Shown here: one piece after another, positions 1-64,000 of the stretch
Layout: the number at the start of each line of letters is the position of its first letter
Position numbering within the stretch: position 1 is the first letter of the stretch
Assembly (NCBI GenBank): GCA_944384125.1
Contig: CALWSF010000004.1
Coordinates: 38,148 to 102,147, forward strand
Origin: an uncultured Lachnospiraceae bacterium
GTDB taxonomy: Bacteria; Bacillota; Clostridia; Lachnospirales; Lachnospiraceae
Reading direction: 5' to 3'
Length of the DNA: 64,000 nt
The notes under the pieces: model-generated
What the model was told of the DNA's origin: nothing
The model's input: the letters and a program-made list of their open reading frames with translations, nothing else
The model's database searches: none
Position numbers and translations under genes: made by a program

Positions 1-332
1 TGTTTGGAGACAAATTTCCGCTGCGGTATTTTTTTGAGGAGTACGGACTGGACTACCGTGCGGCATTTTCAGGATGCAGCACCGATACGGAACCGAGTGC
101 CAAAACGATTGCGTATCTGATTGACAAGGTGCGTGAGGAAAATATACCGGCTGTGTATTATCTGGAGCTTTCAAGCCCACGGGTGGCAGAGATAATCAGC
201 GAGGAGACGGGAGCGGAGCCGCTTCTGTTTCATTCCTGCCATAACGTGACCAGAAAGCAGTTTGAGCAGGGGATCACATACCTGGAGATGATGGAACAGA
301 ATGCAGTTAATTTGAGAAAAGGATTGGAATAG
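1..332 (+). CDS. znuA: Zinc-type ABC transporter substrate-binding protein, C-terminal part
   Basis: Only the last 109 codons are in the window; the open frame enters at base 3 and stops at 330-332. The protein should be an extracytoplasmic metal-binding lipoprotein delivering Zn(2+) or Mn(2+) to the ATPase and permease encoded directly downstream. The visible segment has the order expected of the C-terminal lobe of cluster A-I binding proteins: an FSGCSTDTEPSAKT stretch, a helix followed by IPAVYYLELSSP, an SEETGAE segment and a late LFHSCHNV segment. The stop codon touches the start of the ATPase gene, so the three genes form one operon. Metal specificity cannot be decided from this fragment. 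Confidence 0.8.
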   Translation, partial: FGDKFPLRYFFEEYGLDYRAAFSGCSTDTEPSAKTIAYLIDKVREENIPAVYYLELSSPRVAEIISEETGAEPLLFHSCHNVTRKQFEQGITYLEMMEQNAVNLRKGLE

Positions 333-1052
333 ATGGGACTGCTGTTGAGATGTGAGCATGTTGATTTCGGCTACGAAAATCAGGATGCGGTAATTGATGT
401 GAGCCTGGAGGTAAATACAGGCGATTATATCTGTATTGTGGGAGAAAACGGTTCCGGAAAGAGTACGCTCATGAAAGGAATTCTGGGGCTGTTAAAACCT
501 ACTGCCGGACATATAGAAGTGTCAGAAGAACTGAAGCGTGCCGGCATTGGTTATCTGCCGCAGCAGACAGAGGTACAGAAGGATTTTCCGGCAACTGTGT
601 TTGAAGTGGTTATTTCAGGATGCCTTGGGAAAAGGGGCAACAGGCCTTTTTATTCTGCAAAAGAGAGAGAGGCGGCGCGTGCCAACCTGGAACGTCTGGG
701 AATAGGAGAGCTCAGAAAGAGCTGCTTCAGGGAACTGTCCGGCGGACAGAAGCAGCGGGTTCTTATTGCCCGCGCTCTCTGCGCCACAGATAAGCTTCTG
801 GTTCTGGATGAACCTATTACGGGGCTTGATCCGTCGGCTATTCAGGACTTTTATCAGCTCATCCGAAAGCTGAACCGGGAAGAGAACGTGGCCATCCTTA
901 TGGTGTCCCATGATGTAGCCAATATTGTTCATCACGCCGATAAGATACTGCACCTTAAGCAGAAGCCGCTTTTCTGGGGCAATATGCGTGATTATGTGAA
1001 AAGTCAGGCTGCCAGAGAGTTTCTTGGAGACAGAGAGGAGGATAACATATGA
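333..1052 (+). CDS. znuC: Zinc-type ABC transporter ATP-binding protein
   Basis: A 239-residue cytoplasmic ATPase that powers the metal importer. Walker A (GENGSGKST) lies near residue 37, the ABC signature LSGGQKQR near residue 135 and Walker B LLVLDEP near residue 155, followed by a switch histidine in MVSHD. Length and motif spacing match ZnuC/AdcC/MntB ATPases. The ATG directly follows the stop of the binding-protein gene, and the gene overlaps the permease gene by four bases (ATGA), which indicates translational coupling. Zn(2+) is more likely than Mn(2+) given the nearby CobW-type GTPases, but that is inference. Confidence 0.88.
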   Translation: MGLLLRCEHVDFGYENQDAVIDVSLEVNTGDYICIVGENGSGKSTLMKGILGLLKPTAGHIEVSEELKRAGIGYLPQQTEVQKDFPATVFEVVISGCLGKRGNRPFYSAKEREAARANLERLGIGELRKSCFRELSGGQKQRVLIARALCATDKLLVLDEPITGLDPSAIQDFYQLIRKLNREENVAILMVSHDVANIVHHADKILHLKQKPLFWGNMRDYVKSQAAREFLGDREEDNI

Positions 1053-1882
1053 TTCATGTTGTGACTGAAATGCTGTCCTACCCGTTTCTTGTCAGGGCCC
1101 TTCTGGGAGGGCTTATGGTGTCTCTCTGTGCATCCCTTCTGGGTGTCAGCCTTGTCCTGAAACGGTATTCCATGATAGGAGATGGCCTGTCCCACGTTTC
1201 TTTCGGGTCTCTGTCTGTTGCTCTGGCTGTAGGGTGGTCCCCTCTTACGGTTTCTATTCCGGTAGTAGTGCTGGCTGCATTTTTTCTTCTGCGGATTACA
1301 GAAAACGGCAGAATGCGGAGTGATGCGGCCATTGCAATGATATCAGCCAGTGCGCTGGCAATCGGAATTATTGTCACATCGCTGACTACGGGAATGACGA
1401 CGGATGTCAGCAGTTATATGTTCGGAAGTATTCTGGCCATGAGCCGGGACGATGTAAGGCTGGCAGCAGTTTTGTCAGTGATTGTGCTGGGGCTTTTTCT
1501 GTTCTGCTATAATAAAGTATTTGCAGTTACATTTGATGAGAGTTTTGCCAAAGCGACGGGAGTAAATGTATCTGTCTACAATATTCTCATAGCTGTTCTG
1601 ACAGCCGTCACGATAGTTCTCGGGATGCGGATGATGGGAGCCATGCTGATTTCAAGCCTGATTATTTTTCCGTCCATCACGGCAATGCGTATTTTTAAAA
1701 GCTTTGGGGGCGTGGTTGTTGCATCGGGGATTCTGTCAGTGGTCTGCTTTTTTATAGGAATGATGTTTTCCTATGTGTATTCTACTCCGGCCGGAGCCAG
1801 TGTCGTGGTAGTAAATCTGGCTTTTTTCCTGCTGTTTTCACTGTTTCAGGTTATCAGTCAGCATGGGAAGAAAAAATCCTGA
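1049..1882 (+). CDS. znuB: Zinc-type ABC transporter permease
   Basis: A 277-residue polytopic membrane protein of the ABC-3 family (ZnuB/AdcB/MntC-like) with about eight hydrophobic segments. The family segment LVLKRYSMIGDGLSHVSFG is visible near residues 36-54, and a late RMMGAMLISSLIIFPS segment is also typical. It forms the translocation channel for the metal delivered by the upstream binding protein. Its ATG overlaps the TGA of the ATPase gene. It is the last gene of the operon; a strong hairpin follows about 100 bases downstream. Confidence 0.88.
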   Translation: MIHVVTEMLSYPFLVRALLGGLMVSLCASLLGVSLVLKRYSMIGDGLSHVSFGSLSVALAVGWSPLTVSIPVVVLAAFFLLRITENGRMRSDAAIAMISASALAIGIIVTSLTTGMTTDVSSYMFGSILAMSRDDVRLAAVLSVIVLGLFLFCYNKVFAVTFDESFAKATGVNVSVYNILIAVLTAVTIVLGMRMMGAMLISSLIIFPSITAMRIFKSFGGVVVASGILSVVCFFIGMMFSYVYSTPAGASVVVVNLAFFLLFSLFQVISQHGKKKS

Positions 1883-1986
1883 GACAAAAAGCGGATGGGA
1901 TATTCTTTGCAGTAAGGTTGACAAAATCCGAAAATTATGTTTAAATGAAACGCGTGAATAAAAAATGAAAAGCTTGTCTAAGCGTT

Positions 1987-2042
1987 AAAAAGACTATAGA
2001 GTTTTCTGTTTCTGAGATAAACAGTGGGTCTATAGTCTTTTT
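1987..2042 (+). terminator. Terminator after the metal ABC operon
   Basis: The arms AAAAAGACTATAGA (1987-2000) and TCTATAGTCTTTTT (2029-2042) are perfect complements around a 28-base loop and end in a T-run. The A-rich left arm makes it potentially bidirectional. A TTGACA at 1918 with TTAAAT 17 bases later lies upstream of it, so a short transcript ending here is also possible. Confidence 0.8.
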
Positions 2043-2079
2043 CTTTTGAAGTTTGAGATGACATTAAAGGGGGAGAAGT

Positions 2080-3417
2080 ATGGATCAGACGTATATGAAA
2101 GAAAAACCGGTTTTCCCGCTTTTGCTTTCCATGGGAATACCAATGATTTTATCCATGATTGCAGGAGCTCTCTACAATATTGTGGACAGTATTTTTGTGG
2201 CCCGTATCAGTGAGGATGCCATGACGGCTCTGTCTCTGGTTTTTCCTGTTCAGAATCTGGCGCATGCAGCCGGAGTCGGATTTGGTGTGGGAATCAATGC
2301 CCGGATAGCACGGCTTCTGGGGGAGGGAAAAGCCCGTGAGGCTGACAAAGCCGCTTCGCAGGGGCTGTTTCTCAGTTTTATTCATGGAATTGTTCTGACG
2401 GCGGCCGGTCTTGCAGTCATTCCTTATTTTCTGAGAATGTTCACAAGCGATGCCGCTACCATAGATTATGGCCTTACGTATTTTTATATTGTGTTCCTTT
2501 TTTCGGCAGTGGATACCATGGGCATGGCTTATGAAAAGATATATCAGGCGGTGGGAAAGATGGTTCTTTCCATGAGCAGTGTTCTGCTGGGATGTGTGGT
2601 CAATATTATTCTTGATCCCATTCTTATATTTGGTCTTGGTCCGGTTCCGGCATTCGGAATAAGGGGAGCAGCCTGGGCGACCGGTCTGGGGCAGACGGCG
2701 TCTCTTATATTTTATCTGATTATATATTACCGTAATCCTTTAAATGTGAAGATTTCTGTGAAAGATATGAAACCGGAAGGAAGGCTCTGCCGGGGGATGT
2801 ACTCGGTGGGAATCGCAGCTGCTCTGAATATGTCTCTTACTTCACTGCTGCTGTCAGCTCTGAATGCAATACTGGCCCCGTTTTCTCAGGTATATATTCT
2901 CGTTCTGGGGGTTTATTATAAACTGCAGGCACTTCTGTATCAGGCAGCCAGCGGACTGGTGCAGGGAATGCGTCCCCTCATAGGATACAATTACGGAGCG
3001 GGAGAATTTGGGCGTGTCAGGAAAATTTATCGCTGTGCGCTTCTGGTAATCGCTGTTATAATGGCTGCCGGAATGTTTTTGTGTCAGACTGTTCCGGAAT
3101 TCCTCATGGGTCTGTTTACGGAAAATGCATCAACAATTGAGATAGGCCGTACAGCCCTCAGGATTATAAGCTGGGGCTTTATTGTCTCGTCGGTTTCTGT
3201 CGTGTCTTCAGGTGCTCTGGAGGGACTGGGGAAAGGACCTGATTCACTCTGGATTTCTCTTCTCCGGTATGTGATTGTGATTATTCCCCTTGCTTATATT
3301 TTAAGCCGTATCATGGGACCGGCTGGAGTATGGCATGCGTTCTGGGCTTCGGAAGCTGTCACTGCCGTATTGGCTCTGATTATATACAGGAGAGGTTCAG
3401 GGACAGGAAGAGTCTGA
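2080..3417 (+). CDS. MATE family efflux transporter
   Basis: A 445-residue protein with twelve predicted membrane helices in two six-helix halves, the arrangement of MATE (multi-antimicrobial extrusion) cation or drug antiporters. The N-terminal segment MGIPMILSMIAGALYNIVDSIFVARIS is the typical helix-1 region, and the second half has the matching NMSLTSLLLSALNAILAP segment. The closest family type is MepA/DinF-like. It sits in the inner membrane and would export organic cations using Na(+) or H(+). A GGGGGAG ribosome binding site precedes the ATG. It is flanked by terminators and promoters and so is probably monocistronic. The substrate is unknown. Confidence 0.9.
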   Translation: MDQTYMKEKPVFPLLLSMGIPMILSMIAGALYNIVDSIFVARISEDAMTALSLVFPVQNLAHAAGVGFGVGINARIARLLGEGKAREADKAASQGLFLSFIHGIVLTAAGLAVIPYFLRMFTSDAATIDYGLTYFYIVFLFSAVDTMGMAYEKIYQAVGKMVLSMSSVLLGCVVNIILDPILIFGLGPVPAFGIRGAAWATGLGQTASLIFYLIIYYRNPLNVKISVKDMKPEGRLCRGMYSVGIAAALNMSLTSLLLSALNAILAPFSQVYILVLGVYYKLQALLYQAASGLVQGMRPLIGYNYGAGEFGRVRKIYRCALLVIAVIMAAGMFLCQTVPEFLMGLFTENASTIEIGRTALRIISWGFIVSSVSVVSSGALEGLGKGPDSLWISLLRYVIVIIPLAYILSRIMGPAGVWHAFWASEAVTAVLALIIYRRGSGTGRV

Positions 3418-3546
3418 TAAAAGGTACAAAGCAATAAGAAAATGACATAATATGGCAGATTAACCTACAAAAAGACGAAGAACGCCTATCCGGAGACGGG
3501 AAAATAAGGGGAAAATGATGAAAATGGAAAATACATGGAAAATAAA

Positions 3547-3575
3547 TTGATCCCTGTATGGGTTTCTGCTAAAAT
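3547..3575 (+). promoter_or_regulatory. Predicted sigma-A promoter of the molbindin gene
   Basis: TTGATC at 3547-3552 and TAAAAT at 3570-3575 are separated by 17 bases. The predicted start point is near 3582, leaving a leader of about 30 bases before the AGGAGG ribosome binding site and ATG at 3612. Confidence 0.6.
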
Positions 3576-3611
3576 GAAAATGTCATTAAGCGTTATAAGG
3601 AGGAAAATATA

Positions 3612-4031
3612 ATGAAATTAAGTGCGAGAAATCAGCTGGCAGGTAAAGTTGTAAATGTTCAGGAAGGAGCCGTAAACGGAATTGTTACGCTTGACTGCGG
3701 CAATATCACTGTTTCCGGAACAATTTCCATGGCCGCTGTAAAGGAGCTTGGACTTGTGCCGGGAAAGGAAGCAGTTGCAATCATTAAGGCAACGGAGGTT
3801 ATGATTGGACTTGGCGATCTGGCTATCAGTGCGAGAAACAAATTCAGCGGAAAAGTTGCTTCTGTGACGGAGGGCGCTGTAAACGACAGTGTTGTGCTTG
3901 ACATTGAAGGCGGAAAATGCATTACGGCCATGATTTCAAGAAATGCTGTAAAAGAGCTGGGACTTGAAGCCGGAAAAGAAGCTGTTGCTGTGATCAAGGC
4001 TACTTCCGTTATGTTTGGAGTAGAGGATTAA
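3612..4031 (+). CDS. Molbindin with two tandem Mop/TOBE domains
   Basis: The 139 residues are two similar halves of about 70 residues. Each begins SARNQLAGKV or SARNKFSGKV, continues with EGAVN, and has AVKELGL followed by GKEAVAxIKAT. This is the Mop domain (TOBE superfamily), which in the family binds molybdate or tungstate oxyanions in oligomers and stores or buffers them in the cytoplasm. There is no DNA-binding or ATPase domain, so this is a free-standing di-Mop protein. It has its own promoter and a terminator, and no molybdate transporter or molybdopterin gene is visible in the window. The fold is clear; the in vivo ligand is inferred. Confidence 0.88.
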   Translation: MKLSARNQLAGKVVNVQEGAVNGIVTLDCGNITVSGTISMAAVKELGLVPGKEAVAIIKATEVMIGLGDLAISARNKFSGKVASVTEGAVNDSVVLDIEGGKCITAMISRNAVKELGLEAGKEAVAVIKATSVMFGVED

Positions 4032-4059
4032 TTAAATCAGACTATTTTTAAGTAAAGGG

Positions 4060-4104
4060 GTCGCCGCGGAATGCAGGGGTATTTCGCGGCGGCTTCTGTT
4101 TTTT
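4060..4104 (+). terminator. Terminator after the molbindin gene
   Basis: A GC-rich hairpin pairs GTCGCCGCGGAA with TTTCGCGGCGGC (one bulged G) and is followed by a T6 run at 4099-4104. Confidence 0.82.
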
Positions 4105-4172
4105 GATATGTTTTTTGTAATATAACCAGCGACGCATATAGGTAATTACAGTGCCGGTACGGGCTGCGAGGC

Positions 4173-4200
4173 TTGACTTTAAGGCGGTTTTGTGTAAAAT
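4173..4200 (+). promoter_or_regulatory. Predicted sigma-A promoter of the CobW-type GTPase gene
   Basis: TTGACT at 4173-4178 and TAAAAT at 4195-4200 are separated by 16 bases. I searched the leader for a Zur-type AT-rich palindrome around this promoter and saw no convincing one. Confidence 0.5.
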
Positions 4201-4251
4201 AAGAAATTAGACTCAGGAAACTGTTATAACATAGAAAAGAAGGTAGAAAAG

Positions 4252-5388
4252 ATGACGAAGATTGATATTATTTCCGGCTTTCTGGGAGCGGGAAAAACAA
4301 CTTTTATTAAAAGACTGATAGAGGAAGCCATAGCCGGAGAGCAGGTTGTACTGATTGAAAATGAATTTGGGGAAATCGGAATAGACGGAGGATTTCTCAG
4401 GGATTCAGGCATTGAAATCCGTGAGATGAATTCCGGATGTATCTGCTGCTCTCTGGTGGGCGATTTCGGAAGATCTCTGGAAGAGGTTCTGACAAAATAT
4501 CATCCTGATCGTGTGATAATAGAGCCGTCAGGCGTGGGCAAGCTTTCGGATGTGATGAATGCGGTTGCAAAAGCAGCATCTACGGCAGAGGTTGTGTTAA
4601 ACAGTGCCGTGACGGTGGTGGACGTCAATAAATGCAGAATGTACATGAAGAATTTTGGCGAGTTCTTCAACAATCAGATTGAAAATGCGGGTACGATTGT
4701 CCTCAGCCGGACGGATGTTGCAGATCCCAAAAAGATTCAGGCCGCAGTGGAGATGCTCAGGTCCCACAATGCCAGAGCTGCGATTGTGACTACGCCGTGC
4801 AGTCAGCTTACGGGTTCTCAGCTTCTGGAGATTATTGAGAAAAAAGATGATATGGCAGAGATGCTTATGCGTGAGGCAAAGGAGCACATGCATGACCATG
4901 AGCATCACCATGAGCACGGAGAAGAGTGCGGCTGCCACGACCATGAGCATCATCACGAGCATCATCATGAGCACGGAGAAGAGTGCGGCTGCCACGACCA
5001 TGAGCATCATCATGAGCACGGAGAGGAGTGCGGCTGCCATGATCACGAGCATCATCATGAGCATGGAGAGGAGTGCGGCTGTCACGACCATGAGCACCAT
5101 CATCATGCAGACGAGGTATTTACAAGCTGGGGACTCGAGAATGTGCCTCCGATGACCCGGGAGAAGCTGGAAAGTATTCTGGATGATCTGGCGTATGGAA
5201 CGAAATACGGGGAGGTTCTCCGTGCAAAGGGTATGATTCCGGGTACGGAAAAGGGAAGATGGCTTCATTTTGATCTGGTGCCGGAGCAGGCAGAGATCCG
5301 GGAGGGAGCTCCCGACTATACAGGAAAGGTATGTGTGATCGGTTCCGAGCTGGACGAAGAGGCGCTTAAGGCGGCTTTTACTGCCTGA
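4252..5388 (+). CDS. G3E/CobW-family GTPase with a His/Cys-rich metal-binding repeat
   Basis: A 378-residue COG0523 GTPase, a family of metallochaperones for Zn, Ni or Co. The P-loop GFLGAGKTT is at residues 9-17, the metal-binding CxCC motif (GCICC) has Cys63, Cys65 and Cys66, and SRTD takes the place of NKxD. Residues 214-285 are an insertion made almost entirely of His, Glu and Cys, including four copies of GEECGC. A CobW C-terminal domain begins near residue 290 (VFTSWGLENVPP). GTP hydrolysis probably drives transfer of a divalent metal, with the His/Cys region as metal store or sensor. It is followed 23 bases later by a second G3E GTPase gene and forms an operon with it. Zinc is inferred from the family and the znu operon nearby. 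Confidence 0.9.
   Translation: MTKIDIISGFLGAGKTTFIKRLIEEAIAGEQVVLIENEFGEIGIDGGFLRDSGIEIREMNSGCICCSLVGDFGRSLEEVLTKYHPDRVIIEPSGVGKLSDVMNAVAKAASTAEVVLNSAVTVVDVNKCRMYMKNFGEFFNNQIENAGTIVLSRTDVADPKKIQAAVEMLRSHNARAAIVTTPCSQLTGSQLLEIIEKKDDMAEMLMREAKEHMHDHEHHHEHGEECGCHDHEHHHEHHHEHGEECGCHDHEHHHEHGEECGCHDHEHHHEHGEECGCHDHEHHHHADEVFTSWGLENVPPMTREKLESILDDLAYGTKYGEVLRAKGMIPGTEKGRWLHFDLVPEQAEIREGAPDYTGKVCVIGSELDEEALKAAFTA
4891..5106 (+). repeat. In-frame tandem repeat coding the His/Cys-rich insertion
   Basis: The coding sequence repeats with a 45-base (15-codon) unit read as GEECGCHDHEHHHEH. There are four GEECGC blocks; the first spacing is 19 codons because of an extra HHHE step, and the next two are 15 codons. 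Copies are nearly identical at the DNA level, so copy number could change by slippage or recombination without loss of frame. Confidence 0.9.
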
Positions 5389-5411
5389 CGAAATAGGAGG
5401 AGTTGCGGATA

Positions 5412-6347
5412 ATGGAACAGGAAAGAATGCCGTTGTTTCTGATTAATGGTTTTTTGGAGGCGGGTAAGACCCAGTTTATCCGCTTTACTCTGCAGCAGGA
5501 TTATTTCCGCACTGAGGGTAAGACACTCCTTATCGTATGCGAGGAGGGCGAGGAGGAGATTGATGAGGAAATCCTCGCTGACACAAATACGACTGTGCTG
5601 TATGTGGATGAAATGGAAAAGCTGACTCCGGAATATCTGGAAGAGCTGGAACTGCTTCATAATCCTGAGCGGGTTCTTATGGAGTGGAATGGCATGTGGG
5701 ATCTGTCGGGCCTCCGGCTTCCGCGCGACTGGGATCTGTATCAGCAGATTACGATTATTGACGGATCGACTTTTGATCTCTATCTGAATAATATGAAGCC
5801 TCTCGTGGGCAATATGGTGCGCAATTCAGAAATGATTATCATGAACCGGTGTGATGGAATTGAAGATCTGGATACCTATCGCCGGACACTGAAGGGCATG
5901 AATCCTCAGGTTCAGATTATATTCGAGGATGCAGACGGGGAGATTGATGAAATTTCCGAGGCGGATTTGCCGTATGATGTCAATGCAGAAGTGATTGAAA
6001 TTTCTCCGGAAGCTTACGGAATCTGGTATATTGACACACTGGATAAGCCTGATCGGTACAGAGGAAAAACGGTTGAATTTACCGGAATGGTTTTGAAGGC
6101 ACCTGAATTTCCGAAAAATTATTTTGTTCCGGGACGTATGGCCATGACCTGCTGCGAGGCGGACATGACATTCCTTGGCTTTATGTGCAAGGCAAGAAAT
6201 GCCCGGCTGCTGGAAACGAAGGAATGGGTAAAAGTCCGGGCCCGCATTGAATATGAGTACAGCCCTGAATATGAGGGAGAGGGCCCCATGCTTTATGCTG
6301 AAAGTGTGGAAAAAACACAGCCGATTGAGGAGATTGTGCAGTTCTGA
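5412..6347 (+). CDS. G3E-type GTPase fused to a DUF1980/TIGR03943-like domain
   Basis: The ATG at 5412 is preferred because AGGAGG at 5395-5400 is 11 bases upstream; the TTG at 5403 would be only 2 bases from it. The 311-residue product has a P-loop GFLEAGKTQF near residue 13, a divergent form of the CobW GFLGAGKTT, and no CxCC motif. Residues from about 200 (PDRYRGKTVEFTGMV...FVPGRMAMTCCEADMTFLGF) resemble the C-terminal domain of YcgQ-like DUF1980 proteins, with a CC pair that could bind metal. It is co-transcribed with the preceding metallochaperone-like GTPase, so a joint role in metal trafficking is likely. The domain assignment at the C-terminus is by recognition of this motif only. Confidence 0.72.
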   Translation: MEQERMPLFLINGFLEAGKTQFIRFTLQQDYFRTEGKTLLIVCEEGEEEIDEEILADTNTTVLYVDEMEKLTPEYLEELELLHNPERVLMEWNGMWDLSGLRLPRDWDLYQQITIIDGSTFDLYLNNMKPLVGNMVRNSEMIIMNRCDGIEDLDTYRRTLKGMNPQVQIIFEDADGEIDEISEADLPYDVNAEVIEISPEAYGIWYIDTLDKPDRYRGKTVEFTGMVLKAPEFPKNYFVPGRMAMTCCEADMTFLGFMCKARNARLLETKEWVKVRARIEYEYSPEYEGEGPMLYAESVEKTQPIEEIVQF

Positions 6348-6370
6348 CAAAAGATTTGAAAAGAAAATAT

Positions 6371-6409
6371 ATGCGCCTGCGTGACGTTGAGCCGCGCAGG
6401 CGCATTTTT
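6371..6409. terminator. Terminator between the GTPase operon and the convergent deacetylase gene
   Basis: ATGCGCCTGCG (6371-6381) pairs perfectly with CGCAGGCGCAT (6395-6405), followed by T5. A-rich sequence on the left makes it usable from the minus strand as well, where the convergent gene ends at 6436. Confidence 0.8.
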
Positions 6410-6435
6410 ATGATGAGTTATATACAAAATAAAAT

Positions 6436-7926
6436 TTATTCGGACATTTTCGGTACCGGTGTGGGGCGTGAACGATCAAATACTTCATTTACGTCAAACA
6501 GATCGCTTAAATGGTCGCCTCCGACGCCGCTCTCCGGAAGATCGTAGTACATCCGGTAGCCGTCCAGATTACGCCTTCCCTGGCGCAGATAATCATCCCC
6601 GATCTGGACGAAATACCGGGTGGAATCTACATTGCAGAAATACCGAAAGCCTTTTGAATGGAGATACTGGAATCTTTCACTGCTGGTATCATAGGGGTGC
6701 CAGTCTCCGATATCGCTTCCGAATGGGAAAAGAATTATGTCGCATGGACCGATGAGAGTTTCCACCTCGTTTTCCCATTTATCCGTGTCGGTAATGAAAT
6801 TTTCCATGGATATTTCGCCCATATTTCTGTGTCCCCAGCTGTGGGACGCCAGCTCATATCCGCTGTCTTTCAGACACTGGGCAACTTTGGCGGCTTCCTC
6901 CCTCTCCTTTTCATAATCGAATCCGGGATGCTCGGCCAGATATTCCTCTGTGTTGTAGGAGGGAGCTGTCCTGTAGCCCAGGATACCGTTGTATCCGGTA
7001 AAGGCAATGACAGCTCGTGCACCGCGATAAGAAAAATCGGGGTGTTCCTCAATAAAATCGTCCAGCAGGGGGACGAGATCATAGGAACCGACAGCAACGG
7101 AGCCGTCGTCCATTTTCATTTCGCAGGTAGGACGCCCGTCTTCTCCCACAATCATACGGGAGGCAAAGCCGTCGCCTTCCATATATTCATAATAACAGAC
7201 ATCGTCCTGAGACATGACAAAAGCCTGCTTTCCGGGCGGCAGCATGATGTTCCCTTCCTCGAAGTGAACGGTGCCGTCCTCGTCCGTTACTTCATAAGCC
7301 AAATCATGGAGGCGTACCAGTACAAAGCCCCGATCATACATGGACTGGAGAATTTTCATGAATTCATCCTTGGTGGTCATTACCTGATTATATCCCTTTT
7401 CCCGGCTGTCGCCGTCGAAAGCCTTGGATGTGTCCATAATGAGTGTATGGAAAAATACATGGGTTACTTTATAGGGATCCACCCGGACGAGAGTTTCCTT
7501 GATAGTGGAATACTCAGCGATGGCGGCTGTGGCCTCTTCTGATGATGCATAGGGACACATTTGAAGAAGCTGTATGGCCAGATCATAATCGTATCCGGCG
7601 GCCAGAAGACTGGCCTGTTCAAGGTAGTACTGGAGACTTCCCTCAGGAGCTTCTGTCTCGTCCGTCTGTGTTTCGGGAGAAAGAGAGATTCCGGAAGCTG
7701 TCTCGTCCGGGTTTTCCAGCTGACTTGCGGATGCGGCAGAGGACAATGCAGTGTCTTCTGAAGTGTCGTTATGCAGATACAGCCATGCAGCTATAATCAG
7801 CAAAACAACAAGTATGGATACAAGAATAATATAGGGCAGCAGCTGCCCGCCTCTGTTTTGCCTGCGTCTTGAATAGCCGCTTCGTTTCACATGGGAACGG
7901 CTGTTGAAAAATGGTATCTTTCTCAT
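6436..7926 (-). CDS. Membrane-anchored polysaccharide deacetylase-like protein
   Basis: A 496-residue protein. The start at 7926 has AAGGTG nine bases upstream; the GTG at 7938 overlaps that site and is less likely. A basic N-terminus is followed by one membrane helix (PYIILVSILVVLLIIAAWLYL) near residues 30-50, then an extracellular low-complexity linker and a large extracellular domain. The NodB-like signature is partial: SQDD near residue 237 stands where TFDD is usual, and SHSWGH supplies the metal-binding His pair. A role in trimming cell-wall or capsule polysaccharide is likely, but activity should not be assumed because motif 1 is altered. It stands alone and converges with the GTPase operon. 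Confidence 0.72.
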   Translation of the reverse strand: MRKIPFFNSRSHVKRSGYSRRRQNRGGQLLPYIILVSILVVLLIIAAWLYLHNDTSEDTALSSAASASQLENPDETASGISLSPETQTDETEAPEGSLQYYLEQASLLAAGYDYDLAIQLLQMCPYASSEEATAAIAEYSTIKETLVRVDPYKVTHVFFHTLIMDTSKAFDGDSREKGYNQVMTTKDEFMKILQSMYDRGFVLVRLHDLAYEVTDEDGTVHFEEGNIMLPPGKQAFVMSQDDVCYYEYMEGDGFASRMIVGEDGRPTCEMKMDDGSVAVGSYDLVPLLDDFIEEHPDFSYRGARAVIAFTGYNGILGYRTAPSYNTEEYLAEHPGFDYEKEREEAAKVAQCLKDSGYELASHSWGHRNMGEISMENFITDTDKWENEVETLIGPCDIILFPFGSDIGDWHPYDTSSERFQYLHSKGFRYFCNVDSTRYFVQIGDDYLRQGRRNLDGYRMYYDLPESGVGGDHLSDLFDVNEVFDRSRPTPVPKMSE

Positions 7927-8139
7927 AATAACAGTCACCTTACTCGTAAAATATATCGGTTTCCCTGGAAGGGTACCGTTGCCAACCTGAAAATCCTGGT
8001 TAGGTGTTCCTATTATAACATAGAACAGTTTTATTGACTATTACAGTTTATTTAAAATTTTGTAAGCCGTCTGTCATAAAGACATGCCGTTTGTCCATAA
8101 GCTGATGAGAGAAGGAATGCAAAGCGGAGAATAGTAGAA

Positions 8140-9360
8140 ATGAAACGAGTGGCGGCATTGGTTATGGCTCTCCTGATGTTTTTGTCAGGCGGAGCCTGGA
8201 AGACTGAAATTCTGGCCTCGGAGCCTGAGATTCCCGCGCAGGCGGCGGCAGCTGTTGCCGATGCTGCACAGGGACCTCAGATACAGGCGCCATGTGCAAT
8301 TCTGATGGAAGCCTCGACCGGTACGGTACTGTATGAAAAAAATGCGGATGAGGCAAGAAATCCGGCCAGTGTTACTAAAATTATGACACTGCTTCTGATT
8401 TTTGACGCGCTGAAAGCCGGAAAGATCCACCTGGATGACGAGGTGGTAACCAGCGCACATGCAAAATCCATGGGGGGCTCCCAGGTATTTCTGGAGGAGG
8501 GAGAGGTACAGACTGTTGAAACGCTGATAAAGTGTATTGTAATTGCTTCCGGAAATGATGCAAGCGTGGCGATGGCAGAATATATCGGAGGAGACGAGGC
8601 TACTTTCGTTTCAATGATGAATGAGAGGGCCGAAGGCCTGGGAATGGAAAACGCTAATTTTGAGGACTGCTGCGGTCTGACAGATTCCATGACACACGCG
8701 ATGTCAGCAAGAGACATTGCGCTGATGACCCGGGAACTGATTACCAAGTACCCCGAAATTTTTCAGTATTCCACTATATGGATGGAAAATATCACTCACG
8801 TAACAAAGCAGGGAACAAAAGAGTTCGGGCTTTCCAATACAAACAAACTGCTTAAAATGGCAACGAATTTTGAGACTACAGGTTTGAAGACGGGATCTAC
8901 ATCGCTGGCAAAATACTGCCTTTCGGCAACAGCGAGGAAGGACGGGATCGAGCTGATTGCTGTGATTTTAGCTGCACCGGATTACAAAGCCCGTTTTTCT
9001 GATGCAGTGACGCTTTTAAATTATGGATATGCCGGATGTCAGATGTACCGCGATGAGGATCCGGGAGAAGTACCTGAAGCATCGGTTGTCGGAGGGGTAA
9101 AAGATACCGTAAAGGGAAAATTAAATGGTACATTTTCCTATCTTTCCATGCAGGGGGAGGATCTGAGCGGAATTGAAAAGGAATGGGAATTTGCAGAAAG
9201 AATAGAGGCCCCTGTCAATGAGGGGGATATTCTGGGAAGTCTTGTGTACCGGCTTAACGGAAAAGAACTGGGAAGAGTTGAATTTGTAGCAGAGGAAAAT
9301 GTGCGGAAAGCTACATATTTTGATGCTGTCAGACGCGTGGCGGCAAGTCTCGGAGTATAG
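8140..9360 (+). CDS. D-alanyl-D-alanine carboxypeptidase (PBP5/DacA type)
   Basis: A 406-residue secreted serine peptidase that removes the terminal D-Ala from peptidoglycan stem peptides. A signal peptide covers about residues 1-27. The three penicillin-binding motifs are present in order: S77-V-T-K80, S137-G-N139 and K250-T-G252. A C-terminal beta-rich PBP5_C-like domain begins near residue 285 and ends with a short amphipathic segment that probably holds it at the membrane. The divergent neighbour is also an envelope protein. Whether this is the housekeeping DacA or the sporulation paralog DacF/DacB cannot be told from one gene. Confidence 0.92.
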   Translation: MKRVAALVMALLMFLSGGAWKTEILASEPEIPAQAAAAVADAAQGPQIQAPCAILMEASTGTVLYEKNADEARNPASVTKIMTLLLIFDALKAGKIHLDDEVVTSAHAKSMGGSQVFLEEGEVQTVETLIKCIVIASGNDASVAMAEYIGGDEATFVSMMNERAEGLGMENANFEDCCGLTDSMTHAMSARDIALMTRELITKYPEIFQYSTIWMENITHVTKQGTKEFGLSNTNKLLKMATNFETTGLKTGSTSLAKYCLSATARKDGIELIAVILAAPDYKARFSDAVTLLNYGYAGCQMYRDEDPGEVPEASVVGGVKDTVKGKLNGTFSYLSMQGEDLSGIEKEWEFAERIEAPVNEGDILGSLVYRLNGKELGRVEFVAEENVRKATYFDAVRRVAASLGV

Positions 9361-9379
9361 GGAATATACAGGAAACAGT

Positions 9380-9468
9380 AAAAATCCGGAAGACAGTTCC
9401 GGGCAGCAAAGAACAGAACAGCCATTCTGTTGCAGAGTTTTGCCCGCAGAGCTGTATTCCGGATTTTT
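9380..9468. terminator. Bidirectional terminator between dacA-like and DUF378 genes
   Basis: AAAAATCCGGAA (9380-9391) pairs with TTCCGGATTTTT (9457-9468), enclosing a long loop that can itself fold. Both strands end in a T-run, which fits the convergent genes on either side. Confidence 0.75.
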
Positions 9469-9488
9469 ATATGCCGGTTCCCGCAGTT

Positions 9489-9692
9489 TTACCGCTGGGC
9501 CGTCACAGCATTATAGAAGCTCAGTAAATACAGTCCGCAGATACCCACGAGAGCATAGATGACTTTTGACAGCATGGAGGTGGCTCCAAAAAGATAGGAG
9601 ACGAGATTAAAATTAAAGAAACCTATCAGTCCCCAGTTTACCGCGCCTATGATGGCAATAGTAAGGGCAATGACATTTAACGTTTTCTGCAT
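9489..9692 (-). CDS. DUF378 small membrane protein
   Basis: A 67-residue protein with two membrane helices: IALTIAIIGAVNWGLIGFF near the N-terminus and LSKVIYALVGICGLYLLSF near the C-terminus. The AIxGAxNWGLxGxF segment is the signature of DUF378. A GGATGG site precedes the ATG. No function is established for the family. It is a single-gene unit on the minus strand. Confidence 0.85.
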   Translation of the reverse strand: MQKTLNVIALTIAIIGAVNWGLIGFFNFNLVSYLFGATSMLSKVIYALVGICGLYLLSFYNAVTAQR

Positions 9693-9877
9693 ATTCTACC
9701 ATCCTTTCCGTCTGCGGACATGCCGTCTGCCGTATGGCGGATACGGTCTGCCCGTTCTGTTTGTGAGAGCTTCCGCCGCCGGTTCTGTCCCGGCGGCAGA
9801 CCGGTTCAGCTGAAAAACGGTCTGAGGAAGCCTTTCTCTATCTCTTAGTATGAGAAAAAGATGGAAGAATATACGTG

Positions 9878-10453
9878 TTACTGAGCGGCAGCTTCAGAAT
9901 ACTCAGTTGTTACCAGTTCTTTGTAGGGAACACGTTTTTCAAGTTCTCCTGCTTCTTCCAGGATATTCTGGAGCAGATCAAAACTGCTTTCTTCGAATAT
10001 GGTATCGTTTTTCCATGTGTCCTGGCTCTTGTAGCGCTCTACGATTGCTGCAATTACAGCTTCATCTGTTTCCCTGAACTGAGGTCTGATCGTTCTGGCA
10101 ATTTCTTCCGATGAATGTGTATTCACATATTCGAGTCCCCGCTGAATGGCATTCGTAAATGCCTGAATGATTTCAGGGTTTTTCTCAATATAACTTTTTT
10201 TGGCGGAATATGCTGTGTATGGAACGTATCCCGAGTCAACTCCCAGGGAGGCGACAACAACTCCGTTCCCCTCATTTTCCAGTGCGGTGGCAAAGGGCTC
10301 GAACTCTACAGTGTAATCTGCGTCGCTGCTGGTAAAAGCGGCAGCAGTCAGACCGAAATCAATGCTCTGGTCGATAGTCAGATCAGTTTTGGGATCAATG
10401 CCGTTTTTCTTGAGAATATATTCAAATATCATTTCAGGCATGCCGCCGGCCCG
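9878..10453 (-). pseudogene. C-terminal fragment of the split ABC substrate-binding lipoprotein
   Basis: This 192-codon segment continues in frame the N-terminal fragment at 17475-17911. It begins inside the shared core with RAGGMPEMIFEY and carries the C-terminal lobe of an NMT1/SsuA/ThiY-type binding protein, including VGxVPYTA-like and EARTIRP-like blocks. Its apparent start codon at 10471 lies in the inserted element, so any product would lack a signal peptide and the N-terminal lobe. Joined to the other piece, 999 bases (332 residues plus stop) form one uninterrupted gene, the usual length of the family. No permease or ATPase gene is adjacent. Confidence 0.88.
10440..10453 (+). repeat. 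Left attachment-site core (attL/attR core copy 1)
   Basis: The sequence ATGCCGCCGGCCCG is identical to 17475-17488. Inside the element it is followed by CCGCAG and CATGATGA, which mirrors TCATCATG at the other end, as expected for the two half-sites of a serine-recombinase attP. Confidence 0.85.
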
Positions 10454-10477
10454 CCGCAGCATGATGAACATTTTGGT

Positions 10478-12055
10478 TTAAGGAAGTTCGTATTTAAAGA
10501 AAATATCCGGGTTTCCATTTTGATCTACTAGGATTTTATCAATTAATAATTCAATGTCTGCTCGATTAAGAAGATTTTGCGTTATTATTTTGTTCCATAT
10601 ATCAGAGGTGGAACTTATGCTTGTTTGTTCTATAGTATTATTATAGGATGAAAAGGAGGGGAGATTCTGAAGTGTTTTTTCAGTTTCTTTTATCTGCTTT
10701 ATTTTTTCTTCTTCAAGAGAAGTCAGAGCCTCACTCAGGTAGGGTGTTATATATGAAGAGTCTGAAAGTTCTGCTATTTTTTGTGAAATAATAGTTTTCA
10801 GTTCGTTTTTCAATTTTTGTATATGATGTTCTAGCCTTTGTCGGTAATTAAATACAGGGGAGATTTGATTATAATTTGGTGTTTTAATAGTTTGTATTAT
10901 ATCTGAATGTTTATCTTGAATAAGAGATAAATATTTGTATAAAGCAGTATTCAATGTTTCTTCTGTAATTAAATGAGAACGGGAACAAAAAGCTTTTCCC
11001 TTTTTATTATACGTTCCACATATATAATATTTTTTTCTATCGGGACGGTTAATAGCAGTCATTTTAGAACCACAGTCACTGCAATAAAGGCATCCGGAAA
11101 ATAGGTTTGTATGTTTTCTCTGGCCTCGATAATGATTATTTAAACGGCTGTTTTTTGTGTCTTGCAATAGTTTGACAGTTTCGTCATCAAATATTTTGGG
11201 ATGATGTCCATAAAAAACAAATTGCTGTTCTTTAGGAACTTTTTTGTCTTTGCCATTAATTGTATTTCTCTCTCTTTTGTGGGTACGGAATATTCCATTG
11301 TGATAATCGTTAAATAATGTATCCCTAACCATACTGTAATTCCACTTATAAACTACTTTGCGGTGATATGGAATTCCCAAAGAATTGTAACGTTCTTTTT
11401 GAAGCATAGTGGGAGTAGGAATATTTTTCTCATTTAGAATTTGTGCAATTTTACGGATACCGTTTCCTTCCAGATAAAGATCTTTTTCCATATGTAAAAT
11501 AGAAGCGGCTTCTTCATCGATCAATATTTTCTGTGGGGTTATTGGGCTGCGGATATATCCAAAAGGTGGAGTGCATTTTAGGGTACCATTTTCTTGTTCT
11601 AATCGTTTGACTCTTTTTACTTTTTTACTTGTATTTTTTACATGCCTTTCATTATCCCAGGTTTTTATGCCAAGAATATCGTCATCAGAATAAAAAGAAT
11701 CGTAATTATCATCAATAAGAATAATCCGTTTTCCCATTTCTTCCATTTCTTCCAAAAAAAGAAGTACTTTGGCATTGTGTCGGCCAATGCGGGATAAGTC
11801 TTTTGCAATGATTACATTGATACTATCCAGTTGTGCTAACATTTTTTTGAAATCGGGCCTGTCAAAAGAATATCCAGAATATCCATCATCTTCGTATATG
11901 CACCGAACAGTCATGTGATTATCTTTTGCAAATTGTTCAATGATTTTTTTTTGATTTTCTATGGATGAGTAGCGACTTTTGTTGTCGTCTCTAGAGAGGC
12001 GTACGTAGCCATCTACTAACAGGGGTAAGTCTGAAAAGGGAGTATTAGGATTCAT
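10478..12055 (-). CDS. Large serine recombinase (integrase/excisionase)
   Basis: A 525-residue site-specific recombinase. The resolvase catalytic domain spans about residues 12-150, with nucleophile Ser21 in YVRLSRDD, SIENQ near residue 31, and DLSRIGR near residue 86. A recombinase domain follows (residues 160-300, from PPFGYIRS). A zinc ribbon has Cys325, Cys328, Cys346 and Cys357, and a coiled coil lies near residues 400-440. This is the architecture of TnpX and phage phiC31-type integrases. It would cut both att sites and exchange strands through a Ser-DNA link. The ATG overlaps the stop of the upstream 82-residue ORF by four bases. It almost certainly inserted this element. Confidence 0.95.
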   Translation of the reverse strand: MNPNTPFSDLPLLVDGYVRLSRDDNKSRYSSIENQKKIIEQFAKDNHMTVRCIYEDDGYSGYSFDRPDFKKMLAQLDSINVIIAKDLSRIGRHNAKVLLFLEEMEEMGKRIILIDDNYDSFYSDDDILGIKTWDNERHVKNTSKKVKRVKRLEQENGTLKCTPPFGYIRSPITPQKILIDEEAASILHMEKDLYLEGNGIRKIAQILNEKNIPTPTMLQKERYNSLGIPYHRKVVYKWNYSMVRDTLFNDYHNGIFRTHKRERNTINGKDKKVPKEQQFVFYGHHPKIFDDETVKLLQDTKNSRLNNHYRGQRKHTNLFSGCLYCSDCGSKMTAINRPDRKKYYICGTYNKKGKAFCSRSHLITEETLNTALYKYLSLIQDKHSDIIQTIKTPNYNQISPVFNYRQRLEHHIQKLKNELKTIISQKIAELSDSSYITPYLSEALTSLEEEKIKQIKETEKTLQNLPSFSSYNNTIEQTSISSTSDIWNKIITQNLLNRADIELLIDKILVDQNGNPDIFFKYELP

Positions 12056-12300
12056 ATATTGTCCTCCTGTTTTTTTATTTTAGCAGGAAAGGACTCGTCT
12101 TTGTTGAAGTAAGATGGGTACAGATGATTTTGTATGATTTTTTCAATTCCTTTTTGCAACAATTCACTGCCTTCCCAATATGTGACAACAAGGAAGCCTT
12201 GTTGCGCTAACTGCTTTTTTTTCTGAAGAAGTGTTTCTTTGTCAATGTTTAATGATGCGGACAAATAAACAATTTGTTTTTTTGATGATATAGTAATCAC
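12052..12300 (-). CDS. Small unrecognised protein coupled to the recombinase
   Basis: An 82-residue, lysine-rich cytoplasmic protein starting at a GTG. Its stop overlaps the recombinase start (ATGA), so the two are translated together. I do not recognise a domain. The segment LLQKKKQLAQQGFLVVTYWEG is a helix followed by a strand. Position makes it a candidate accessory or directionality factor for the recombinase, but that is inference from context only. The GTG lies directly in the GAGGTG stretch that would otherwise be its ribosome binding site, so the true start may be further in. Confidence 0.5.
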   Translation of the reverse strand: MITISSKKQIVYLSASLNIDKETLLQKKKQLAQQGFLVVTYWEGSELLQKGIEKIIQNHLYPSYFNKDESFPAKIKKQEDNI

Positions 12301-12393
12301 CTCAGAGTAGAATTACTATATTTTATGCATTTGCAGGCTTATCCTATTTTATTCAGAAAAAGAAAAATGATACGTAAATGAAATAAGTTAATG

Positions 12394-12427
12394 AAAAGAG
12401 AATCCGCTGACGCAAGGCCAACGGATT
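12394..12427 (-). terminator. Terminator of the element's cargo operon
   Basis: On the minus strand an 11-bp stem with G-U pairs (AATCCGTTGGC / GTCAGCGGATT, loop CTTGC) is followed by CTCTTTT. It lies just after the yjiG-like stop and separates the cargo operon from the recombinase genes. Confidence 0.6.
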
Positions 12428-12481
12428 TGAGGGATAGTATTGAAAAGAAATGTGTTTGTTTTACTTATACAGTGATTGCTG

Positions 12482-12949
12482 TTATGCAATAAAACGCATC
12501 AGCAACATAGCAAGAGTTGCATTTATGATATTTATTGCGATAAGAATAGGATAAAAATTATTTTTTACATTAGATGTACCTAATATACGTCCCATATATT
12601 GAAGCGAAGCACCCAGAAGAAGAATACCGGGCACAAGAATAGTAATATTTTGATTTGTTAGCATTCCACTTGCATATAAGCTTGCAGCAACGCCAACTCC
12701 ACCACCGATGGAAAGAAATGCGGCTATTAAAACAGTAGCAGCAATTCCTGGCAATGAGAAAATTCCCATGACAGGTTCAAATACGCGCCCTAATATATCA
12801 GTAAGACCTGTAAGATTTAAAATCTGAATCATGGCAAAAGCAAATAATACATTGGGAACCATAGAATTTGCGGACAGTTTGTATCCATTTCTGGCTCCTT
12901 CCACGAATGCATCTATTATAGTTCCATTTGTTTTGGCCTCTTTTTCCAT
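12482..12949 (-). CDS. yjiG: YjiG family membrane protein (nucleoside-recognition/Gate domain)
   Basis: A 155-residue protein with four or five membrane helices. The FLSIGGGVGVAASLYASG segment resembles the Gate (nucleoside-recognition) domain of YjiG and spore maturation protein B. It is the last gene of the four-gene cargo operon and its start overlaps the preceding yjiH-like stop by one base. In E. coli, yjiG and yjiH lie beside iadA (isoaspartyl dipeptidase); the same pair next to an amidohydrolase here suggests a transport role for a peptide-like or amino-acid-derived substrate. The substrate is unknown. Confidence 0.82.
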   Translation of the reverse strand: MEKEAKTNGTIIDAFVEGARNGYKLSANSMVPNVLFAFAMIQILNLTGLTDILGRVFEPVMGIFSLPGIAATVLIAAFLSIGGGVGVAASLYASGMLTNQNITILVPGILLLGASLQYMGRILGTSNVKNNFYPILIAINIINATLAMLLMRFIA

Positions 12950-13614
12950 TAAAGTTCCCCCTTATATACTTTTGTTAGATAAAGTCGCATTAGGTTTGCT
13001 CCAAATATCTTGAAAGCAAATACTACGACCAGCGGTGTGATAATTGTAATGCTGAAGAATGGAAACAGTACAGCACATGACGAAAGGTAATTTGTTAGCG
13101 TGGCGCCGGCAGAGTACTGAAAACAGGCGAAAATGGTTTTCTGTCGGTCGTTGATGAGGGAAGAATTGCTGAGCTCATTTAACATGGATGCCCCCGCATC
13201 TGCAGACTGAAGGCTGGCAATCAGAGTCAAACCACAAAGACCGGGGATTCCCATCAAAGGCATCAGGATAGGAGTTAATAGTTTTTGTGCAGCCTTCAAC
13301 CCGTCCAGGTATTCAACAACCTTTACAACTCCCAGGGCCAGCATGACTGCGGGGAAAATTGTCAAAGCAAAGAGCCAGGCGTCTTTACCGCCGGAACCAC
13401 CGGTTCCACGAAAGTCATTGGCTAATGTGCCGGCGCCTTCTGTCAGGGAACCAAGTTTTCCAAAACCACCCAGAACATTTGTAAAATCTAATGCCCGGAT
13501 AGGACCTTCAGCAGACTGAAAAATACCAGAAAAAAACAGAATTGCAACGATAAGAGCGATATATCCATACCACCGGACATGGACATCTAACTGGTATAAT
13601 TTATTATCATTCAT
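12949..13614 (-). CDS. yjiH: YjiH family membrane protein (nucleoside-recognition/Gate domain)
   Basis: A 221-residue polytopic membrane protein, close to the length of E. coli YjiH. The central segment ILMPLMGIPGLCGLTLIASLQSADAG is a Gate-type helix-turn region, and there are five or six hydrophobic stretches. It lies 16 bases after the carrier gene and directly before yjiG, so the two products probably form one two-part membrane complex. The same split pair accompanies a dipeptidase in enterobacteria. No enzymatic motif is visible. Confidence 0.82.
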   Translation of the reverse strand: MNDNKLYQLDVHVRWYGYIALIVAILFFSGIFQSAEGPIRALDFTNVLGGFGKLGSLTEGAGTLANDFRGTGGSGGKDAWLFALTIFPAVMLALGVVKVVEYLDGLKAAQKLLTPILMPLMGIPGLCGLTLIASLQSADAGASMLNELSNSSLINDRQKTIFACFQYSAGATLTNYLSSCAVLFPFFSITIITPLVVVFAFKIFGANLMRLYLTKVYKGEL

Positions 13615-13630
13615 GGATAGAACCTCCTTT

Positions 13631-15040
13631 TTAATATCCGATTAACTCTGCGAAAGTAATGACAGCAGCGCTGATTCCCCATTCAATGGCGACAATGGGA
13701 AAAGCAAAGCGAATCCACTCTGTATAACTAATATTTGCGATTCCAATACAGCTGGTTGTAACTGAACTAGTAGGAATAATCGCATTAGTAAATCCGTCTC
13801 CGCACTGAAATGCCAAGATACTTATTTGCAGAGAGATACCGCATATGCGGGCTATGGATCCCATAATAGGCATGACAAGAGTTGCCTGACCACTGCCGGA
13901 TGGTACAAAAAAGTTGATGACGATGTTGGAGATAAGCATTCCTATAGCAGTAAGAAAGCTGGGAAGTGCCTGAAGGAGTTCTGCTAGTTCATATACGATA
14001 GTATCCATAATCATTCCGTCCTGCATTATGATTAAAACACCGCGCCCCATTCCAATTACCAAGCTTGCAAAAACCATATCTTTGGCTCCGGAAAGCCATG
14101 ACTGAGCGATTTTATTAGGGTTTAGTTTACCAACAAGACCGGAAAGGACACCCATGGCAAACAGGACAGGCGCCATCTGGGATGTGCTCCAAGATAAAAA
14201 CAGAGCGCCAAATATCATAATGGAGAAACAGATTAGCATAACAAATAAAACGAGAAAATGAAACGGAGTGAAAGATTCAGGTTTTGTTAGCTCATATACC
14301 TGTACTTGAGAGTTTTCTTCAGAGCGGTATACGTAACTTTTTTTAGGATCCTTTTTTACCATTATTGCATATCGAATTGTATAGAGATATACAGCTAAAA
14401 GTGTTATGGCGTGAAATACCGCACGTAACGGAAGACCGGAATAGGTTGGAAGTCCCAAGATCCCTTGAGCGACAGCTGTTGTATAGGGATTAAAGGTTCC
14501 GCAGCTGAACCCCACAAAAGTACCCATTAAAATCATGGCAGTTCCAACCATATCATCATAACCGACGCGGCGGGCCAGAGCAATTCCCATTGGAATGAAA
14601 ATGATACATTCAGTGCTGAAGCCCATGAGTCCGCCAAGCATAGAAAAGACAGTCATAATAATAAAAACCATCAACTTTTCTCTGTTATGCAGTCGGTATG
14701 CAATTTTGTCAATTGCAAGCTGCAGTGTTCCAGTATCATTGATAATGGAAAAACTGCCGCCTGCAATAAATACAAAAAAGATTAAAGAAGACATATCTAC
14801 AAGCCCGGCCGGGATTGCGTTAAAGAGCTGATACAATGTAGTTGGAGATGCTGCAGTTGCGGTGTAGGAATTTGGATCTATTACAAGGTTTCCTGATGCA
14901 TTTTCAACATATGTATACTGGCCGGCCGGGATAATGTAGGTAAGAACCGCACATAAAATTATAATCGCAAAGATAATCACACATGTATGGGGAACCGTTA
15001 TGGAGGATAGCTTTGAGATATGCTTTCCTTTCTGTTTCAT
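13631..15040 (-). CDS. YfcC family carrier (C4-dicarboxylate/amino-acid type)
   Basis: A 469-residue secondary transporter with about twelve membrane helices. The N-terminus has the family pattern VPHTCVIIFAIIILCAVLTYIIPAGQY, and FFVPSGSGQATLVMPIM near residue 375 is the conserved re-entrant segment of YfcC/DcuC-like carriers. Relatives move short-chain fatty acids, dicarboxylates or arginine/ornithine. In this operon it probably imports the substrate, or exports the product, of the amidohydrolase encoded 25 bases upstream. The direction and substrate are not readable from sequence. Confidence 0.85.
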   Translation of the reverse strand: MKQKGKHISKLSSITVPHTCVIIFAIIILCAVLTYIIPAGQYTYVENASGNLVIDPNSYTATAASPTTLYQLFNAIPAGLVDMSSLIFFVFIAGGSFSIINDTGTLQLAIDKIAYRLHNREKLMVFIIMTVFSMLGGLMGFSTECIIFIPMGIALARRVGYDDMVGTAMILMGTFVGFSCGTFNPYTTAVAQGILGLPTYSGLPLRAVFHAITLLAVYLYTIRYAIMVKKDPKKSYVYRSEENSQVQVYELTKPESFTPFHFLVLFVMLICFSIMIFGALFLSWSTSQMAPVLFAMGVLSGLVGKLNPNKIAQSWLSGAKDMVFASLVIGMGRGVLIIMQDGMIMDTIVYELAELLQALPSFLTAIGMLISNIVINFFVPSGSGQATLVMPIMGSIARICGISLQISILAFQCGDGFTNAIIPTSSVTTSCIGIANISYTEWIRFAFPIVAIEWGISAAVITFAELIGY

Positions 15041-15065
15041 TTAGATTCCTCCTCTGCGAAAAAAA

Positions 15066-16328
15066 TTACTCTACGGTTATTGTTTCGTATGTTTTACCTT
15101 CTTTCATGACAAAAGCACAATCCAAAAGTGCCTTGGGATCGGTCATCAAATCTCGTTTCCATGCAGAAATATCGGCCATCTTTCCGGGTTCGATGGTTCC
15201 AATCAGATGAGAAAGTCCAAGAATTTCTGCGTTTGTCCGGGTTGCAGCTTTTAAAATCCGGAAAGGTTCGATACCGGAGTTCATCCAGGATTCAAACTCA
15301 TAGCCGTTTTCATAAGGATGATGAACAGCAATAAAATCGGTACCATATCCAAGACGCAGGCGGCTGTTTATTATAACTTTTCTGCCTTCTTTTAAGCGTT
15401 TGGAGTACTGACGAAGCTTTGCCTGGAACTGTGGTATTTTCTGTTTCAGTGATTCCTCGTTAAGGTTAATAATATCATCATATGGACAGAATGTAGGAAC
15501 GAGGTAAACATTGAGATCTTCCATTACACGGGCGGTGTCTTCTGTTATCAGAGAACCATGCTCCATTCCATCAATACCCATAAGGGCCACTTTCTTCATC
15601 TGTTCAGAGTTATAGATGTGAGCAGTAACAGTTCTTCCGAGTTCGTGAGCAGTATCGATAATAACTTTGATCTCCTCATCGCTGAGCTGCTGATCATCCG
15701 GTGTGTCATTTGGAGTGCTGAATCCACCGTTGATCATGATTTTTATAAAATCAGACCCCATTTTAATTTCATTTCGCACTGCATGGCGGAAGAATTCAAC
15801 GCCGGTTCCGATTGTAGGTGTCATGGCGGCAAAAGCTTCAGCCAGATCAGGATTCGTTCTCAAGTATTGGGAATGATCTCCGTGGCTTCCAATATCAGCC
15901 ATATAATGAGGGGTAACAACCATTCGTGCTCCCGGGAAAATTCCCAAGTCGATCATCTCACGGGCTGCAAGGCTTCCACGTGCTTCATACGTGGAGTTTC
16001 CAACACAACGAATTGTGGTAAAGCCGCGATACAAACATTCTCTTGCAACATAGAGATGGCACATACTTTTCCATGCAGGACCACGGTAAACTATGTCATG
16101 ATTTCTGTTATGCCAGTCAATAAACTGACTGTGCACATGAGCATCAATCATACCAGGAGTTACAGTGCAGTCACTCAGATCAATTGTTTCTGTTTGCTCA
16201 GGATGTGGAAGATTTTGTCCGACAGCTTCAATTGTTTTATCATGGATGAGAATTTCCATGTTTTCTTGAAGTTTGTCCTGTATTCCGTCATACAGTTTTC
16301 CGCACTTGATTAATTTGTACTGTTCCAT
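15066..16328 (-). CDS. Metal-dependent amidohydrolase (imidazolonepropionase-like)
   Basis: A 420-residue TIM-barrel hydrolase of the COG1228 group, which includes Xaa-Pro and Lys/Arg-carboxy dipeptidases. Metal ligands are all visible: His64 and His66 in DAHVH, probable carbamylated Lys196 in FIKIMINGG, His237 in TAHIY, His257 in GMEHG and Asp331 in GYGTD. An intact site with a binuclear or mononuclear zinc centre is expected. The protein is cytoplasmic. It is the first gene of the cargo operon with a GGAGG site before its ATG, and is read divergently from the LysR regulator. Hydrolysis of an N-acyl amino acid or dipeptide is the likely role; the exact substrate is open. Confidence 0.88.
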   Translation of the reverse strand: MEQYKLIKCGKLYDGIQDKLQENMEILIHDKTIEAVGQNLPHPEQTETIDLSDCTVTPGMIDAHVHSQFIDWHNRNHDIVYRGPAWKSMCHLYVARECLYRGFTTIRCVGNSTYEARGSLAAREMIDLGIFPGARMVVTPHYMADIGSHGDHSQYLRTNPDLAEAFAAMTPTIGTGVEFFRHAVRNEIKMGSDFIKIMINGGFSTPNDTPDDQQLSDEEIKVIIDTAHELGRTVTAHIYNSEQMKKVALMGIDGMEHGSLITEDTARVMEDLNVYLVPTFCPYDDIINLNEESLKQKIPQFQAKLRQYSKRLKEGRKVIINSRLRLGYGTDFIAVHHPYENGYEFESWMNSGIEPFRILKAATRTNAEILGLSHLIGTIEPGKMADISAWKRDLMTDPKALLDCAFVMKEGKTYETITVE

Positions 16329-16445
16329 TTTTCTCCTCCTTTTCTGAAACTATTGATTTATATGTGAATTTGTTAGGTTTAAAATTGATAAAAGTAAAAA
16401 TGTGATGTATATTCTATGTTTACTGATTAAATAATACACTATTTA

Positions 16446-16473
16446 TTGATTTTATGGAAATATGAATTATAAT
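16446..16473 (+). promoter_or_regulatory. Predicted promoter of the element's LysR gene
   Basis: TTGATT at 16446-16451 and TATAAT at 16468-16473 are separated by 16 bases. It lies in a 191-base, very AT-rich divergent region that must also hold the amidohydrolase promoter and the regulator's binding sites. Confidence 0.55.
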
Positions 16474-16519
16474 TGAATATATATGATTTTTATATCAGTA
16501 ATAATGATGAGGGTTTAAG

Positions 16520-17437
16520 ATGAAAACAGAACAAATTCTTTTAATTATTGAGATCAGCAGGCAGGGTTCAATATCAAAGGCGGCTCAGAAACTGTTCATG
16601 GCACAGCCAAATGCCAGCAATGCAGTTTATGCTCTGGAGCAGGAACTGGGATATCAGATATTAGAGCGCACGTATAATGGTGTAACTTTTACGCCAAGAG
16701 GAAAAAAATTCCTTCAATATGCATATTCCATTCAGAGGAATCTTGACAATATATATCTTTTAAAGCAGGAAGAGAAGAAGATAAGACTTTTTGTGGCTAC
16801 ATATGCCTATTCATTTGCCGAAAATGCGTTTGTGCGTTTTTGCAAAAGTTATATTAATTCTGCTAAGACGTTAAACTGTAGTCTGACAAAAATAGGAACA
16901 GTAAAAGAAGGCATGGAGATGCTGATAAATGACATTGTTGATATCTCTTTGATTGTATGCAGACGTGAACTATATGGATATTTTGAAGCTGAGTTCAAAC
17001 AAAATAATTTGCATCCCATTTTTCTTGATTATGTGTCTCTTTATATTACATTATCAGAAAATCATCCTATGGCCTGTAAAGAAGCCGACAATTTACTGGA
17101 ATATGTGGATTATCCTTGTGTATCAAATGCCGGATTAGCCAGCAATCTGGCACCGCCAGAAGTAGAAGAACTTTTGCGGTCTGTGAAAATGCATATTGTG
17201 ATGGGACCAGATGAAGCTCGCTTATCTCTTCTTGAAAGCGGAAATACATTTGCTATTAGTACTCCATATCCTAAAAAGGTATTAAAAGAGCATGGGCTTG
17301 TATGCAGGAAAATACCAAATGCGGAACGCTGCATGCTTCTGTTAGTAAGGGAGGAGGAATATTTAAATGAAGAATTGCAGAATTATATTAGAATTGTTCG
17401 TGAAGAAATACAGAAATGGTTAGATGACATTGTATAA
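16520..17437 (+). CDS. LysR family regulator of the cargo operon
   Basis: A 305-residue LysR-type transcription factor. The winged helix-turn-helix covers residues 1-65 (SKAAQKLFMAQPNASNAVYALEQELG) and an effector-binding domain follows. A GAGGG site precedes the ATG. It is divergent from the amidohydrolase-YfcC-YjiH-YjiG operon, the classical arrangement in which the regulator activates the neighbouring operon on binding the substrate. The gene travels inside the mobile element and its stop is 37 bases from the right attachment core. Confidence 0.9.
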   Translation: MKTEQILLIIEISRQGSISKAAQKLFMAQPNASNAVYALEQELGYQILERTYNGVTFTPRGKKFLQYAYSIQRNLDNIYLLKQEEKKIRLFVATYAYSFAENAFVRFCKSYINSAKTLNCSLTKIGTVKEGMEMLINDIVDISLIVCRRELYGYFEAEFKQNNLHPIFLDYVSLYITLSENHPMACKEADNLLEYVDYPCVSNAGLASNLAPPEVEELLRSVKMHIVMGPDEARLSLLESGNTFAISTPYPKKVLKEHGLVCRKIPNAERCMLLLVREEEYLNEELQNYIRIVREEIQKWLDDIV

Positions 17438-17474
17438 GTTGATTGGTAAATATTTTGTGTCATCATGTAGGGGT

Positions 17475-17488
17475 ATGCCGCCGGCCCG
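17475..17488 (+). repeat. Right attachment-site core (core copy 2)
   Basis: ATGCCGCCGGCCCG is identical to 10440-10453. The element side reads TCATCATGTAGGGGT before it. The reverse complement of the other element end reads TCATCATGCTGCGG, so the two arms form a dyad around the core. Confidence 0.85.
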
Positions 17489-17911
17489 GCCGCCCAGTAC
17501 TTTTGTGCCCTTCAGATCCTGCCACGAAAAATCTTCCCGGGCTGTTCGCCCGACCAGAAAATTACCGGCTCTCTGTGTAAGCTGCGCGAAATTCACGGCA
17601 TAATCCTGCGATCCTTCCTGATAAACGTAAATACTGGCTTCTGAGCCCATAAAACCGATGTCAGCATCTCCTGAAATAAGAGCAGTCATAACCTTATCGG
17701 CACCTGCTCCGTTTACGAGAGTAAGGTCAATGCCCTCTTCTTCAAAGTATCCCAGCTCAATTGCGGCATACTGTGGTGCATAAAAAATAGAATGGGCAAC
17801 CTCATTGAGCGTTACCGGTGTCAGCTCTCCAGAGCTGCCGCCGCTCTGGCATCCGGAAAGTGAGGCGGATAAAAGAGCGGCTGTCAGAAGAACGGAAATC
17901 CTTTTTTTCAT
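17475..17911 (-). pseudogene. N-terminal fragment of the split ABC substrate-binding lipoprotein
   Basis: The first 141 codons plus the shared core of an NMT1/SsuA/ThiY-type binding protein. A lipoprotein signal peptide ends in the lipobox LSGC (Cys21), followed by the lobe-1 segment FYAPQYAAIELGYFEEEGIDL and a typical ALISGDADIGFMG. The frame continues from the core into the element for a few codons and stops at 17420, giving a truncated 163-residue product. A CAGGAG site precedes the ATG, so the fragment may still be expressed. Rejoined to 9878-10453 it yields 332 residues. The ligand cannot be told; related proteins bind sulfonates, nitrate or pyrimidine precursors. Confidence 0.88.
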
Positions 17912-18094
17912 ATTCTGCTCCTGTGAATTTTACTTATGATTTATGATATCGGCAAAAAATCTGTTCGTGCCTGTCCGGTGCCATCCGGTTGTACATTTGG
18001 AGAAAGCTCTGCATTGACAAGACGGATGATACCGGGTATTTTAATAAAGATGATAAAATGCAAAAAAGATAAATGAGGAAACGGCGGAGAAAAG

Positions 18095-18910
18095 ATGGCG
18101 GAATATGAGATAATTGTACTCGATTTGGACGGAACACTGACAAATCGTGATAAAGTAATAACACCAAAAACCAAACAGCGTCTGATGGAGCTTCAGGAGA
18201 GAGGAAAGAAAATTGTTCTTGCGTCCGGAAGACCTACGGTCGGAGTCTGGCCTGTCGCCAGAGAACTGGAACTGGAAAAATACGGGAGCTATATCCTGTC
18301 ATTTAACGGAGGGATGATAACTGACTGCAGGACAGGGGAGATTCTGTTCAGCCGGCTGCTTCCCCTGGAGGCAAATGAGAAAATTTTCTGTCTGGCAGAG
18401 CGGGAGCAGGTTGGAATTGTCACGTATTCCGAGGACGGTAAGAAGCTTCTTACCAACCAGGCTGACAGTCCCTATGCACAGCTGGAGACAAAAATCAATC
18501 ATATGGAACTTTGTCAGGTGGACGATCTGCTTTCAAGTGTGACATACCGTGTACCGAAATTTCTCATGATTGAGGATGGAGACTTCCTTGCGATGGTCGA
18601 GCCGAGAGTTAAGGCCGCCATGGGAAAAAATTACAGCATCTATCGCTCGGAACCTTTTTTCCTTGAGATTCTTCCGCGGGGAATTGACAAGGCGAGCTCA
18701 CTGGAACGCCTTCTGGCGCGGATAGGTCTTACAAAAGAACAGATGATCGCATGCGGGGACGGCTATAATGATCTTACCATGATCCAGTATGCCGGACTGG
18801 GAGTCGCTATGGAGAATGCGGTTCTTCCTGTGCGCAAGGCGGCCGATTATATAACTCTGTCCAACAATGATGACGGAATCGCTCATGTGGTGGAGAAATT
18901 TATGCTGTAA
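18095..18910 (+). CDS. HAD superfamily Cof-type phosphatase
   Basis: A 271-residue class IIB HAD hydrolase. Motif I DLDGTLTNRD starts near residue 9, motif II SGRPT near residue 45, a motif III lysine precedes the cap return, and motif IV GDGYNDLTMI is near residue 220. Family members such as YidA and YbiV dephosphorylate sugar phosphates and other small phosphorylated metabolites with Mg(2+) and an aspartyl intermediate. The protein is cytoplasmic. It is transcribed away from the split binding-protein gene. The substrate is unknown. Confidence 0.92.
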   Translation: MAEYEIIVLDLDGTLTNRDKVITPKTKQRLMELQERGKKIVLASGRPTVGVWPVARELELEKYGSYILSFNGGMITDCRTGEILFSRLLPLEANEKIFCLAEREQVGIVTYSEDGKKLLTNQADSPYAQLETKINHMELCQVDDLLSSVTYRVPKFLMIEDGDFLAMVEPRVKAAMGKNYSIYRSEPFFLEILPRGIDKASSLERLLARIGLTKEQMIACGDGYNDLTMIQYAGLGVAMENAVLPVRKAADYITLSNNDDGIAHVVEKFML

Positions 18911-19004
18911 AAAATAAGATTTTCTATGGAATTTAGAACTTTAATATGTTAAAATGAAAAAAGCTGTTGTTGTTCAGAAAAAATAAGTTGAAGAGGTGCT
19001 TTTT

Positions 19005-19322
19005 ATGAATAAAAAACTTAAGACAGAAGCGGTGGATCATCTTTTTCAGGCTATTCTTACTTTGAAAAGTACAGAGGACTGCTACAGCTTTTTTGAGGAC
19101 GTGTGTACAGTCAATGAGCTGCTTTCTTTTTCGCAGAGGTACGAGGTGGCAAAAATGCTCCGGGAAAAGAAGACATATCTGGAGATAGCGGAGAAAACAG
19201 GGGCGTCCACGGCTACGATCAGCCGTGTCAACCGTTCTCTGAATTATGGAAGCGACGGATATGACATGGTATTTAAACGGCTTGAGGAACAGGAACAGGC
19301 GAAGGCAGAGGAGCAGCAGTGA
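19005..19322 (+). CDS. YerC/YecD family TrpR-related DNA-binding protein
   Basis: A 105-residue protein. ATG 19005 is chosen because GAAGAGG ends eight bases upstream; the GTG at 18996 overlaps that site. The TrpR-like helix-turn-helix is the segment YLEIAEKTGASTATISRVNRSL near residues 59-80, preceded by the SFSQRYEVAKML block typical of YerC. It probably binds DNA as a dimer. The C-terminus is a short Glu/Gln-rich tail. A very strong hairpin terminator follows. The regulon is not known. Confidence 0.88.
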   Translation: MNKKLKTEAVDHLFQAILTLKSTEDCYSFFEDVCTVNELLSFSQRYEVAKMLREKKTYLEIAEKTGASTATISRVNRSLNYGSDGYDMVFKRLEEQEQAKAEEQQ

Positions 19323-19397
19323 CAATGGGAGTTTCTGTGCTTCTTTGCGGGTCAGACTGAGCGGACATACATAGTTGCAGATGTATGAGATTATATG

Positions 19398-19458
19398 CTC
19401 CGGGCAGCTTTTCAATCACGGAGGGGTAGATGATTGAAAAGCTGCCCGGAGTATTTTT
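19398..19458 (+). terminator. Strong terminator with a perfect 21-bp stem
   Basis: Bases 19398-19418 and 19431-19451 are perfect reverse complements (CTCCGGGCAGC... / ...GCTGCCCGGAG) around a 12-base loop, followed by TATTTTTG. The stem is unusually long for an intrinsic terminator. Confidence 0.82.
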
Positions 19459-19615
19459 GTGCATAAGAAAATGCCGGGTGCGGCAGGAAATTTGCGGCGG
19501 GAGAAGGGATTTATATTCTGTCGGTTTAAAGCAAGAAAAAAACAAGATTTCTGATTAAGCCGGAGAAGGAGTTCTGTGATATGATAGGAAAAACTGTATG
19601 GAGGTAAGACGGGTA

Positions 19616-22267
19616 ATGGAAAACTGTTCGATACACAGACGCATTCTTGATTATGCATTTGCAGATACAGGTGCACTGTACCGGGATTTCGGGATTTCCC
19701 GGCAGGGGTACAGTGATGAACAGGTTGAGGAAAGCCGGCTGCGCTATGGCAGCAATATCATGTCAGGCCGGGCATCAGACACGGTTTTTTATCGTTTGCG
19801 GAGAGCTTTTATCAACCCTTTTGCCGTTATTCTGTTTGTGCTGGCAAGCATCTCATTTGTGACGGATGTTCTTCTGGCATCAAATTTCAGCCGAAATATG
19901 ACTACCGTTATAATTATACTCTGTATGCTTCTCATCAGCGGAATCGTGCGTTTTATCCAGGAAATACGGGCAAAGCGGATTGCGGATCGCCTGACGCGGA
20001 TGATTGCCTCCGATGTGCTTGTATACAGAAACGGAAAATGGAAAGGGATATCCTCAGAGAAACTGGTGGTCGGCGATTGGGTCCGTCTTTTTGCCGGAGA
20101 GCGTGTTCCGGCGGATATCCGTCTGACTGCCGCAAATGATATGTTTGTTTCGCAGTCAGTTATTTCGGGCGAGAGTGAGGTACTGGAGAAAAACTGCAGA
20201 ACACTTTCAGGAGGGAAAACTCTTTCTTATGCAGAATACAGCAATATTGTTTTTATGGGTTCCTCCATTATCGGAGGTATGGGGGAAGGAATCGTCCTTG
20301 CCGTAGGCCGTGATACAGTTTATGGCGGCTTTTCACGAACAGAAATCAGACTGAAAAATGGCTTTGATCAGGGAGCGAATTCTATTGCCCGGGTGCTGAT
20401 ACGATTTATGGCAATACTGATTCCCATTGTTTTCGCAGCCTGTGGAATCACGAAAGGAAGCTGGCTCTCCGCATTTCTTTTTGCTCTGTCAGTTGCTGTG
20501 GGACTGACTCCGGAAATGCTTCCCATGGTAATAAGCGCATGCCTGGCCAGGGGAAGTGCGGCTATGGGGAAAAAGCAGACTGTGGTTAAGAACATCAATG
20601 CCATGCAGGGTTTTGGCAGTATGGATATTCTGTGTGTGGATAAGACCGGCACTCTGACCGGGGACACGGTTCTTCTGGAATATTATATGGATATTCTGGG
20701 AAATGAGAGTGAAACAGTTCTGGATTATTCTTATCTGAACAGCCTGTATCATACAGGAATCAGAAATCATCTGGACAGTGCTGTCCTCCTGTGCGGGGAA
20801 ATGCCGGGGCACGGAGATCATTTCCGGGAATTTGCGGCATGTCATCCCAAACTGGATGAACTGCCTTTTGACTATGACAGGAAGTTTGCCAGTGTTCTGG
20901 TCAGAGGAAATGAGGAAAATGTGCTTATTGTTAAAGGCAGTCTTGATGAGGTGTGCAGTCGATGCAGCCATTTTGAATACAGGGGAAAGCGCAGTCCCAT
21001 GGAAAATGACGGCCGCGCCAGTGTTCACGCCATTGTGGATGAAATGCTGGAAGACGGCATGAAGATTCTGGCAGTGGCGTATAAACCGATGAAAGGGGAA
21101 CGGCTTGACGTCAGTGATGAGAGGGATCTCATTCTTTTGGGATATCTGGCATTTTTTGATGCTCCGAAGAAAACCGCAGCTGACGCTGTCAGCAGGCTTC
21201 AGAAGCTTCATGTCGGAGTCAGAGTGCTGACCGGAGATCATAGGAGTGTTGCAGTTTCTGTGTGCCGAAGGCTGGGGATTGACACTTCGGGGACTCTGAC
21301 GGGGACGGAACTGGACTGTCTTTCAGATGACGTGGCAAGAGTCAGAATTGAGCAGACTACTGTGTTTGCGGAATTATCTCCCGGACAGAAGGTGCGCATC
21401 CTGCGCATTCTGCAGGCCAATGGACACACAGTAGGCTTTCTGGGAGACGGGATGAATGATTTGCCTGCCATTGTAGAATCAGATGTGGGAATTTCCGTAG
21501 ACACGGCGGCAGATGCAGTCAGGGAAGCGGCAGATGTCATTCTGCTTAAAAAAGACCTTAATGTACTGGAGGCAGGGATTAAGGAAGGCCGGAATGCATT
21601 TTTCAATGTGTCAAAATATATCAGGATTACGGCATCTTCCAATTTTGGAAATATTCTGTCCGTTGTCATTGCAAGTGTGTTTCTCCCGTTTTTTCCAATG
21701 ACATCTGTGCAGCTGCTTCTGCTGAATCTGCTCTATGACCTGCTGTGTCTTGTGCTTCCCTGGGACCGCGTGGATGAGGATACATGTGACCGGCCGCTGG
21801 AATGGTCAGGGAGAACCCTGGGCCGGTTTATGAGGTTCTTCGGGCCGGTTAGCTCTGTTTTTGATATTCTGACATTTGCGTATCTGTTTTTTGTTCTCTG
21901 TCCCATGCTCTGCGGCGGAAGTTTTGCCGAGCTGTGCCAAAGCGGACAAAAGCTTCAGTTTATCGCATTATTTCAGACAGGATGGTTTCTTGAATCTATG
22001 TGGACACAGGTACTGATTCTTCATCTGCTCCGGACAAAAAAAGTACCAATCATACAGAGCAGGCCTTCCTGTCCTGTGATGGCGGTTACAATAATGGGGA
22101 TTATATTATTTACTGTTCTGACCTTTACACCGGTGGGACACCTGATTGGTCTGGCTGCTTTGCCTCATACTTATTTTGGGTTTCTCATCATAATTGTTTT
22201 GCTGTACTTACTGATGGTTACACTGGCCAAAAGCTGGTATATAAAAAAATACCATGAGCTGTGTTGA
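19616..22267 (+). CDS. mgtA: Magnesium-transporting P-type ATPase, MgtA type (first copy)
   Basis: An 883-residue P3B-type ATPase. ATG 19616 is chosen because GGAGG lies 11 bases upstream; the ATG at 19598 overlaps that site. Phospho-acceptor Asp342 sits in CVDKTGTLTGD, the actuator loop reads SGESE rather than TGES, the MgtA signature [11 protein letters not shown] precedes it, and GDGMNDLPA is the hinge motif. About ten membrane helices are visible. The protein should import Mg(2+) down its electrochemical gradient at the cost of ATP. An orphan winged-helix gene follows 17 bases later and a second mgtA-like gene after that. No M-box was seen upstream. Confidence 0.9.
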   Translation: MENCSIHRRILDYAFADTGALYRDFGISRQGYSDEQVEESRLRYGSNIMSGRASDTVFYRLRRAFINPFAVILFVLASISFVTDVLLASNFSRNMTTVIIILCMLLISGIVRFIQEIRAKRIADRLTRMIASDVLVYRNGKWKGISSEKLVVGDWVRLFAGERVPADIRLTAANDMFVSQSVISGESEVLEKNCRTLSGGKTLSYAEYSNIVFMGSSIIGGMGEGIVLAVGRDTVYGGFSRTEIRLKNGFDQGANSIARVLIRFMAILIPIVFAACGITKGSWLSAFLFALSVAVGLTPEMLPMVISACLARGSAAMGKKQTVVKNINAMQGFGSMDILCVDKTGTLTGDTVLLEYYMDILGNESETVLDYSYLNSLYHTGIRNHLDSAVLLCGEMPGHGDHFREFAACHPKLDELPFDYDRKFASVLVRGNEENVLIVKGSLDEVCSRCSHFEYRGKRSPMENDGRASVHAIVDEMLEDGMKILAVAYKPMKGERLDVSDERDLILLGYLAFFDAPKKTAADAVSRLQKLHVGVRVLTGDHRSVAVSVCRRLGIDTSGTLTGTELDCLSDDVARVRIEQTTVFAELSPGQKVRILRILQANGHTVGFLGDGMNDLPAIVESDVGISVDTAADAVREAADVILLKKDLNVLEAGIKEGRNAFFNVSKYIRITASSNFGNILSVVIASVFLPFFPMTSVQLLLLNLLYDLLCLVLPWDRVDEDTCDRPLEWSGRTLGRFMRFFGPVSSVFDILTFAYLFFVLCPMLCGGSFAELCQSGQKLQFIALFQTGWFLESMWTQVLILHLLRTKKVPIIQSRPSCPVMAVTIMGIILFTVLTFTPVGHLIGLAALPHTYFGFLIIIVLLYLLMVTLAKSWYIKKYHELC

Positions 22268-22284
22268 GAAAGGAGGAATCTGTT

Positions 22285-22782
22285 ATGAAAAAAAATATCG
22301 GTTTTGTCAGTATGGATTCTTCCCTTGCAGGGTGGCTTTATGAGAAACTCCGCGTTTCCGCTCCGGACACTCCGTCGGCGAAAGAACTGATGGAGGGAAT
22401 CGGGGATTTGATAAATGGCACAGCGGCCTCTCTTATGATTGAAGTGGGAGAAAATGAGAGAATGAATCCTGTAAGCGATACGGTCTGCTGCGGCTCTCTT
22501 TCCATTGATCTGAAATTGCGGAGGGTAATACGGGATGGAAGAGAGATTGCGCTGACGCCAAAAGAGTTTGATATTCTGTATTTTCTGGCGCGCAACCGCG
22601 GGGAGGTTTTTACAAAAGAACAGATTTATCAGGCTGTGTGGGAGAGCGATTATCTTCTGGATGACAGCAACATTATGGCATTTATCCGAAAGCTCAGGAA
22701 GAAGATTGAGCCCAATCCGGATGCTCCGGAATACATACTGACAATATGGGGGATCGGATATAAATTTAATGACAGGCTGTAG
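22285..22782 (+). CDS. Orphan OmpR-type winged-helix regulator without a receiver domain
   Basis: A 165-residue protein. ATG 22285 follows GGAGG. Residues 70-165 are a Trans_reg_C winged helix of the OmpR/PhoB type (LTPKEFDILYFLARNRGEVFTKEQIY, ending IWGIGYKF). The N-terminal 65 residues are too short for a CheY fold and lack the phospho-acceptor pattern. It lies between two mgtA-like genes and is probably translated from the first one's transcript. It may control these Mg(2+) transporters, with signal input through the short N-terminal segment rather than phosphorylation. The role is inferred from position. Confidence 0.82.
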   Translation: MKKNIGFVSMDSSLAGWLYEKLRVSAPDTPSAKELMEGIGDLINGTAASLMIEVGENERMNPVSDTVCCGSLSIDLKLRRVIRDGREIALTPKEFDILYFLARNRGEVFTKEQIYQAVWESDYLLDDSNIMAFIRKLRKKIEPNPDAPEYILTIWGIGYKFNDRL

Positions 22783-22798
22783 CGCAGTGTTTTATCGG

Positions 22799-22849
22799 AC
22801 CGCAAGGAAATCGCAAGGTTTTGACCATGTGATTTTCCCTGCGGTTTTT
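22799..22849 (+). terminator. Terminator or attenuator before the second mgtA-like gene
   Basis: ACCGCAAGGAAATC (22799-22812) pairs imperfectly with GATTTTCCCTGCGGT (22831-22845) and is followed by T5. It lies between the regulator and the second ATPase gene, so it either separates two units or limits read-through. Confidence 0.62.
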
Positions 22850-22924
22850 GTATGCTTTTAAAGGCTGAGTGCTGTCGGGCACGGGAATTTCCCTGTTCTG
22901 CCAGAAACTAAGGAGGTAAAACCA

Positions 22925-25690
22925 ATGAATAAGAGAGAGAATCGCCTGGCTGTCCGCCAGGCAGCAAAAAAGGCAGTGATCCGTGACGAACAGAACCGCC
23001 GCATACAATATGCGGCGACCGGCTCTGTCAGGGATGTTCTGGAAAATCTGAATACTGCACTTTGCGGTCTTGATGCAGAAACCGCAGCGGTACACCGCAG
23101 CAGGTATGGCAGCAATAAAGTTACACATGAGAAAAGAAAATCTCTGGGAAAGAGGCTGGCGGGAGCATTCGTCAATCCATTCACGGCTATTCTGCTCTTC
23201 CTTGCGCTTGTGTCTGCGATGACAGATATGGCTTTTCCGTATTTCTCCCTTTTCGGGAGCCGGCCGGAGGATTTTGACTGCCTGACTGTGGTTATTATTC
23301 TGACAATGGTCGTAATTTCCGGTACGCTTCGTTTTGTACAGGAATCAAGAAGCGGAAGTGCTGCTGAGAAGCTTCTGGCTATGATTACAACGACCTGTAC
23401 GGTTATCCGCAAAGAGCAGGGGAAAAAGGAGATCCCTATGGATGATCTTGTGGTCGGAGATATTGTGCATCTGTCCGCAGGAGATATGATCCCCGCGGAT
23501 GTGAGAATTTTGGATGCAAAAGATTTGTTTGTCAGTCAGGCAAGTCTTACAGGAGAGAGTGAACCTGTTGAGAAAACATCCGGTGCAAGTGAGGTGTGCG
23601 ACAGCATTACCGGGTATTCAAATATTGCTTTTATGGGAAGCAATGTGGTATCCGGCACCGCGCTTGCAGTGGCAGTCTGTGTGGGAGATTATACTTTATT
23701 TGGTTCCATGGCGTCCGCAGTTGCGGGAGAAGCAGTGGAAACAAGTTTTACCAAAGGCGTGAACGCTGTCTCCTGGGTACTGATTCGATTTATGCTTATA
23801 ATGGTTCCGCTGGTGTTCTTTATCAACGGGATTACAAAAGGAGACTGGCTGGATGCATTTTTATTCGGGATCTCCATAGCTGTCGGTCTGACTCCGGAAA
23901 TGCTTCCGATGATTGTAACTACCTGTCTTGCCAAGGGCGCGGTGTCTATGAGCAGGAAGAGGACTATTGTCAAAAATCTCAATTCCATACAGAATTTCGG
24001 CGCAATCGATATTCTCTGCACAGACAAAACCGGTACACTGACTCAGGATAAGGTTGTGCTGGAATATCATCTCAATGTAAACGGAGAGGATGACACAAGA
24101 GTACTGCGCCACGCTTATCTCAACAGTTATTTTCAGACCGGCTATAAGAATCTGATGGATCTGGCTATTATTCATAAGACGGAGGAGGCGGAGGCGGAAG
24201 ATCCCCGGCTTACCGACCTGTCTGAAAATTATGAGAAAGTAGATGAAATCCCGTTCGATTTTACCCGCCGGCGTCTTACAACAGTGGTGCGGGACAAAGC
24301 CGGAAAAACACAGATGGTAACAAAAGGTGCGGTGGAAGAAATGCTTCCTGTCTGCTCTTTTGCAGAATACGGAGGAGATGTGAGGCCGCTGACGGATGAA
24401 ATCCGGTGCCGGATTCTCCGGACCGTGGATGAGCTTAATGAAAAAGGCTTTCGTGTCCTTGCCATAGCGCAGAAAAGCAATCCGTCTCCGGAAAGTGTTT
24501 TTGGTGTCAGGGATGAGTGCGATATGGTTCTGATGGGGTATCTGGCATTTCTTGATCCTCCGAAGGAATCTGCCGCGGATGCAATAAAGGTGCTGAAAGA
24601 GCATGGCGTACTTACAAAAATCCTGACCGGCGACAATGATAAGGTTACCCGTACCATCTGCAGACAGGTGGGAATAGAAGTCCGGAACATGCTTCTTGGC
24701 TCTGATCTGGAGAAGATGAACGATTCCGAGCTGGCAGAAGCGGCGGAAACCACAGATATATTTGCAAAACTGACACCGGATCAGAAAGTAAGAGTGGTTT
24801 CCGTTCTCAGAGAGAATGGACATACAGTCGGCTTTATGGGAGACGGGATCAATGATGCTGCAGCCATGAAGTCTGCTGATATCGGTATTTCGGTGGACAC
24901 TGCCGTAGATGTGGCCAAAGAATCGGCTGATGTTATTCTGCTGGAAAAAGATCTGATGGTTCTGGAGCAGGGAATTATTGAGGGGCGCAAGACGTATGCC
25001 AATATGATCAAATATATTAAAATGACAGCGTCCTCCAATTTCGGCAATATGTTTTCTGTGCTCGCCGCATCAGCGCTGCTGCCATTTCTGCCCATGATGA
25101 GCGTGCATCTTATTTTTCTGAACCTGATTTATGATCTGTCCTGTACCGCAATCCCATGGGACAATGTGGATGAGGAGTTTATTGCAAAACCAAGAAAATG
25201 GGATGCGTCCAGTGTCGGAAACTTTATGATCTGGATAGGACCCACCAGTTCTGTTTTCGATTTTCTGACTTATATTTTTATGTATTTCATATTCTGTCCT
25301 CTGTTTGTTTCCGGAGGCGTGCTGTATAACGATCTTGCAAACCATTTCAGCGGCGCTCAGCTTCTTCAGATGCAGGCTGCCTATATGGGAATGTTCCAGG
25401 CCGGCTGGTTTGTGGAATCCATGTGGAGTCAGACTCTCGTTATTCACATGATCCGCACGCCGAAACTGCCGTTTATTAAAAGCCACGCATCGGCGCCCCT
25501 GACGCTGCTTACACTGGCCGGAATTACGGCACTTACGGTTATTCCGTTTACACCATTTGGTTCCATGATAGGGTTTACTGCGCTGCCGTCTGCCTATTTT
25601 TTATATCTGATTCCGTGCATCCTGCTTTATATGATGCTGGCAACGAGCCTCAAAAAGGCGTATGTGCGCCATTACGGAGAATTACTTTAA
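22925..25690 (+). CDS. mgtA: Magnesium-transporting P-type ATPase, MgtA type (second copy)
   Basis: A 921-residue P3B-type ATPase related to the first copy throughout. Asp367 is in [11 protein letters not shown], the actuator motif is the canonical [25 protein letters not shown] is the MgtA signature, and [10 protein letters not shown] is the hinge. The N-terminus is longer and more basic than in the first copy. Ten membrane helices are expected, with Mg(2+) import as the function. An AGGAGG site precedes the ATG. A 51-residue membrane protein gene follows 19 bases after the stop. The canonical actuator and hinge motifs suggest this is the more typical enzyme of the pair. Confidence 0.93.
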
Positions 25691-25709
25691 GAATGGGAGG
25701 TATCTGTAT

Positions 25710-25865
25710 ATGATGAACTGGAAAGAAATCTGGATGAGCTTGTTTGGAATTTCGGATTTGTGGGGGATTGATATGGGGTTCTGGGCAGCAATAGCTGCCG
25801 TTGCGGTAATTGTGGTTGTGATGAATGTTGTATTCTGGGGAATGAAGCCCGGAAATAAGAATTAA
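25710..25865 (+). CDS. Single-pass small membrane protein next to MgtA
   Basis: A 51-residue protein with GGGAGG nine bases before the ATG at 25710, which favours this start over the upstream in-frame codons. It begins with a Trp-rich amphipathic segment (MMNWKEIWMSLFG), followed by one membrane helix (FWAAIAAVAVIVVVMNVVFWG) and a short basic end. It is the last gene of the mgtA unit. Small single-pass proteins regulate MgtA or MgtB in enterobacteria (MgtS, MgtR), so a similar role is plausible, but there is no recognisable sequence similarity. Confidence 0.7.
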   Translation: MMNWKEIWMSLFGISDLWGIDMGFWAAIAAVAVIVVVMNVVFWGMKPGNKN

Positions 25866-25899
25866 ATTAAGATATCATGGCGGATGGAGACATTAAACG

Positions 25900-25935
25900 G
25901 GCCGGGAACAGAAAATAACATATCTGTTCCCGGCC
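25900..25935. terminator. Hairpin between the mgtA unit and the convergent DUF1836 gene
   Basis: GGCCGGGAACAGA (25900-25912) pairs perfectly with TCTGTTCCCGGCC (25923-25935). There is no good T-run on the plus strand, and only a short one (CCCGTTT) on the minus strand, so termination may be inefficient. Confidence 0.55.
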
Positions 25936-25991
25936 TGCGGCTGAAATATAAAATTATTGAAAAAGAACTGTCAGAAAACTATTAATCGCTG

Positions 25992-26603
25992 TCAGCGGTT
26001 TTTCTTTCCGGAGGGATTTTCCTCTCTCAGCTGTTCCGCCAGAAGCTCAATCATCTGCTTTTTCAGGTAGACATCAAATGCCAGCTCGCAGATGAAAGAA
26101 AAGAGCTGAAGATACTCGCGGTCTTCGCATGTATCATCGGAAAATGTTTCGGAGGCAGCGCGGAATTTTGCCATCACATCTTCCTGAAGACGTTTGCGCT
26201 GCTCGTGTTCCAGGGAGAATACTTCATTGTAAATTGTCTCCAGCCGGGGCAGTGAATCTTCAGAGAAATGGTGTTCGCCGATAGGCTGAAGAATCTGCTC
26301 AATGTCATGAAACGAGAGCACATTTTTGAAGTAATAAATGAATATCAGCATCAGAATGTGGTTTTTTGAATACCGTTTCTTGACGGGCGGCGGCAGCAGA
26401 TTATTCTTGGCATAATTATTGATCATTGTCTTTGTCAGAATTTTTTCTTCTCCCACCCGGCAGGAACCGGCAAGATGCCTGTCCATAAAGGTTGTAACCT
26501 GATCCATATATAAATCGATGGCCGGGATATCATTCGGGTCGATTCTCGTCAGACTGTCTATATAAGCCATCAGCTCCTGAAGGCGTTCTTCATTTGATTT
26601 CAT
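25992..26603 (-). CDS. DUF1836 domain protein
   Basis: A 203-residue protein; ATG 26603 is preferred because the GAGGTG site leaves no room for the ATG six bases earlier. The conserved DUF1836 region is about residues 50-150, with LTKTMINNYAKNNLLPPPVKKRYS and HILMLIFIYYFKNVLSFHDIEQIL. The first of these looks like a MerR-type helix-turn-helix, so a DNA-binding regulatory role is likely. It is divergent from the helicase gene. No specific target is known. Confidence 0.82.
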   Translation of the reverse strand: MKSNEERLQELMAYIDSLTRIDPNDIPAIDLYMDQVTTFMDRHLAGSCRVGEEKILTKTMINNYAKNNLLPPPVKKRYSKNHILMLIFIYYFKNVLSFHDIEQILQPIGEHHFSEDSLPRLETIYNEVFSLEHEQRKRLQEDVMAKFRAASETFSDDTCEDREYLQLFSFICELAFDVYLKKQMIELLAEQLREENPSGKKNR

Positions 26604-26858
26604 AATCATTCACCTCATATGTTATTATATAGTTTTTGATACTAGATGGCAAGGAAAATGTTTTCCGCAGCATTTCATGTCCTTTTGATTTTTATTTTCC
26701 GTGACAGAAACATTAAAATATATTATACTATTATTCTGGCCTGTGAGCGCGGAGGGCATATGGGATATGTCCGGAAAATCCGTCTGTCACAACGGCTGAG
26801 CTGTTTTCCGGAAACGGGCAAACAGCCTGGAAAATGCAGAAAGTCAGAGGGGAATGAT

Positions 26859-29249
26859 ATGGATAAATTTGATACCTTAAATCCGATGCAGCGTGAAGCG
26901 GTTTTCCACACGGAAGGGCCTCTGCTGGTGCTGGCAGGAGCCGGTTCAGGAAAGACGAGAGTTCTGACGCACCGGATTGCCTATCTGATAGAGGAAAAAA
27001 ATGTGAATCCATGGAATATTATGGCGATAACCTTTACCAATAAAGCCGCGGCAGAAATGAGGGAGAGAGTTGATCGGCTTGTGGGCATGGGTTCCGAGAG
27101 CATATGGGTCAGCACTTTCCATTCCTCCTGTGTGAGGATTCTGCGCCGTTACATAGATTATCTGGGCTATGATACCAATTTTACCATCTATGACAGTGAT
27201 GACCAGAGAACACTGATGAAACAGGTATTCAAAAAACTGGATATCGATACGAAGCTTTTCAGAGAGCGGGCAGTATTATCGCGTATTTCCTCAGCAAAAG
27301 ATGAAATGATGGGGCCTGATGATTTTGAGAGGAATGCGGGAGGAGACTTCAGAGAGAGAAAGATTGCACAGCTCTATGCAGAATATCAGAAGGAGCTGAG
27401 AAAAAACAATGCCCTTGATTTTGATGATCTGATTGTCAAGACTGTGGAGCTTTTTGAAAGGGTGCCGGAGGTTCTGGAATATTATCAGGATAAATTTCGC
27501 TATATCATGGTAGATGAGTATCAGGATACAAACCTGGTTCAGTTCCGTCTCGTGGATCTGCTGGCGGAGAAATACCGGAATATCTGTGTAGTCGGCGATG
27601 ATGATCAGTCTATTTATAAATTCAGAGGGGCTAATATTGAAAATATTCTGAGTTTTGAAAAGGCATTTCCGGGGGCGAAGGTTATAAAGCTCGAGCAGAA
27701 TTACCGATCCACGCAGAATATTCTGAATGCAGCCAATGCAGTAATACGCAATAATTTCGGGAGAAAGGACAAGACGCTCTGGACGGCCAACGACGAGGGA
27801 AGCCGTGTGCGGTTTCGTCAGTTTGATACGGCCTATGAGGAGGCGGATGCGATTATCAGGGAGATCCGACGGACGGCGGATACGGAAAACAGACAGTATT
27901 CGGATTTTGCGGTTCTCTACCGGACCAATGCCCAGTCACGCCTTCTGGAGGAAAAATGTATCCTGTACAGTGTGCCCTACAGACTGGTCGGCGGCGTGAA
28001 TTTCTATCAGAGAAAAGAGATTAAGGATATAATTTCCTATCTGAAAACAGTTGCAAACGGACGGGATGATCTGGCGGTTCAGAGAATTATCAATGTCCCC
28101 AAACGGGGAATAGGGGCTGCATCCATCGGAAAGGTAACGATTTATGCCTCTGCCAACGGGATGAGTCTTTATGATGCGCTGCTTCGGGTCAGAGGCGTTC
28201 CGACAATCGGAAAGGCGGCTGACAAAATCGAGAAATTCACAGCCCAGATAGAGGATTTCAGAAAACGGCTCCCGGAACTGTCCATCCAGGAACTGATAGA
28301 GGAGATTCTGGAAAAAACGGGATACAGAAAAGAACTGGAGGCGGAAGGAGAGGTTGAGGCCGAGACACGCCTGCAGAATATAGAGGAGCTGGTAAACAAG
28401 GCTGCCGGTTACAGCGCGTCGGCAGAGGAGCCCACCCTTGACGGCTTTCTGGAGGAAGTTGCGCTGGTTGCCGATGTGGACAGCATGGATGACTCGGAGA
28501 ACAGGGTTGTCCTCATGACACTGCACAGCGCCAAGGGCCTGGAATTTCCCTGTGTGTATCTGAGTGGTCTGGAGGACGGACTGTTCCCGAGCAGCATGTC
28601 TCTGATGTCTGATGATGAGGATGCGGTGGAAGAGGAGAGGCGCCTCTGCTATGTGGGAATCACAAGGGCGCAGGAAAAGCTGACGCTGACGGCGGCAAGG
28701 CAGAGGATGACCAACGGAGAAACCAGGTTTTCGAAGGTCAGCCGTTTTGTGGAAGAGATTCCGGCAGAACTTCTGGCACAGGAAGAGGCTTCATCTGTAT
28801 TCGGGCGCGCCGGAGCCCTGTCGGGGAGAAGCAGCCGGGGAGAGGAAAAAAGCAGCTGGAGTAACGGCGGTTTTAGCGGTATGAATTTTCCGGATGAGAC
28901 AGAAACGGGCTTTGCAGCTTCTTCCTGGAACCGCAGAGACGGCCGGATGAGCGGCTGGGGAAGCGCAGGAGAAAGCAGTCCGGCAAAAGCTGCTTCATAT
29001 ATACAGAGAAAGAGTGCCTATGCTTCTCCTGCGGGAAAACCGGCGCCGTCTTTTGGAAAAACGTTTTCGATTCAGAAGGCCCAGAGCCTTGCTTATGCAG
29101 AAGGGGATCGGGTCCGTCATATCAAATTCGGAGAGGGAACGGTTCAGAAGATTGCGGACGGCGGAAAGGATTTTGAGGTTACAGTAAACTTTGACCGTGT
29201 GGGAGTCAAGAAGATGTTTGCGTCTTTTGCCAAATTAGTAAAATTGTAA
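26859..29249 (+). CDS. pcrA: ATP-dependent DNA helicase PcrA/UvrD
   Basis: A 796-residue superfamily 1A helicase acting in repair and in clearing RecA and transcription complexes. GAGGGG precedes the ATG at 26859; the open frame runs further upstream but that extension has no family counterpart. The Walker A AGAGSGKT is at residues 26-33, motif II VDEYQDTN near residue 222, QxxR-type GDDDQSIYKFRG near residue 245, and motifs V-VI (LMTLHSAKGLEFPCVYL, YVGITRAQEKL) near residues 550-610. The last 50 residues form the Tudor-like YxxGDRVRHxxFGEGTV domain that contacts RNA polymerase. The linker before it is Ser/Gly-rich. Confidence 0.96.
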   Translation: MDKFDTLNPMQREAVFHTEGPLLVLAGAGSGKTRVLTHRIAYLIEEKNVNPWNIMAITFTNKAAAEMRERVDRLVGMGSESIWVSTFHSSCVRILRRYIDYLGYDTNFTIYDSDDQRTLMKQVFKKLDIDTKLFRERAVLSRISSAKDEMMGPDDFERNAGGDFRERKIAQLYAEYQKELRKNNALDFDDLIVKTVELFERVPEVLEYYQDKFRYIMVDEYQDTNLVQFRLVDLLAEKYRNICVVGDDDQSIYKFRGANIENILSFEKAFPGAKVIKLEQNYRSTQNILNAANAVIRNNFGRKDKTLWTANDEGSRVRFRQFDTAYEEADAIIREIRRTADTENRQYSDFAVLYRTNAQSRLLEEKCILYSVPYRLVGGVNFYQRKEIKDIISYLKTVANGRDDLAVQRIINVPKRGIGAASIGKVTIYASANGMSLYDALLRVRGVPTIGKAADKIEKFTAQIEDFRKRLPELSIQELIEEILEKTGYRKELEAEGEVEAETRLQNIEELVNKAAGYSASAEEPTLDGFLEEVALVADVDSMDDSENRVVLMTLHSAKGLEFPCVYLSGLEDGLFPSSMSLMSDDEDAVEEERRLCYVGITRAQEKLTLTAARQRMTNGETRFSKVSRFVEEIPAELLAQEEASSVFGRAGALSGRSSRGEEKSSWSNGGFSGMNFPDETETGFAASSWNRRDGRMSGWGSAGESSPAKAASYIQRKSAYASPAGKPAPSFGKTFSIQKAQSLAYAEGDRVRHIKFGEGTVQKIADGGKDFEVTVNFDRVGVKKMFASFAKLVKL

Positions 29250-29378
29250 CAAGAATTTCGGATTTATTGTTTTTTTACTGTTTTATTTAAAATTCAATAG
29301 TAAAATAAAGAGATTAATGATATAATATAATAGACAAGAATACCGGTGGAAATGCACACGGGAAAGGATGTGAGGTCT

Positions 29379-29666
29379 ATGAATAAATTCGATATGATGA
29401 GCAAAGACGCAATCTCAAGAGTGGAGGAGATTATGAACGCGACAAAGCTGAACGAATTTTTGCACAGAAAAGAGGAAGAGGAGAAGCAGAAGAACTGTAT
29501 TCTCTGGATCCTTGCAATCATCGGCGTAGTAGCGGCCGTAGCGGCTATTGCCTACGGAGTGTACCGTTTTTTTACACCGGATTATCTGGAAGATTTTGAG
29601 GATGATTTTGACGACGATTTTGATGATGACTTTTTCGAAGATGACGAAGAGGATAAGGATCAGTAA
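29379..29666 (+). CDS. Single-pass membrane protein with an acidic tail
   Basis: A 95-residue protein. ATG 29379 follows a GTGAGG site; an upstream GTG in frame is not supported. The N-terminal 40 residues are charged and helical (SRVEEIMNATKLNEFL), one membrane helix follows (CILWILAIIGVVAAVAAIAYGVYRFF), and the last 30 residues are almost all Asp, Glu and Phe. I do not recognise a named family with confidence. Similar short proteins occur beside pcrA in Lachnospiraceae. The acidic tail could bind cations or basic partners. Confidence 0.75.
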   Translation: MNKFDMMSKDAISRVEEIMNATKLNEFLHRKEEEEKQKNCILWILAIIGVVAAVAAIAYGVYRFFTPDYLEDFEDDFDDDFDDDFFEDDEEDKDQ

Positions 29667-29716
29667 GGCGTCGGATAAAATAGACGGACTCTGTGCGGAG
29701 TATAGTGGAAAAGATG

Positions 29717-29766
29717 AAAACGCTGTCCGGGACAGGAAAAGAGGTTCCTGCCGCGGCAGCGTTTTT
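29717..29766. terminator. Bidirectional terminator
   Basis: AAAACGCTG (29717-29725) pairs with CAGCGTTTT around an inner GC-rich hairpin, with T5 at 29762-29766. It separates convergent units. Confidence 0.75.
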
Positions 29767-29804
29767 GTGTTGTAAAGCTGTGAGAAACGGAGTGTGAAAA
29801 TAAA

Positions 29805-30308
29805 TTAAATTTCTTCCAGATAGGATACATAATCCAGAGTTTTCAGCGCTTCTATAAAATCGCCGGCTCTGCGACACTGCTTCAGCTCTCCGGACTGTAT
29901 GGTAAATGCGACGGAAAAGACGCTCAGACCGGAACCCATGTAAGCGGGATTGGCTTCAATATCGTCGACCCGAAGCCCAAGTTTCCGCACGGTCGTGACG
30001 AAGGCAGAGAGGCTTTCTTTATTTTTGAGTTCCAGCTGAATCTCAAAATGTCGGGAGTGTTCCTTCAGGTACGCTTCTATGGAAGGAAGGATGGAAAGGC
30101 AGAGAAATACAGCTGTGAACCCTGCAGCAGCTGCTGTGTAAAAGCCGCTGCCGACTGCCAGACCCAGAAGGCAGTTGCCCCATAGTGCCGCGGCAGTTGT
30201 AAGCCCTTTTACCTTGTTTTTGGAGCTGTAGAAAAAGGAGTTTCCGCTGATAAACGCTACGGCTGTTATTGAAGCTGCCGAAAGGAGCGGCAGGCGGGTC
30301 TGCCACAA
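29805..30308 (-). CDS. MgtC/SapB-like protein lacking its N-terminal third
   Basis: A 167-residue frame that starts only at a TTG. Residues 18-60 (AFISGNSFFYSSKNKVKGLTTAAALW...LAVGSGFY) match the second half of the MgtC membrane domain, and residues 85-165 resemble the C-terminal ACT-like domain. The first 70-80 residues of MgtC, including the conserved acidic residue of the membrane domain, are absent, and a stop in frame lies just upstream. The gene overlaps the end of the antiporter gene by 43 bases. It may be a decayed gene after a deletion, or a short form translated by coupling. The family is linked to Mg(2+) limitation. Confidence 0.6.
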   Translation of the reverse strand: MWQTRLPLLSAASITAVAFISGNSFFYSSKNKVKGLTTAAALWGNCLLGLAVGSGFYTAAAAGFTAVFLCLSILPSIEAYLKEHSRHFEIQLELKNKESLSAFVTTVRKLGLRVDDIEANPAYMGSGLSVFSVAFTIQSGELKQCRRAGDFIEALKTLDYVSYLEEI

Positions 30309-31603
30309 AGCGCAGCAGTTCTGGTATCCAGAGGCTCCTGATGTGATGATTTTACAGATTCACAGACAGGACCGGCCTCGTAGGAGTGTGAGAGGTAGAG
30401 AGACAGCTTTGCACAGGCAGGGCCAATCAGTTCATACAAAACGCTGGAAGCAAGAATAATAGTTTCCAGGCTGTCTCCCATTTCGCCTCCCAAAGTGCGT
30501 GCCCCAAGAGCTGCCAGACCTATGGCGACTCCGGCCTGGGGGATCAGAGCAAGGCCCAGATAATTTCGGACTTCTTTTTTCTTGTGTACCAGCAGGCAGC
30601 CCAGAAAAGCGCCCCCGTATTTTCCTGCAATCCGTGTGAGAAAATAGAGGATCCCAACCAGCAGAAGAGGAATGCTTCCTATGGAGGTGGATGTGTTTAT
30701 CAGGGCATCCAGGCGGAAATTGAGCCCTGAGCGCACAAAAAATAAAAGAAGGATCGGAGGACTGAAATAATTGAGCTGGCGAAATAGCCGGTCATCCTTT
30801 GTGATATTGATATAAATCATCCCCATTGACATACATCCCAGAAGTGGGGATATGTCAAGGGAATCACAGATTCCGCAGAAGGCAAAAAGGAGCGCGACGG
30901 AAATGATGAGACGATTGTCTGTGGAGCGTTTCTGCGGGATCAGAATTTTCAGAAAAATACCGAATACACCGCCCAGAATCAGAGTCATAAGATTCATCAG
31001 TGTGGGACGGATTATATTTCCTGCTTCAAAGATGCCGGAAGAAGCAGCCAGGGCAACTGAGATCGCAGCGCTGTAGGCAATCAGGCCTGCCACATCGTCA
31101 AGAGCCACAACCTGAAGAAGCGTGTCAACGAAATCGCCGGAGGCTCCGGTCTGACGTATTGTCATTACTGTGGAAGCAGGGGCGGTGGCTGAGGCCAGTG
31201 CAGCCAGCACCACAGAAAATGAAAGATTCAGATGCAGCAGAAAATACGCTGTAAAAAATACCGCTGCGGATGCCATACAGGCTTCCAGCACTGTAACGAG
31301 GATAACGGAAATCCCGTTCTTCCGGAGTGTGGAAAAACGAAAAAATTCGCCGGTGGAAAATGCAATGAATGCCAGGGCGATATCTGCTATAAAGTCCATT
31401 CCGTCAACAATGTTTTCCGGCACCAGTTTCAGACAGTACGGCCCAATCAGAATGCCGGCCAGAATATAACCGGTAACGTTGGGAAGTCTGAAGCGCTTGG
31501 TAAGCCTTGTAGCCAGAAAGCCTGAAAACAGCATAAGAGCGACGGAGATGATTACGGATGCCGTGACAGGAAGTTCCATCAGCTTGTCGTGGAGGATAAA
31601 CAA
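30266..31603 (-). CDS. Cation:proton antiporter (CPA2 family)
   Basis: A 445-residue Na(+)/H(+) or K(+)/H(+) exchanger with about twelve helices. The start is taken as TTG 31603, eight bases after AGGAGG; the GTG at 31612 overlaps that site. The helix-5 segment VVALDDVAGLIAYS holds the paired Asp residues, and ASATAPASTVMTIRQTG is a typical CPA2 helix-4 segment. The last 30 residues (from HSYEAG) are hydrophilic and have no family counterpart; they coincide with the overlap with the truncated mgtC-like gene. A LysR gene lies divergently and may regulate it. Ion specificity is unknown. Confidence 0.85.
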   Translation of the reverse strand: MFILHDKLMELPVTASVIISVALMLFSGFLATRLTKRFRLPNVTGYILAGILIGPYCLKLVPENIVDGMDFIADIALAFIAFSTGEFFRFSTLRKNGISVILVTVLEACMASAAVFFTAYFLLHLNLSFSVVLAALASATAPASTVMTIRQTGASGDFVDTLLQVVALDDVAGLIAYSAAISVALAASSGIFEAGNIIRPTLMNLMTLILGGVFGIFLKILIPQKRSTDNRLIISVALLFAFCGICDSLDISPLLGCMSMGMIYINITKDDRLFRQLNYFSPPILLLFFVRSGLNFRLDALINTSTSIGSIPLLLVGILYFLTRIAGKYGGAFLGCLLVHKKKEVRNYLGLALIPQAGVAIGLAALGARTLGGEMGDSLETIILASSVLYELIGPACAKLSLYLSHSYEAGPVCESVKSSHQEPLDTRTAALCGRPACRSFRQLQ

Positions 31604-31640
31604 TGCCCCCACCTCCTTTCAGAAAAATTGCCGGATCGCA

Positions 31641-31725
31641 ATAAAAAAACAGGAGCAGCCTTCTGGCGGAAACAAAGGCGGGCAGAGGCCGGGAAAACCG
31701 GGCTGTGCAGTTCCTGTTTTTTTAT
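31641..31725 (-). terminator. Terminator-like hairpin in the antiporter leader
   Basis: Bases 31641-31654 and 31712-31725 form a perfect 14-bp stem, extended by GCAGCC/GGCTG, with T7 on either strand. It lies between the antiporter start and its predicted promoter at 31744-31772, so it would end antiporter transcripts unless read-through is allowed. Confidence 0.65.
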
Positions 31726-31743
31726 TGAAATTTGATAGGTATG

Positions 31744-31772
31744 ATAGTACACTATAGTTACCATAAAGTAAA
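31744..31772 (-). promoter_or_regulatory. Predicted promoter of the antiporter gene
   Basis: On the minus strand TTTACT (31772-31767) and TACTAT (31749-31744) are 17 bases apart. The predicted start near 31737 lies just before the hairpin at 31725-31641. Confidence 0.5.
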
Positions 31773-31818
31773 ATTATTTTTTTTTAGAGAATCATAAAAA
31801 GAATGGATAGTGATTGAA

Positions 31819-32721
31819 ATGATCGATGCCAAGGCAGAAACGCTCCTGGCAGTTGCGGAATGCAGGAATTTCACAAAAGCTGCTCAGCAGCTTTCCATTA
31901 CACAGCCGGCGGTCAGCCACCAGATCCTGCAGATGGAAAAGGATTTCGGCGTACCTCTTTTTATCAGGAAAAAAGGCGATTTGATCCCTACAAATGAAGG
32001 AAAAATAGCAATAAAATATGCCCGTCGCCTCTGTGCCATGGAGCGAAAAATGCGTATGGAAATTGCTGATGCAAAGCACAATGTCAGCAATATGCGTGTG
32101 GGTGTAACCCATACGTCCGAGAGCAACATGATGATAGAAGTTCTGGCCAGATGCAGCAACGAATATCCGGGCATATGCATTACTATAATTACTGATACCA
32201 TAAAAAATCTTTATGAAAAGCTGGAAGATTTTGAAATTGATATTGCGATTATAGAGGGAAGAAATACAAATCCGGGCTTTAATTCCCTTACGCTGGATAC
32301 GGATTATCTTGTCTGTGTTCTTTCCGTCAATAATCCTCTGGCCAGGCATGCAATGATAAGGCTGGAAGAGCTGAAAAGAGAGAATCTTATTCTCCGGAGC
32401 AGTGCGTCGGCAACGAGAATGCTTTTTGAATCCACGCTGGAGAGCATCAATGAAAGTATATCTGATTTCAATGTGATTATTGAGGTGGACAATGTGGCAA
32501 CTATCAAGGATCTGATCCGCAAGGATCTCGGAGTTTCCATTCTGGCAAAGAGTGCGTGTATGGATGAACTCCGGAAAGGGAAAATCGCAGTGCTTCCCAT
32601 TGAAAACCTGAGCATGATTCGCGATACCAATATGGTTTATCATAAGAGCTTTTCTCATATTGAGTCACTGCAGAACATTGCACGGATTTACAGGGAGACT
32701 GCGCAGAATTACAATCAGTAG
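31819..32721 (+). CDS. LysR family transcriptional regulator
   Basis: A 300-residue LysR-type regulator. The helix-turn-helix is in residues 1-60 (NFTKAAQQLSITQPAVSHQILQMEKDFG), followed by a periplasmic-binding-protein-like effector domain. ATG 31819 is preferred over the in-frame GTG at 31810 since MIDAKAETLLAVAE aligns with the usual LysR start. No strong ribosome site is seen. It is divergent from the antiporter gene, its most likely target. The effector is unknown. Confidence 0.88.
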   Translation: MIDAKAETLLAVAECRNFTKAAQQLSITQPAVSHQILQMEKDFGVPLFIRKKGDLIPTNEGKIAIKYARRLCAMERKMRMEIADAKHNVSNMRVGVTHTSESNMMIEVLARCSNEYPGICITIITDTIKNLYEKLEDFEIDIAIIEGRNTNPGFNSLTLDTDYLVCVLSVNNPLARHAMIRLEELKRENLILRSSASATRMLFESTLESINESISDFNVIIEVDNVATIKDLIRKDLGVSILAKSACMDELRKGKIAVLPIENLSMIRDTNMVYHKSFSHIESLQNIARIYRETAQNYNQ

Positions 32722-32830
32722 GCCGGTCAGACGGCGGAATCTGCATGAAAAATATTACGGAAAATAGCGGAAGGCACACTGCATCCTGTGTGCGGGCTAT
32801 CCGGGAAAACAGAAAGGAATCAGAACAGAA

Positions 32831-34309
32831 ATGAAAAAGGGAGAGATTTATGAGGGAGTTGTGGAGAGAATTGACTTTCCCAATAAAGGAATTGTGACAA
32901 TAGATGGAAACAGGGTGGTTATAAAAAATACTGTACCGGGTCAGAAGGTGCGTTTTTCCATCAGTAAGAAGAGAGGGGGAAAATGTGAGGGCCGTCTCCT
33001 GGAAATTCTGGAGCGTTCCCGCCTTGAGACGGCAGAGGATGTGTGCCCTCATTTTGGAATCTGCGGAGGATGTCAGTATCAGACTCTGCCATATGAGGAA
33101 CAGCTTAAAATAAAAGAAAATCAGGTACGGTCGCTTCTTGATGCGGCATGTCGGGAATATGAGTTTGAAGGGATTATCGGAAGTCCGCAAAAGCAGGGTT
33201 ACCGCAACAAAATGGAGTTTTCCTTCGGCGATGAGGTAAAAGACGGGCCGACAGCTCTGGGCATGCATAAAAGAGGCAGCTTTTACGATGTGGTTACCAC
33301 AGGGGAGTGCCGGATTGTCCATCCTGATTTCTGTCGGATTCTCCTGTGTACAAAAGAATATTTTGATAAAAAAAATATTGGCTTTTATAAGAAGATGCAG
33401 CATACAGGTTATCTGCGTCATCTGCTGGTAAGGAGGGCGGTACGGACAGGAGAAATTCTTGTGGATCTTGTTACGACAACACAGCGGGAACTTCTTGTGG
33501 CAGCCGCTTTTGCGGACTGTACCGAGGCGGATTCGATATCGCAGAGGGAAGAAGCGGGAAGAGAGGAAGAGATCCGACTGCTGTCCGGCTGGGTTGAGCG
33601 GCTGAAGGCATTGTCTCTGGAAGGAACGTTTGCGGGAATTCTGCACACTTCAAATGATACACTGTCAGATGCGGTAAAGGATGAGGGAACGGAGATTTTA
33701 TATGGGCGCGATTACTTTTATGAAGAACTTCTGGGCCTCCGTTTCCGTATTTCCCCGTTTTCCTTCTTCCAGACAAATTCTCTCGGCGCTGAGGTACTGT
33801 ATGAGAAAGTGCGGGAGTATGTGGGAGAGACAAAAGGAAAGGTAGTCTTTGATCTGTACAGCGGAACGGGGACGATTGCGCAGATTCTGGCTCCGGTGGC
33901 AGAACAGGTTGTGGGAGTGGAGATTGTGGAGGAAGCTGTGGAGGCCGCCCGGGAAAACGCCAGACAGAACGGGCTGTCAAACTGCACGTTTCTGGCCGGG
34001 GATGTGTTAAAAGTAGTGGATGAGCTTTCAGAAAAGCCGGATCTGATTGTTCTTGATCCGCCGCGGGATGGTATTCATCCGAAAGCCATCGGAAAAATTA
34101 TTGATTTTGGAGTAAACAGGATGGTTTATGTGTCCTGCAAGCCCACCAGTCTGGCGAGGGATCTGGTAATACTTCAGGAGAGAGGGTACAGGCCCGAGCG
34201 AATCTGCTGTGTTGATTTATTCCCCGGAACGGGAAATGTTGAGACGGCAGTACTCCTTTCCAGAGAAAAAGCTGACCCTGAAAAACAGAAAAATATATAT
34301 CCGGCATAG
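32831..34309 (+). CDS. rlmD: 23S rRNA (uracil-C5)-methyltransferase, RlmD/RumA type
   Basis: A 492-residue SAM-dependent methyltransferase that makes 5-methyluridine in 23S rRNA. An N-terminal TRAM domain (residues 1-60) is followed by an iron-sulfur cluster site with Cys72, Cys78 and Cys81 (CPHFGICGGCQ). The SAM-binding motif DLYSGTGTIAQ lies near residue 340, and the catalytic LDPPRDGIHP and VSCKP blocks near residues 410-435. The ATG at 32831 has a weak GAAAGGAATC-type site upstream. A second gene of the family lies at 62485. TrmA-type tRNA activity is excluded by the presence of the cluster and the TRAM domain. Confidence 0.93.
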   Translation: MKKGEIYEGVVERIDFPNKGIVTIDGNRVVIKNTVPGQKVRFSISKKRGGKCEGRLLEILERSRLETAEDVCPHFGICGGCQYQTLPYEEQLKIKENQVRSLLDAACREYEFEGIIGSPQKQGYRNKMEFSFGDEVKDGPTALGMHKRGSFYDVVTTGECRIVHPDFCRILLCTKEYFDKKNIGFYKKMQHTGYLRHLLVRRAVRTGEILVDLVTTTQRELLVAAAFADCTEADSISQREEAGREEEIRLLSGWVERLKALSLEGTFAGILHTSNDTLSDAVKDEGTEILYGRDYFYEELLGLRFRISPFSFFQTNSLGAEVLYEKVREYVGETKGKVVFDLYSGTGTIAQILAPVAEQVVGVEIVEEAVEAARENARQNGLSNCTFLAGDVLKVVDELSEKPDLIVLDPPRDGIHPKAIGKIIDFGVNRMVYVSCKPTSLARDLVILQERGYRPERICCVDLFPGTGNVETAVLLSREKADPEKQKNIYPA

Positions 34310-34388
34310 TTTTAAGTTAATTTAAGGCAGCAGGATTATCTTATTCGGAGAAACCCGGAGAAAAGGGGAAAATAAGGAGAGGATAATC

Positions 34389-35330
34389 TTGAAAAGTAAA
34401 AAAATATGGCTGAAGTTATGTCTGGATCTGGCAATGCTGATTGTTATGATGCTGCTTTTGTGGAAAGATGGCCTGGGCATGAGGTTTCACGAGATTGCCG
34501 GGATGGGGCTGCTGGCAGCATTTTTGATCCATATTCTTCTGAACCGGAGGTGGGTATTTCAGGTTACGAGACGTTTCTTTTCTGCGTCCGTTTCAATGAG
34601 AATTCGTATTTGCTGGCTGCTTGACGCGGCACTGCTGGTCTGTTTTGTACTTATAGGGATTTCGGGGATATTTATGAGCCGCACGCTGTTTCATTTTTCT
34701 GTGGAGGGAAACTGGAAAACTCTGCATTTTTTCTGCAGCGCCGCTGCCCTGATTCTGACGGGGGCTCATCTGGGGCTCCATATGGAAATGATAGTAAGAT
34801 TGCTTGCCAGAAAGTTCCCCGTAAAGCAGAAAAGCATAAAAATTGTTATGATTTGCTGCGGGGCGGCTGTGATTTTGCTGGGGACATACTCTGTTTTCAA
34901 TACATCTTTCAGTCGCTGGATTGCAATGCCGTTTCAGATTTCCGGTTCGTATGAGCACAGAGACAGAAATCTCCCGGAGGCACAAAATGGTGCAGCAGGG
35001 GAAATGCCGGAAAGAAACGGAGAGTCCCTGGAAAAAATTCCGGAAGGCGGGGACAGGAACGCCGGGAGAACTGAGCCGGACACGGCAAATCGGGATATCG
35101 TGCGCCGCGAATCCCGGACCGGCGTGAATGCGGGTGCCATTATCTGGAAAGCAGTGCAGTACGTTTCGATTTGTCTGCTGGCAGCCATGATTGTCTGGGG
35201 AGCAGACAGGCTGACATGGCATATGGGAGGAAAGAAAAAAACGGGGACTGATGCCGGGAGACAGATACATGTATCAGTTCTGTCTGGCGGGTTCGGTTTT
35301 GACAAACAGTTTTCGTGTTACTGCTTTTGA
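34389..35330 (+). CDS. DUF4405 membrane protein (b-type heme candidate)
   Basis: A 313-residue protein starting at TTG with AAGGAGAGG just upstream. Residues 1-185 hold four or five membrane helices. Paired histidines occur in helix 2 (FHEIAGMGLLAAFLIHI) and helix 4 (LHFFCSAAALILTGAHLGLH), the pattern of heme-ligating four-helix bundles in DUF4405 and ferric-reductase-like proteins. A long polar extracytoplasmic segment (residues 190-255) precedes one more helix. The final 19 codons overlap the end of the convergent yczE-like gene. Electron transfer through the membrane is likely; partners are not visible. Confidence 0.75.
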   Translation: MKSKKIWLKLCLDLAMLIVMMLLLWKDGLGMRFHEIAGMGLLAAFLIHILLNRRWVFQVTRRFFSASVSMRIRICWLLDAALLVCFVLIGISGIFMSRTLFHFSVEGNWKTLHFFCSAAALILTGAHLGLHMEMIVRLLARKFPVKQKSIKIVMICCGAAVILLGTYSVFNTSFSRWIAMPFQISGSYEHRDRNLPEAQNGAAGEMPERNGESLEKIPEGGDRNAGRTEPDTANRDIVRRESRTGVNAGAIIWKAVQYVSICLLAAMIVWGADRLTWHMGGKKKTGTDAGRQIHVSVLSGGFGFDKQFSCYCF

Positions 35331-35921
35331 GGTCACTCCCACAAGTATGGCTGCGGCAGCCGTCCCCTCCCGCACACCTGCCAGATAGCCGAGAAAAAGG
35401 ATGCTCAGAAGAGATGCGAGAAATACCAGTGTACAGTCAAAGCCGGTTTTGCTTTTGGCAAACGGCAGATTAAAAGTTCTGCAGACTGCCAGTACCATCC
35501 CTTCGCCCGCCAGAGTTACCAGTGAGGCATTGACTTCGAAACTGACGCCTGTTCCCACTAACAGGATGCCCATCAGACAAAGACACAACGAACCCGGGTA
35601 CGAAGAAACTGAGATGGGACGCAGTGCCCATACGGCAAAATCCGTCAGATAGCCGAATATAATTGCGACCGGAAGCTGGGTCAGCTGGATAAGTTCAAAA
35701 TTTTTTCTCAGAAGCAGAATCTGCAGAAGAATCAGTACGCAGTGCATGATTATTGTGGCTGTACCCACAGACAGAGGCGCTATCAGACTTATCACATAGG
35801 GAAGGCTGGAGATTGGGGAGGTTCCAAGTCCGGCTTTAATTGAAAATGCCACGCCGAATGCCATGATCAGCAGACCGGCAAACAAAATGAGAAAACGGGT
35901 AAGCAGGGAATAATGTTTCAT
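35274..35921 (-). CDS. YczE/YyaS/YitT family membrane protein
   Basis: A 215-residue protein with five or six membrane helices. ATG 35921 follows AAAGGAGAT; an upstream open frame to 36164 crosses a palindrome and is not supported. The N-terminal pattern LFAGLLIMAFGVAFSIKAGLGTSPISSLPY is characteristic of the YczE group. The last 57 bases overlap antisense with the end of the DUF4405 gene. No biochemical function is established for the family. Confidence 0.85.
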   Translation of the reverse strand: MKHYSLLTRFLILFAGLLIMAFGVAFSIKAGLGTSPISSLPYVISLIAPLSVGTATIIMHCVLILLQILLLRKNFELIQLTQLPVAIIFGYLTDFAVWALRPISVSSYPGSLCLCLMGILLVGTGVSFEVNASLVTLAGEGMVLAVCRTFNLPFAKSKTGFDCTLVFLASLLSILFLGYLAGVREGTAAAAILVGVTSKAVTRKLFVKTEPARQN

Positions 35922-35953
35922 TTCTATGTATCTCCTTTCAACGTTTTTGTTAT

Positions 35954-35997
35954 TGAGGAGCATTATCATGCGGTATTTGACATGATAATGCTCCTCA
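35954..35997. repeat. Perfect 17-bp inverted repeat in the yczE leader
   Basis: TGAGGAGCATTATCATG (35954-35970) and CATGATAATGCTCCTCA (35981-35997) are perfect complements with a 10-base spacer. No T-run follows on either strand, so an operator or an RNA regulatory hairpin is more likely than a terminator. It lies 33 bases before the yczE-like start. Confidence 0.75.
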
Positions 35998-36164
35998 GTA
36001 ACGTCTATTATATACTTCTGAATTATTGCAATCAAGAAAATGCAAAAAAACAGTTTCAGGCAGACTTTCCGGGGGTGTTTGTGATATAATAAAAACACTG
36101 CGCTTTTGAAAAAACGGAGTGATGCGGAAGACAGAGGCTGCATCGCGGGAGTCGGGAGGAACAA

Positions 36165-36926
36165 ATGGGAGATTTACAGCAGAAAAATTTAAGGATTCTG
36201 AGTCGGGATGCGATCAAATACATTGCAGCGGCAGCAATGCTGCTGAATCATATCGCTAATGTTTTCATGAAGCCGGGGACATTATGGTTTGAGGTGTTCT
36301 GTGATATTGGATACCTGACGGCGCCTGTTATGTGTTATTTTCTTGTGGAAGGCTATCAGTTTACGCGATCTAAAAAAAAGTACGCGCAGAGGCTGTTTGC
36401 CTTTGCAGTTTTATCACAGTTTCCCTTTTATCTGGCAATGGGACAAATTTTTTCACAGGAAGTGGGAGCTGATTTCTGCGGTCTGAATATGCTTTTTACA
36501 CTTTTGATTTGTTTTGGAATTCTGTGGACGCGTGAGCAGGTAAAAAACATATTCCTTCGCTATTCCATAATCGGAATTCTGATTTTGTGTTCCACTGTCT
36601 GTGACTGGGCAGTGCTGGCACCGGTATATGTTCTTCTGTTTGTCCGGGCCGGAAAATCGGAAAGCAGGAAAAGAAAAGCTTTTGCAATCGCTGCAGTATT
36701 GTTCGGGGGCCTTTATTTTCTGGGAGGAGTCGGGACAATACCTCTGTCCTTGAATCTTCTTCTGTCTGCCGGGAATCTGATGGGGCCGGCACTGGCCGGA
36801 ATTCTGATCCTGTTCTTCTATAATGGGCAGAAGGCAAAACGGGGAGCAGGATTTTCAAAATGGTTCTTTTATGTATTTTATCCCGTGCATCTTCTTGTGC
36901 TGGGAATTATAAGAGTGTGCCTGTAG
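36165..36926 (+). CDS. TraX family membrane protein
   Basis: A 253-residue protein with eight or nine membrane helices. The N-terminal segment DAIKYIAAAAMLLNHIANVF, with its conserved Asp and His, and the later FLVEGYQFTRSKKKYAQRLFAFA are typical of TraX, an acyltransferase-like family named for F-pilin acetylation but widespread in Firmicutes without conjugation. GGGAGG precedes the ATG. No conjugation gene is near, so acylation of a surface polymer or lipid is a more likely role. It may share a transcript with the two-component genes 34 bases downstream. Confidence 0.85.
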   Translation: MGDLQQKNLRILSRDAIKYIAAAAMLLNHIANVFMKPGTLWFEVFCDIGYLTAPVMCYFLVEGYQFTRSKKKYAQRLFAFAVLSQFPFYLAMGQIFSQEVGADFCGLNMLFTLLICFGILWTREQVKNIFLRYSIIGILILCSTVCDWAVLAPVYVLLFVRAGKSESRKRKAFAIAAVLFGGLYFLGGVGTIPLSLNLLLSAGNLMGPALAGILILFFYNGQKAKRGAGFSKWFFYVFYPVHLLVLGIIRVCL

Positions 36927-36960
36927 ACAGAGAGCTGCAGAGGACAGAGAGGAACTGCCT

Positions 36961-37704
36961 GTGACAAAGAAAATTTTAATAGCTGACGATGAAAAAGAGA
37001 TAAGGGATATTCTGCAGATGCTTCTCTGCGCGGAAGGGTATGAGACGGTTGCCGCTGAAAATGGAAGACAGGCGGCAGCACTGGCGGATGAAACCATAGA
37101 TATGTATATTCTGGATGTAAACATGCCGGAGATGACCGGGTTTGAAGCGGCCCGGGAGATTCGCCGGCTTTATGGCGCTCCGATTCTTTTTCTGACGGCA
37201 TACTCGGGAGAGACCGATAAAATAATGGGGTTTTCTGTGGGTGCTGATGATTATATCGTGAAGCCTTTTTCCAATCTGGAGCTGATTATGCGGATACGGG
37301 CTGTTTTTCGCAGAACAGACCAGGGCGCGGCAGCGCCGGGAACAAAGAGTATATCAGACGGGGAGGAAAAACAGGGAACGGCGTCCCGGGCAAACACACC
37401 GTCGGGTACGCATGGAGTGTGGATTTCAGATGTATTTCTTGACACTGACAGTCAGGCGGCGGTTAAAGACGGAGCCGTAATCGGGCTGACGTATACAGAG
37501 TACGAGATTCTGTTTCTTCTCGCATCCCACAGAAAAAAGATATATTCACTGGAGAATATTTACAGGAGCATCTGGGGAGATGACGCTGTGGGAGACGGAA
37601 CGATCATGGTACATATAAAAAATATACGGAAAAAGCTGGGGGATAATTCCAGAATGCCCAGGTATATTAAAACTGCGTGGGGAAAGGGGTATTATATTGA
37701 CTGA
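36961..37704 (+). CDS. OmpR/VanR-type response regulator
   Basis: A 247-residue two-component regulator starting at GTG with GAGAGGAA upstream. The receiver domain (residues 1-115) has the acidic pair DDEKE, phospho-acceptor Asp52 in LDVNMP, and the switch Lys in VKPFSN. A linker of about 35 residues, longer and more polar than usual, connects to an OmpR-type winged helix (residues 160-247). The kinase gene overlaps its end by eight bases. Targets may include the adjacent membrane-protein genes. Confidence 0.93.
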   Translation: MTKKILIADDEKEIRDILQMLLCAEGYETVAAENGRQAAALADETIDMYILDVNMPEMTGFEAAREIRRLYGAPILFLTAYSGETDKIMGFSVGADDYIVKPFSNLELIMRIRAVFRRTDQGAAAPGTKSISDGEEKQGTASRANTPSGTHGVWISDVFLDTDSQAAVKDGAVIGLTYTEYEILFLLASHRKKIYSLENIYRSIWGDDAVGDGTIMVHIKNIRKKLGDNSRMPRYIKTAWGKGYYID

Positions 37705-38752
37705 GAACCGTGTGCACAGGCGTAACCGGCTGTCTGTTGAGCTGGCGGGGCTTTTATGCGTCAGTGCTGCTGTTTCCCTGTTTTTGTTTGCATTTCTGCG
37801 TCTGACAAGCCTGTCCCTGGCGGAAAATTATCTGTATTACAGGGGAATTCAGCTGACGGAGGAAAAGCGGTATCTTCTGAATATGTGGATTCAGAATATC
37901 TGTTTCCTGGGAAGTGCCATTTTTTTTATCTGGCTCTTTTTGTTTCTGTTTGCACAGAAAGTAACCTATATTGTGACGATTATGAGGGGAATAGAACAGC
38001 TTCGCTTAAACAGAATGGATTTTGTAATTCCTCTGGAGGGAAACGATGAACTGACTGAACTGGCGGATCAGATCAATTACCTGGCGCATTCTCAGAGAGA
38101 GCTTCTTGCAAAGGAAGAGAAACTGAAAGAGGACAGGGAAAATTTCATCCGATCCCTGTCCCACGACATCCGGAATCCGCTGACGGCAATCTGTTCCTAC
38201 TCTGAATATATGCGAGGGAAAAAGGACAGAACAGAAGCGGAGACCAGTGGATATATTGAGATGGTCTGCAGCCGTTCTCAGCAGATTCGCGGACTCATGG
38301 AGCTTCTTCTTGCCGGAGATGCTCGGAAGACAGAGTGGATTGAGGACGGGCGCCTTTTGATGGAACAGATGGCTCTGGAGTGGGAAGCGGGAGTGGAGGA
38401 ACGTTTTTCCTGCAGTATATCTCTGGAAAAATGCCGGAATTTCAGGGGAAATATGGATATTCGCGAAATTCAGAGGATATTTGACAATCTGTATACAAAT
38501 GTGGAGAGATACGCTGATCCGGGCGGACCTGTGTATATGGAAGTGAAAACAGATAACGGCGGCGTCTGGATTATTCAGAAGAACACTGCTTTATCCGGCC
38601 GGAATACGGAGGAGACAGGGCGGGGAATCGGCCTGCAGAATATCCGGCAGATTGCAGGGCATTATCACGGAAGTGTTGAGACAGAGAGCGGGAGCGATAC
38701 ATTTTTGATTCGGATCTGTCTGGGAGAGATGGAAGTAGAGCAGGAAGCGTGA
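37697..38752 (+). CDS. Sensor histidine kinase
   Basis: A 351-residue kinase starting at TTG inside the regulator's last codons. Two membrane helices (residues 14-36 and 65-90) flank a very short external loop, so sensing is probably within or near the membrane. A HAMP-like linker precedes the HisKA box SLSHDIRNPLTA with His156. The ATPase domain shows an altered N-box DNLYTNVERYAD and a G-box GRGIGLQNI. It should phosphorylate the regulator encoded upstream. The short sensor resembles intramembrane-sensing kinases that respond to cell-wall stress. Confidence 0.92.
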   Translation: MTENRVHRRNRLSVELAGLLCVSAAVSLFLFAFLRLTSLSLAENYLYYRGIQLTEEKRYLLNMWIQNICFLGSAIFFIWLFLFLFAQKVTYIVTIMRGIEQLRLNRMDFVIPLEGNDELTELADQINYLAHSQRELLAKEEKLKEDRENFIRSLSHDIRNPLTAICSYSEYMRGKKDRTEAETSGYIEMVCSRSQQIRGLMELLLAGDARKTEWIEDGRLLMEQMALEWEAGVEERFSCSISLEKCRNFRGNMDIREIQRIFDNLYTNVERYADPGGPVYMEVKTDNGGVWIIQKNTALSGRNTEETGRGIGLQNIRQIAGHYHGSVETESGSDTFLIRICLGEMEVEQEA

Positions 38753-38846
38753 CGGCGATCTTTAGAAATCTTCAGAAACCTCTCTGAAAGTTCTTCAGAA
38801 GTGTCTGATAAAGTAAAGACATCAAAGCGAAAGAGAGGAATTACAT

Positions 38847-39185
38847 ATGGCATTGGGAGTTTTACTGATTATGTTGGTTGCGATGATTATTATCAGTGTG
38901 ATAGGAGTCATTGTGATGTTTTTGTCGGGAAACGGAAAGGGAAAGAAAACAGCTGTGTGCCTTATGGCCGGATGGGCGATGGTAATTGCCTATATAAGTG
39001 CAACCAGTCAGCCTTTAAATTACACACTGGCACAGGTAATCCGGTGGGGGATCGGAGCAGTCGGCATTGCAGGGGCGGTTTTGTTTTATAAGGCAAAATC
39101 GGAAAAGGTTCAGCTGGCGGCGCAGATTCTTGTGACTTTATCCGTATTTCTGGGAATTGAAAGAATGTTTTGTCTGTTTGGATAG
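38847..39185 (+). CDS. Small polytopic membrane protein of unknown function
   Basis: A 112-residue protein with four hydrophobic segments and short charged loops (GNGKGKK, YKAKSEK). GAGAGGAA precedes the ATG. I do not recognise a family. It lies 94 bases after the kinase gene and could be part of the same regulon. Its end is just 18 bases before the pfl promoter. Confidence 0.65.
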
Positions 39186-39202
39186 TTCCAGGAAAAATGT
39201 GC

Positions 39203-39231
39203 TTGACTTCCCCAGGGGGGAATGCTATACT
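39203..39231 (+). promoter_or_regulatory. Promoter of the pfl operon
   Basis: TTGACT at 39203-39208 and TATACT at 39226-39231 are 17 bases apart. The predicted start near 39238 places the whole riboswitch at the 5' end of the transcript. Confidence 0.8.
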
Positions 39232-39257
39232 CCGGGTATATTTAAAACTCAAAGGGC

Positions 39258-39330
39258 TTCATTACTGACGGATCATGTGGGTTACCACGAGGGAGTGAAG
39301 TACCTGTCATCAGCCGACCGTCTGGGCAGC
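39258..39330 (+). promoter_or_regulatory. ZTP (pfl motif) riboswitch aptamer
   Basis: The segment has the two conserved parts of the ZTP/ZMP class in the right order. The 5' part reads TTACTGACGGATCATGTGGG, then TTACCACGAGGGAGTGAA (compare CUGGCG-GGUGGG-ACCACC-GGGGAG). The 3' part reads GCCGACCGTCTGGGCA, matching the conserved CCGxCCGCCUGGGCA end. The 3' part runs straight into the left arm of a terminator, so ligand binding would hold GGGCA and allow transcription. ZTP accumulates when 10-formyl-tetrahydrofolate is short, and pyruvate formate-lyase supplies formate for its synthesis, so an ON switch fits the downstream gene. Confidence 0.88.
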
Positions 39331-39356
39331 ACCTCTTCTGGCGTGCTGCCCTTTTT
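39324..39356 (+). terminator. Expression-platform terminator of the ZTP riboswitch
   Basis: GGGCAGCAC (39324-39332) pairs perfectly with GTGCTGCCC (39343-39351) and is followed by T5. Its left arm contains the last conserved bases of the aptamer, so folding of the two is mutually exclusive. Confidence 0.88.
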
Positions 39357-39420
39357 GTTTCTGAAAATGGCTTCGCCGGTCCGGGGGTGCCATTCATTCA
39401 AAAACAGGAGGATCGAAGCG

Positions 39421-41664
39421 ATGTTTAAGACACAGACAGAGTTGTGGGAAGGATTTGAAAAGGGAAGCTGGCAGGAGGAGATCAATGTCCGCGATTTCAT
39501 TCAGCGAAATTATACGCCGTATGAGGGAGACGGAAGTTTCCTGGCTTCTGCGACAGACAGAACAAACAAGCTTCTTAAGAAACTGGAAAATCTGCTGGCA
39601 CTTGAGAGAGAATTCGGCGGGGTTCTGGATATTGACACACAGACAGTTACTTCGCTGCTTAACTACAAGCCGGGTTATCTTGACAAAGAGAATGAGATTA
39701 TCGTCGGCCTGCAGACTGACCGTCCTCTCAAAAGAGGGGTCAATCCTTTCGGCGGCCTGCGCATGACGCAGGAGGCCTGCCGTGCCTACGGCTATGAACT
39801 GTCTCAGAAGGTTCTGGATGAGTTCCAGTACAGGACGACCCACAACGACGGCGTGTTCCGTGTTTACAATGATGAGACGAAGGCGGCCAGACACTGCGGA
39901 CTTATTACGGGGCTTCCGGACGCCTACGGCCGTGGCCGTATCATCGGGGACTACCGGCGTGTGGCACTTTACGGCGTTGATATTCTGATTGAGGAGAAGA
40001 AAAAAGACAAGGCAAGACTGGGAATGGAGGACATGGATGTGGATCACATCCGTCAGCAGGAGGAGCTGTATCAGCAGATCAATTTCCTCGGAAAGCTCCG
40101 CGACATGGGTGCTCTCTACGGCTTTGACATAAGCCGTCCGGCGGCCAATGCGCGTGAGGCGGTGCAGTGGCTGTATTTCGGATACCTGGCTTCCATCAAG
40201 GAGCAGAACGGTGCGGCCATGAGCCTTGGAAGAACATCCACCTTTCTGGACATTTACTTTGAGCGCGATCTGAAAAACGGCGTGATTACCGAGGAACAGG
40301 CACAGGAGATTATGGATGATTTCGTCATGAAGCTTCGTATGGCCCGTCATCTGCGCACTCCGGAGTACAATGAACTTTTCGGCGGCGATCCCATGTGGAT
40401 TACCGAGTCGGTAGGAGGAATGGGCGAGGACGGAAGAACACTGGTAACGAAGAATTCCTTCCGCGTTCTCCATACTCTCTATAATCTGAAGCCTTCTGCG
40501 GAGCCGAACCTGACGGTTCTCTGGTCCGAGAAGCTTCCGGAGGCGTTTAAGACCTTCTGCGCAAAGGTGTCCTGTGACACGGATGCCCTTCAGTATGAGA
40601 ACGATGATCTGATGCGTCCCCAGTTCGGCGATGATTACGGCATTGCCTGCTGTGTATCAGCCATGAAGATCGGAAAACAGATGCAGTTTTTCGGTGCCCG
40701 TGCGAATCTTGCAAAGCTTCTTCTCATGTCCTTAAACGGAGGACGCGACGAGAAAAAGAACATGCAGGTAGGGCCCGTACATGAGCCGTATCAGGGCGAA
40801 TATCTGGAGTATGATGCGGTTATGGAGCTTCTTGATTTTTACCGTCCGTGGCTTGCAAGAATGTACGCAAACACCATGAATCAGATTCATTACATGCACG
40901 ACAAATATGCCTATGAGAAAACGCAGATGGCTCTCCACGATACGGAGGTACATCGCTTTATGGCCTTCGGTGTGGCGGGAATGAGCGTTCTGGCTGATTC
41001 TCTCTCGGCAATCAAATATGCCCGTGTGAAGTGCGTGCGCGATCCGGAGACGGGAATCATCACTGATTTTATTACGGAGGGAGAATTCCCCACATTCGGA
41101 AATGATGATGACAGAGTGGATTCCATCGCCTGTGAACAGATGGAGAAGTTTTCCAATGAGCTGAAAAAACAGAAGCTCTACCGGAATGCGGAGGCAACGC
41201 TTTCCATTCTTACTATTACCTCCAATGTGGTATACGGCAAAAAGACCGGCTCAACACCGGACGGAAGAAAGGCGGGAGAGCCGTTTGCTCCCGGTGCAAA
41301 TCCCATGCACGGACGCGAGAAAAACGGAGCTTTAGCGGCTCTCAATTCTGTGGCAAAGCTTTCATACAGCTACTGCAAGGACGGAATTTCCAATACCTTC
41401 TCCATCGTGCCGCAGGCACTGGGAAAAGAGGAAAAAGAGAGACTTGACAATCTGGTATCCATTCTGGACGGTTACTTCGGACAGAATGCGCACCATCTCA
41501 ATGTCAACGTGATGAACCGGGAGACTCTTATGGACGCTTATGAGAATCCGGACAAATATCCTAATCTGACTATCCGTGTATCCGGTTATGCCGTGAATTT
41601 CAATAAGCTTTCAAGAGAGCAGCAGAGAGAGGTTATTTCCCGTACCTTCCATGAGAGAATGTAG
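39421..41664 (+). CDS. pflB: Pyruvate formate-lyase (formate C-acetyltransferase)
   Basis: A 747-residue glycyl-radical enzyme that converts pyruvate and CoA to acetyl-CoA and formate under anaerobic conditions. AGGAGG lies 10 bases before ATG 39421, and the open frame upstream belongs to the riboswitch leader. The tandem active-site cysteines are Cys410 and Cys411 in [10 protein letters not shown], and the radical glycine is Gly722 in RVSGYAVNF. Both are at the usual positions. The activating enzyme is encoded 22 bases downstream. Expression is controlled by the ZTP riboswitch. Cytoplasmic, oxygen-sensitive. Confidence 0.97.
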
Positions 41665-41686
41665 GGGACGTTTGGGAGCGGTTGCT

Positions 41687-42430
41687 ATGAGTGAAGAAAA
41701 GAAAATGAAGGGAAAAATCCATTCGTTTCAGTCTATGGGGGCAGTGGACGGTCCGGGACTTCGCTATGTGGTATTTATGCAGGGATGTCCGCTGCGCTGT
41801 GTATACTGCCATAATCCGGACACATGGGATACAGAGACAGGAAATCAGTTTTCTGTGGAGGAAGTGGTGCAGAAAATTCTCCGCTGCCGTTCCTATCTGA
41901 AAAGAGGAGGCGTGACAGTAAGCGGGGGAGAACCGCTTCTTCAGCCGGATTTCGTCGCGGAGCTTTTTGCCCGTCTCCGGGAGGAAGGGATTCACACGGC
42001 TCTTGATACCAGCGGGATCGACACGGAGGCCGGCACAGACAGGGTGCTGAACGTTACAGATCTGGTGCTTGCGGATCTCAAATTTCTGACGGCAGAGGAA
42101 TACCGGGAAAACTGCGGCGTTGACTTTAACCGGGTGCTGGCGTTTCTGGATAAGACGCGGGAGCGGGGGATACCGCTTTGGATCCGGCAGGTTATTGTGC
42201 CGGGACTCAACGACCGGCCGGAGCGTATGGAGCTTCTGGCTCGTATTCTGAAAGCGTACCCCAATGTGGAGAGAGTGGAACTTCTGCCTTTTCGGAAACT
42301 GTGTCTGGAAAAATACGGGCGGATGGGAATCCCTTTTCCTCTTGCCGGGACTCCTGAGATGGAGATGGAAGGAATGTATATTCTGAAGGAAGAACTGGAA
42401 CGGCAGACCGGATTCAGGGTTGTCGTGTAA
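41687..42430 (+). CDS. pflA: Pyruvate formate-lyase activating enzyme
   Basis: A 247-residue radical-SAM enzyme that installs the glycyl radical on PflB. The cluster motif CxxxCxxC is Cys34, Cys38 and Cys41 (GCPLRCVYCHNP), and SGGEPLLQPDF near residue 80 binds SAM. ATG 41687 follows GGGAGCGG; the in-frame ATG inside pflB is not used. The gene is the last of the operon, with a long hairpin terminator downstream. Confidence 0.96.
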   Translation: MSEEKKMKGKIHSFQSMGAVDGPGLRYVVFMQGCPLRCVYCHNPDTWDTETGNQFSVEEVVQKILRCRSYLKRGGVTVSGGEPLLQPDFVAELFARLREEGIHTALDTSGIDTEAGTDRVLNVTDLVLADLKFLTAEEYRENCGVDFNRVLAFLDKTRERGIPLWIRQVIVPGLNDRPERMELLARILKAYPNVERVELLPFRKLCLEKYGRMGIPFPLAGTPEMEMEGMYILKEELERQTGFRVVV

Positions 42431-42465
42431 ACCAGCGGGATATGAAATAAGAATTTAAAGACTGC

Positions 42466-42556
42466 ACAGGCGCGCCGCGTTCTGATCGGAATGAAGAGAA
42501 ATGTTCTGAAAGCATTTTTCTTTTGTCCGGCTCGGAAGGCGGCGCGCCTGTTTTTT
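42466..42556 (+). terminator. Terminator of the pfl operon
   Basis: ACAGGCGCGCCGC (42466-42478) pairs perfectly with GCGGCGCGCCTGT (42539-42551), followed by T6. The 60-base loop is unusually long. Confidence 0.75.
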
Positions 42557-42673
42557 ATGTGAACACCGGAAAAAATGAAGCATTCTTTCGGGCTGTATCG
42601 TTTTTATATGTAAGAAGCCGGAAACTCCGGCTGTGGGGAGATATGATAAGGATGATAAAGCGAGGAAATAATT

Positions 42674-44107
42674 ATGTGGAGAAAACAAAGAGGTCAGAAA
42701 AGCGAGGACAGGAAAGAAAACATGGCTCCGGAATTTGAACAGGAACGCTCTGCGGAGGAAGTAAATAAGATACTTAAAGAATACATGGAGCAGGATCACA
42801 GCGGCCATGCCGGGAAAAAATCAAAGGCAGAGCGGTTGAAAAAAATTCGGAAATCTATTTCCTGCTGGAGCAGACGAAAAAAAGCGGCGGCAGGAGCAGC
42901 GGTTCTTCTGGCTGTGTTGTTTCTGTGCAGCCGTATCGCGGGCGGAGGGAAGGATGGAGCTGTGCCGGTATCTGTTCATCTGCTGGAAAAAGGAGATGTG
43001 ACATCTGTTCTGAGTCTGTCAGGCCCTGTATCGGGAACGGACAGTGCGGATGTGGTATCGAATCTTCATGCCGAGGTTCTGGAAATTCTCGTAAAAGAAG
43101 GCGATCCGGTAAAAAAAGGCCAGGTACTTGCCCGTCTGGACAGCACTGATGTACAGAGGACCGTAGATATTGCAAGGAATTCTTATGAGCTTGCTGTCAG
43201 TGAATATAATGAAAATATAAGGGATACTCAGAGCGGATATGAGAAAGCTGTGCAGGACTATCAGACAGCCAGGCTTGCCTATGACAGAAACCGTGTGCTG
43301 TATGAGGCCGGGGACATCTCCCGGGCAGAATTTGAAACAGCAGATAATGCCCTGAAGGATGCTTCCAGGCAGGTAAGTTCCTACACAGTAAGCGAAGGCA
43401 GGGCAGTTCCGGATAAGTCCTTTGAGCTGAAAGTCCAGTCAGCTCAGTACGAGCTGGATCAGAGACAGAAAGAATTAGAGGATACAGAGGTCAGAAGTCC
43501 CATTGACGGAACGGTTACGCGGGTTAATTCCCGGGTGGGGCAGTTTGCTGATAAACCGGAGGATGACAAGCCGATGTTTGTAATTGAAAATCTGGAGGGA
43601 CTTGAGATGGAGATTGCAGTCAGCGAGTACTCTGTCGGCCAGATCCGGATCGGCCAGTCTGCTGTGATAAGCGCGGATATCCTGAACGGAAAAACGGCGG
43701 AAGGAAAAATCGTCTCCATTTCTCCCACAGGAGAAGAAAAGGGAGGCGGTTCAGCGGAGAGGGTTGTGCCCGCCACAATTCAGATAGAAGGCGGAAGCCA
43801 GACGGGACTGATAGCGGGAATAACAGCCAGGGCATCCGTAACAACGGGGACGGCAAATGATACTTTTAAAGTTCCTCAGACAGCGCTAATCGTGAATGAA
43901 GACGGGAGCGAGTCCGTTGCATGTGTGGAGCCGGAATCTCAGACGGTGCATTTTATCCGGGTAAAGACGGGGCTTGAGAGTGATCTGGAAACGGAAATTT
44001 TTCCAGAGACGGAGGGGGAACTTGAAGAGGGGATGGAGATTATCGTATCTCCCTCAGGCCTTGAAGAAGGAATGGCTGTGACGGTAAATCGGGGAGGTGG
44101 ACTGTGA
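42674..44107 (+). CDS. MacA-type membrane fusion protein (HlyD family)
   Basis: A 477-residue adaptor of an ABC exporter. ATG 42674 follows GCGAGG; ATG 42722 is a possible alternative. A charged cytoplasmic N-terminus of about 70 residues precedes one membrane helix (AAAGAAVLLAVLFLC). A lipoyl/barrel-sandwich half-motif follows (VKEGDPVKKGQVLARLDS), then a coiled-coil hairpin (residues 160-245), the second lipoyl half (RSPIDGTVTRV) and beta-barrel domains. In Gram-positive bacteria such adaptors work with a MacB-like pair to export peptides or act in envelope stress. The ATPase gene overlaps its stop by four bases. Confidence 0.88.
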   Translation: MWRKQRGQKSEDRKENMAPEFEQERSAEEVNKILKEYMEQDHSGHAGKKSKAERLKKIRKSISCWSRRKKAAAGAAVLLAVLFLCSRIAGGGKDGAVPVSVHLLEKGDVTSVLSLSGPVSGTDSADVVSNLHAEVLEILVKEGDPVKKGQVLARLDSTDVQRTVDIARNSYELAVSEYNENIRDTQSGYEKAVQDYQTARLAYDRNRVLYEAGDISRAEFETADNALKDASRQVSSYTVSEGRAVPDKSFELKVQSAQYELDQRQKELEDTEVRSPIDGTVTRVNSRVGQFADKPEDDKPMFVIENLEGLEMEIAVSEYSVGQIRIGQSAVISADILNGKTAEGKIVSISPTGEEKGGGSAERVVPATIQIEGGSQTGLIAGITARASVTTGTANDTFKVPQTALIVNEDGSESVACVEPESQTVHFIRVKTGLESDLETEIFPETEGELEEGMEIIVSPSGLEEGMAVTVNRGGGL

Positions 44108-44919
44108 CGGAAAAGGGAAAACTTAGGCAGACGGTCTTTGCGGGGGCAGCCGGACTGAAAGCGCTTGCGGTCAGAAAAACGGAACTTCCCGAATATCATA
44201 CGGATGAGCTTATCCGGATTGTGAATCTCTGCAAGGTATATGATACGGGGGCCGTAAAAGTTATTGGCCTTAATAATATCAATCTGACAATTAAACGGGG
44301 GGAGTTTGTCTCAATTATGGGACAGTCAGGTTCGGGGAAATCAACGCTTATGAATATTCTGGGGTGCCTGGATCGGCCGGTGCTGGGCCATTATTATCTG
44401 GATGGCATTGATATTGCGGCTCTTGAGCCGGATCAGCTGTCTCTGATAAGAAACAGAAAGATTGGGTTTGTGTTTCAGTCATTTAACCTGATTTCCCGGA
44501 TGTCCGCAGTTAAAAATGTAGAGCTTCCCATGACGTATGCCCGGGTTGCAAAGAAAAAGCGGAATGAGAGGGCAGTGGAGCTTCTGGAGCGGGTGGGGCT
44601 TGGCGGCCGTATTCATCATATGCCAAATGAAATGTCAGGAGGGCAGAGACAGAGGGTGGCAATTGCCAGGGCGCTTGCCAACAACCCCCCGCTTATTCTG
44701 GCAGATGAACCCACGGGAAATCTGGACACGGCATCATCTTTTGAGATTATGGAGCTGTTTTCGGCGCTTCATCGTGACGGAGCTACGGTAGTGGTGGTAA
44801 CCCACGAAGAAAATATTGCGGCTTTTACGGACAGAATTATCCGTTTTCAGGACGGGAAAATTATCAGTGATATGAAAAATCCAGGTCCTGTATCAGAAGG
44901 AAAAACAAAGAACATCTGA
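44104..44919 (+). CDS. MacB/LolD-type ABC transporter ATPase
   Basis: A 271-residue ATPase starting at GTG that overlaps the adaptor's TGA. Walker A (GQSGSGKST) lies near residue 76, the signature [15 protein letters not shown] near residue 178 and Walker [13 protein letters not shown] near residue 198. The last of these is the mark of the LolD/MacB/FtsE group. An N-terminal extension of about 35 residues precedes the ATPase core. It energises the FtsX-like permease encoded 20 bases downstream. Confidence 0.93.
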
Positions 44920-44939
44920 AAAAGGAAAGGGGAGCGAAG

Positions 44940-46160
44940 ATGCTGTTTGAAAATATGAAAATGGCCTTTGCCGCGCTGCGGGCCAATAAAATGCGGTCCT
45001 TTCTGACAATGCTGGGAATTATCATCGGAATCGGCTCTGTTATCTCTATTGTCTCCATCGGCGATACAATGCGCAGTATGTTTTCCAGTATTTATAAGGA
45101 TATCGGCATTACCCAGTCATATCTGTGCATCGGGTACTGGATTGATGATGTACGGGAGAGTGATTATTTTACAATGGATGAGCTGAGCCGGGTCAAAGAG
45201 GTGTTCGGCGATGAGATTTCATATATTGACAGTTCGGCAGCTGCATCTGCTGATGCGAGGGCGGACAGAAACCGTCTGAAGATAAATTTTACAGGTATAG
45301 ATTATAATTATCAGAATGTGCAGCCTGTCAATATTCTGTACGGAAGATATCTGAATAAAGGAGATGTGGCAGGACGGCGTCAGAGTGCTGTTCTGGAGGC
45401 GGGCAGTGCCAGGAGGCTGTTTGGAACAGAAAATGCAGTGGGGCGCACTTTCAGGACAGAGATTTATGGAAATGTGCATGAATTTACAGTTGTCGGCGTA
45501 TATGAAAAGGAGATGAGTGCTTTTCAGAAGCTTCTGATGGGGGGAACTGATGATGAGGGAGAGGCGTTCATTCCGTGGACGCTTCTTACCTGGCCCAACG
45601 ATTCTTTTTATTACTGCCACCTGTTTGCGAATGAGACCATGAGTACGGATGAACTTAATGCTTTTTATGATGAACTTGTATCTTATGTGGCCCGGATGAA
45701 AAACAGAGAAAAAGAAGATTTTTATCTTCAGACGGCGCTCGGGGAAATGGATCAGGTTGATTCCATAATGGCAGGGCTTTCCATGGCTGTCGGGGGGATT
45801 GCTGCCATTTCGCTTATAGTGGGAGGAATCGGAATTATGAATATCATGCTGGTGTCGGTAACAGAGAGAACCAGAGAGATCGGAATCCGCAAAGCACTGG
45901 GGGCACGGACAAGGGATGTACTGATTCAGTTTCTGACGGAATCAGCGATTCTTTCTGCCTGCGGAGGCATTATAGGAATTTTGCTGGGAGGAGGTATTGT
46001 TTTTGCGGCGGGAGCAGTCATGGGCGTGACAGCCGTTGTGCGGCCCGGGGTAATACTGCTGGCAGTTTCTTTTTCAGCTGTGGTAGGTATCTTTTTCGGG
46101 CTGTATCCGGCATCAAAGGCAGCGAAATCCGATCCCATTATTGCGCTTCGATATGAATAA
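44940..46160 (+). CDS. MacB-type ABC transporter permease (FtsX family)
   Basis: A 406-residue permease with one N-terminal membrane helix (ANKMRSFLTMLGIIIGIGSVISIV), a large external domain (residues 45-270) and three C-terminal helices. The VTERTREIGIRKALGARTRDVL coupling segment near residue 305 is diagnostic of the MacB/FtsX family. Together with the two upstream genes it forms a complete MacAB-like mechanotransmission exporter without an outer-membrane channel. GAAAGGGGAG precedes the ATG. Substrate unknown. Confidence 0.93.
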   Translation: MLFENMKMAFAALRANKMRSFLTMLGIIIGIGSVISIVSIGDTMRSMFSSIYKDIGITQSYLCIGYWIDDVRESDYFTMDELSRVKEVFGDEISYIDSSAAASADARADRNRLKINFTGIDYNYQNVQPVNILYGRYLNKGDVAGRRQSAVLEAGSARRLFGTENAVGRTFRTEIYGNVHEFTVVGVYEKEMSAFQKLLMGGTDDEGEAFIPWTLLTWPNDSFYYCHLFANETMSTDELNAFYDELVSYVARMKNREKEDFYLQTALGEMDQVDSIMAGLSMAVGGIAAISLIVGGIGIMNIMLVSVTERTREIGIRKALGARTRDVLIQFLTESAILSACGGIIGILLGGGIVFAAGAVMGVTAVVRPGVILLAVSFSAVVGIFFGLYPASKAAKSDPIIALRYE

Positions 46161-46240
46161 AATATGGAATTGTACCAGATTTCCTTTTTTTTACAAATTT
46201 ATGAAAATTATTTAACCCTATCGCTATTTACGCAAACTTA

Positions 46241-46249
46241 TGTTATAAT
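46241..46249 (+). promoter_or_regulatory. Extended -10 promoter of the cda operon
   Basis: TGTTATAAT (TGn plus TATAAT, 46241-46249) with no good -35. The leader of about 95 bases contains a CAGGCG/CGCCTG hairpin and further GC-rich structure before the ATG at 46352. Confidence 0.55.
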
Positions 46250-46351
46250 GGTCACACTGGCAAACAGCCGTTTAAAGAGATTTCAGGCGATTTGGCCGCC
46301 TGCACTCACGGCATAACGCGGGGCCGGGCACCCTGCTCCGACTGCTGAGGG

Positions 46352-46792
46352 ATGGACAAAATTATGCTCAATGAAGAGAAAATCCGTCTGATGACGGAGC
46401 TGGCAGTATTTGAGAAAGAACATGCTGTCCAGATGAAAAATGTTACAACGTATTTTAAGGGCGATTATATCAGCCGCAACCTGATCAGAGGATTTATCAG
46501 CTTTACCATCTGCAGTGCACTGCTTGTGTGCCTCTGGATTCTGTTCAATGTGGATATCGTGCTGAGCAGTATTGATATGGATGGGTTAAAAGCGCTGGCT
46601 ATGAGGGGCGGTGCATTTTATTTCGGGGGTCTTGTTGTGTATGAGACCCTTATCGGCGTGATTTACGGCAGGCGATATGATTACGATGAAAAGATGAAAC
46701 GGATCTATATCGTCAAGCTGAAGCATCTGGACAAGCGCTATGAATTTCAGAAGCGATCCAGAGCGCTGGCCCGGGAAGAGAGGAACGTATGA
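46352..46792 (+). CDS. Two-helix membrane protein of unknown function heading the cda operon
   Basis: A 146-residue protein with a charged N-terminal helix, two membrane segments (FISFTICSALLVCLWILFNV and GGAFYFGGLVVYETLIGVIYG) and a basic, Arg/Lys-rich C-terminal helix. I do not recognise a family. CTGAGGG precedes the ATG, and the stop overlaps the next start by four bases (ATGA). Its place before cdaA suggests a link to c-di-AMP signalling or to the membrane complex around CdaA. Confidence 0.65.
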   Translation: MDKIMLNEEKIRLMTELAVFEKEHAVQMKNVTTYFKGDYISRNLIRGFISFTICSALLVCLWILFNVDIVLSSIDMDGLKALAMRGGAFYFGGLVVYETLIGVIYGRRYDYDEKMKRIYIVKLKHLDKRYEFQKRSRALAREERNV

Positions 46793-47745
46793 GAGGACTC
46801 CTTGTGTTTAAAGAGGGGCTTAAAGCTTTCTACGCAAAAAACAGTGTGTTTGTTATTTTTGCTGTCAAATATGTAACAGCGTTTGCGGCGTTTTTCCTGA
46901 TCAATCAGAATGCCGGTTTTATTCCCAAGCTGAGCGGGACGGCAGTGCCGTTTGTCGCCGGTCTGGTATGCGGATTTCTGCCGTATGGGGTTATAGCCTT
47001 TCTGGCAGGCTGTTTTCTTCTGGCGCAGCTCTATGCGGCGTCTCTTGAGATTGCGCTTGTCACATTTCTGTTTCTGCTGATCGTTGTTCTTTTGTATTAT
47101 GGATTTCAGCCGGGGGACAGCATTCTCTTGCTGGCGACACCGATTTTATTTTTCCTTAAGATGCCGTTTGCAATTCCGCTTCTTGTTGGGCTGGCCGGAA
47201 GTCTGATTTCCGTGATCCCCATGAGCTGCGGGATCTTTATTTATTATGTGATAATTTTTGTCAGACAGAACAGCAGCTTTCTGGCGGGCAGTGAACAGAC
47301 TGAGATAACACAGGCATTTGCACAGGTACTGAAAAGTCTGTTTGCCAATCCCAGCATGCTGGTTATGATTGCCGCCTGCTGTCTGGGCCTTCTGACGGTT
47401 TATATCTGTAAAAATCTTTCTGTGAATTACGCATGGACAGTTGCTGTCGCGGCAGGGCTTATCATACAGTTAATTGTTGTATTTGTGGGAGATTTCCGTT
47501 TCGGGGCGTCTGTATCCGTACCGGAGCTGGTTCTTGCCATCATACTTTCCGGAGCTGCTGCGATGGTGTATCACTTTTTCGTCTTTGCTGTGGATTACAG
47601 CAGAACAGAATATGTTCAGTTTGAGGATGACGACTACTATTATTATGTGAAGGCCGTGCCAAAGATTGCCATCACAAAGACGGATGTCCGGGTAAAGAAA
47701 ATCAATAAAGTCAATAAAAAGCAGTCTGCCCAGAGAAGGCAGTAG
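46789..47745 (+). CDS. Polytopic membrane protein of unknown function in the cda operon
   Basis: A 318-residue protein with eight or nine membrane helices. It ends in an acidic cluster (EDDDYYYY) and a strongly basic tail (VRVKKINKVNKKQSAQRRQ). No transporter signature or catalytic motif is visible and I do not recognise the family. It is translated coupled to the preceding two-helix protein and lies 90 bases before cdaA. A partner or sensor role for the cyclase is conceivable but unsupported by motifs. Confidence 0.65.
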   Translation: MRGLLVFKEGLKAFYAKNSVFVIFAVKYVTAFAAFFLINQNAGFIPKLSGTAVPFVAGLVCGFLPYGVIAFLAGCFLLAQLYAASLEIALVTFLFLLIVVLLYYGFQPGDSILLLATPILFFLKMPFAIPLLVGLAGSLISVIPMSCGIFIYYVIIFVRQNSSFLAGSEQTEITQAFAQVLKSLFANPSMLVMIAACCLGLLTVYICKNLSVNYAWTVAVAAGLIIQLIVVFVGDFRFGASVSVPELVLAIILSGAAAMVYHFFVFAVDYSRTEYVQFEDDDYYYYVKAVPKIAITKTDVRVKKINKVNKKQSAQRRQ

Positions 47746-47835
47746 CCGCCGGCCGGCCAGGGTATTTTCAGGAAGGAGCTGACCTGGCACACAGGTTTCG
47801 TGCGGCGGAAAAATGACGGACGGGGAGGTGAACGC

Positions 47836-48708
47836 ATGGCAGAGATATTGGCGGAGATTTATTCATGGATCTCCTTTGTGCCAAAGATCACAATTAAAAA
47901 TTTTATTGAAATTGCGATTATTGCAATCGTCCTGTACGAGATGCTTATCTGGATAAAAAATACGAGAGCATGGACGCTCCTAAAGGGTATTTTATTTATA
48001 CTGGGATTTTTCCTTATGGCTGCTGTGCTGGAACTTGACACAATTCTGTGGCTGTTGGAAAAAACTTCCTATATTGCTGTTACGGCGATTCTGATTATTT
48101 TTCAGCCGGAGCTCAGAAAAGCGCTGGAACAGCTTGGAAGCCGCAATGTGCTCACTACGATTTTTGCGGCGGATGACACTGACAAAGAGGAGGGTTTTAC
48201 TGAAAAGACAATAAATGAGCTGGCAAGAGCATGTTTCGAGATGGGAAAGGTCCGGACAGGAGCTCTTATGGTAATTGAGAGAAGTACCCCTCTTGTGGAG
48301 ATTGAGAGGACCGGTATTGAGGTGGACGGTATTGTGACCAGCCAGCTCCTTATCAATATATTTGAGCACAACACCCCGCTTCATGACGGAGCGGTGGTAA
48401 TCCGTGGGAACCGTGTTACGGCAGCAACCTGTTATCTTCCGCTTTCCGATAACATGGAGATCAGCAAGGATCTGGGAACCAGGCACCGCGCCGCTGTTGG
48501 CGTCAGTGAGACGACGGACAGTGTGACTCTCGTTGTATCGGAGGAGACGGGCCGGGTTTCCGTGGCTGTGGGAGGAAAACTGCGGCGGGTTGCTGACGCA
48601 GACGAACTGAAAACCCTTCTGTCCGTGATGATTAAGCGGGACAATGTAAATACAGGCAGGTTCAGAATTTGGAAGGGAAGACGAAGAAATGAAAGAAAAG
48701 CTGACTAG
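47836..48708 (+). CDS. cdaA: Diadenylate cyclase CdaA
   Basis: A 290-residue membrane enzyme making c-di-AMP from two ATP. GGGAGGTG precedes ATG 47836. Three membrane helices occupy residues 1-85, and the DAC domain (residues 110-260) contains the metal-binding Asp184 in HDGAVVIRGN and the RHRAAVGVSE motif. c-di-AMP controls potassium and osmolyte transport and cell-wall homeostasis. The gene for its regulator CdaR overlaps its end by 20 bases, as in most Firmicutes. Confidence 0.96.
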   Translation: MAEILAEIYSWISFVPKITIKNFIEIAIIAIVLYEMLIWIKNTRAWTLLKGILFILGFFLMAAVLELDTILWLLEKTSYIAVTAILIIFQPELRKALEQLGSRNVLTTIFAADDTDKEEGFTEKTINELARACFEMGKVRTGALMVIERSTPLVEIERTGIEVDGIVTSQLLINIFEHNTPLHDGAVVIRGNRVTAATCYLPLSDNMEISKDLGTRHRAAVGVSETTDSVTLVVSEETGRVSVAVGGKLRRVADADELKTLLSVMIKRDNVNTGRFRIWKGRRRNERKAD

Positions 48709-50017
48709 AAACTTAGGAATCAAGCTGATCGCAGTTTTCTGCGCGTTCTTCGTGTGGCTGGCAGTTGTAAATGTAGCGAATCCCAGCAAGATGGCGACGA
48801 GAGAAGTCCCGGTTACCATTCTGAATGAAAGTGTGCTGGAAGAGGCCAATCTGACATATGAGGTGGTCGGGAAAAAGACGGCTACGATCAGCTTTAAGGT
48901 AAGGACAAAGGATGATTATAAAATAAAGGCATCCGATTTTAACGCATATGCGGATTTATCGGAAATGTATGATGTAACCGGAGCCATTCCCATCCGTGTG
49001 GAGGTTGTAAACAATGAAGAGCTCCTTGAGTCGACTCCGGTAGTTAAATCTCCCGAGGTATTAAAGGTTACGACGGAGGAACTGCAGATAAAGCAGTTTG
49101 CACTTCAGGCTTATCCGCAGGGAACTGTGGCGGACGGATATCAGCAGGGGGCGGTTTCGATGGTTCCCTCTCAGGTATCGGTAAAGGGTCCGGTTTCCCA
49201 GGTGGGCCAGATCAGTACAGTGGGAATCGAGTTCAGTGTGGAAGGCGCTTCCTCTGATGTGAGTGGTACGGCAACGCCCATGTATTTTGATGCAAACGGG
49301 AACCGTCTGGAAGGACTGGAAGAATCTGTGAAGACAATAGGAGGAGATGTTTCCTATACCATGCAGGTCCTGAAGGTAAAGGAGGTGCCGCTTGATTTTG
49401 TAGTGACCGGCGAGGTGGCAAGCGGATACCGGTATACGGGACCGGAGTGCAGCGTCAAGAGTATTTCTGTAGCCGGGCTTAAATCGGCGCTGGCGGATGT
49501 GAATACCATAACGATTCAGGATCCGTCCCTGAGCATAGCGGGAGCGAGTCAGGATAAGGTTTGTGAAATTGATCTTAAGGATTTTGTGGATCCTAGTCTT
49601 ACAATTGTGGGTCTTGAAGATACGTCAGTAGAGGTTACACTGAAGATAGAGGCTCTTACGGAGCGGACATTCCTCATTGAGGACAATGACATAACGCTGG
49701 ACGGAGCAGATTCGGATTATCAGTATGAGATCGGAGATGGTCAGATGTCCGTTATTGTCCGGGGGCTGAAGGAGGATCTGGACAGTCTCTCTGTTGATAA
49801 GATGAATATTCATGCTGATGTGTCCGGACTTTCTCCGGGAGAACATACGGTAACAGCAGAGCTTGAGCTGGATGATGCTTTTGAGATAGTTTCCTATCCG
49901 GGCATAACAGTCCGCATTGAGGACAGGACTTCCCAGTCCGCAGCGGATAACAGTGGGGCATACGCCGGGGAAACCTCGGCCGGCTCAGAAGAAGATGAGA
50001 CAGCTGCAGGGGAATAA
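48689..50017 (+). CDS. cdaR: CdaA regulatory protein (YbbR-domain protein)
   Basis: A 442-residue protein with one N-terminal membrane helix (IKLIAVFCAFFVWLAVVNVANPSK) and an extracytoplasmic part made of four YbbR repeats. The repeats are visible as recurring PxxVxVxG-type turns (SQVSVKGPVSQVGQI, SIAGLKSALADV, SVIVRGLKEDLDSL). It interacts with CdaA in the membrane and modulates c-di-AMP synthesis. The last 35 residues are acidic and disordered. The ATG lies inside the end of cdaA. glmM, the usual next gene, is not here; an HPr gene follows. Confidence 0.94.
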   Translation: MKEKLTRNLGIKLIAVFCAFFVWLAVVNVANPSKMATREVPVTILNESVLEEANLTYEVVGKKTATISFKVRTKDDYKIKASDFNAYADLSEMYDVTGAIPIRVEVVNNEELLESTPVVKSPEVLKVTTEELQIKQFALQAYPQGTVADGYQQGAVSMVPSQVSVKGPVSQVGQISTVGIEFSVEGASSDVSGTATPMYFDANGNRLEGLEESVKTIGGDVSYTMQVLKVKEVPLDFVVTGEVASGYRYTGPECSVKSISVAGLKSALADVNTITIQDPSLSIAGASQDKVCEIDLKDFVDPSLTIVGLEDTSVEVTLKIEALTERTFLIEDNDITLDGADSDYQYEIGDGQMSVIVRGLKEDLDSLSVDKMNIHADVSGLSPGEHTVTAELELDDAFEIVSYPGITVRIEDRTSQSAADNSGAYAGETSAGSEEDETAAGE

Positions 50018-50054
50018 AGGCAGTTTAAGAGAAGAAAAGTGGGGTTGTATCTGA

Positions 50055-50318
50055 ATGGTAAAAGCAAAAATTAAAATTAAAAATCCAACCGGTCTGCATC
50101 TGCGGCCGGCGGGGATACTGTGCAATGTGGCGGTTAAATATGAATCCTCTGTGCAGTTTCAGTTTCGCGACACAGTGTCCAATGCGAAAAGTGTTCTGAG
50201 TGTTCTGGGAGCATGCATTAAAAGCGGAGATGAGATTGAATTTATCTGCGAGGGCAAGGACGAAGAGGAGGCTCTGTCCGCTATGCTCAAGGCTGTCGAA
50301 GACGGGCTGGGCGAATAA
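50055..50318 (+). CDS. HPr family phosphocarrier
   Basis: An 87-residue protein with both regulatory residues: His15 in GLHLRPAG, phosphorylated by enzyme I, and Ser46 in NAKSVLSVLG, target of HPr kinase. Retention of His15 distinguishes it from Crh. The region around Ser46 and the C-terminus (EEEALSAMLKAVEDGLGE) are normal. It may be the general PTS HPr or a second copy; enzyme I is not in the window. It probably shares the cda transcript, 37 bases downstream of cdaR. Confidence 0.9.
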   Translation: MVKAKIKIKNPTGLHLRPAGILCNVAVKYESSVQFQFRDTVSNAKSVLSVLGACIKSGDEIEFICEGKDEEEALSAMLKAVEDGLGE

Positions 50319-50411
50319 AATCCTGCAAAGACACATAACCGGAAGCGGCAGTGTTCTTTGCGCCTGATAATTCCGGCATACAGCCGGCAGGGAGTCAATA
50401 AAGAGGAAGAG

Positions 50412-50462
50412 ATGCCGCATAGTTATAAATGGTAGAGTGCCATTGTGATTATGCGGCATTTT
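50412..50462 (+). terminator. Terminator-like hairpin before the Wzy-like gene
   Basis: ATGCCGCATA (50412-50421) and TATGCGGCAT (50450-50459) are perfect complements, with an inner AATGG/CCATT stem and T4. The ribosome binding site of the next gene (TAGGGA) starts right after it, so it could also affect translation. Confidence 0.62.
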
Positions 50463-50475
50463 AGGGATGAGAAAG

Positions 50476-51777
50476 ATGACGGTTTATCTATTGTGTTATG
50501 GAGCGGCAGTGCTGTTTTCTTTGAGCGGAAAATATTTTCTGTCGGGCTGCGGGCTCATTGCGGCAGCAATTTATCTTTACAGTCAGGATTACAGAAGAAC
50601 AGGGCATATTCTGCATCTGCGGGGACTGTTTGCGCTTGCGTTTGTAGGCGGGCAGGGGCTTGCCTGCGTGAAACTGAGCAGTCTGAGTACGGCCTGGAGT
50701 CCTATTACCTGGCTCAGCTTTTTCGTCGGTTTTGCCGGATTTTACTTCACGTTTTCCTATATGGAGCGCGTGGCCGGAGAACTGTCTTCAGACAGAAGAA
50801 CGGGCGGATTTTTACTGAGATACCGGGATTATACATCCTGTTCACGTCCGGTTTTTTTCTGTGCATGCGCAATCACAGTCGTTTCTCTGGGATGTTTTAT
50901 CATTGAGGCGGCAGCGCTGGGATATGTTCCCCTTTTTGTGCGGGGAGTTCCCCATGCCTACTCTTATTTTCATATAACGGGAGTGCACTATTTTACGGTT
51001 TCCTGTGTTCTTGTGCCGGCGCTTTCCGTTATATACTTTACGATTACGCGGGGAAGAGATCGGGTAAAATCGATTATCCTGATTGCGGCTGATGTTGTGG
51101 CATTTGCCATTCCTGTTCTCTGTGTGTCAAGGTTTCAGCTTCTGTTTTCGGTGCTTCTTGCAGTTATTACCTACATAGAGGCAGAGGGGCGGATGTACCG
51201 CATATATGCGACAGGAGCCTTGCTTGCCGTAATTCCAGTCTATATTCTTCTTACTGTGGCAAGAAGCCATGACACGGCATATCTGAATGCGGTTTTTGAG
51301 ATGAAGAATGCAGGAATGCCGATCTTTGTCACGCAGCCCTACATGTATGTGGCAAATAATTACGATAATTTTGACTGTCTCGTAAAGGGGCTTGCCGGTC
51401 ACAGCTGGGGACTTAAGATGCTGGCTCCGCTGTGGACCTTTACAGGGCTCAAATTCCTGTTCCCGTCTCTGACGGCCTTTCCGGTTTATGTGACGAAAGA
51501 GGAGCTCACAACGCTGACAATTTTTTACGATGCTTATTATGATTTCGGCATACCGGGAGTTCTGGGATTTTCCTGCCTCCTGGGAATGGCGGCCTATCTT
51601 CTGATGAGGCTTATGCGCCAGGCTAAAAATCCTGTGTGTTACCTTCTGTACGCACAGTTTGCCGTCTATATGCTTCTGTCGTTTTTTACGACCTGGTTCA
51701 GTAATCCGTCGAACTGGTTTTATCTGGCCGTTACGGCGGCCGCAGCCTTTTCTGTATCACGGCGCTGGGGAGCGTAG
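50476..51777 (+). CDS. Oligosaccharide repeat-unit polymerase (Wzy-like) family protein
   Basis: A 433-residue protein with about twelve membrane helices and a larger external loop near residues 270-330. ATG 50476 is chosen because the AGGGA site is eight bases upstream; ATG 50467 overlaps it. The topology and the segments GLKFLFPSLTAFPVYVT and IFYDAYYDFGIPGVLGF resemble O-antigen or oligosaccharide polymerases, which join polysaccharide units on a lipid carrier at the outer face of the membrane. No glycosyltransferase genes are adjacent, so the call rests on family resemblance. Confidence 0.72.
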   Translation: MTVYLLCYGAAVLFSLSGKYFLSGCGLIAAAIYLYSQDYRRTGHILHLRGLFALAFVGGQGLACVKLSSLSTAWSPITWLSFFVGFAGFYFTFSYMERVAGELSSDRRTGGFLLRYRDYTSCSRPVFFCACAITVVSLGCFIIEAAALGYVPLFVRGVPHAYSYFHITGVHYFTVSCVLVPALSVIYFTITRGRDRVKSIILIAADVVAFAIPVLCVSRFQLLFSVLLAVITYIEAEGRMYRIYATGALLAVIPVYILLTVARSHDTAYLNAVFEMKNAGMPIFVTQPYMYVANNYDNFDCLVKGLAGHSWGLKMLAPLWTFTGLKFLFPSLTAFPVYVTKEELTTLTIFYDAYYDFGIPGVLGFSCLLGMAAYLLMRLMRQAKNPVCYLLYAQFAVYMLLSFFTTWFSNPSNWFYLAVTAAAAFSVSRRWGA

Positions 51778-51844
51778 AAAGGCATATGTCCGCCGGGTAA
51801 CTGTCTGAAAAATATAATTACAATTAAGGAAATGAGGGGAAAAA

Positions 51845-53038
51845 ATGATGATTTCAGAAAAAATGATACCGCTTATGAAAAACAATTCGGCTATCCGGAT
51901 GATGTTCGAGGAGGGAAAAAAGCTGGCTGCACAGTACGGAAAGGAGAATGTGTTTGATTTCAGTCTGGGAAATCCCAGTGTTCCTGCTCCTGCTGAGGTT
52001 AATCAGGCAATCCGTGATGTGCTTGAAGAGGAGGATTCTCTTTTTGTTCACGGCTATATGTCAAACGCCGGCTATGAGGATGTGCGCCAGGCAATTGCCG
52101 ATTCTCTCAACCGGAAATACAAAACGGAGTTTGGTGTAAACAATATTCTGATGACTGTAGGTGCTGCCAGCGGTCTCAATATCATCCTGAAAACACTCTT
52201 AAATCCGGGCGATGAGGTGCTTACTTTTGCGCCCTACTTTGTGGAGTACGGGGCATATGTGAGAAATTATGACGGAGTTCTCCGCGTCGTACCGCCCAAC
52301 ACAGAAACTTTCCAGCCGGATCTTGCAACTTTTGAGAGCATGATAGGGGAAAAGACAAAGGCGGTTATCATCAATACGCCGAACAACCCGACCGGCGTTA
52401 TTTATTCTGAACAGACTCTTGCCGGAATCGGAGATGTGCTGGAGAGAAAGCAGAAAGAGTACGGTACATCGATTGTTCTGATTTCGGATGAACCTTACCG
52501 TGAGCTGGCCTATGACGGTGCTGTGGTTCCGTTTGTGACAAAATTCTACAGAAATGCGGTAGTCTGCTATTCCTACAGCAAATCGCTTTCTCTGCCGGGC
52601 GAACGAATCGGATATCTTCTGATTCCCGATGAGCTGGAGGACAGCCGGGATGTTTTCCAGGCGGCTACCATCGCAAACCGTGTTCTCGGCTGCGTGAACG
52701 CACCGTCTCTTATTCAGAGAGTTATAAAGCGCTGTGTGGATGCGGAAGTGGATGTGGCAGCTTATGACCGCAACAGGAATCTTCTCTACAACGGACTGAA
52801 AGAGCTGGGATTTTCCTGCATAAAGCCTGAAGGAGCATTTTATCTCTTTGTGAAATCCCCGACGGAGGATGAGAAGGATTTCTGCGATGTGTGCAAGTCC
52901 TTCAATGTTCTGGTTGTTCCGGGCAGCTCTTTTGCATGTCCCGGATATGTGCGCATTGCATACTGCGTTTCCTATGAGCAGATCGAGCGGTCTCTGCCGG
53001 CTTTTAAGAAGATAGCAATGCACTATCAGCTTGTATAA
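51845..53038 (+). CDS. Class I/II aminotransferase (aspartate aminotransferase-like)
   Basis: A 397-residue pyridoxal-phosphate enzyme of fold type I. The PLP lysine is in YSYSKSLSLPGERIGY near residue 240, preceded by the NTPNNPTGVIYS and SDEPYRELAY blocks that bind PLP, and followed by a carboxylate-binding Arg near VRIAYCVS. It would transfer amino groups between an amino acid and 2-oxoglutarate in the cytoplasm. GAGGGG precedes ATG 51845, with a second ATG directly after it. Clostridial relatives are usually annotated as aspartate aminotransferases; specificity is not certain. Confidence 0.9.
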   Translation: MMISEKMIPLMKNNSAIRMMFEEGKKLAAQYGKENVFDFSLGNPSVPAPAEVNQAIRDVLEEEDSLFVHGYMSNAGYEDVRQAIADSLNRKYKTEFGVNNILMTVGAASGLNIILKTLLNPGDEVLTFAPYFVEYGAYVRNYDGVLRVVPPNTETFQPDLATFESMIGEKTKAVIINTPNNPTGVIYSEQTLAGIGDVLERKQKEYGTSIVLISDEPYRELAYDGAVVPFVTKFYRNAVVCYSYSKSLSLPGERIGYLLIPDELEDSRDVFQAATIANRVLGCVNAPSLIQRVIKRCVDAEVDVAAYDRNRNLLYNGLKELGFSCIKPEGAFYLFVKSPTEDEKDFCDVCKSFNVLVVPGSSFACPGYVRIAYCVSYEQIERSLPAFKKIAMHYQLV

Positions 53039-53107
53039 AGGATACTCTGTACTGTGTAAGGAGTGTGTGTCCGGTTTGAAGGATGGAATCAGGAAGAGGT
53101 GGCGTGA

Positions 53108-54223
53108 ATGAAACGATACCTTAGGATGATTTTGAATATTGTGATTCCACTGGCGGGGCTTTTACTCGTCTGTTTTCTGGGACCGCGGCTTATCGGCTTT
53201 TTCATGCCTTTTGTGATTGGATGGATTCTGGCATTTATCGCCAATCCTCTGGTGCGCTGCCTGGAAAAGCGCCTTAAACTGGTGCGGCGGCACGGATCGA
53301 TCATAATTATCGTATCAGTTCTGGCTGTTGTGACAGGGATTTTGTATATTGGAATTACAGCACTGTACCGGGAGCTTCAGGCATTTCTGAAAGATGCGCC
53401 GGCTCTCTGGGAGAGTGCGGCTTCGGAGATGAGCGGTGCGCTGGAAAACAGCCGCCGTCTTATTTCTCTTTTGCCGGAAGGACTTGGAGAACCGCTCCTG
53501 GCTTTTTCTGATAATCTGGGCAGCGCCTTAAGCTCTGTTTTTTCCCGGGCGGCGGCTCCCACGGTGGAGATTGCGGGAAATGTGGCCCGAGGGATACCCA
53601 ACGCGCTGGTAAATACAGTTGTCATCATCCTCTCCTCCTATCTGTTTCTGGCGGATCGGGAGAAAATCATAGAGTGGATGCACCGGTTTCTTCCGCGGTT
53701 TGTGTTTCGCTACGGGGCATATCTGAGACGGGATGCCAGAGGACTTATCGGCGGATATTTTCTGGCCCAGTTTCGTATCATGTTTGTGGTGGCCGCCATA
53801 CTGGCGGCAGGGTTTCTGGTGCTGGGGGTAAAATACAGCCTGATTCTGGCGGTGCTCATTGCCCTTCTGGACTTTCTTCCCATATTCGGAACGGGCACGG
53901 TTCTTATTCCCTGGGCAGTGGTAAAGCTGTTCACGGGAGAGTATCCGTACGCTGTCGGACTGGTTCTTATCTATGTGACGACACAGGTAGTACGGCAGCT
54001 GATACAGCCGAAAATTGTGGGAGATTCCATGGGACTGCCGCCCCTCATTACGCTTTTTCTTCTGTATGTGGGATTTAAAGTACGGGGACTGGCCGGCATG
54101 ATTCTGGCCGTTCCGGTGGGACTTGTATTTATCAATTTTTATAAATACGGTGCTTTTGATTCCATGATAAAAAATGCGAAAATGCTGATTGAGGAGATAC
54201 AGCGATTCAGAAAAGAAGAATAA
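53108..54223 (+). CDS. AI-2E/PerM family membrane protein
   Basis: A 371-residue protein of the UPF0118 group with seven or eight membrane helices. Two N-terminal helices (IVIPLAGLLLVCFLGPRLI, FVIGWILAFIANPLV) are followed by an amphipathic external region (residues 100-160), and the last four helices contain DFLPIFGTGTVLIPW and the PKIVGDSMGLPPL block typical of the family. Members export small molecules such as autoinducer 2 or ions. AGGTGG precedes the ATG. A bidirectional terminator follows. Confidence 0.9.
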   Translation: MKRYLRMILNIVIPLAGLLLVCFLGPRLIGFFMPFVIGWILAFIANPLVRCLEKRLKLVRRHGSIIIIVSVLAVVTGILYIGITALYRELQAFLKDAPALWESAASEMSGALENSRRLISLLPEGLGEPLLAFSDNLGSALSSVFSRAAAPTVEIAGNVARGIPNALVNTVVIILSSYLFLADREKIIEWMHRFLPRFVFRYGAYLRRDARGLIGGYFLAQFRIMFVVAAILAAGFLVLGVKYSLILAVLIALLDFLPIFGTGTVLIPWAVVKLFTGEYPYAVGLVLIYVTTQVVRQLIQPKIVGDSMGLPPLITLFLLYVGFKVRGLAGMILAVPVGLVFINFYKYGAFDSMIKNAKMLIEEIQRFRKEE

Positions 54224-54237
54224 AGAAAAATACTTAT

Positions 54238-54271
54238 AAAAGGGTCGGTTTTGCATGGAACCGGCCCTTTT
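54238..54271. terminator. Bidirectional terminator between convergent genes
   Basis: AAAAGGGTCGGTT (54238-54250) and AACCGGCCCTTTT (54259-54271) pair with one G-T position, with T4 and A4 ends serving both strands. Confidence 0.78.
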
Positions 54272-54292
54272 GCCGTCTGAATACGGGAAATT

Positions 54293-55135
54293 TCAGGGGG
54301 AGGAACGGAATGCGTGGGGAGTTTCGCCGTACTTTTTTTTGTAGGCCCGCAGAAAGGCGGCATAACTGCAGAAACCGCTCTGAAAACAGGCATCTGTGAC
54401 GGAGGCCCCAAGGCGCATGTATTCTCTGGCGGAAAGAAGCCGCTTTTCTGTTATGTAATTGCCGATTGTGTAGCCCGTTTCCTGCCGGAAAAGCCGCATC
54501 ATATGGTATTTGCTGAGGTAAAAGCGCTCAGCAAGACTGTCAATGGTATAGGGTTCTCCCGGATGGCCTGAAATGTACTGCATGATTTCCAGTACCTTTT
54601 CCCCGCAGGGGCTGGTGTTTACATATTCCATCTGACTTTCGGAAGCGGCGCGGTTCAGGCTGACCATAAATTCCAGAAAGAGTAGGCGGCAGTACAGTTC
54701 TTTTGCATAGCTGTCCCCGGCCGCGGCTTCCTCCAGACGGGCAACGCTCTCGAGCAGTGAGTGCATACGCATGGCGCCGATGCGGAGCACGTCGGAACAG
54801 TGTTCCCTTGCCAGTGAAAAACACAGGCTCAGATCCGCATCATCCGATCGGAAGGATTCGAGATATGCGGGAGATACGTAAAAAATAATTCTTTCATATT
54901 CGCCTGTTTCTGGAACAACGGGCTTGTGCAGAGCGTGATGGCCCACAAGAACAATATCCATCGGCTTCAGATGATAGGAACGCCCGTCGATAATATAATC
55001 CGGTTCCCCTTTCAGGAGGATCAGAACTTTATTAAAATCGTGATAGTGGTAGGCTACCGGCTCGCTGATGGCTTCTTTCAGACGAAAAAGCCGGAATTCC
55101 CGATCCAGATAGCCTTTTTTTTCATATGAATTCAT
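54293..55135 (-). CDS. AraC family regulator with cupin sensor domain
   Basis: A 280-residue regulator. The N-terminal cupin-like domain (residues 1-140: YHYHDFNKVLILLKGEPDYII, HHALHKPVVPETGEYERIIF) senses a small ligand. The C-terminal 100 residues form the double helix-turn-helix of AraC/XylS proteins (SLAERFYLSKYHMMRLFRQETG and TDACFQSGFCSYAAFLRAYKKKYGETP). It is divergent from the dapF-like paralog gene, with TATAAT-type sequences for both directions at 55232-55237 and 55295-55300. It may therefore control the downstream dapF-like/glutamine-synthetase-like cluster. Confidence 0.9.
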   Translation of the reverse strand: MNSYEKKGYLDREFRLFRLKEAISEPVAYHYHDFNKVLILLKGEPDYIIDGRSYHLKPMDIVLVGHHALHKPVVPETGEYERIIFYVSPAYLESFRSDDADLSLCFSLAREHCSDVLRIGAMRMHSLLESVARLEEAAAGDSYAKELYCRLLFLEFMVSLNRAASESQMEYVNTSPCGEKVLEIMQYISGHPGEPYTIDSLAERFYLSKYHMMRLFRQETGYTIGNYITEKRLLSAREYMRLGASVTDACFQSGFCSYAAFLRAYKKKYGETPHAFRSSP

Positions 55136-55396
55136 AAAATATGTAAAACCCCTTTTCCTTTTCTGCCAGGGGCAGTCCTTTCTTTTTATGGGAACCGGCA
55201 GAATCCTTTCGGTGCCGTGCCGTCAGGTTTTATTATACAGCATTATCTGCAAGTTTTACAGCAGAATAGTTATAGAAATTTCCCTTTTTTGCAGTATAAT
55301 AAAAGTAATAATGAGAGGGATGTCCGCCTGCCCGGGGACGGCACGGGAGCGGAAAATGCGCATGATGGTATTTTGCACAGACTGGGAGGAATGAAG

Positions 55397-56257
55397 ATGA
55401 AGAAAGTGACGCTGGAAAAATATCACTGTATGGGAAATGACTATCTTGTATATGATCCGAATCAGAACGAGCTTGAGCTGACGCCGGGGAATATACGCCG
55501 GATATGTGACCGCAATTTCGGCGCCGGTTCTGACGGGATTCTGGCCGGGCCTTACCATGAAGACGGAAAAATGTATGTGCACATTTATAATCCGGACGGA
55601 AGTGAGGCACAGAAAAGCGGAAACGGAATGGGTATTTTTGCAAAGTATCTGCGGGATGCGGGATACGTGCAGAAAACGAGTGTATCCTGGATGACCATAA
55701 ACGGGGAGGAGACCGTCTTTTATCTCAATGAGGAGGGGAGCCGTGTCAAGATCTCCATGGGACACCCCAGTTTCTGGAGTGATGAGATCCCGGTTACAGG
55801 GGAGAGACGGGAGATGATCAACCAGACGATGGTATTCGGAAAAATCCCGTATGTTACCACATGTCTTTCCATTGGAAATCCCCACTGTGTAATATGGATG
55901 GATGAGATTTCAAAGGAGATGGTCTGCCGGATTGGAGTGCATTCGGAAAATGCGGACTGTTTCCCCGAAAAAATCAATACGCAGCTTCTCAATGTGCTGG
56001 ATCGCACAAATATTCAGATTGAGATCTATGAGAGAGGAGCCGGCTATACGCTAGCCTCGGGAAGCTGTGCCTGCGCGGCCGCCTGTGCGGCGTTCAAGCT
56101 CGGGCTGGCGGACAACAATATGTATGTTCATATGCCCGGCGGCGTTCTGGAGGTAGAGATAAAAGAGGACGGCATGGTCTACATGGTCGGAGAAGTCGGC
56201 TATGTGGGAAAGATTATACTGGGAAATGAGATGAGCGAGAAACTGCGCAGTCTGTAG
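55397..56257 (+). CDS. DapF-like paralog with both catalytic cysteines replaced by serine
   Basis: A 286-residue protein of the diaminopimelate epimerase fold. ATG 55397 lies seven bases from GGGAGG. The two DapF repeats are complete (CMGNDYLVYD, FGAGSDGILAG, IGNPHCVIWMDE). The catalytic pair is changed: SGNGMG with Ser74 stands where DapF has CGNG, and ASGSCACA with Ser221 stands where DapF has ACGTGACA. The genuine DapF 2 kb downstream has Cys71 and Cys209. Two-base epimerisation by thiolates is therefore not possible. Another racemase, isomerase or dehydratase activity, or a ligand-binding role, are options. It may be transcribed with the glutamine-synthetase-like gene although that has its own promoter. 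Confidence 0.85.
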   Translation: MKKVTLEKYHCMGNDYLVYDPNQNELELTPGNIRRICDRNFGAGSDGILAGPYHEDGKMYVHIYNPDGSEAQKSGNGMGIFAKYLRDAGYVQKTSVSWMTINGEETVFYLNEEGSRVKISMGHPSFWSDEIPVTGERREMINQTMVFGKIPYVTTCLSIGNPHCVIWMDEISKEMVCRIGVHSENADCFPEKINTQLLNVLDRTNIQIEIYERGAGYTLASGSCACAAACAAFKLGLADNNMYVHMPGGVLEVEIKEDGMVYMVGEVGYVGKIILGNEMSEKLRSL

Positions 56258-56312
56258 GTAAAGAGAAGAATTCCCGGAAAGATTTTCTGACGGGAAAGAA
56301 GTGAAAAAATAT

Positions 56313-56341
56313 TTGACAGAAAAAAAGGGAACTGATATAGT
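56313..56341 (+). promoter_or_regulatory. Promoter of the glutamine-synthetase-like gene
   Basis: TTGACA at 56313-56318 (consensus) and TATAGT at 56336-56341 are 17 bases apart. The predicted start near 56348 leaves a 70-base leader that holds one hairpin. Confidence 0.78.
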
Positions 56342-56354
56342 GTTAAACAGAGCG

Positions 56355-56386
56355 AGGGAGCTGACTTTTACAGGGGACAGCTCCCT
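56355..56386 (+). promoter_or_regulatory. Leader hairpin of the glutamine-synthetase-like gene
   Basis: AGGGAGCTG (56355-56363) and CAGCTCCCT (56378-56386) are perfect complements with a 14-base loop, followed by only TT. It could be an attenuator or an RNA target for the ANTAR protein of the same operon, but it lacks the six-base loop known for ANTAR target hairpins. Confidence 0.5.
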
Positions 56387-56417
56387 TTGGCGTGTGATGA
56401 GCAAGAGGAGATAAAAT

Positions 56418-57725
56418 ATGGAAGAAGAGAGAGCAAACCAGATCTGCTTCGGGGAAGATGTGGATCTGATAAAAATGCAGTTTACAGATCTGTCCGGTCA
56501 GAGCAAGATGGTGGAAATGCCCTGCAGCCAGGCTGAAAAGGCGTTTAAGGAGGGCTATGCCATCAACCGCTTTGCGCTCGGCGGACTTAAGCGGGAAGGA
56601 GTGGCGGGCTCCTCCGTGCCGGAATATCTCACAGATAAAAGTGAAGGGGAGGAGCTGTATCTGCGGCCCGATCCGGGCACATATGAGATTCTTCCCTGGG
56701 ATTCGGGACAGGAAAATGTGGCAAGGGTAATCTGCAGTGTGTGCAATCCGGATGGGACGCCCTCATGGACGGACTCCCGGAATATTCTTAATGAGACCAT
56801 CTGCCGTGCAGAAGAAGCGGGCCTTTGTGTATCCTTTGATTTTCAGTGTGAATTTTACCTCTTCCACACGGATGACGAGGGACGCCCTACCACAGTTACT
56901 CATGAGGTGGCCGGGTATTATGACGCAGGTCCCATTGATCTGGCGGAGAGCGTGCGCCGTGATATGATATGCAGCCTTGAAGAGGCCGGAATAGGAGTGG
57001 AGAGTACCCACCACGGCCTGACGCCGGGACAGCACTGTTTTCTGCTTCCGGAGCGGTACGGTACGGATGCGGGCGACTGCCTCCAGACATTCAAATCGGC
57101 GGTAAAACGTATCGCGAAGCGCCATGGCCTGCATGCCACTTTTATGCCCAAGCCCAACATGAGCGGAGACGGTTCAGGACTTCACATCGGTGTGCTGATT
57201 CGGGGAAAGGACGGAAAGACGGACCGGGAGACAGCGTCCCATTTCCGGGCGGGAGTTCTTTCTCATCTGCGAGATATGATGATATTTACAAATCCGATGA
57301 TCAACTCCTATAAACGCCTGGCTGCGGAGAGAACCATGGTGTTCCAGCCTGAATTTCCTGCAGCAGTGTGGGAAAAGGGAGATGACAAGGCGGTGCGTCT
57401 CATTGAATATAAGGACGGAACGTGCGCGGTGCAGGTCCTGTTCCCTGATCCTTCTGCCAATCCCTATCTGGCGCTTACTGCAGTTCTGGCGGCCGGACTT
57501 GACGGGATAGAGAAAAAAATGGTATCGGAAAACAAAGAGGACGGGCCGCTCTTTCCCGATACCCTTGGCGTACTTCTCAGGGAATTTCCCGACAACCGTT
57601 TTGCCAGGGATACGTTCGGGGAGAAGTTCTGCAGAATGTATGGGGAGGTAAAAAGAGAGGAGTGGAACCGGTTCTGTTCTTTTGTTACAGACTGGGAAAT
57701 ACAGGAATATCTCTACCGCAGTTGA
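56418..57725 (+). CDS. Glutamine-synthetase-like protein with a degenerate active site
   Basis: A 435-residue protein aligning over its whole length with type I glutamine synthetase (IKMQFTDLSG, YDAGPIDLAE, KHGLHATFMPKP-like, NSYKRL, PDPSANPYLALTAVLAAGLDGI). Against the B. subtilis motifs, most metal and substrate ligands are changed. PEPEF becomes QCEF (Gln143), HHE becomes HHG (Gly200), GQHE becomes GQHC (Cys207), and RVEVR becomes AVQVL (Gln339, Leu341). Glu145 and His256 remain. Normal ATP-dependent glutamine synthesis is unlikely. An ANTAR regulator gene starts 26 bases later, so a sensor or scaffold in nitrogen control is a reasonable reading. A related gamma-glutamyl ligase is the alternative. 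Confidence 0.82.
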   Translation: MEEERANQICFGEDVDLIKMQFTDLSGQSKMVEMPCSQAEKAFKEGYAINRFALGGLKREGVAGSSVPEYLTDKSEGEELYLRPDPGTYEILPWDSGQENVARVICSVCNPDGTPSWTDSRNILNETICRAEEAGLCVSFDFQCEFYLFHTDDEGRPTTVTHEVAGYYDAGPIDLAESVRRDMICSLEEAGIGVESTHHGLTPGQHCFLLPERYGTDAGDCLQTFKSAVKRIAKRHGLHATFMPKPNMSGDGSGLHIGVLIRGKDGKTDRETASHFRAGVLSHLRDMMIFTNPMINSYKRLAAERTMVFQPEFPAAVWEKGDDKAVRLIEYKDGTCAVQVLFPDPSANPYLALTAVLAAGLDGIEKKMVSENKEDGPLFPDTLGVLLREFPDNRFARDTFGEKFCRMYGEVKREEWNRFCSFVTDWEIQEYLYRS

Positions 57726-57750
57726 TGGAATGGCAGTGAGGTGAGACCGC

Positions 57751-58296
57751 TTGACGAATATCATAGTAGCATTTTCCAGGCCGGAGGACGGAAGAAATAT
57801 AAAAAACATACTGGTAAAAAACGGCATTCCCGTAACATTCTCCTGCACATCGGGGGCACAGGTTCTGGCAAATGCCGACGATCTGCGAAGAGGAATCGTG
57901 ATCTGCGGTTTCCGTTTTAAAGACATGACCTGCCGTCAGCTGTGCGAGGGGCTTTCGCCGGATTTTGATCTTCTTCTGCTGGCATCTCCCAGCAAGTGGA
58001 GCGGGGAAGATATGGGAAAAATTCTCTGCCTTCCTGTTCCATTCAAAGCGTGCGACCTGGTATCCACAGTCCGCATGATTGAAAAAATGCAGGAGGAGCG
58101 CCGCCGCAAAAAGAAAAGGCGGCCGACGTCCCGCAGCGATGAGGATCGGAGCGTTATCGAACAGGCGAAGGAGATTCTGATTGTCCGCAATCAGATGACA
58201 GAGCCGGAGGCTCACAAATACCTGCAGAAATGCAGTATGGACAGTCAGACCGGAATGGCTGAGGCAGCGCGGATGGTGCTGAGCCTTTACGGGTAG
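57751..58296 (+). CDS. ANTAR-domain regulator with a receiver lacking the phospho-acceptor
   Basis: A 181-residue protein starting at TTG after GAGGTGAG. Residues 1-110 have the receiver fold, but Gly53 in IVICGFRF stands where the phosphorylated Asp is expected; Lys99 is kept. A basic linker (RRRKKKRRPTSR) leads to the ANTAR domain (residues 125-178: VIEQAKEILIVRNQMTEPEAHKYLQ, GMAEAARMVL). ANTAR proteins bind paired hairpins in mRNA leaders and prevent termination, often for nitrogen genes. Without the Asp, control must come from ligand or protein binding, possibly the glutamine-synthetase-like protein encoded before it. Confidence 0.88.
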   Translation: MTNIIVAFSRPEDGRNIKNILVKNGIPVTFSCTSGAQVLANADDLRRGIVICGFRFKDMTCRQLCEGLSPDFDLLLLASPSKWSGEDMGKILCLPVPFKACDLVSTVRMIEKMQEERRRKKKRRPTSRSDEDRSVIEQAKEILIVRNQMTEPEAHKYLQKCSMDSQTGMAEAARMVLSLYG

Positions 58297-58335
58297 AGAA
58301 AGTACTGGAGTGGAATCAGAGAAAGGGAAAAAGAT

Positions 58336-59139
58336 ATGAAATTTACGAAAATGCAGGGAATCGGAAACGATTATGTATATGTGAACTGTTTTGAGGAGAC
58401 GGTAAATGATCCGGAAAAACTGGCCATTGCAGTCAGCGACCGCCATTTCGGGATCGGCTCAGACGGACTGATTCTTATAAAGCCCTCCAAAGTGGCGGAC
58501 TGCCAGATGGATATGTACAATCTGGACGGTTCCAGAGGGTCCATGTGCGGAAACGGAATCCGCTGTGTGGGAAAGTATGCTTACGACCACCACATTGTGG
58601 ATAAAACCCGGATTTCCGTGGAGACGCCGGCCGGAATCAAATATCTGGATATGGAGACGAAGGACGGAAAAGTTACGGCGGTAACGGTGGATATGGGAGA
58701 GCCGGTTCAGACTTCAGAGCTTCCCGAAAAAATCTGCGTGAGGGGAAAGGATTATGAATTTACGGGCATTTCCATGGGAAATCCCCATGCCGTGCTTTTC
58801 ATGGATGAGATAGATAAGCTTGATCTGGCATCGATTGGGCCTGACTTTGAGAACCATGAGCGTTTTCCGGACCGGACAAATACAGAATTTGTCAGGGTCA
58901 TTGATCGCGGACACGTAAAGATGCGCGTGTGGGAGCGTGGCTCGGGCGAGACAATGGCCTGCGGAACGGGGGCCTGCGCCGTGGCCGTGGCGTCCATTCT
59001 GGCCGGCCGCACGGACAATACGGTTGATGTGGAGCTTCTGGGCGGCGTGCTCCGGATTGTATGGGATCGGGACAGCAATCACGTGTTTATGACGGGACCG
59101 GCCGAGGAAGTATTTAACGGGGAATACACCATGAAATAA
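58336..59139 (+). CDS. dapF: Diaminopimelate epimerase
   Basis: A 267-residue cofactor-free epimerase converting LL- to meso-diaminopimelate for lysine and peptidoglycan synthesis. The two catalytic cysteines are Cys71 in MCGNGIRC and Cys209 in ACGTGACA. The N-terminal FTKMQGIGNDYVYV and central MGNPHAVLFMDE blocks are canonical. GAAAGGG precedes the ATG. It lies between the ANTAR gene and a cell-wall amidase gene, and contrasts with the Ser/Ser paralog at 55397. Confidence 0.97.
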   Translation: MKFTKMQGIGNDYVYVNCFEETVNDPEKLAIAVSDRHFGIGSDGLILIKPSKVADCQMDMYNLDGSRGSMCGNGIRCVGKYAYDHHIVDKTRISVETPAGIKYLDMETKDGKVTAVTVDMGEPVQTSELPEKICVRGKDYEFTGISMGNPHAVLFMDEIDKLDLASIGPDFENHERFPDRTNTEFVRVIDRGHVKMRVWERGSGETMACGTGACAVAVASILAGRTDNTVDVELLGGVLRIVWDRDSNHVFMTGPAEEVFNGEYTMK

Positions 59140-59190
59140 GCTATGTGCGTGCATAAAAACGGCGTTTTTCTTAAGAATAGCAACTTTTTC

Positions 59191-59235
59191 ACTCCTTTCA
59201 CATACTTTATTAGTACAACGGTATGTGAGAGGAGT
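59191..59235 (+). promoter_or_regulatory. Hairpin that sequesters the amidase ribosome binding site
   Basis: ACTCCTTTCACATAC (59191-59205) pairs with GTATGTGAGAGGAGT (59221-59235), 15 bp with one T-G pair and a 15-base loop, followed by TTTTTCTTTT. The 3' arm contains the AGGAG site used by the TTG start at 59243. It can act as a terminator for dapF, as a block on translation, or both. Confidence 0.72.
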
Positions 59236-59242
59236 TTTTCTT

Positions 59243-60040
59243 TTGAACGGGAAAAGAGTTGTGATAGATGCCGGGCACGGGGGAGACAGAGATCCGGGCG
59301 CGGTTTATGAAGAGAGAAAAGAGAAGGATGACAATCTCCGTCTGGCGCTGGCAGTGGGCCGGATACTGGAGCAGAACGGAGTGGATGTGGTCTATACGCG
59401 AGTAACAGATGTGTTCGATACTCCCTATGAAAAGGCCAATATAGCCAATGAGGCGGAGGGAGATTATTTTGTATCCATACACAGAAATGCCGCCAGGGAG
59501 CCGGGAAAAGGTTCCGGAACCATGACGCTCATCTATGAGACGGGCGGGAAGGCCGAAGAGCTGGCCGCATTTATCAATCAGGAGCTTGAAAGAACCGGAT
59601 TTAAGGATCTGGGAATTTTCGAGAGGCCGGATCTTATTGTATTAAGAAAAACGAAAATGCCTGCTGTACTGGTGGAGGCCGGGTTCCTTGACAATCCGGA
59701 GGATAACCGGCAGTTTGAGGAAAAATTTGATGAGCTGGCCGCTGCCATCGCGACGGGTATACTGGATATGCTTGCGGAGGATGAGGAGAAAAAGCTCACG
59801 GCAGAAGAAGGCGCCTACTATATGATTCAGACAGGTGTCTACCGGGTGCGTTCTCTTGCAGAGCAGCAGCTGGCTGAGCTTAGAAAGCAGGGCTTTCCGG
59901 CATTTCTCATTTTTGACGGCATGTATTATAAGGTGCGTGTGGGAGCGTTCAAAAACCTGGATAATGCAGTAAAAATGGAACAGGAGCTGCGAAAAAGCGG
60001 GTTTCCCACAGTCATGGTATACGAGAAGGAAGTGAAATAG
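59243..60040 (+). CDS. N-acetylmuramoyl-L-alanine amidase with SPOR domain
   Basis: A 265-residue protein starting at TTG eight bases after GGAG; the in-frame GTG at 59225 lies inside the site. The Amidase_3 domain (residues 1-180) has the zinc ligands in IDAGHGGDRDPGA, an acidic residue in the ERKEKDDNL helix, and SIHRNAA; the catalytic Glu is in VEAGFLDNPED. The C-terminal SPOR domain (residues 190-260: YMIQTGVY, YYKVRVGAF) binds denuded glycan at division or sporulation septa. There is no signal peptide, as in CwlC-type mother-cell lysis enzymes, so release during sporulation is plausible. Confidence 0.9.
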   Translation: MNGKRVVIDAGHGGDRDPGAVYEERKEKDDNLRLALAVGRILEQNGVDVVYTRVTDVFDTPYEKANIANEAEGDYFVSIHRNAAREPGKGSGTMTLIYETGGKAEELAAFINQELERTGFKDLGIFERPDLIVLRKTKMPAVLVEAGFLDNPEDNRQFEEKFDELAAAIATGILDMLAEDEEKKLTAEEGAYYMIQTGVYRVRSLAEQQLAELRKQGFPAFLIFDGMYYKVRVGAFKNLDNAVKMEQELRKSGFPTVMVYEKEVK

Positions 60041-60101
60041 AAGAAATGTAATGATTTTGTGCATCTGTTTTTATAAATTGATAGAAAACAGTGCAGGGAT
60101 A

Positions 60102-60110
60102 TGCTATAAT
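60102..60110 (+). promoter_or_regulatory. Extended -10 promoter of the cytidylate-kinase-like gene
   Basis: TGCTATAAT (60102-60110) is an extended -10 with no good -35; the predicted start is near 60117, about 65 bases before the ATG. Confidence 0.55.
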
Positions 60111-60181
60111 GTATGCATAAATAACAGCCCGGGGAGAAGACTGGAGAGAAACAGAGAGAGGGCAAAGAGGGAGGCGTGCAT

Positions 60182-60817
60182 ATGGAGGGAAAGAAAGTTG
60201 TCATAACGATCGGCAGACAGTATGGAAGCGGCGGAGCCGAGACGGGAAAAAGGCTGGCTCAGGAGCTGGGTATTGGGTTTTATGACAAGAACATACTGCG
60301 GATGAATTCGGATGAGAGCGGAATCAAGGAAAGTTATTTTCATCTCGCGGACGAAAAAGCGGGAAACAGACTTCTCTATCGGATCATCAGCAGCCTTACC
60401 CCTGAGATGGGCACGCCTTCCTTCGGATCGGATCTTATCTCCGCTGACAATCTGTTCCGGTTTCAGTCGGAGGTAATCAGAAAGCTGGCGGCCGAGGAGT
60501 CCTGCGTTATCATCGGCCGGTGCGCTGATTATGTGCTGAGCGGAATGGAAGGTCTGGTCCGCGTGCATCTGTTTGCGGACATGAAGGTCAGAGAGGCGCG
60601 GATCCGTGAAAAAGAGCTGTACGCAGAGAAAGAGATTGTGAAAAACATCAAAAGAATCGACCGGGAGAGAAGAGATTATTACCGCTATTATACGGGCCGT
60701 GACTGGGAAGATTTTGAAAACTACGATCTCATCATCAACACCAGTAAGATTGGCGTTGACGGAGCAGTAAAGATAATAAAGAACTATCTGTCTGTGATTG
60801 GCTATGACGCAGGCTGA
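60182..60817 (+). CDS. Cytidylate kinase-like family protein
   Basis: A 211-residue P-loop protein. The ATG at 60182 is seven bases from GGGAGG. The N-terminal ITIGRQYGSGGAETGKRLAQELG holds a variant P-loop, and IGRCADYVL near residue 105 and a later RIxDRERRDYYRYYTG segment are typical of the group. Relatives are annotated as cytidylate-kinase-like but lack the CMP-binding insert of true Cmk. Phosphorylation of a nucleotide or related substrate is likely; which one is unknown. Confidence 0.85.
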   Translation: MEGKKVVITIGRQYGSGGAETGKRLAQELGIGFYDKNILRMNSDESGIKESYFHLADEKAGNRLLYRIISSLTPEMGTPSFGSDLISADNLFRFQSEVIRKLAAEESCVIIGRCADYVLSGMEGLVRVHLFADMKVREARIREKELYAEKEIVKNIKRIDRERRDYYRYYTGRDWEDFENYDLIINTSKIGVDGAVKIIKNYLSVIGYDAG

Positions 60818-60856
60818 CAGCGAACCGGGTGTCCTGTCCGGTATGTAAAAAACGGA

Positions 60857-60910
60857 AATCCTGTACATGCTGTCGGGAGAAAATCCCGGCGGCGTGTGCG
60901 GGATTTTTTT
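60857..60910 (+). terminator. Terminator after the cytidylate-kinase-like gene
   Basis: AAATCC at 60857 and GGATTT at 60901 close a long, partly paired hairpin with an inner TCGGGA/TCCCGG stem; T7 follows. Confidence 0.72.
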
Positions 60911-61065
60911 CTGTACAGGCAGGCTTATAACGCTTATCCGGGCTCTGAAAGAAAATAGAGCTGGGCTTATGCTTTTACTTGCATTTGCATGCGGCTTATT
61001 GTACAATGTCTCAGGCATATGGGAACATGTACCGTTTTAATTATTTTATGTGTGAGGTCAGAGCA

Positions 61066-62430
61066 ATGCGTTATCAGAATGATATAGAAAAAATGAACAC
61101 AAACAAAAACCTGTTTTTGATGTCGCTGCCGATTTTCGTGGAGCTTCTTCTTCAGCTTCTCGTGGGAAATGTGGATCAGATGATGGTCAGCCGCGTATCC
61201 CAGAAATCAGTGGCTTCCATCGTCAATGCCAATCAGATCATGAACCTGATTATCATTGTACTGAGCATGGCGTCCACGGCCGTGACGGTCATCCTGTCTC
61301 AGTATCTCGGGGCGGAAGATGAGGAAAATGCCTCCCGGACCTGCATGGTGTCGGTTGTGATGATAGGTCTGGTCAGCATTGTGTCCACTGTTCTTGTCTT
61401 TGCCGGACACGTGCCGCTTTATAAGGCCCTTCATGTGCCGGAGGAAATATTTGATGAGGCGTCCCTGTATCTTCTCATCGTGGGTTCTCTTATCATCGTA
61501 CAGGGGCTCTATCTGACATTTTCAGCCATAATCCGCGCCTTTGCCATGATGAAGGAGGTAATGGTCGTATCCATCATCATGAATGTGCTGAATATTATAG
61601 GAAATGCCATTCTTATTAACGGCTGGTTCGGGCTGCCTCAGCTGGGCGCTGTGGGAGCGGCCATCTCCACGGATATCAGCAAGGTTGTGGGACTTGCCCT
61701 GATGATTCTCCTGTTTGCAAAGCGGACAGGCGTAAAGATGGGCTTTCGGTATCTCGTTCCGTTCCCGGTCGGGATTTTAAAAAATCTCTGTCTTCTGGCG
61801 ATACCGACGGGAATTGAAAGCTTTTCCTACAATCTGTCCCAGATGATTATTCTGGGTATCGTCAACTCCTTCGGAACAATGGTAACGGTAACGAAGGGGT
61901 ACTGCAGCATTTTTGCCAATATCGATTATGTATACGCCATGGCTATCGCGACGGCAACTCAGATTGTCATGGGATATCTCATAGGCGCAAAAAAGATCGA
62001 TCTGATAGAGAAGAGAGTAAATGCAACTTTAAAGGTAGCGCTGGCGGCCTGCGTGGGAATGGCCGTGCTGCTGTTTGCCGGCAGCAATTACGTATTTCTG
62101 ATTTTTACGGACAATCCGGAGATCATCGAGCTGGGACGGCGTATTCTCTTTATCGAGATCTTCCTGGAGATTGGCCGTGCGGTCAATATTGTTATGACGA
62201 AATGTCTTATCGCGGCGGGAGATGCCGTGACGCCCACCGTTGTGGGAGTGAGTTTTCAGTGGTGTGTGGCTGTCGCCGGTGCATGGCTCTTTGGTCTTGT
62301 GTTCAACTGGGGGCTTGAGGGCGTGTGGATCGCCATGGCTGTGGACGAGTGTCTGCGGGGACTGATTTTCGTCATTCACTTTAAGAGAGAAAGATGGAAG
62401 AAGAATTTCAGGAGCGTGGAGACGGCGTAA
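61066..62430 (+). CDS. MATE family efflux transporter (second copy)
   Basis: A 454-residue antiporter with twelve membrane helices in two halves. ATG 61066 follows GTGAGGTC; an open frame to 60979 has no supporting site. The helix-1 segment FLMSLPIFVELLLQLLVGNVDQMMVSRVS and the mid-protein LAIPTGIESFSYNLSQMIILG are characteristic. It is not closely similar to the MATE protein at 2080 and belongs to the branch common in Clostridia. Export of cationic compounds is expected; the substrate is unknown. Confidence 0.9.
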   Translation: MRYQNDIEKMNTNKNLFLMSLPIFVELLLQLLVGNVDQMMVSRVSQKSVASIVNANQIMNLIIIVLSMASTAVTVILSQYLGAEDEENASRTCMVSVVMIGLVSIVSTVLVFAGHVPLYKALHVPEEIFDEASLYLLIVGSLIIVQGLYLTFSAIIRAFAMMKEVMVVSIIMNVLNIIGNAILINGWFGLPQLGAVGAAISTDISKVVGLALMILLFAKRTGVKMGFRYLVPFPVGILKNLCLLAIPTGIESFSYNLSQMIILGIVNSFGTMVTVTKGYCSIFANIDYVYAMAIATATQIVMGYLIGAKKIDLIEKRVNATLKVALAACVGMAVLLFAGSNYVFLIFTDNPEIIELGRRILFIEIFLEIGRAVNIVMTKCLIAAGDAVTPTVVGVSFQWCVAVAGAWLFGLVFNWGLEGVWIAMAVDECLRGLIFVIHFKRERWKKNFRSVETA

Positions 62431-62484
62431 GACGGGAACCGGGAGAAATGACGGAATGATAATCCGGGAAATCGTGAAGAGAAA

Positions 62485-64000
62485 ATGAAGATGGAAAAAA
62501 AGACGGGAAAGGAAACAGGAATGAAGTCGGAAAAAAGAAAAAACGGCCTGGCTGCAGCCGGATACGGGGAAAAGAAAAGTGCAGAAGGACGGTCTGACAG
62601 GAGAGCAGGCTTCGGAGAAAGGAAAGAGGGAAAATCCGGAGGAAGACCCGGGGCAAATACAGTGAAAAGAACGGCCGGGAGGGCCTTGGAAAATTCATCC
62701 CGCAAATTTGAGGACAGGCCCGGCAGAAAAACTGCGGGAACGGCAGCTGAGAAAAAGGCAGTCGGGAAAATGGCAGCTTCCAGAGGATTAAGCCGGGAAA
62801 ATAAAAAGGCGGGTTCTGTTCTCTGTCCCGTGTACGGAGAATGCGGGGGCTGCCAGCTTCTTCACATGCCCTATGAAAAACAGCTGAAAGAGAAGCAGAA
62901 GAAGATGGAAAAGCTCCTGCAGGGGATCTGCCCTGTGCGCCCGATTATGGGGATGGAATCGCCGTACCACTACAGGAATAAGGTGCACGCTGTGTTCGGC
63001 CATGACCGGAAGGGAAAACCCGTCTCCGGTGTGTACAAAGAAGGCTCCCATCTGCTGATCCCGGTGGAAAAATGTCTGATTGAGGATGAGAAGGCCGATG
63101 AAATCATCGGCACGATCCGCAGCCTTCTTCCGTCCTTCAAGATCCGTACCTACGATGAGGATACGGGATACGGGCTTCTGCGCCACGTGCTGGTCCGCCG
63201 CGGCTTTGCCACAGGTGAGATCATGGTGGTTCTGGTTACGGTTTCCCCTGTATTCCCGTCCAAAAAGAATTTCGTGCAGGCTCTGCGGGAGCGGCATCCG
63301 GACATTACCACTATTGTCCAGAATATTAACGGCAAAAGCACCAGCATGGTGCTGGGAGAGAAAGAACATGTGCTCTTCGGAAAGGGATATATCGAGGACG
63401 AGCTCTGCGGCCTTCGGTTCCGCATTTCTTCCCGTTCTTTTTATCAGGTCAATCCCGTACAGACGGAACGGCTCTATGGAAAAGCCATGGAGCTGGCGGG
63501 GCTTACGGGACGTGAGACAGTCATAGACGCCTACTGCGGAATTGGAACCATCGGCCTCATTGCGGCCCGCCGGGCAAAGCAGGTTATCGGCGTGGAGCTC
63601 AACAGCGAGGCGGTCCGGGACGCCGTGCAGAACGCGAAGCGGAACGGGATTGAGAACGCGCAGTTTTACTGCAACGACGCCGGCCGGTTTATGGTCAATA
63701 TGGCGGTCCGGGGCGACCGGGCGGACGTGCTGTTCATGGACCCGCCCAGAAGCGGCAGCACGGAGGATTTCATCAATGCGGCGGTCCAGATGGGGCCGAA
63801 GCGCATCGTCTATATCTCCTGCGGCCCGGACACCCTGGCAAGGGATCTGAAAATGTTCGCGGCGAAAGGCTACCGGGCGAAGGAAGCGTGGCCGGTGGAT
63901 ATGTTCGCGGAGACGGAGCATTGTGAGACGGTTGTCTTACTTTCCAAGGGAGAAATCGACTCGAAGAAAGTGCGTGTGGAGTTTTCTCTGGAGGACATGG
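62485..64000 (+). CDS. 23S rRNA (uracil-C5)-methyltransferase, RlmD type without TRAM domain (cut by window end)
   Basis: The frame opens after a stop at 62449 and runs off the window without a stop; 505 codons are visible. Start ATG 62485 (or 62491) gives a Lys/Arg/Gly-rich N-terminal extension of about 110 residues in place of a TRAM domain. Then come the iron-sulfur cysteines (CPVYGECGGCQ, Cys114, Cys120, Cys123), the SAM motif DAYCGIGTIGL near residue 350, FMDPPRSG near residue 417 and the catalytic Cys in YISCGPDTLARD. It is a second member of the family found at 32831. The basic extension could bind RNA. Which uridine each enzyme modifies is not decidable here. Confidence 0.88.
   Translation, partial: MKMEKKTGKETGMKSEKRKNGLAAAGYGEKKSAEGRSDRRAGFGERKEGKSGGRPGANTVKRTAGRALENSSRKFEDRPGRKTAGTAAEKKAVGKMAASRGLSRENKKAGSVLCPVYGECGGCQLLHMPYEKQLKEKQKKMEKLLQGICPVRPIMGMESPYHYRNKVHAVFGHDRKGKPVSGVYKEGSHLLIPVEKCLIEDEKADEIIGTIRSLLPSFKIRTYDEDTGYGLLRHVLVRRGFATGEIMVVLVTVSPVFPSKKNFVQALRERHPDITTIVQNINGKSTSMVLGEKEHVLFGKGYIEDELCGLRFRISSRSFYQVNPVQTERLYGKAMELAGLTGRETVIDAYCGIGTIGLIAARRAKQVIGVELNSEAVRDAVQNAKRNGIENAQFYCNDAGRFMVNMAVRGDRADVLFMDPPRSGSTEDFINAAVQMGPKRIVYISCGPDTLARDLKMFAAKGYRAKEAWPVDMFAETEHCETVVLLSKGEIDSKKVRVEFSLEDM

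Follow-up and report, generated by a model that had tools for sequence, protein, structure and literature searches.

The stretch of DNA that was analysed (here called the window; 64,000 nt) is from an uncultured Lachnospiraceae bacterium (assembly GCA_944384125.1, contig CALWSF010000004.1, positions 38,148-102,147, forward strand). The window contains an AT-rich element of 7.0 kb, with one large serine recombinase, which is flanked by 14-bp repeats and lies within a gene. The features of the locus are:

9878..10453, minus strand: 3′ part of the interrupted YtlA-like gene, 576 nt, which joins the 5′ part in frame at the repeat
10440..10453: 14-bp repeat ATGCCGCCGGCCCG, junction with the C-half of the gene, attR-like
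10460..10470, minus strand: attP arm TGTTCATCATG, which contains the inner arm CATGATGA (10460-10467)
10478..12055, minus strand: large serine recombinase, 525 aa (Pfam Resolvase, Recombinase and Zn_ribbon_recom)
12052..12300, minus strand: ORF of 82 aa with a GTG start, overlapping the recombinase start; a conserved family
12320..12327, minus strand: sigma-E-like motif preceding the 82-aa ORF, a -10-like CATAAAAT with ATA 15-18 nt upstream
12482..12949, minus strand: YjiG-like Gate protein, 155 aa, over the NF007811 cut-off
12949..13614, minus strand: second Gate protein, resembling YjiH in position and size
13631..15040, minus strand: YfcC/DcuC-type carrier (300.8 bits, under the NCBIfam YfcC cut-off of 500)
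15066..16328, minus strand: amidohydrolase; its best NCBIfam model is Xaa-Pro dipeptidase, under the cut-off
16520..17437, plus strand: LysR-type regulator, divergent from the operon
17456..17467, plus strand: the other attP arm TGTGTCATCATG, which contains the inner arm TCATCATG (17460-17467)
17475..17488: 14-bp repeat ATGCCGCCGGCCCG, junction with the N-half of the gene, attL-like
17489..17911, minus strand: 5′ part of the interrupted YtlA-like substrate-binding-protein gene, 423 nt, NMT1 family
17942..17968, minus strand: AC-N16-GATATCATA, a sigma-K-like promoter preceding the interrupted gene (relaxed pattern only)

The original prediction, made from the letters alone, was of a compact, AT-rich serine-recombinase element with a 14-bp direct repeat at both ends, the recombinase just inside the left end, and inner ends forming a dyad. 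All of these are present: the GC content is 0.378 in the element vs 0.470/0.483 in the flanks, the recombinase carries all three domains, both inner arms match the prediction, and the window has no third copy of the repeat with up to two mismatches allowed (at least two such matches were found in 3 of 100 shuffled controls). One correction concerns the repeat: its 14-bp identity is an upper bound, identity between the junctions in relatives being as short as about GGnGG. Overlapping tblastn ends had suggested a long direct repeat, which was rejected, as the DNA shows a short core. In the deduced circular form there are 27 nt between the attP arms, with the GG of GGnGG central. Removal of the element at the short shared core (the exact 14-bp repeat) restores the reading frame: as predicted, the flanks join into a single frame of 999 bases (423 + 576 nt), encoding 332 aa with no internal stop, of which the 5′ part aligns to residues 1-147.

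The recombinase gene adjoins one junction of the element. Its product matches an integrase family in PHROGs (a run which covered the recombinase and the small ORF). Membership of the SCC/Ccr and XisF groups was rejected, both scores being far under the curated NCBIfam cut-offs (CcrB of SCC cassettes, 73.7 bits vs 900; XisF, the fdxN recombinase, 83.3 bits vs 375). Relatives of the recombinase were absent from plasmids at 1e-60; of three pattern-based searches of viral contigs, which detect close relatives only, two gave none and the third gave one at 31%; and phage records held two at 31-33%, one being an unannotated faecal record. The six ORFs of the element that were scanned with Pfam, and its small ORF, include no relaxase or conjugation gene, and no phage structural or replication gene was found in Pfam/NCBIfam scans of its ORFs.

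The interrupted gene and sporulation

The product of the interrupted gene has a generic NMT1/SsuA-type binding-protein domain; the gene is YtlA-like, its orthology to B. subtilis YtlA being putative. The ytlA, ytlC and ytlD genes are listed as sigma-K genes of B. subtilis, and by our reading of a table there they occur also in C. lentocellum (PMC3416734). ytlC of C. difficile is likewise listed as sigma-K dependent (PMC3789822); ytl gene names were not found in PMC517825.

Among Lachnospiraceae genomes, the gene is present in 154 of 193 that are SpoIVA-positive vs 4 of 106 that are SpoIVA-negative, as counted from about one genome per genus, with no tree and ignoring phylogeny. A sigma-K-like promoter, in a relaxed pattern fixed after the sequences had been viewed, precedes 40/60 orthologues vs 16/385 control ORFs; for the strict form the figures are 20/60 vs 1/385. 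The window promoter conforms to the relaxed form alone, lacking the strict CATA. The target thus looks like a sporulation gene that would belong to the late mother-cell (sigma-K) programme, a character which the original prediction had overlooked.

In 33 loci, the region up to about 1.5 kb from the gene yielded no ORF flagged for an ABC signature motif. Permease-like ORFs were seen by eye in two loci (L065, L074), and the survey of neighbours decided nothing. An Rfam search of one locus (L115) gave 0 matches.

Relatives of the element and their cargo

The original prediction suggested searching related genomes for the uninterrupted 332-codon gene, and it was found in four of the eight genomes of the same genus (the window's own among the eight), 80-84% identical and nearly full length. 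An empty site therefore exists, and it is not the case that all relatives carry two half-genes with differing content between them. In the other three split genomes of the genus the recombinase is another one (61-62% identical), and nothing matches the window cargo; the insert is 3.2 kb in one (G301), and the other two (G299, G303) are broken across contigs. Family relatives of the recombinase adjoin the C-half of the target gene in 10/10 cases, and the gene is split at the window's site (site A) in 17/17 other genomes with a related recombinase. In G625, recombinase and gene pieces are on separate contigs.

Overall, the target gene is apparently split in 29 of the 158 Lachnospiraceae genomes carrying it, with six visible from one side only and four multiply split; the tally fell from 30 because the gaps in G246, which had been taken as a multiply split gene, are runs of N. 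At least four distinct serine-recombinase clades use different sites of the gene. The 31/31 joins are not independent evidence, because the join search demanded an open frame, and five are doubtful (G201, G225, G247, G256 at site A, G228 at site C). A report of this gene being split was not found in the literature, as judged by titles and abstract openings.

The small ORF is conserved upstream of the recombinase, being absent from there in 3/22 elements (G556, G603, G289). It has no Pfam or PHROG match, and PDB and fold searches gave nothing at E ≤ 0.001. Sigma-E/K-like promoters, found as sequence motifs, precede it in 11/16 elements vs 2/359 controls; the patterns were set after the sequences had been viewed, and the 16 regions are not 16 independent cases, because they form 11 similarity clusters. 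The small ORF is a candidate recombination directionality factor.

The cargo, predicted as an amidohydrolase, a YfcC carrier, YjiH, YjiG and a LysR regulator, proved right in outline by domain scans. The accompanying statement that yjiG and yjiH lie with iadA in E. coli is also correct, the order in K-12 being hypT-iadA-yjiG-yjiH. The further emphasis on a transport-plus-dipeptidase module as the moving cassette is not supported. Site-A elements have varied cargo and range from 3 to 37 kb, up to a conjugative element (G639, 37 kb, with a coupling protein, a TraG-like ATPase, a TrbL-like protein and a relaxase). In the other site-A elements read, including 23 further loci (E ≤ 1e-5), none of the window cargo genes was found; a YfcC match of 51% in L005/L049 (a single contig) falls outside the element there. 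The module is present in another setting, since G035 carries an amidohydrolase-YjiH-YjiG-LysR set (85, 74, 70 and 53%) without YfcC, and the 18 kb read there holds neither a recombinase match nor one to the target gene. The operon as the mobile unit was rejected, as the cargo differs among site-A elements; it is one interchangeable passenger cargo. Two other elements (G289 and G614) share cargo genes with each other.

A predicted excision in the mother cell

We consider it likely, from the sequence comparisons, that the element is a site-specific integrative, skin-like gene-intervening element, predicted to be excised in the sporulating mother cell. A serine recombinase would have inserted the circular attP form into the YtlA-like gene, whose codons GGRAGG|MP would serve as attB. 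During growth, the gene would be split, silent and costless. In the sporulating mother cell, a mother-cell sigma factor would turn on the small ORF, acting as directionality factor, and precise excision would restore the 332-codon gene ahead of its transcription by sigma-K, whereas the chromosome of the spore would retain the element, with the amidohydrolase/transport operon and its LysR regulator riding as passengers. As this gene holds other elements in relatives, it is probably restitched in the dying mother cell, by analogy with skin.

A rather unlikely alternative, though the best of those considered, is an ordinary mobile element (a small relative of ICEs) that uses a conserved, dispensable gene as attB, inactivates it and excises rarely, for transfer only. 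The elements do move: in seven between-genus pairs the recombinase dS is 0.12-1.03 while that of the target C-half is saturated (in the between-genus pair G201-G603, recombinase dS is itself saturated). The conjugation genes of the 37-kb relative fit this explanation too, and recent insertions would likewise leave intact frames. It does not predict a sporulation-linked target, mother-cell-type promoter motifs at the small ORF or at least four recombinase clades at different sites of one gene, and frameshifted gene pieces occur only in G205 among 26 joined genomes. The ratio dN/dS is not decisive, because target-gene dS reaches saturation in most pairs, so that the case for purifying selection on the split gene depends chiefly on two pairs.

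It is improbable that the copy in the window has degenerated and become immobile. Its recombinase frame stops 30 nt short of the core, giving 525 aa, whereas in 16 of the 22 site-A elements the frame crosses the junction; however, the recombinase retains its three domains, both att arms are intact, as is the 82-aa ORF, and the early stop is shared with four others (G054, G264, G256, G247; the frame is broken in G205). Least probable of all is a vegetative role for the gene, as part of a transporter, with a sporulation link that reflects only the shared ancestry of spore-forming lineages, for the promoter evidence is independent of gene distribution, even if the domain is generic and the association was drawn from a sample without a tree.

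In many of the site-A elements attP is within the recombinase gene, so that integration would swap the conserved C-terminal tail of the enzyme. We lean slightly towards a joint reading of the excision model, in which the sigma-K-type gene would be a landing hub where each of at least four clades owns a site, some genomes would have to remove two or three elements for the mother cell to regain the gene, and the swapped tail would give the enzyme of those site-A elements different states in its integrated and circular forms. Nothing relevant on attP within a serine integrase gene was found in the literature, judged by abstract.

If mother-cell excision is correct, there is a further split sporulation gene, beyond the five named in PMC10747680, apparently split by several distinct recombinase clades. 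Terminally differentiating cells would then offer mobile DNA a refuge, to an extent not found described for any single gene; many natural attB/attP/recombinase/directionality-factor sets would be available; and a link of cargo exchange (metabolic, Abi-type, conjugative) to spore formation would become testable.

Comparison with known systems

The five split sporulation genes named in PMC10747680 are sigK, spsM, spoVFB, gerE and yabG. In the literature on sporulation-gene elements, to the extent that its text was available, a gene with four sites and distinct recombinase clades was not found. SP-beta in spsM (PMC4191935), vfbin in spoVFB and yin in yabG (PMC10747680) interrupt sporulation genes, as the window element appears to do, and their excision is linked to sporulation; they differ in being described as prophage-like. 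In Bacillus cereus, the gin element interrupts gerE and needs a further factor, GirX; it is, like the window element, a non-prophage intervening element with a serine recombinase, low GC and a short shared core (9 bp in gin), but it is in another gene and has 28.6 kb and three recombinase genes, whereas the window element has 7 kb, one recombinase and metabolic cargo; gerE is hit by gin and, in another species, by a prophage (PMC5595907).

For the cargo, the E. coli locus likewise has a LysR regulator, an amidohydrolase and two Gate-type proteins together; within the stretch annotated, that locus is not part of an element of this kind, and the window adds the YfcC-type carrier.

The skin element of Clostridioides difficile has the CD1231 recombinase and a 72-aa directionality factor, CD1234, under sigma-E (PMC5025042). 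Alike are the large serine recombinase, the small adjoining gene, to which the 82-aa ORF is likened by size and layout, and the splitting of a mother-cell gene, a putative one in the window. The target of skin is sigK and it holds 19 genes, whereas that of the window element is a substrate-binding-protein gene; and skin excises, whereas excision of the window element is predicted from its sequence.

The window element and its relatives at site A

The gene interrupted in the window encodes a binding protein of the NMT1/SsuA family, with a lipoprotein signal recognised by eye; "YtlA-like" is used here as a label for it, not as the outcome of a sequence comparison with YtlA. As the original prediction had it, the element (10440-17488) carries a 14-mer at each end, a recombinase just inside the left repeat, an inner dyad and a low GC content, and joining the two halves of the target gene gives 999 bases in frame. 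A search of relatives for the uninterrupted gene, proposed with that prediction, found it intact in four of eight genomes of the same genus; in the other four, which include that of the window, two pieces meet near residue 147 (site A). In the circular form deduced for the window, 27 nt lie between the arms TGTTCATCATG and CATGATGACACA, the centre of this spacer being the first GG of GGCGG; the arm spacing is identical, by eye, in the compared genomes G301 and G303, with G247 a poorer fit. There is good support for the window element, for its site and for its mobility.

Relatives of the recombinase (E<=1e-120) were present in 10 other genomes of the family (299 genomes searched, 298 genera), adjoining the C-terminal half of the target gene in 10/10; six more came from a search of the order (392 genomes). 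In all 17 genomes checked for the split (these 10, the six and Blautia parvula), the target gene is broken in two, and the ends of the pieces overlap between residues 123 and 156; G625, with the recombinase and two gene pieces on three contigs, counts for the split and not for adjacency. The junctions examined sit at codons for GG(R/K)(A/K)GG|MP. Recombinases of different genera are up to 96-99% identical but the C-terminal halves of the target gene in those genera share 62-70% nucleotide identity, and thus site-A elements move between genera.

Insert length was taken as the distance between tblastn ends. Among the 15 elements whose two ends lie on the same stretch, the shortest inserts are 3.0 kb (G256) and 3.2 kb (G301) and the longest is 12.0 kb (G228); piece coordinates give longer inserts of about 26.7 kb in G148 and about 37.4 kb in G639 (Blautia parvula; loci L105/L106). 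The latter is considered an ICE because it encodes a T4SS coupling protein, a TraG-like ATPase, a TrbL-like protein and a relaxase; ABC transporter and two-component genes were also seen in it by eye. Cargo of the small elements includes a PRD/CAT antiterminator (G054), Abi_2 proteins (G556 and G289), a DUF1538 protein (G247), an AAA_14 protein (G262), toxin-antitoxin-like pairs (G262 and G301; named by eye) and, in the 12-kb G228 element (L113), a nitrogenase-component-like protein; this last element also has, by eye, iron-ABC-transporter-like genes. The G289 and G614 elements have cargo genes in common, and the window's cargo operon did not turn up in any other site-A element examined. The window's genome holds a second amidohydrolase (G000:C71:3098-4330), 51% identical to the cargo amidohydrolase, and three serine recombinase matches in tandem on one strand (G000:C95:1685-6047); at 19598-25690 of the window, two adjacent large ORFs (889 and 921 aa) resemble, by eye, magnesium-type P-type ATPases.

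Recombinase tails and further insertion sites

In six site-A relatives (G262, G301, G148, G639, G299 and G303), the recombinase frame crosses the junction into the C-terminal half of the target gene (in-frame fusions at loci L097, L099, L103, L106, L108 and L042), and in ten more it stops 26 nt beyond the core, the short sequence common to both junctions, in another frame. G054, flagged as a fusion by script, was not counted because its frame already ends 21 nt short of the core. The opposite junction in G148, G639, G299 and G303 encodes a conserved tail, HDVT-F/W-E-N/H-IR-x-IYEWTS, of which G301 and G262 have only the start in common. Deduced circular forms of G201, G556, G586, G603, G614 and G289 would give the recombinase a different conserved tail, TYxNVN-x-E-T/S-IVILCNWVD, which by eye looks related to the HDVT type; the G228 tail differs. 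Because frames cross the junction, and the other junction or the circle encodes a conserved tail, attP would lie inside the recombinase gene in these elements and integration would swap its C-terminus. This does not apply to the window, as its recombinase stops before the core.

The target gene is apparently split in 29 of 158 genomes, with both sides found in 23 and one side only in six (G163, G254, G107, G145, G191 and G296; the G254 piece runs to the end of its contig, and for G191 a weak 21-residue N-side match was obtained as well). G246 (L115) does not count in this tally: what looked like a multiple split there is three N stretches in a scaffold, with their ends duplicated. In addition to site A, the target gene is interrupted near residue 190 (site B), residue 245 (site C), residue 92 (site D, in one genome) and residue 70 (site E); two elements are apparent in G253, G273 and G228 (the second G228 join is doubtful) and three in G256. 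The recombinases (16 compared, site D being without an assigned one) cluster by site: those of one site are 38-75% identical to each other and those of different sites 14-23%, B and E being an exception at 31-36%. Beyond the family, the target gene has a match in 78 genomes of the class (81/245 in all, three being family members), and two complementary pieces were found in none of the 78 at E<=1e-25; the match is partial or has stops in G729, G705, G870 and G821.

Sporulation and proposed excision

Among the 299 family genomes, 158 have the target gene and 193 have SpoIVA: both occur in 154, the target gene only in 4, SpoIVA only in 39 and neither in 102 (Fisher p 3e-41, uncorrected for phylogeny). 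Upstream regions were searched with the sigma-K consensus, in a relaxed form (AC-N14-18-nATAnnnTA, 12-48 nt before the start) chosen after viewing these sequences. It matched 40/60 distinct target upstream regions versus 16/385 control ORFs from the same loci, and a strict form requiring CATA matched 20/60 versus 1/385. The window's target gene fits the relaxed form only, and site-A recombinase genes are 6 of the 12 control matches listed (of 16). The sigma-K genes of B. subtilis include ytlA, ytlC and ytlD, according to PMC3416734. The link between the target gene and sporulation is strong but indirect.

We infer that excision of the element is regulated. Retained target pieces have open frames in the 26 joined genomes, apart from frameshifts in G205, and target-gene dN/dS is 0.03-0.20 in five computable comparisons, with dS above 1.4 in four of the five; open frames and low dN/dS are compatible with regulated reconstitution and with recent insertion alike. 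Perhaps the small ORF beside the recombinase, a candidate directionality factor (RDF), has a part in this. By script pattern, it is found in 16 of 22 elements (60-82 residues), upstream of the recombinase, from a 3-nt overlap to a 170-nt gap; by eye, a similar ORF is present in G228, G256 and G205. In G603 there is one at another place within the element, whereas G556 and G289 showed no such ORF. Eight residues are invariant across 15 aligned members. A promoter-like motif (ATA-N15-18-CATAnnAT or AC-N15-17-CATAnnnTA, up to 90 nt upstream; patterns chosen after viewing the sequences) precedes 11 of the 16 small ORFs, versus 2/359 control ORFs; the 16 fall into 11 similarity clusters. The small ORF had no Pfam, PHROG or fold match, and its structure model is beta-alpha-beta-alpha (mean pLDDT 72, pTM 0.52).

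No report of this YtlA-like gene as the target of an element was found among titles and abstract beginnings, in a search with most subscription journals outside its coverage. PMC10747680 names sigK, spsM, spoVFB, gerE and yabG as split sporulation genes. In the skin element of C. difficile, as described in PMC5025042, an RDF of 72 aa that is controlled by sigma-E and SpoIIID confines excision to the mother cell, and it is this layout that the small ORF and recombinase resemble.
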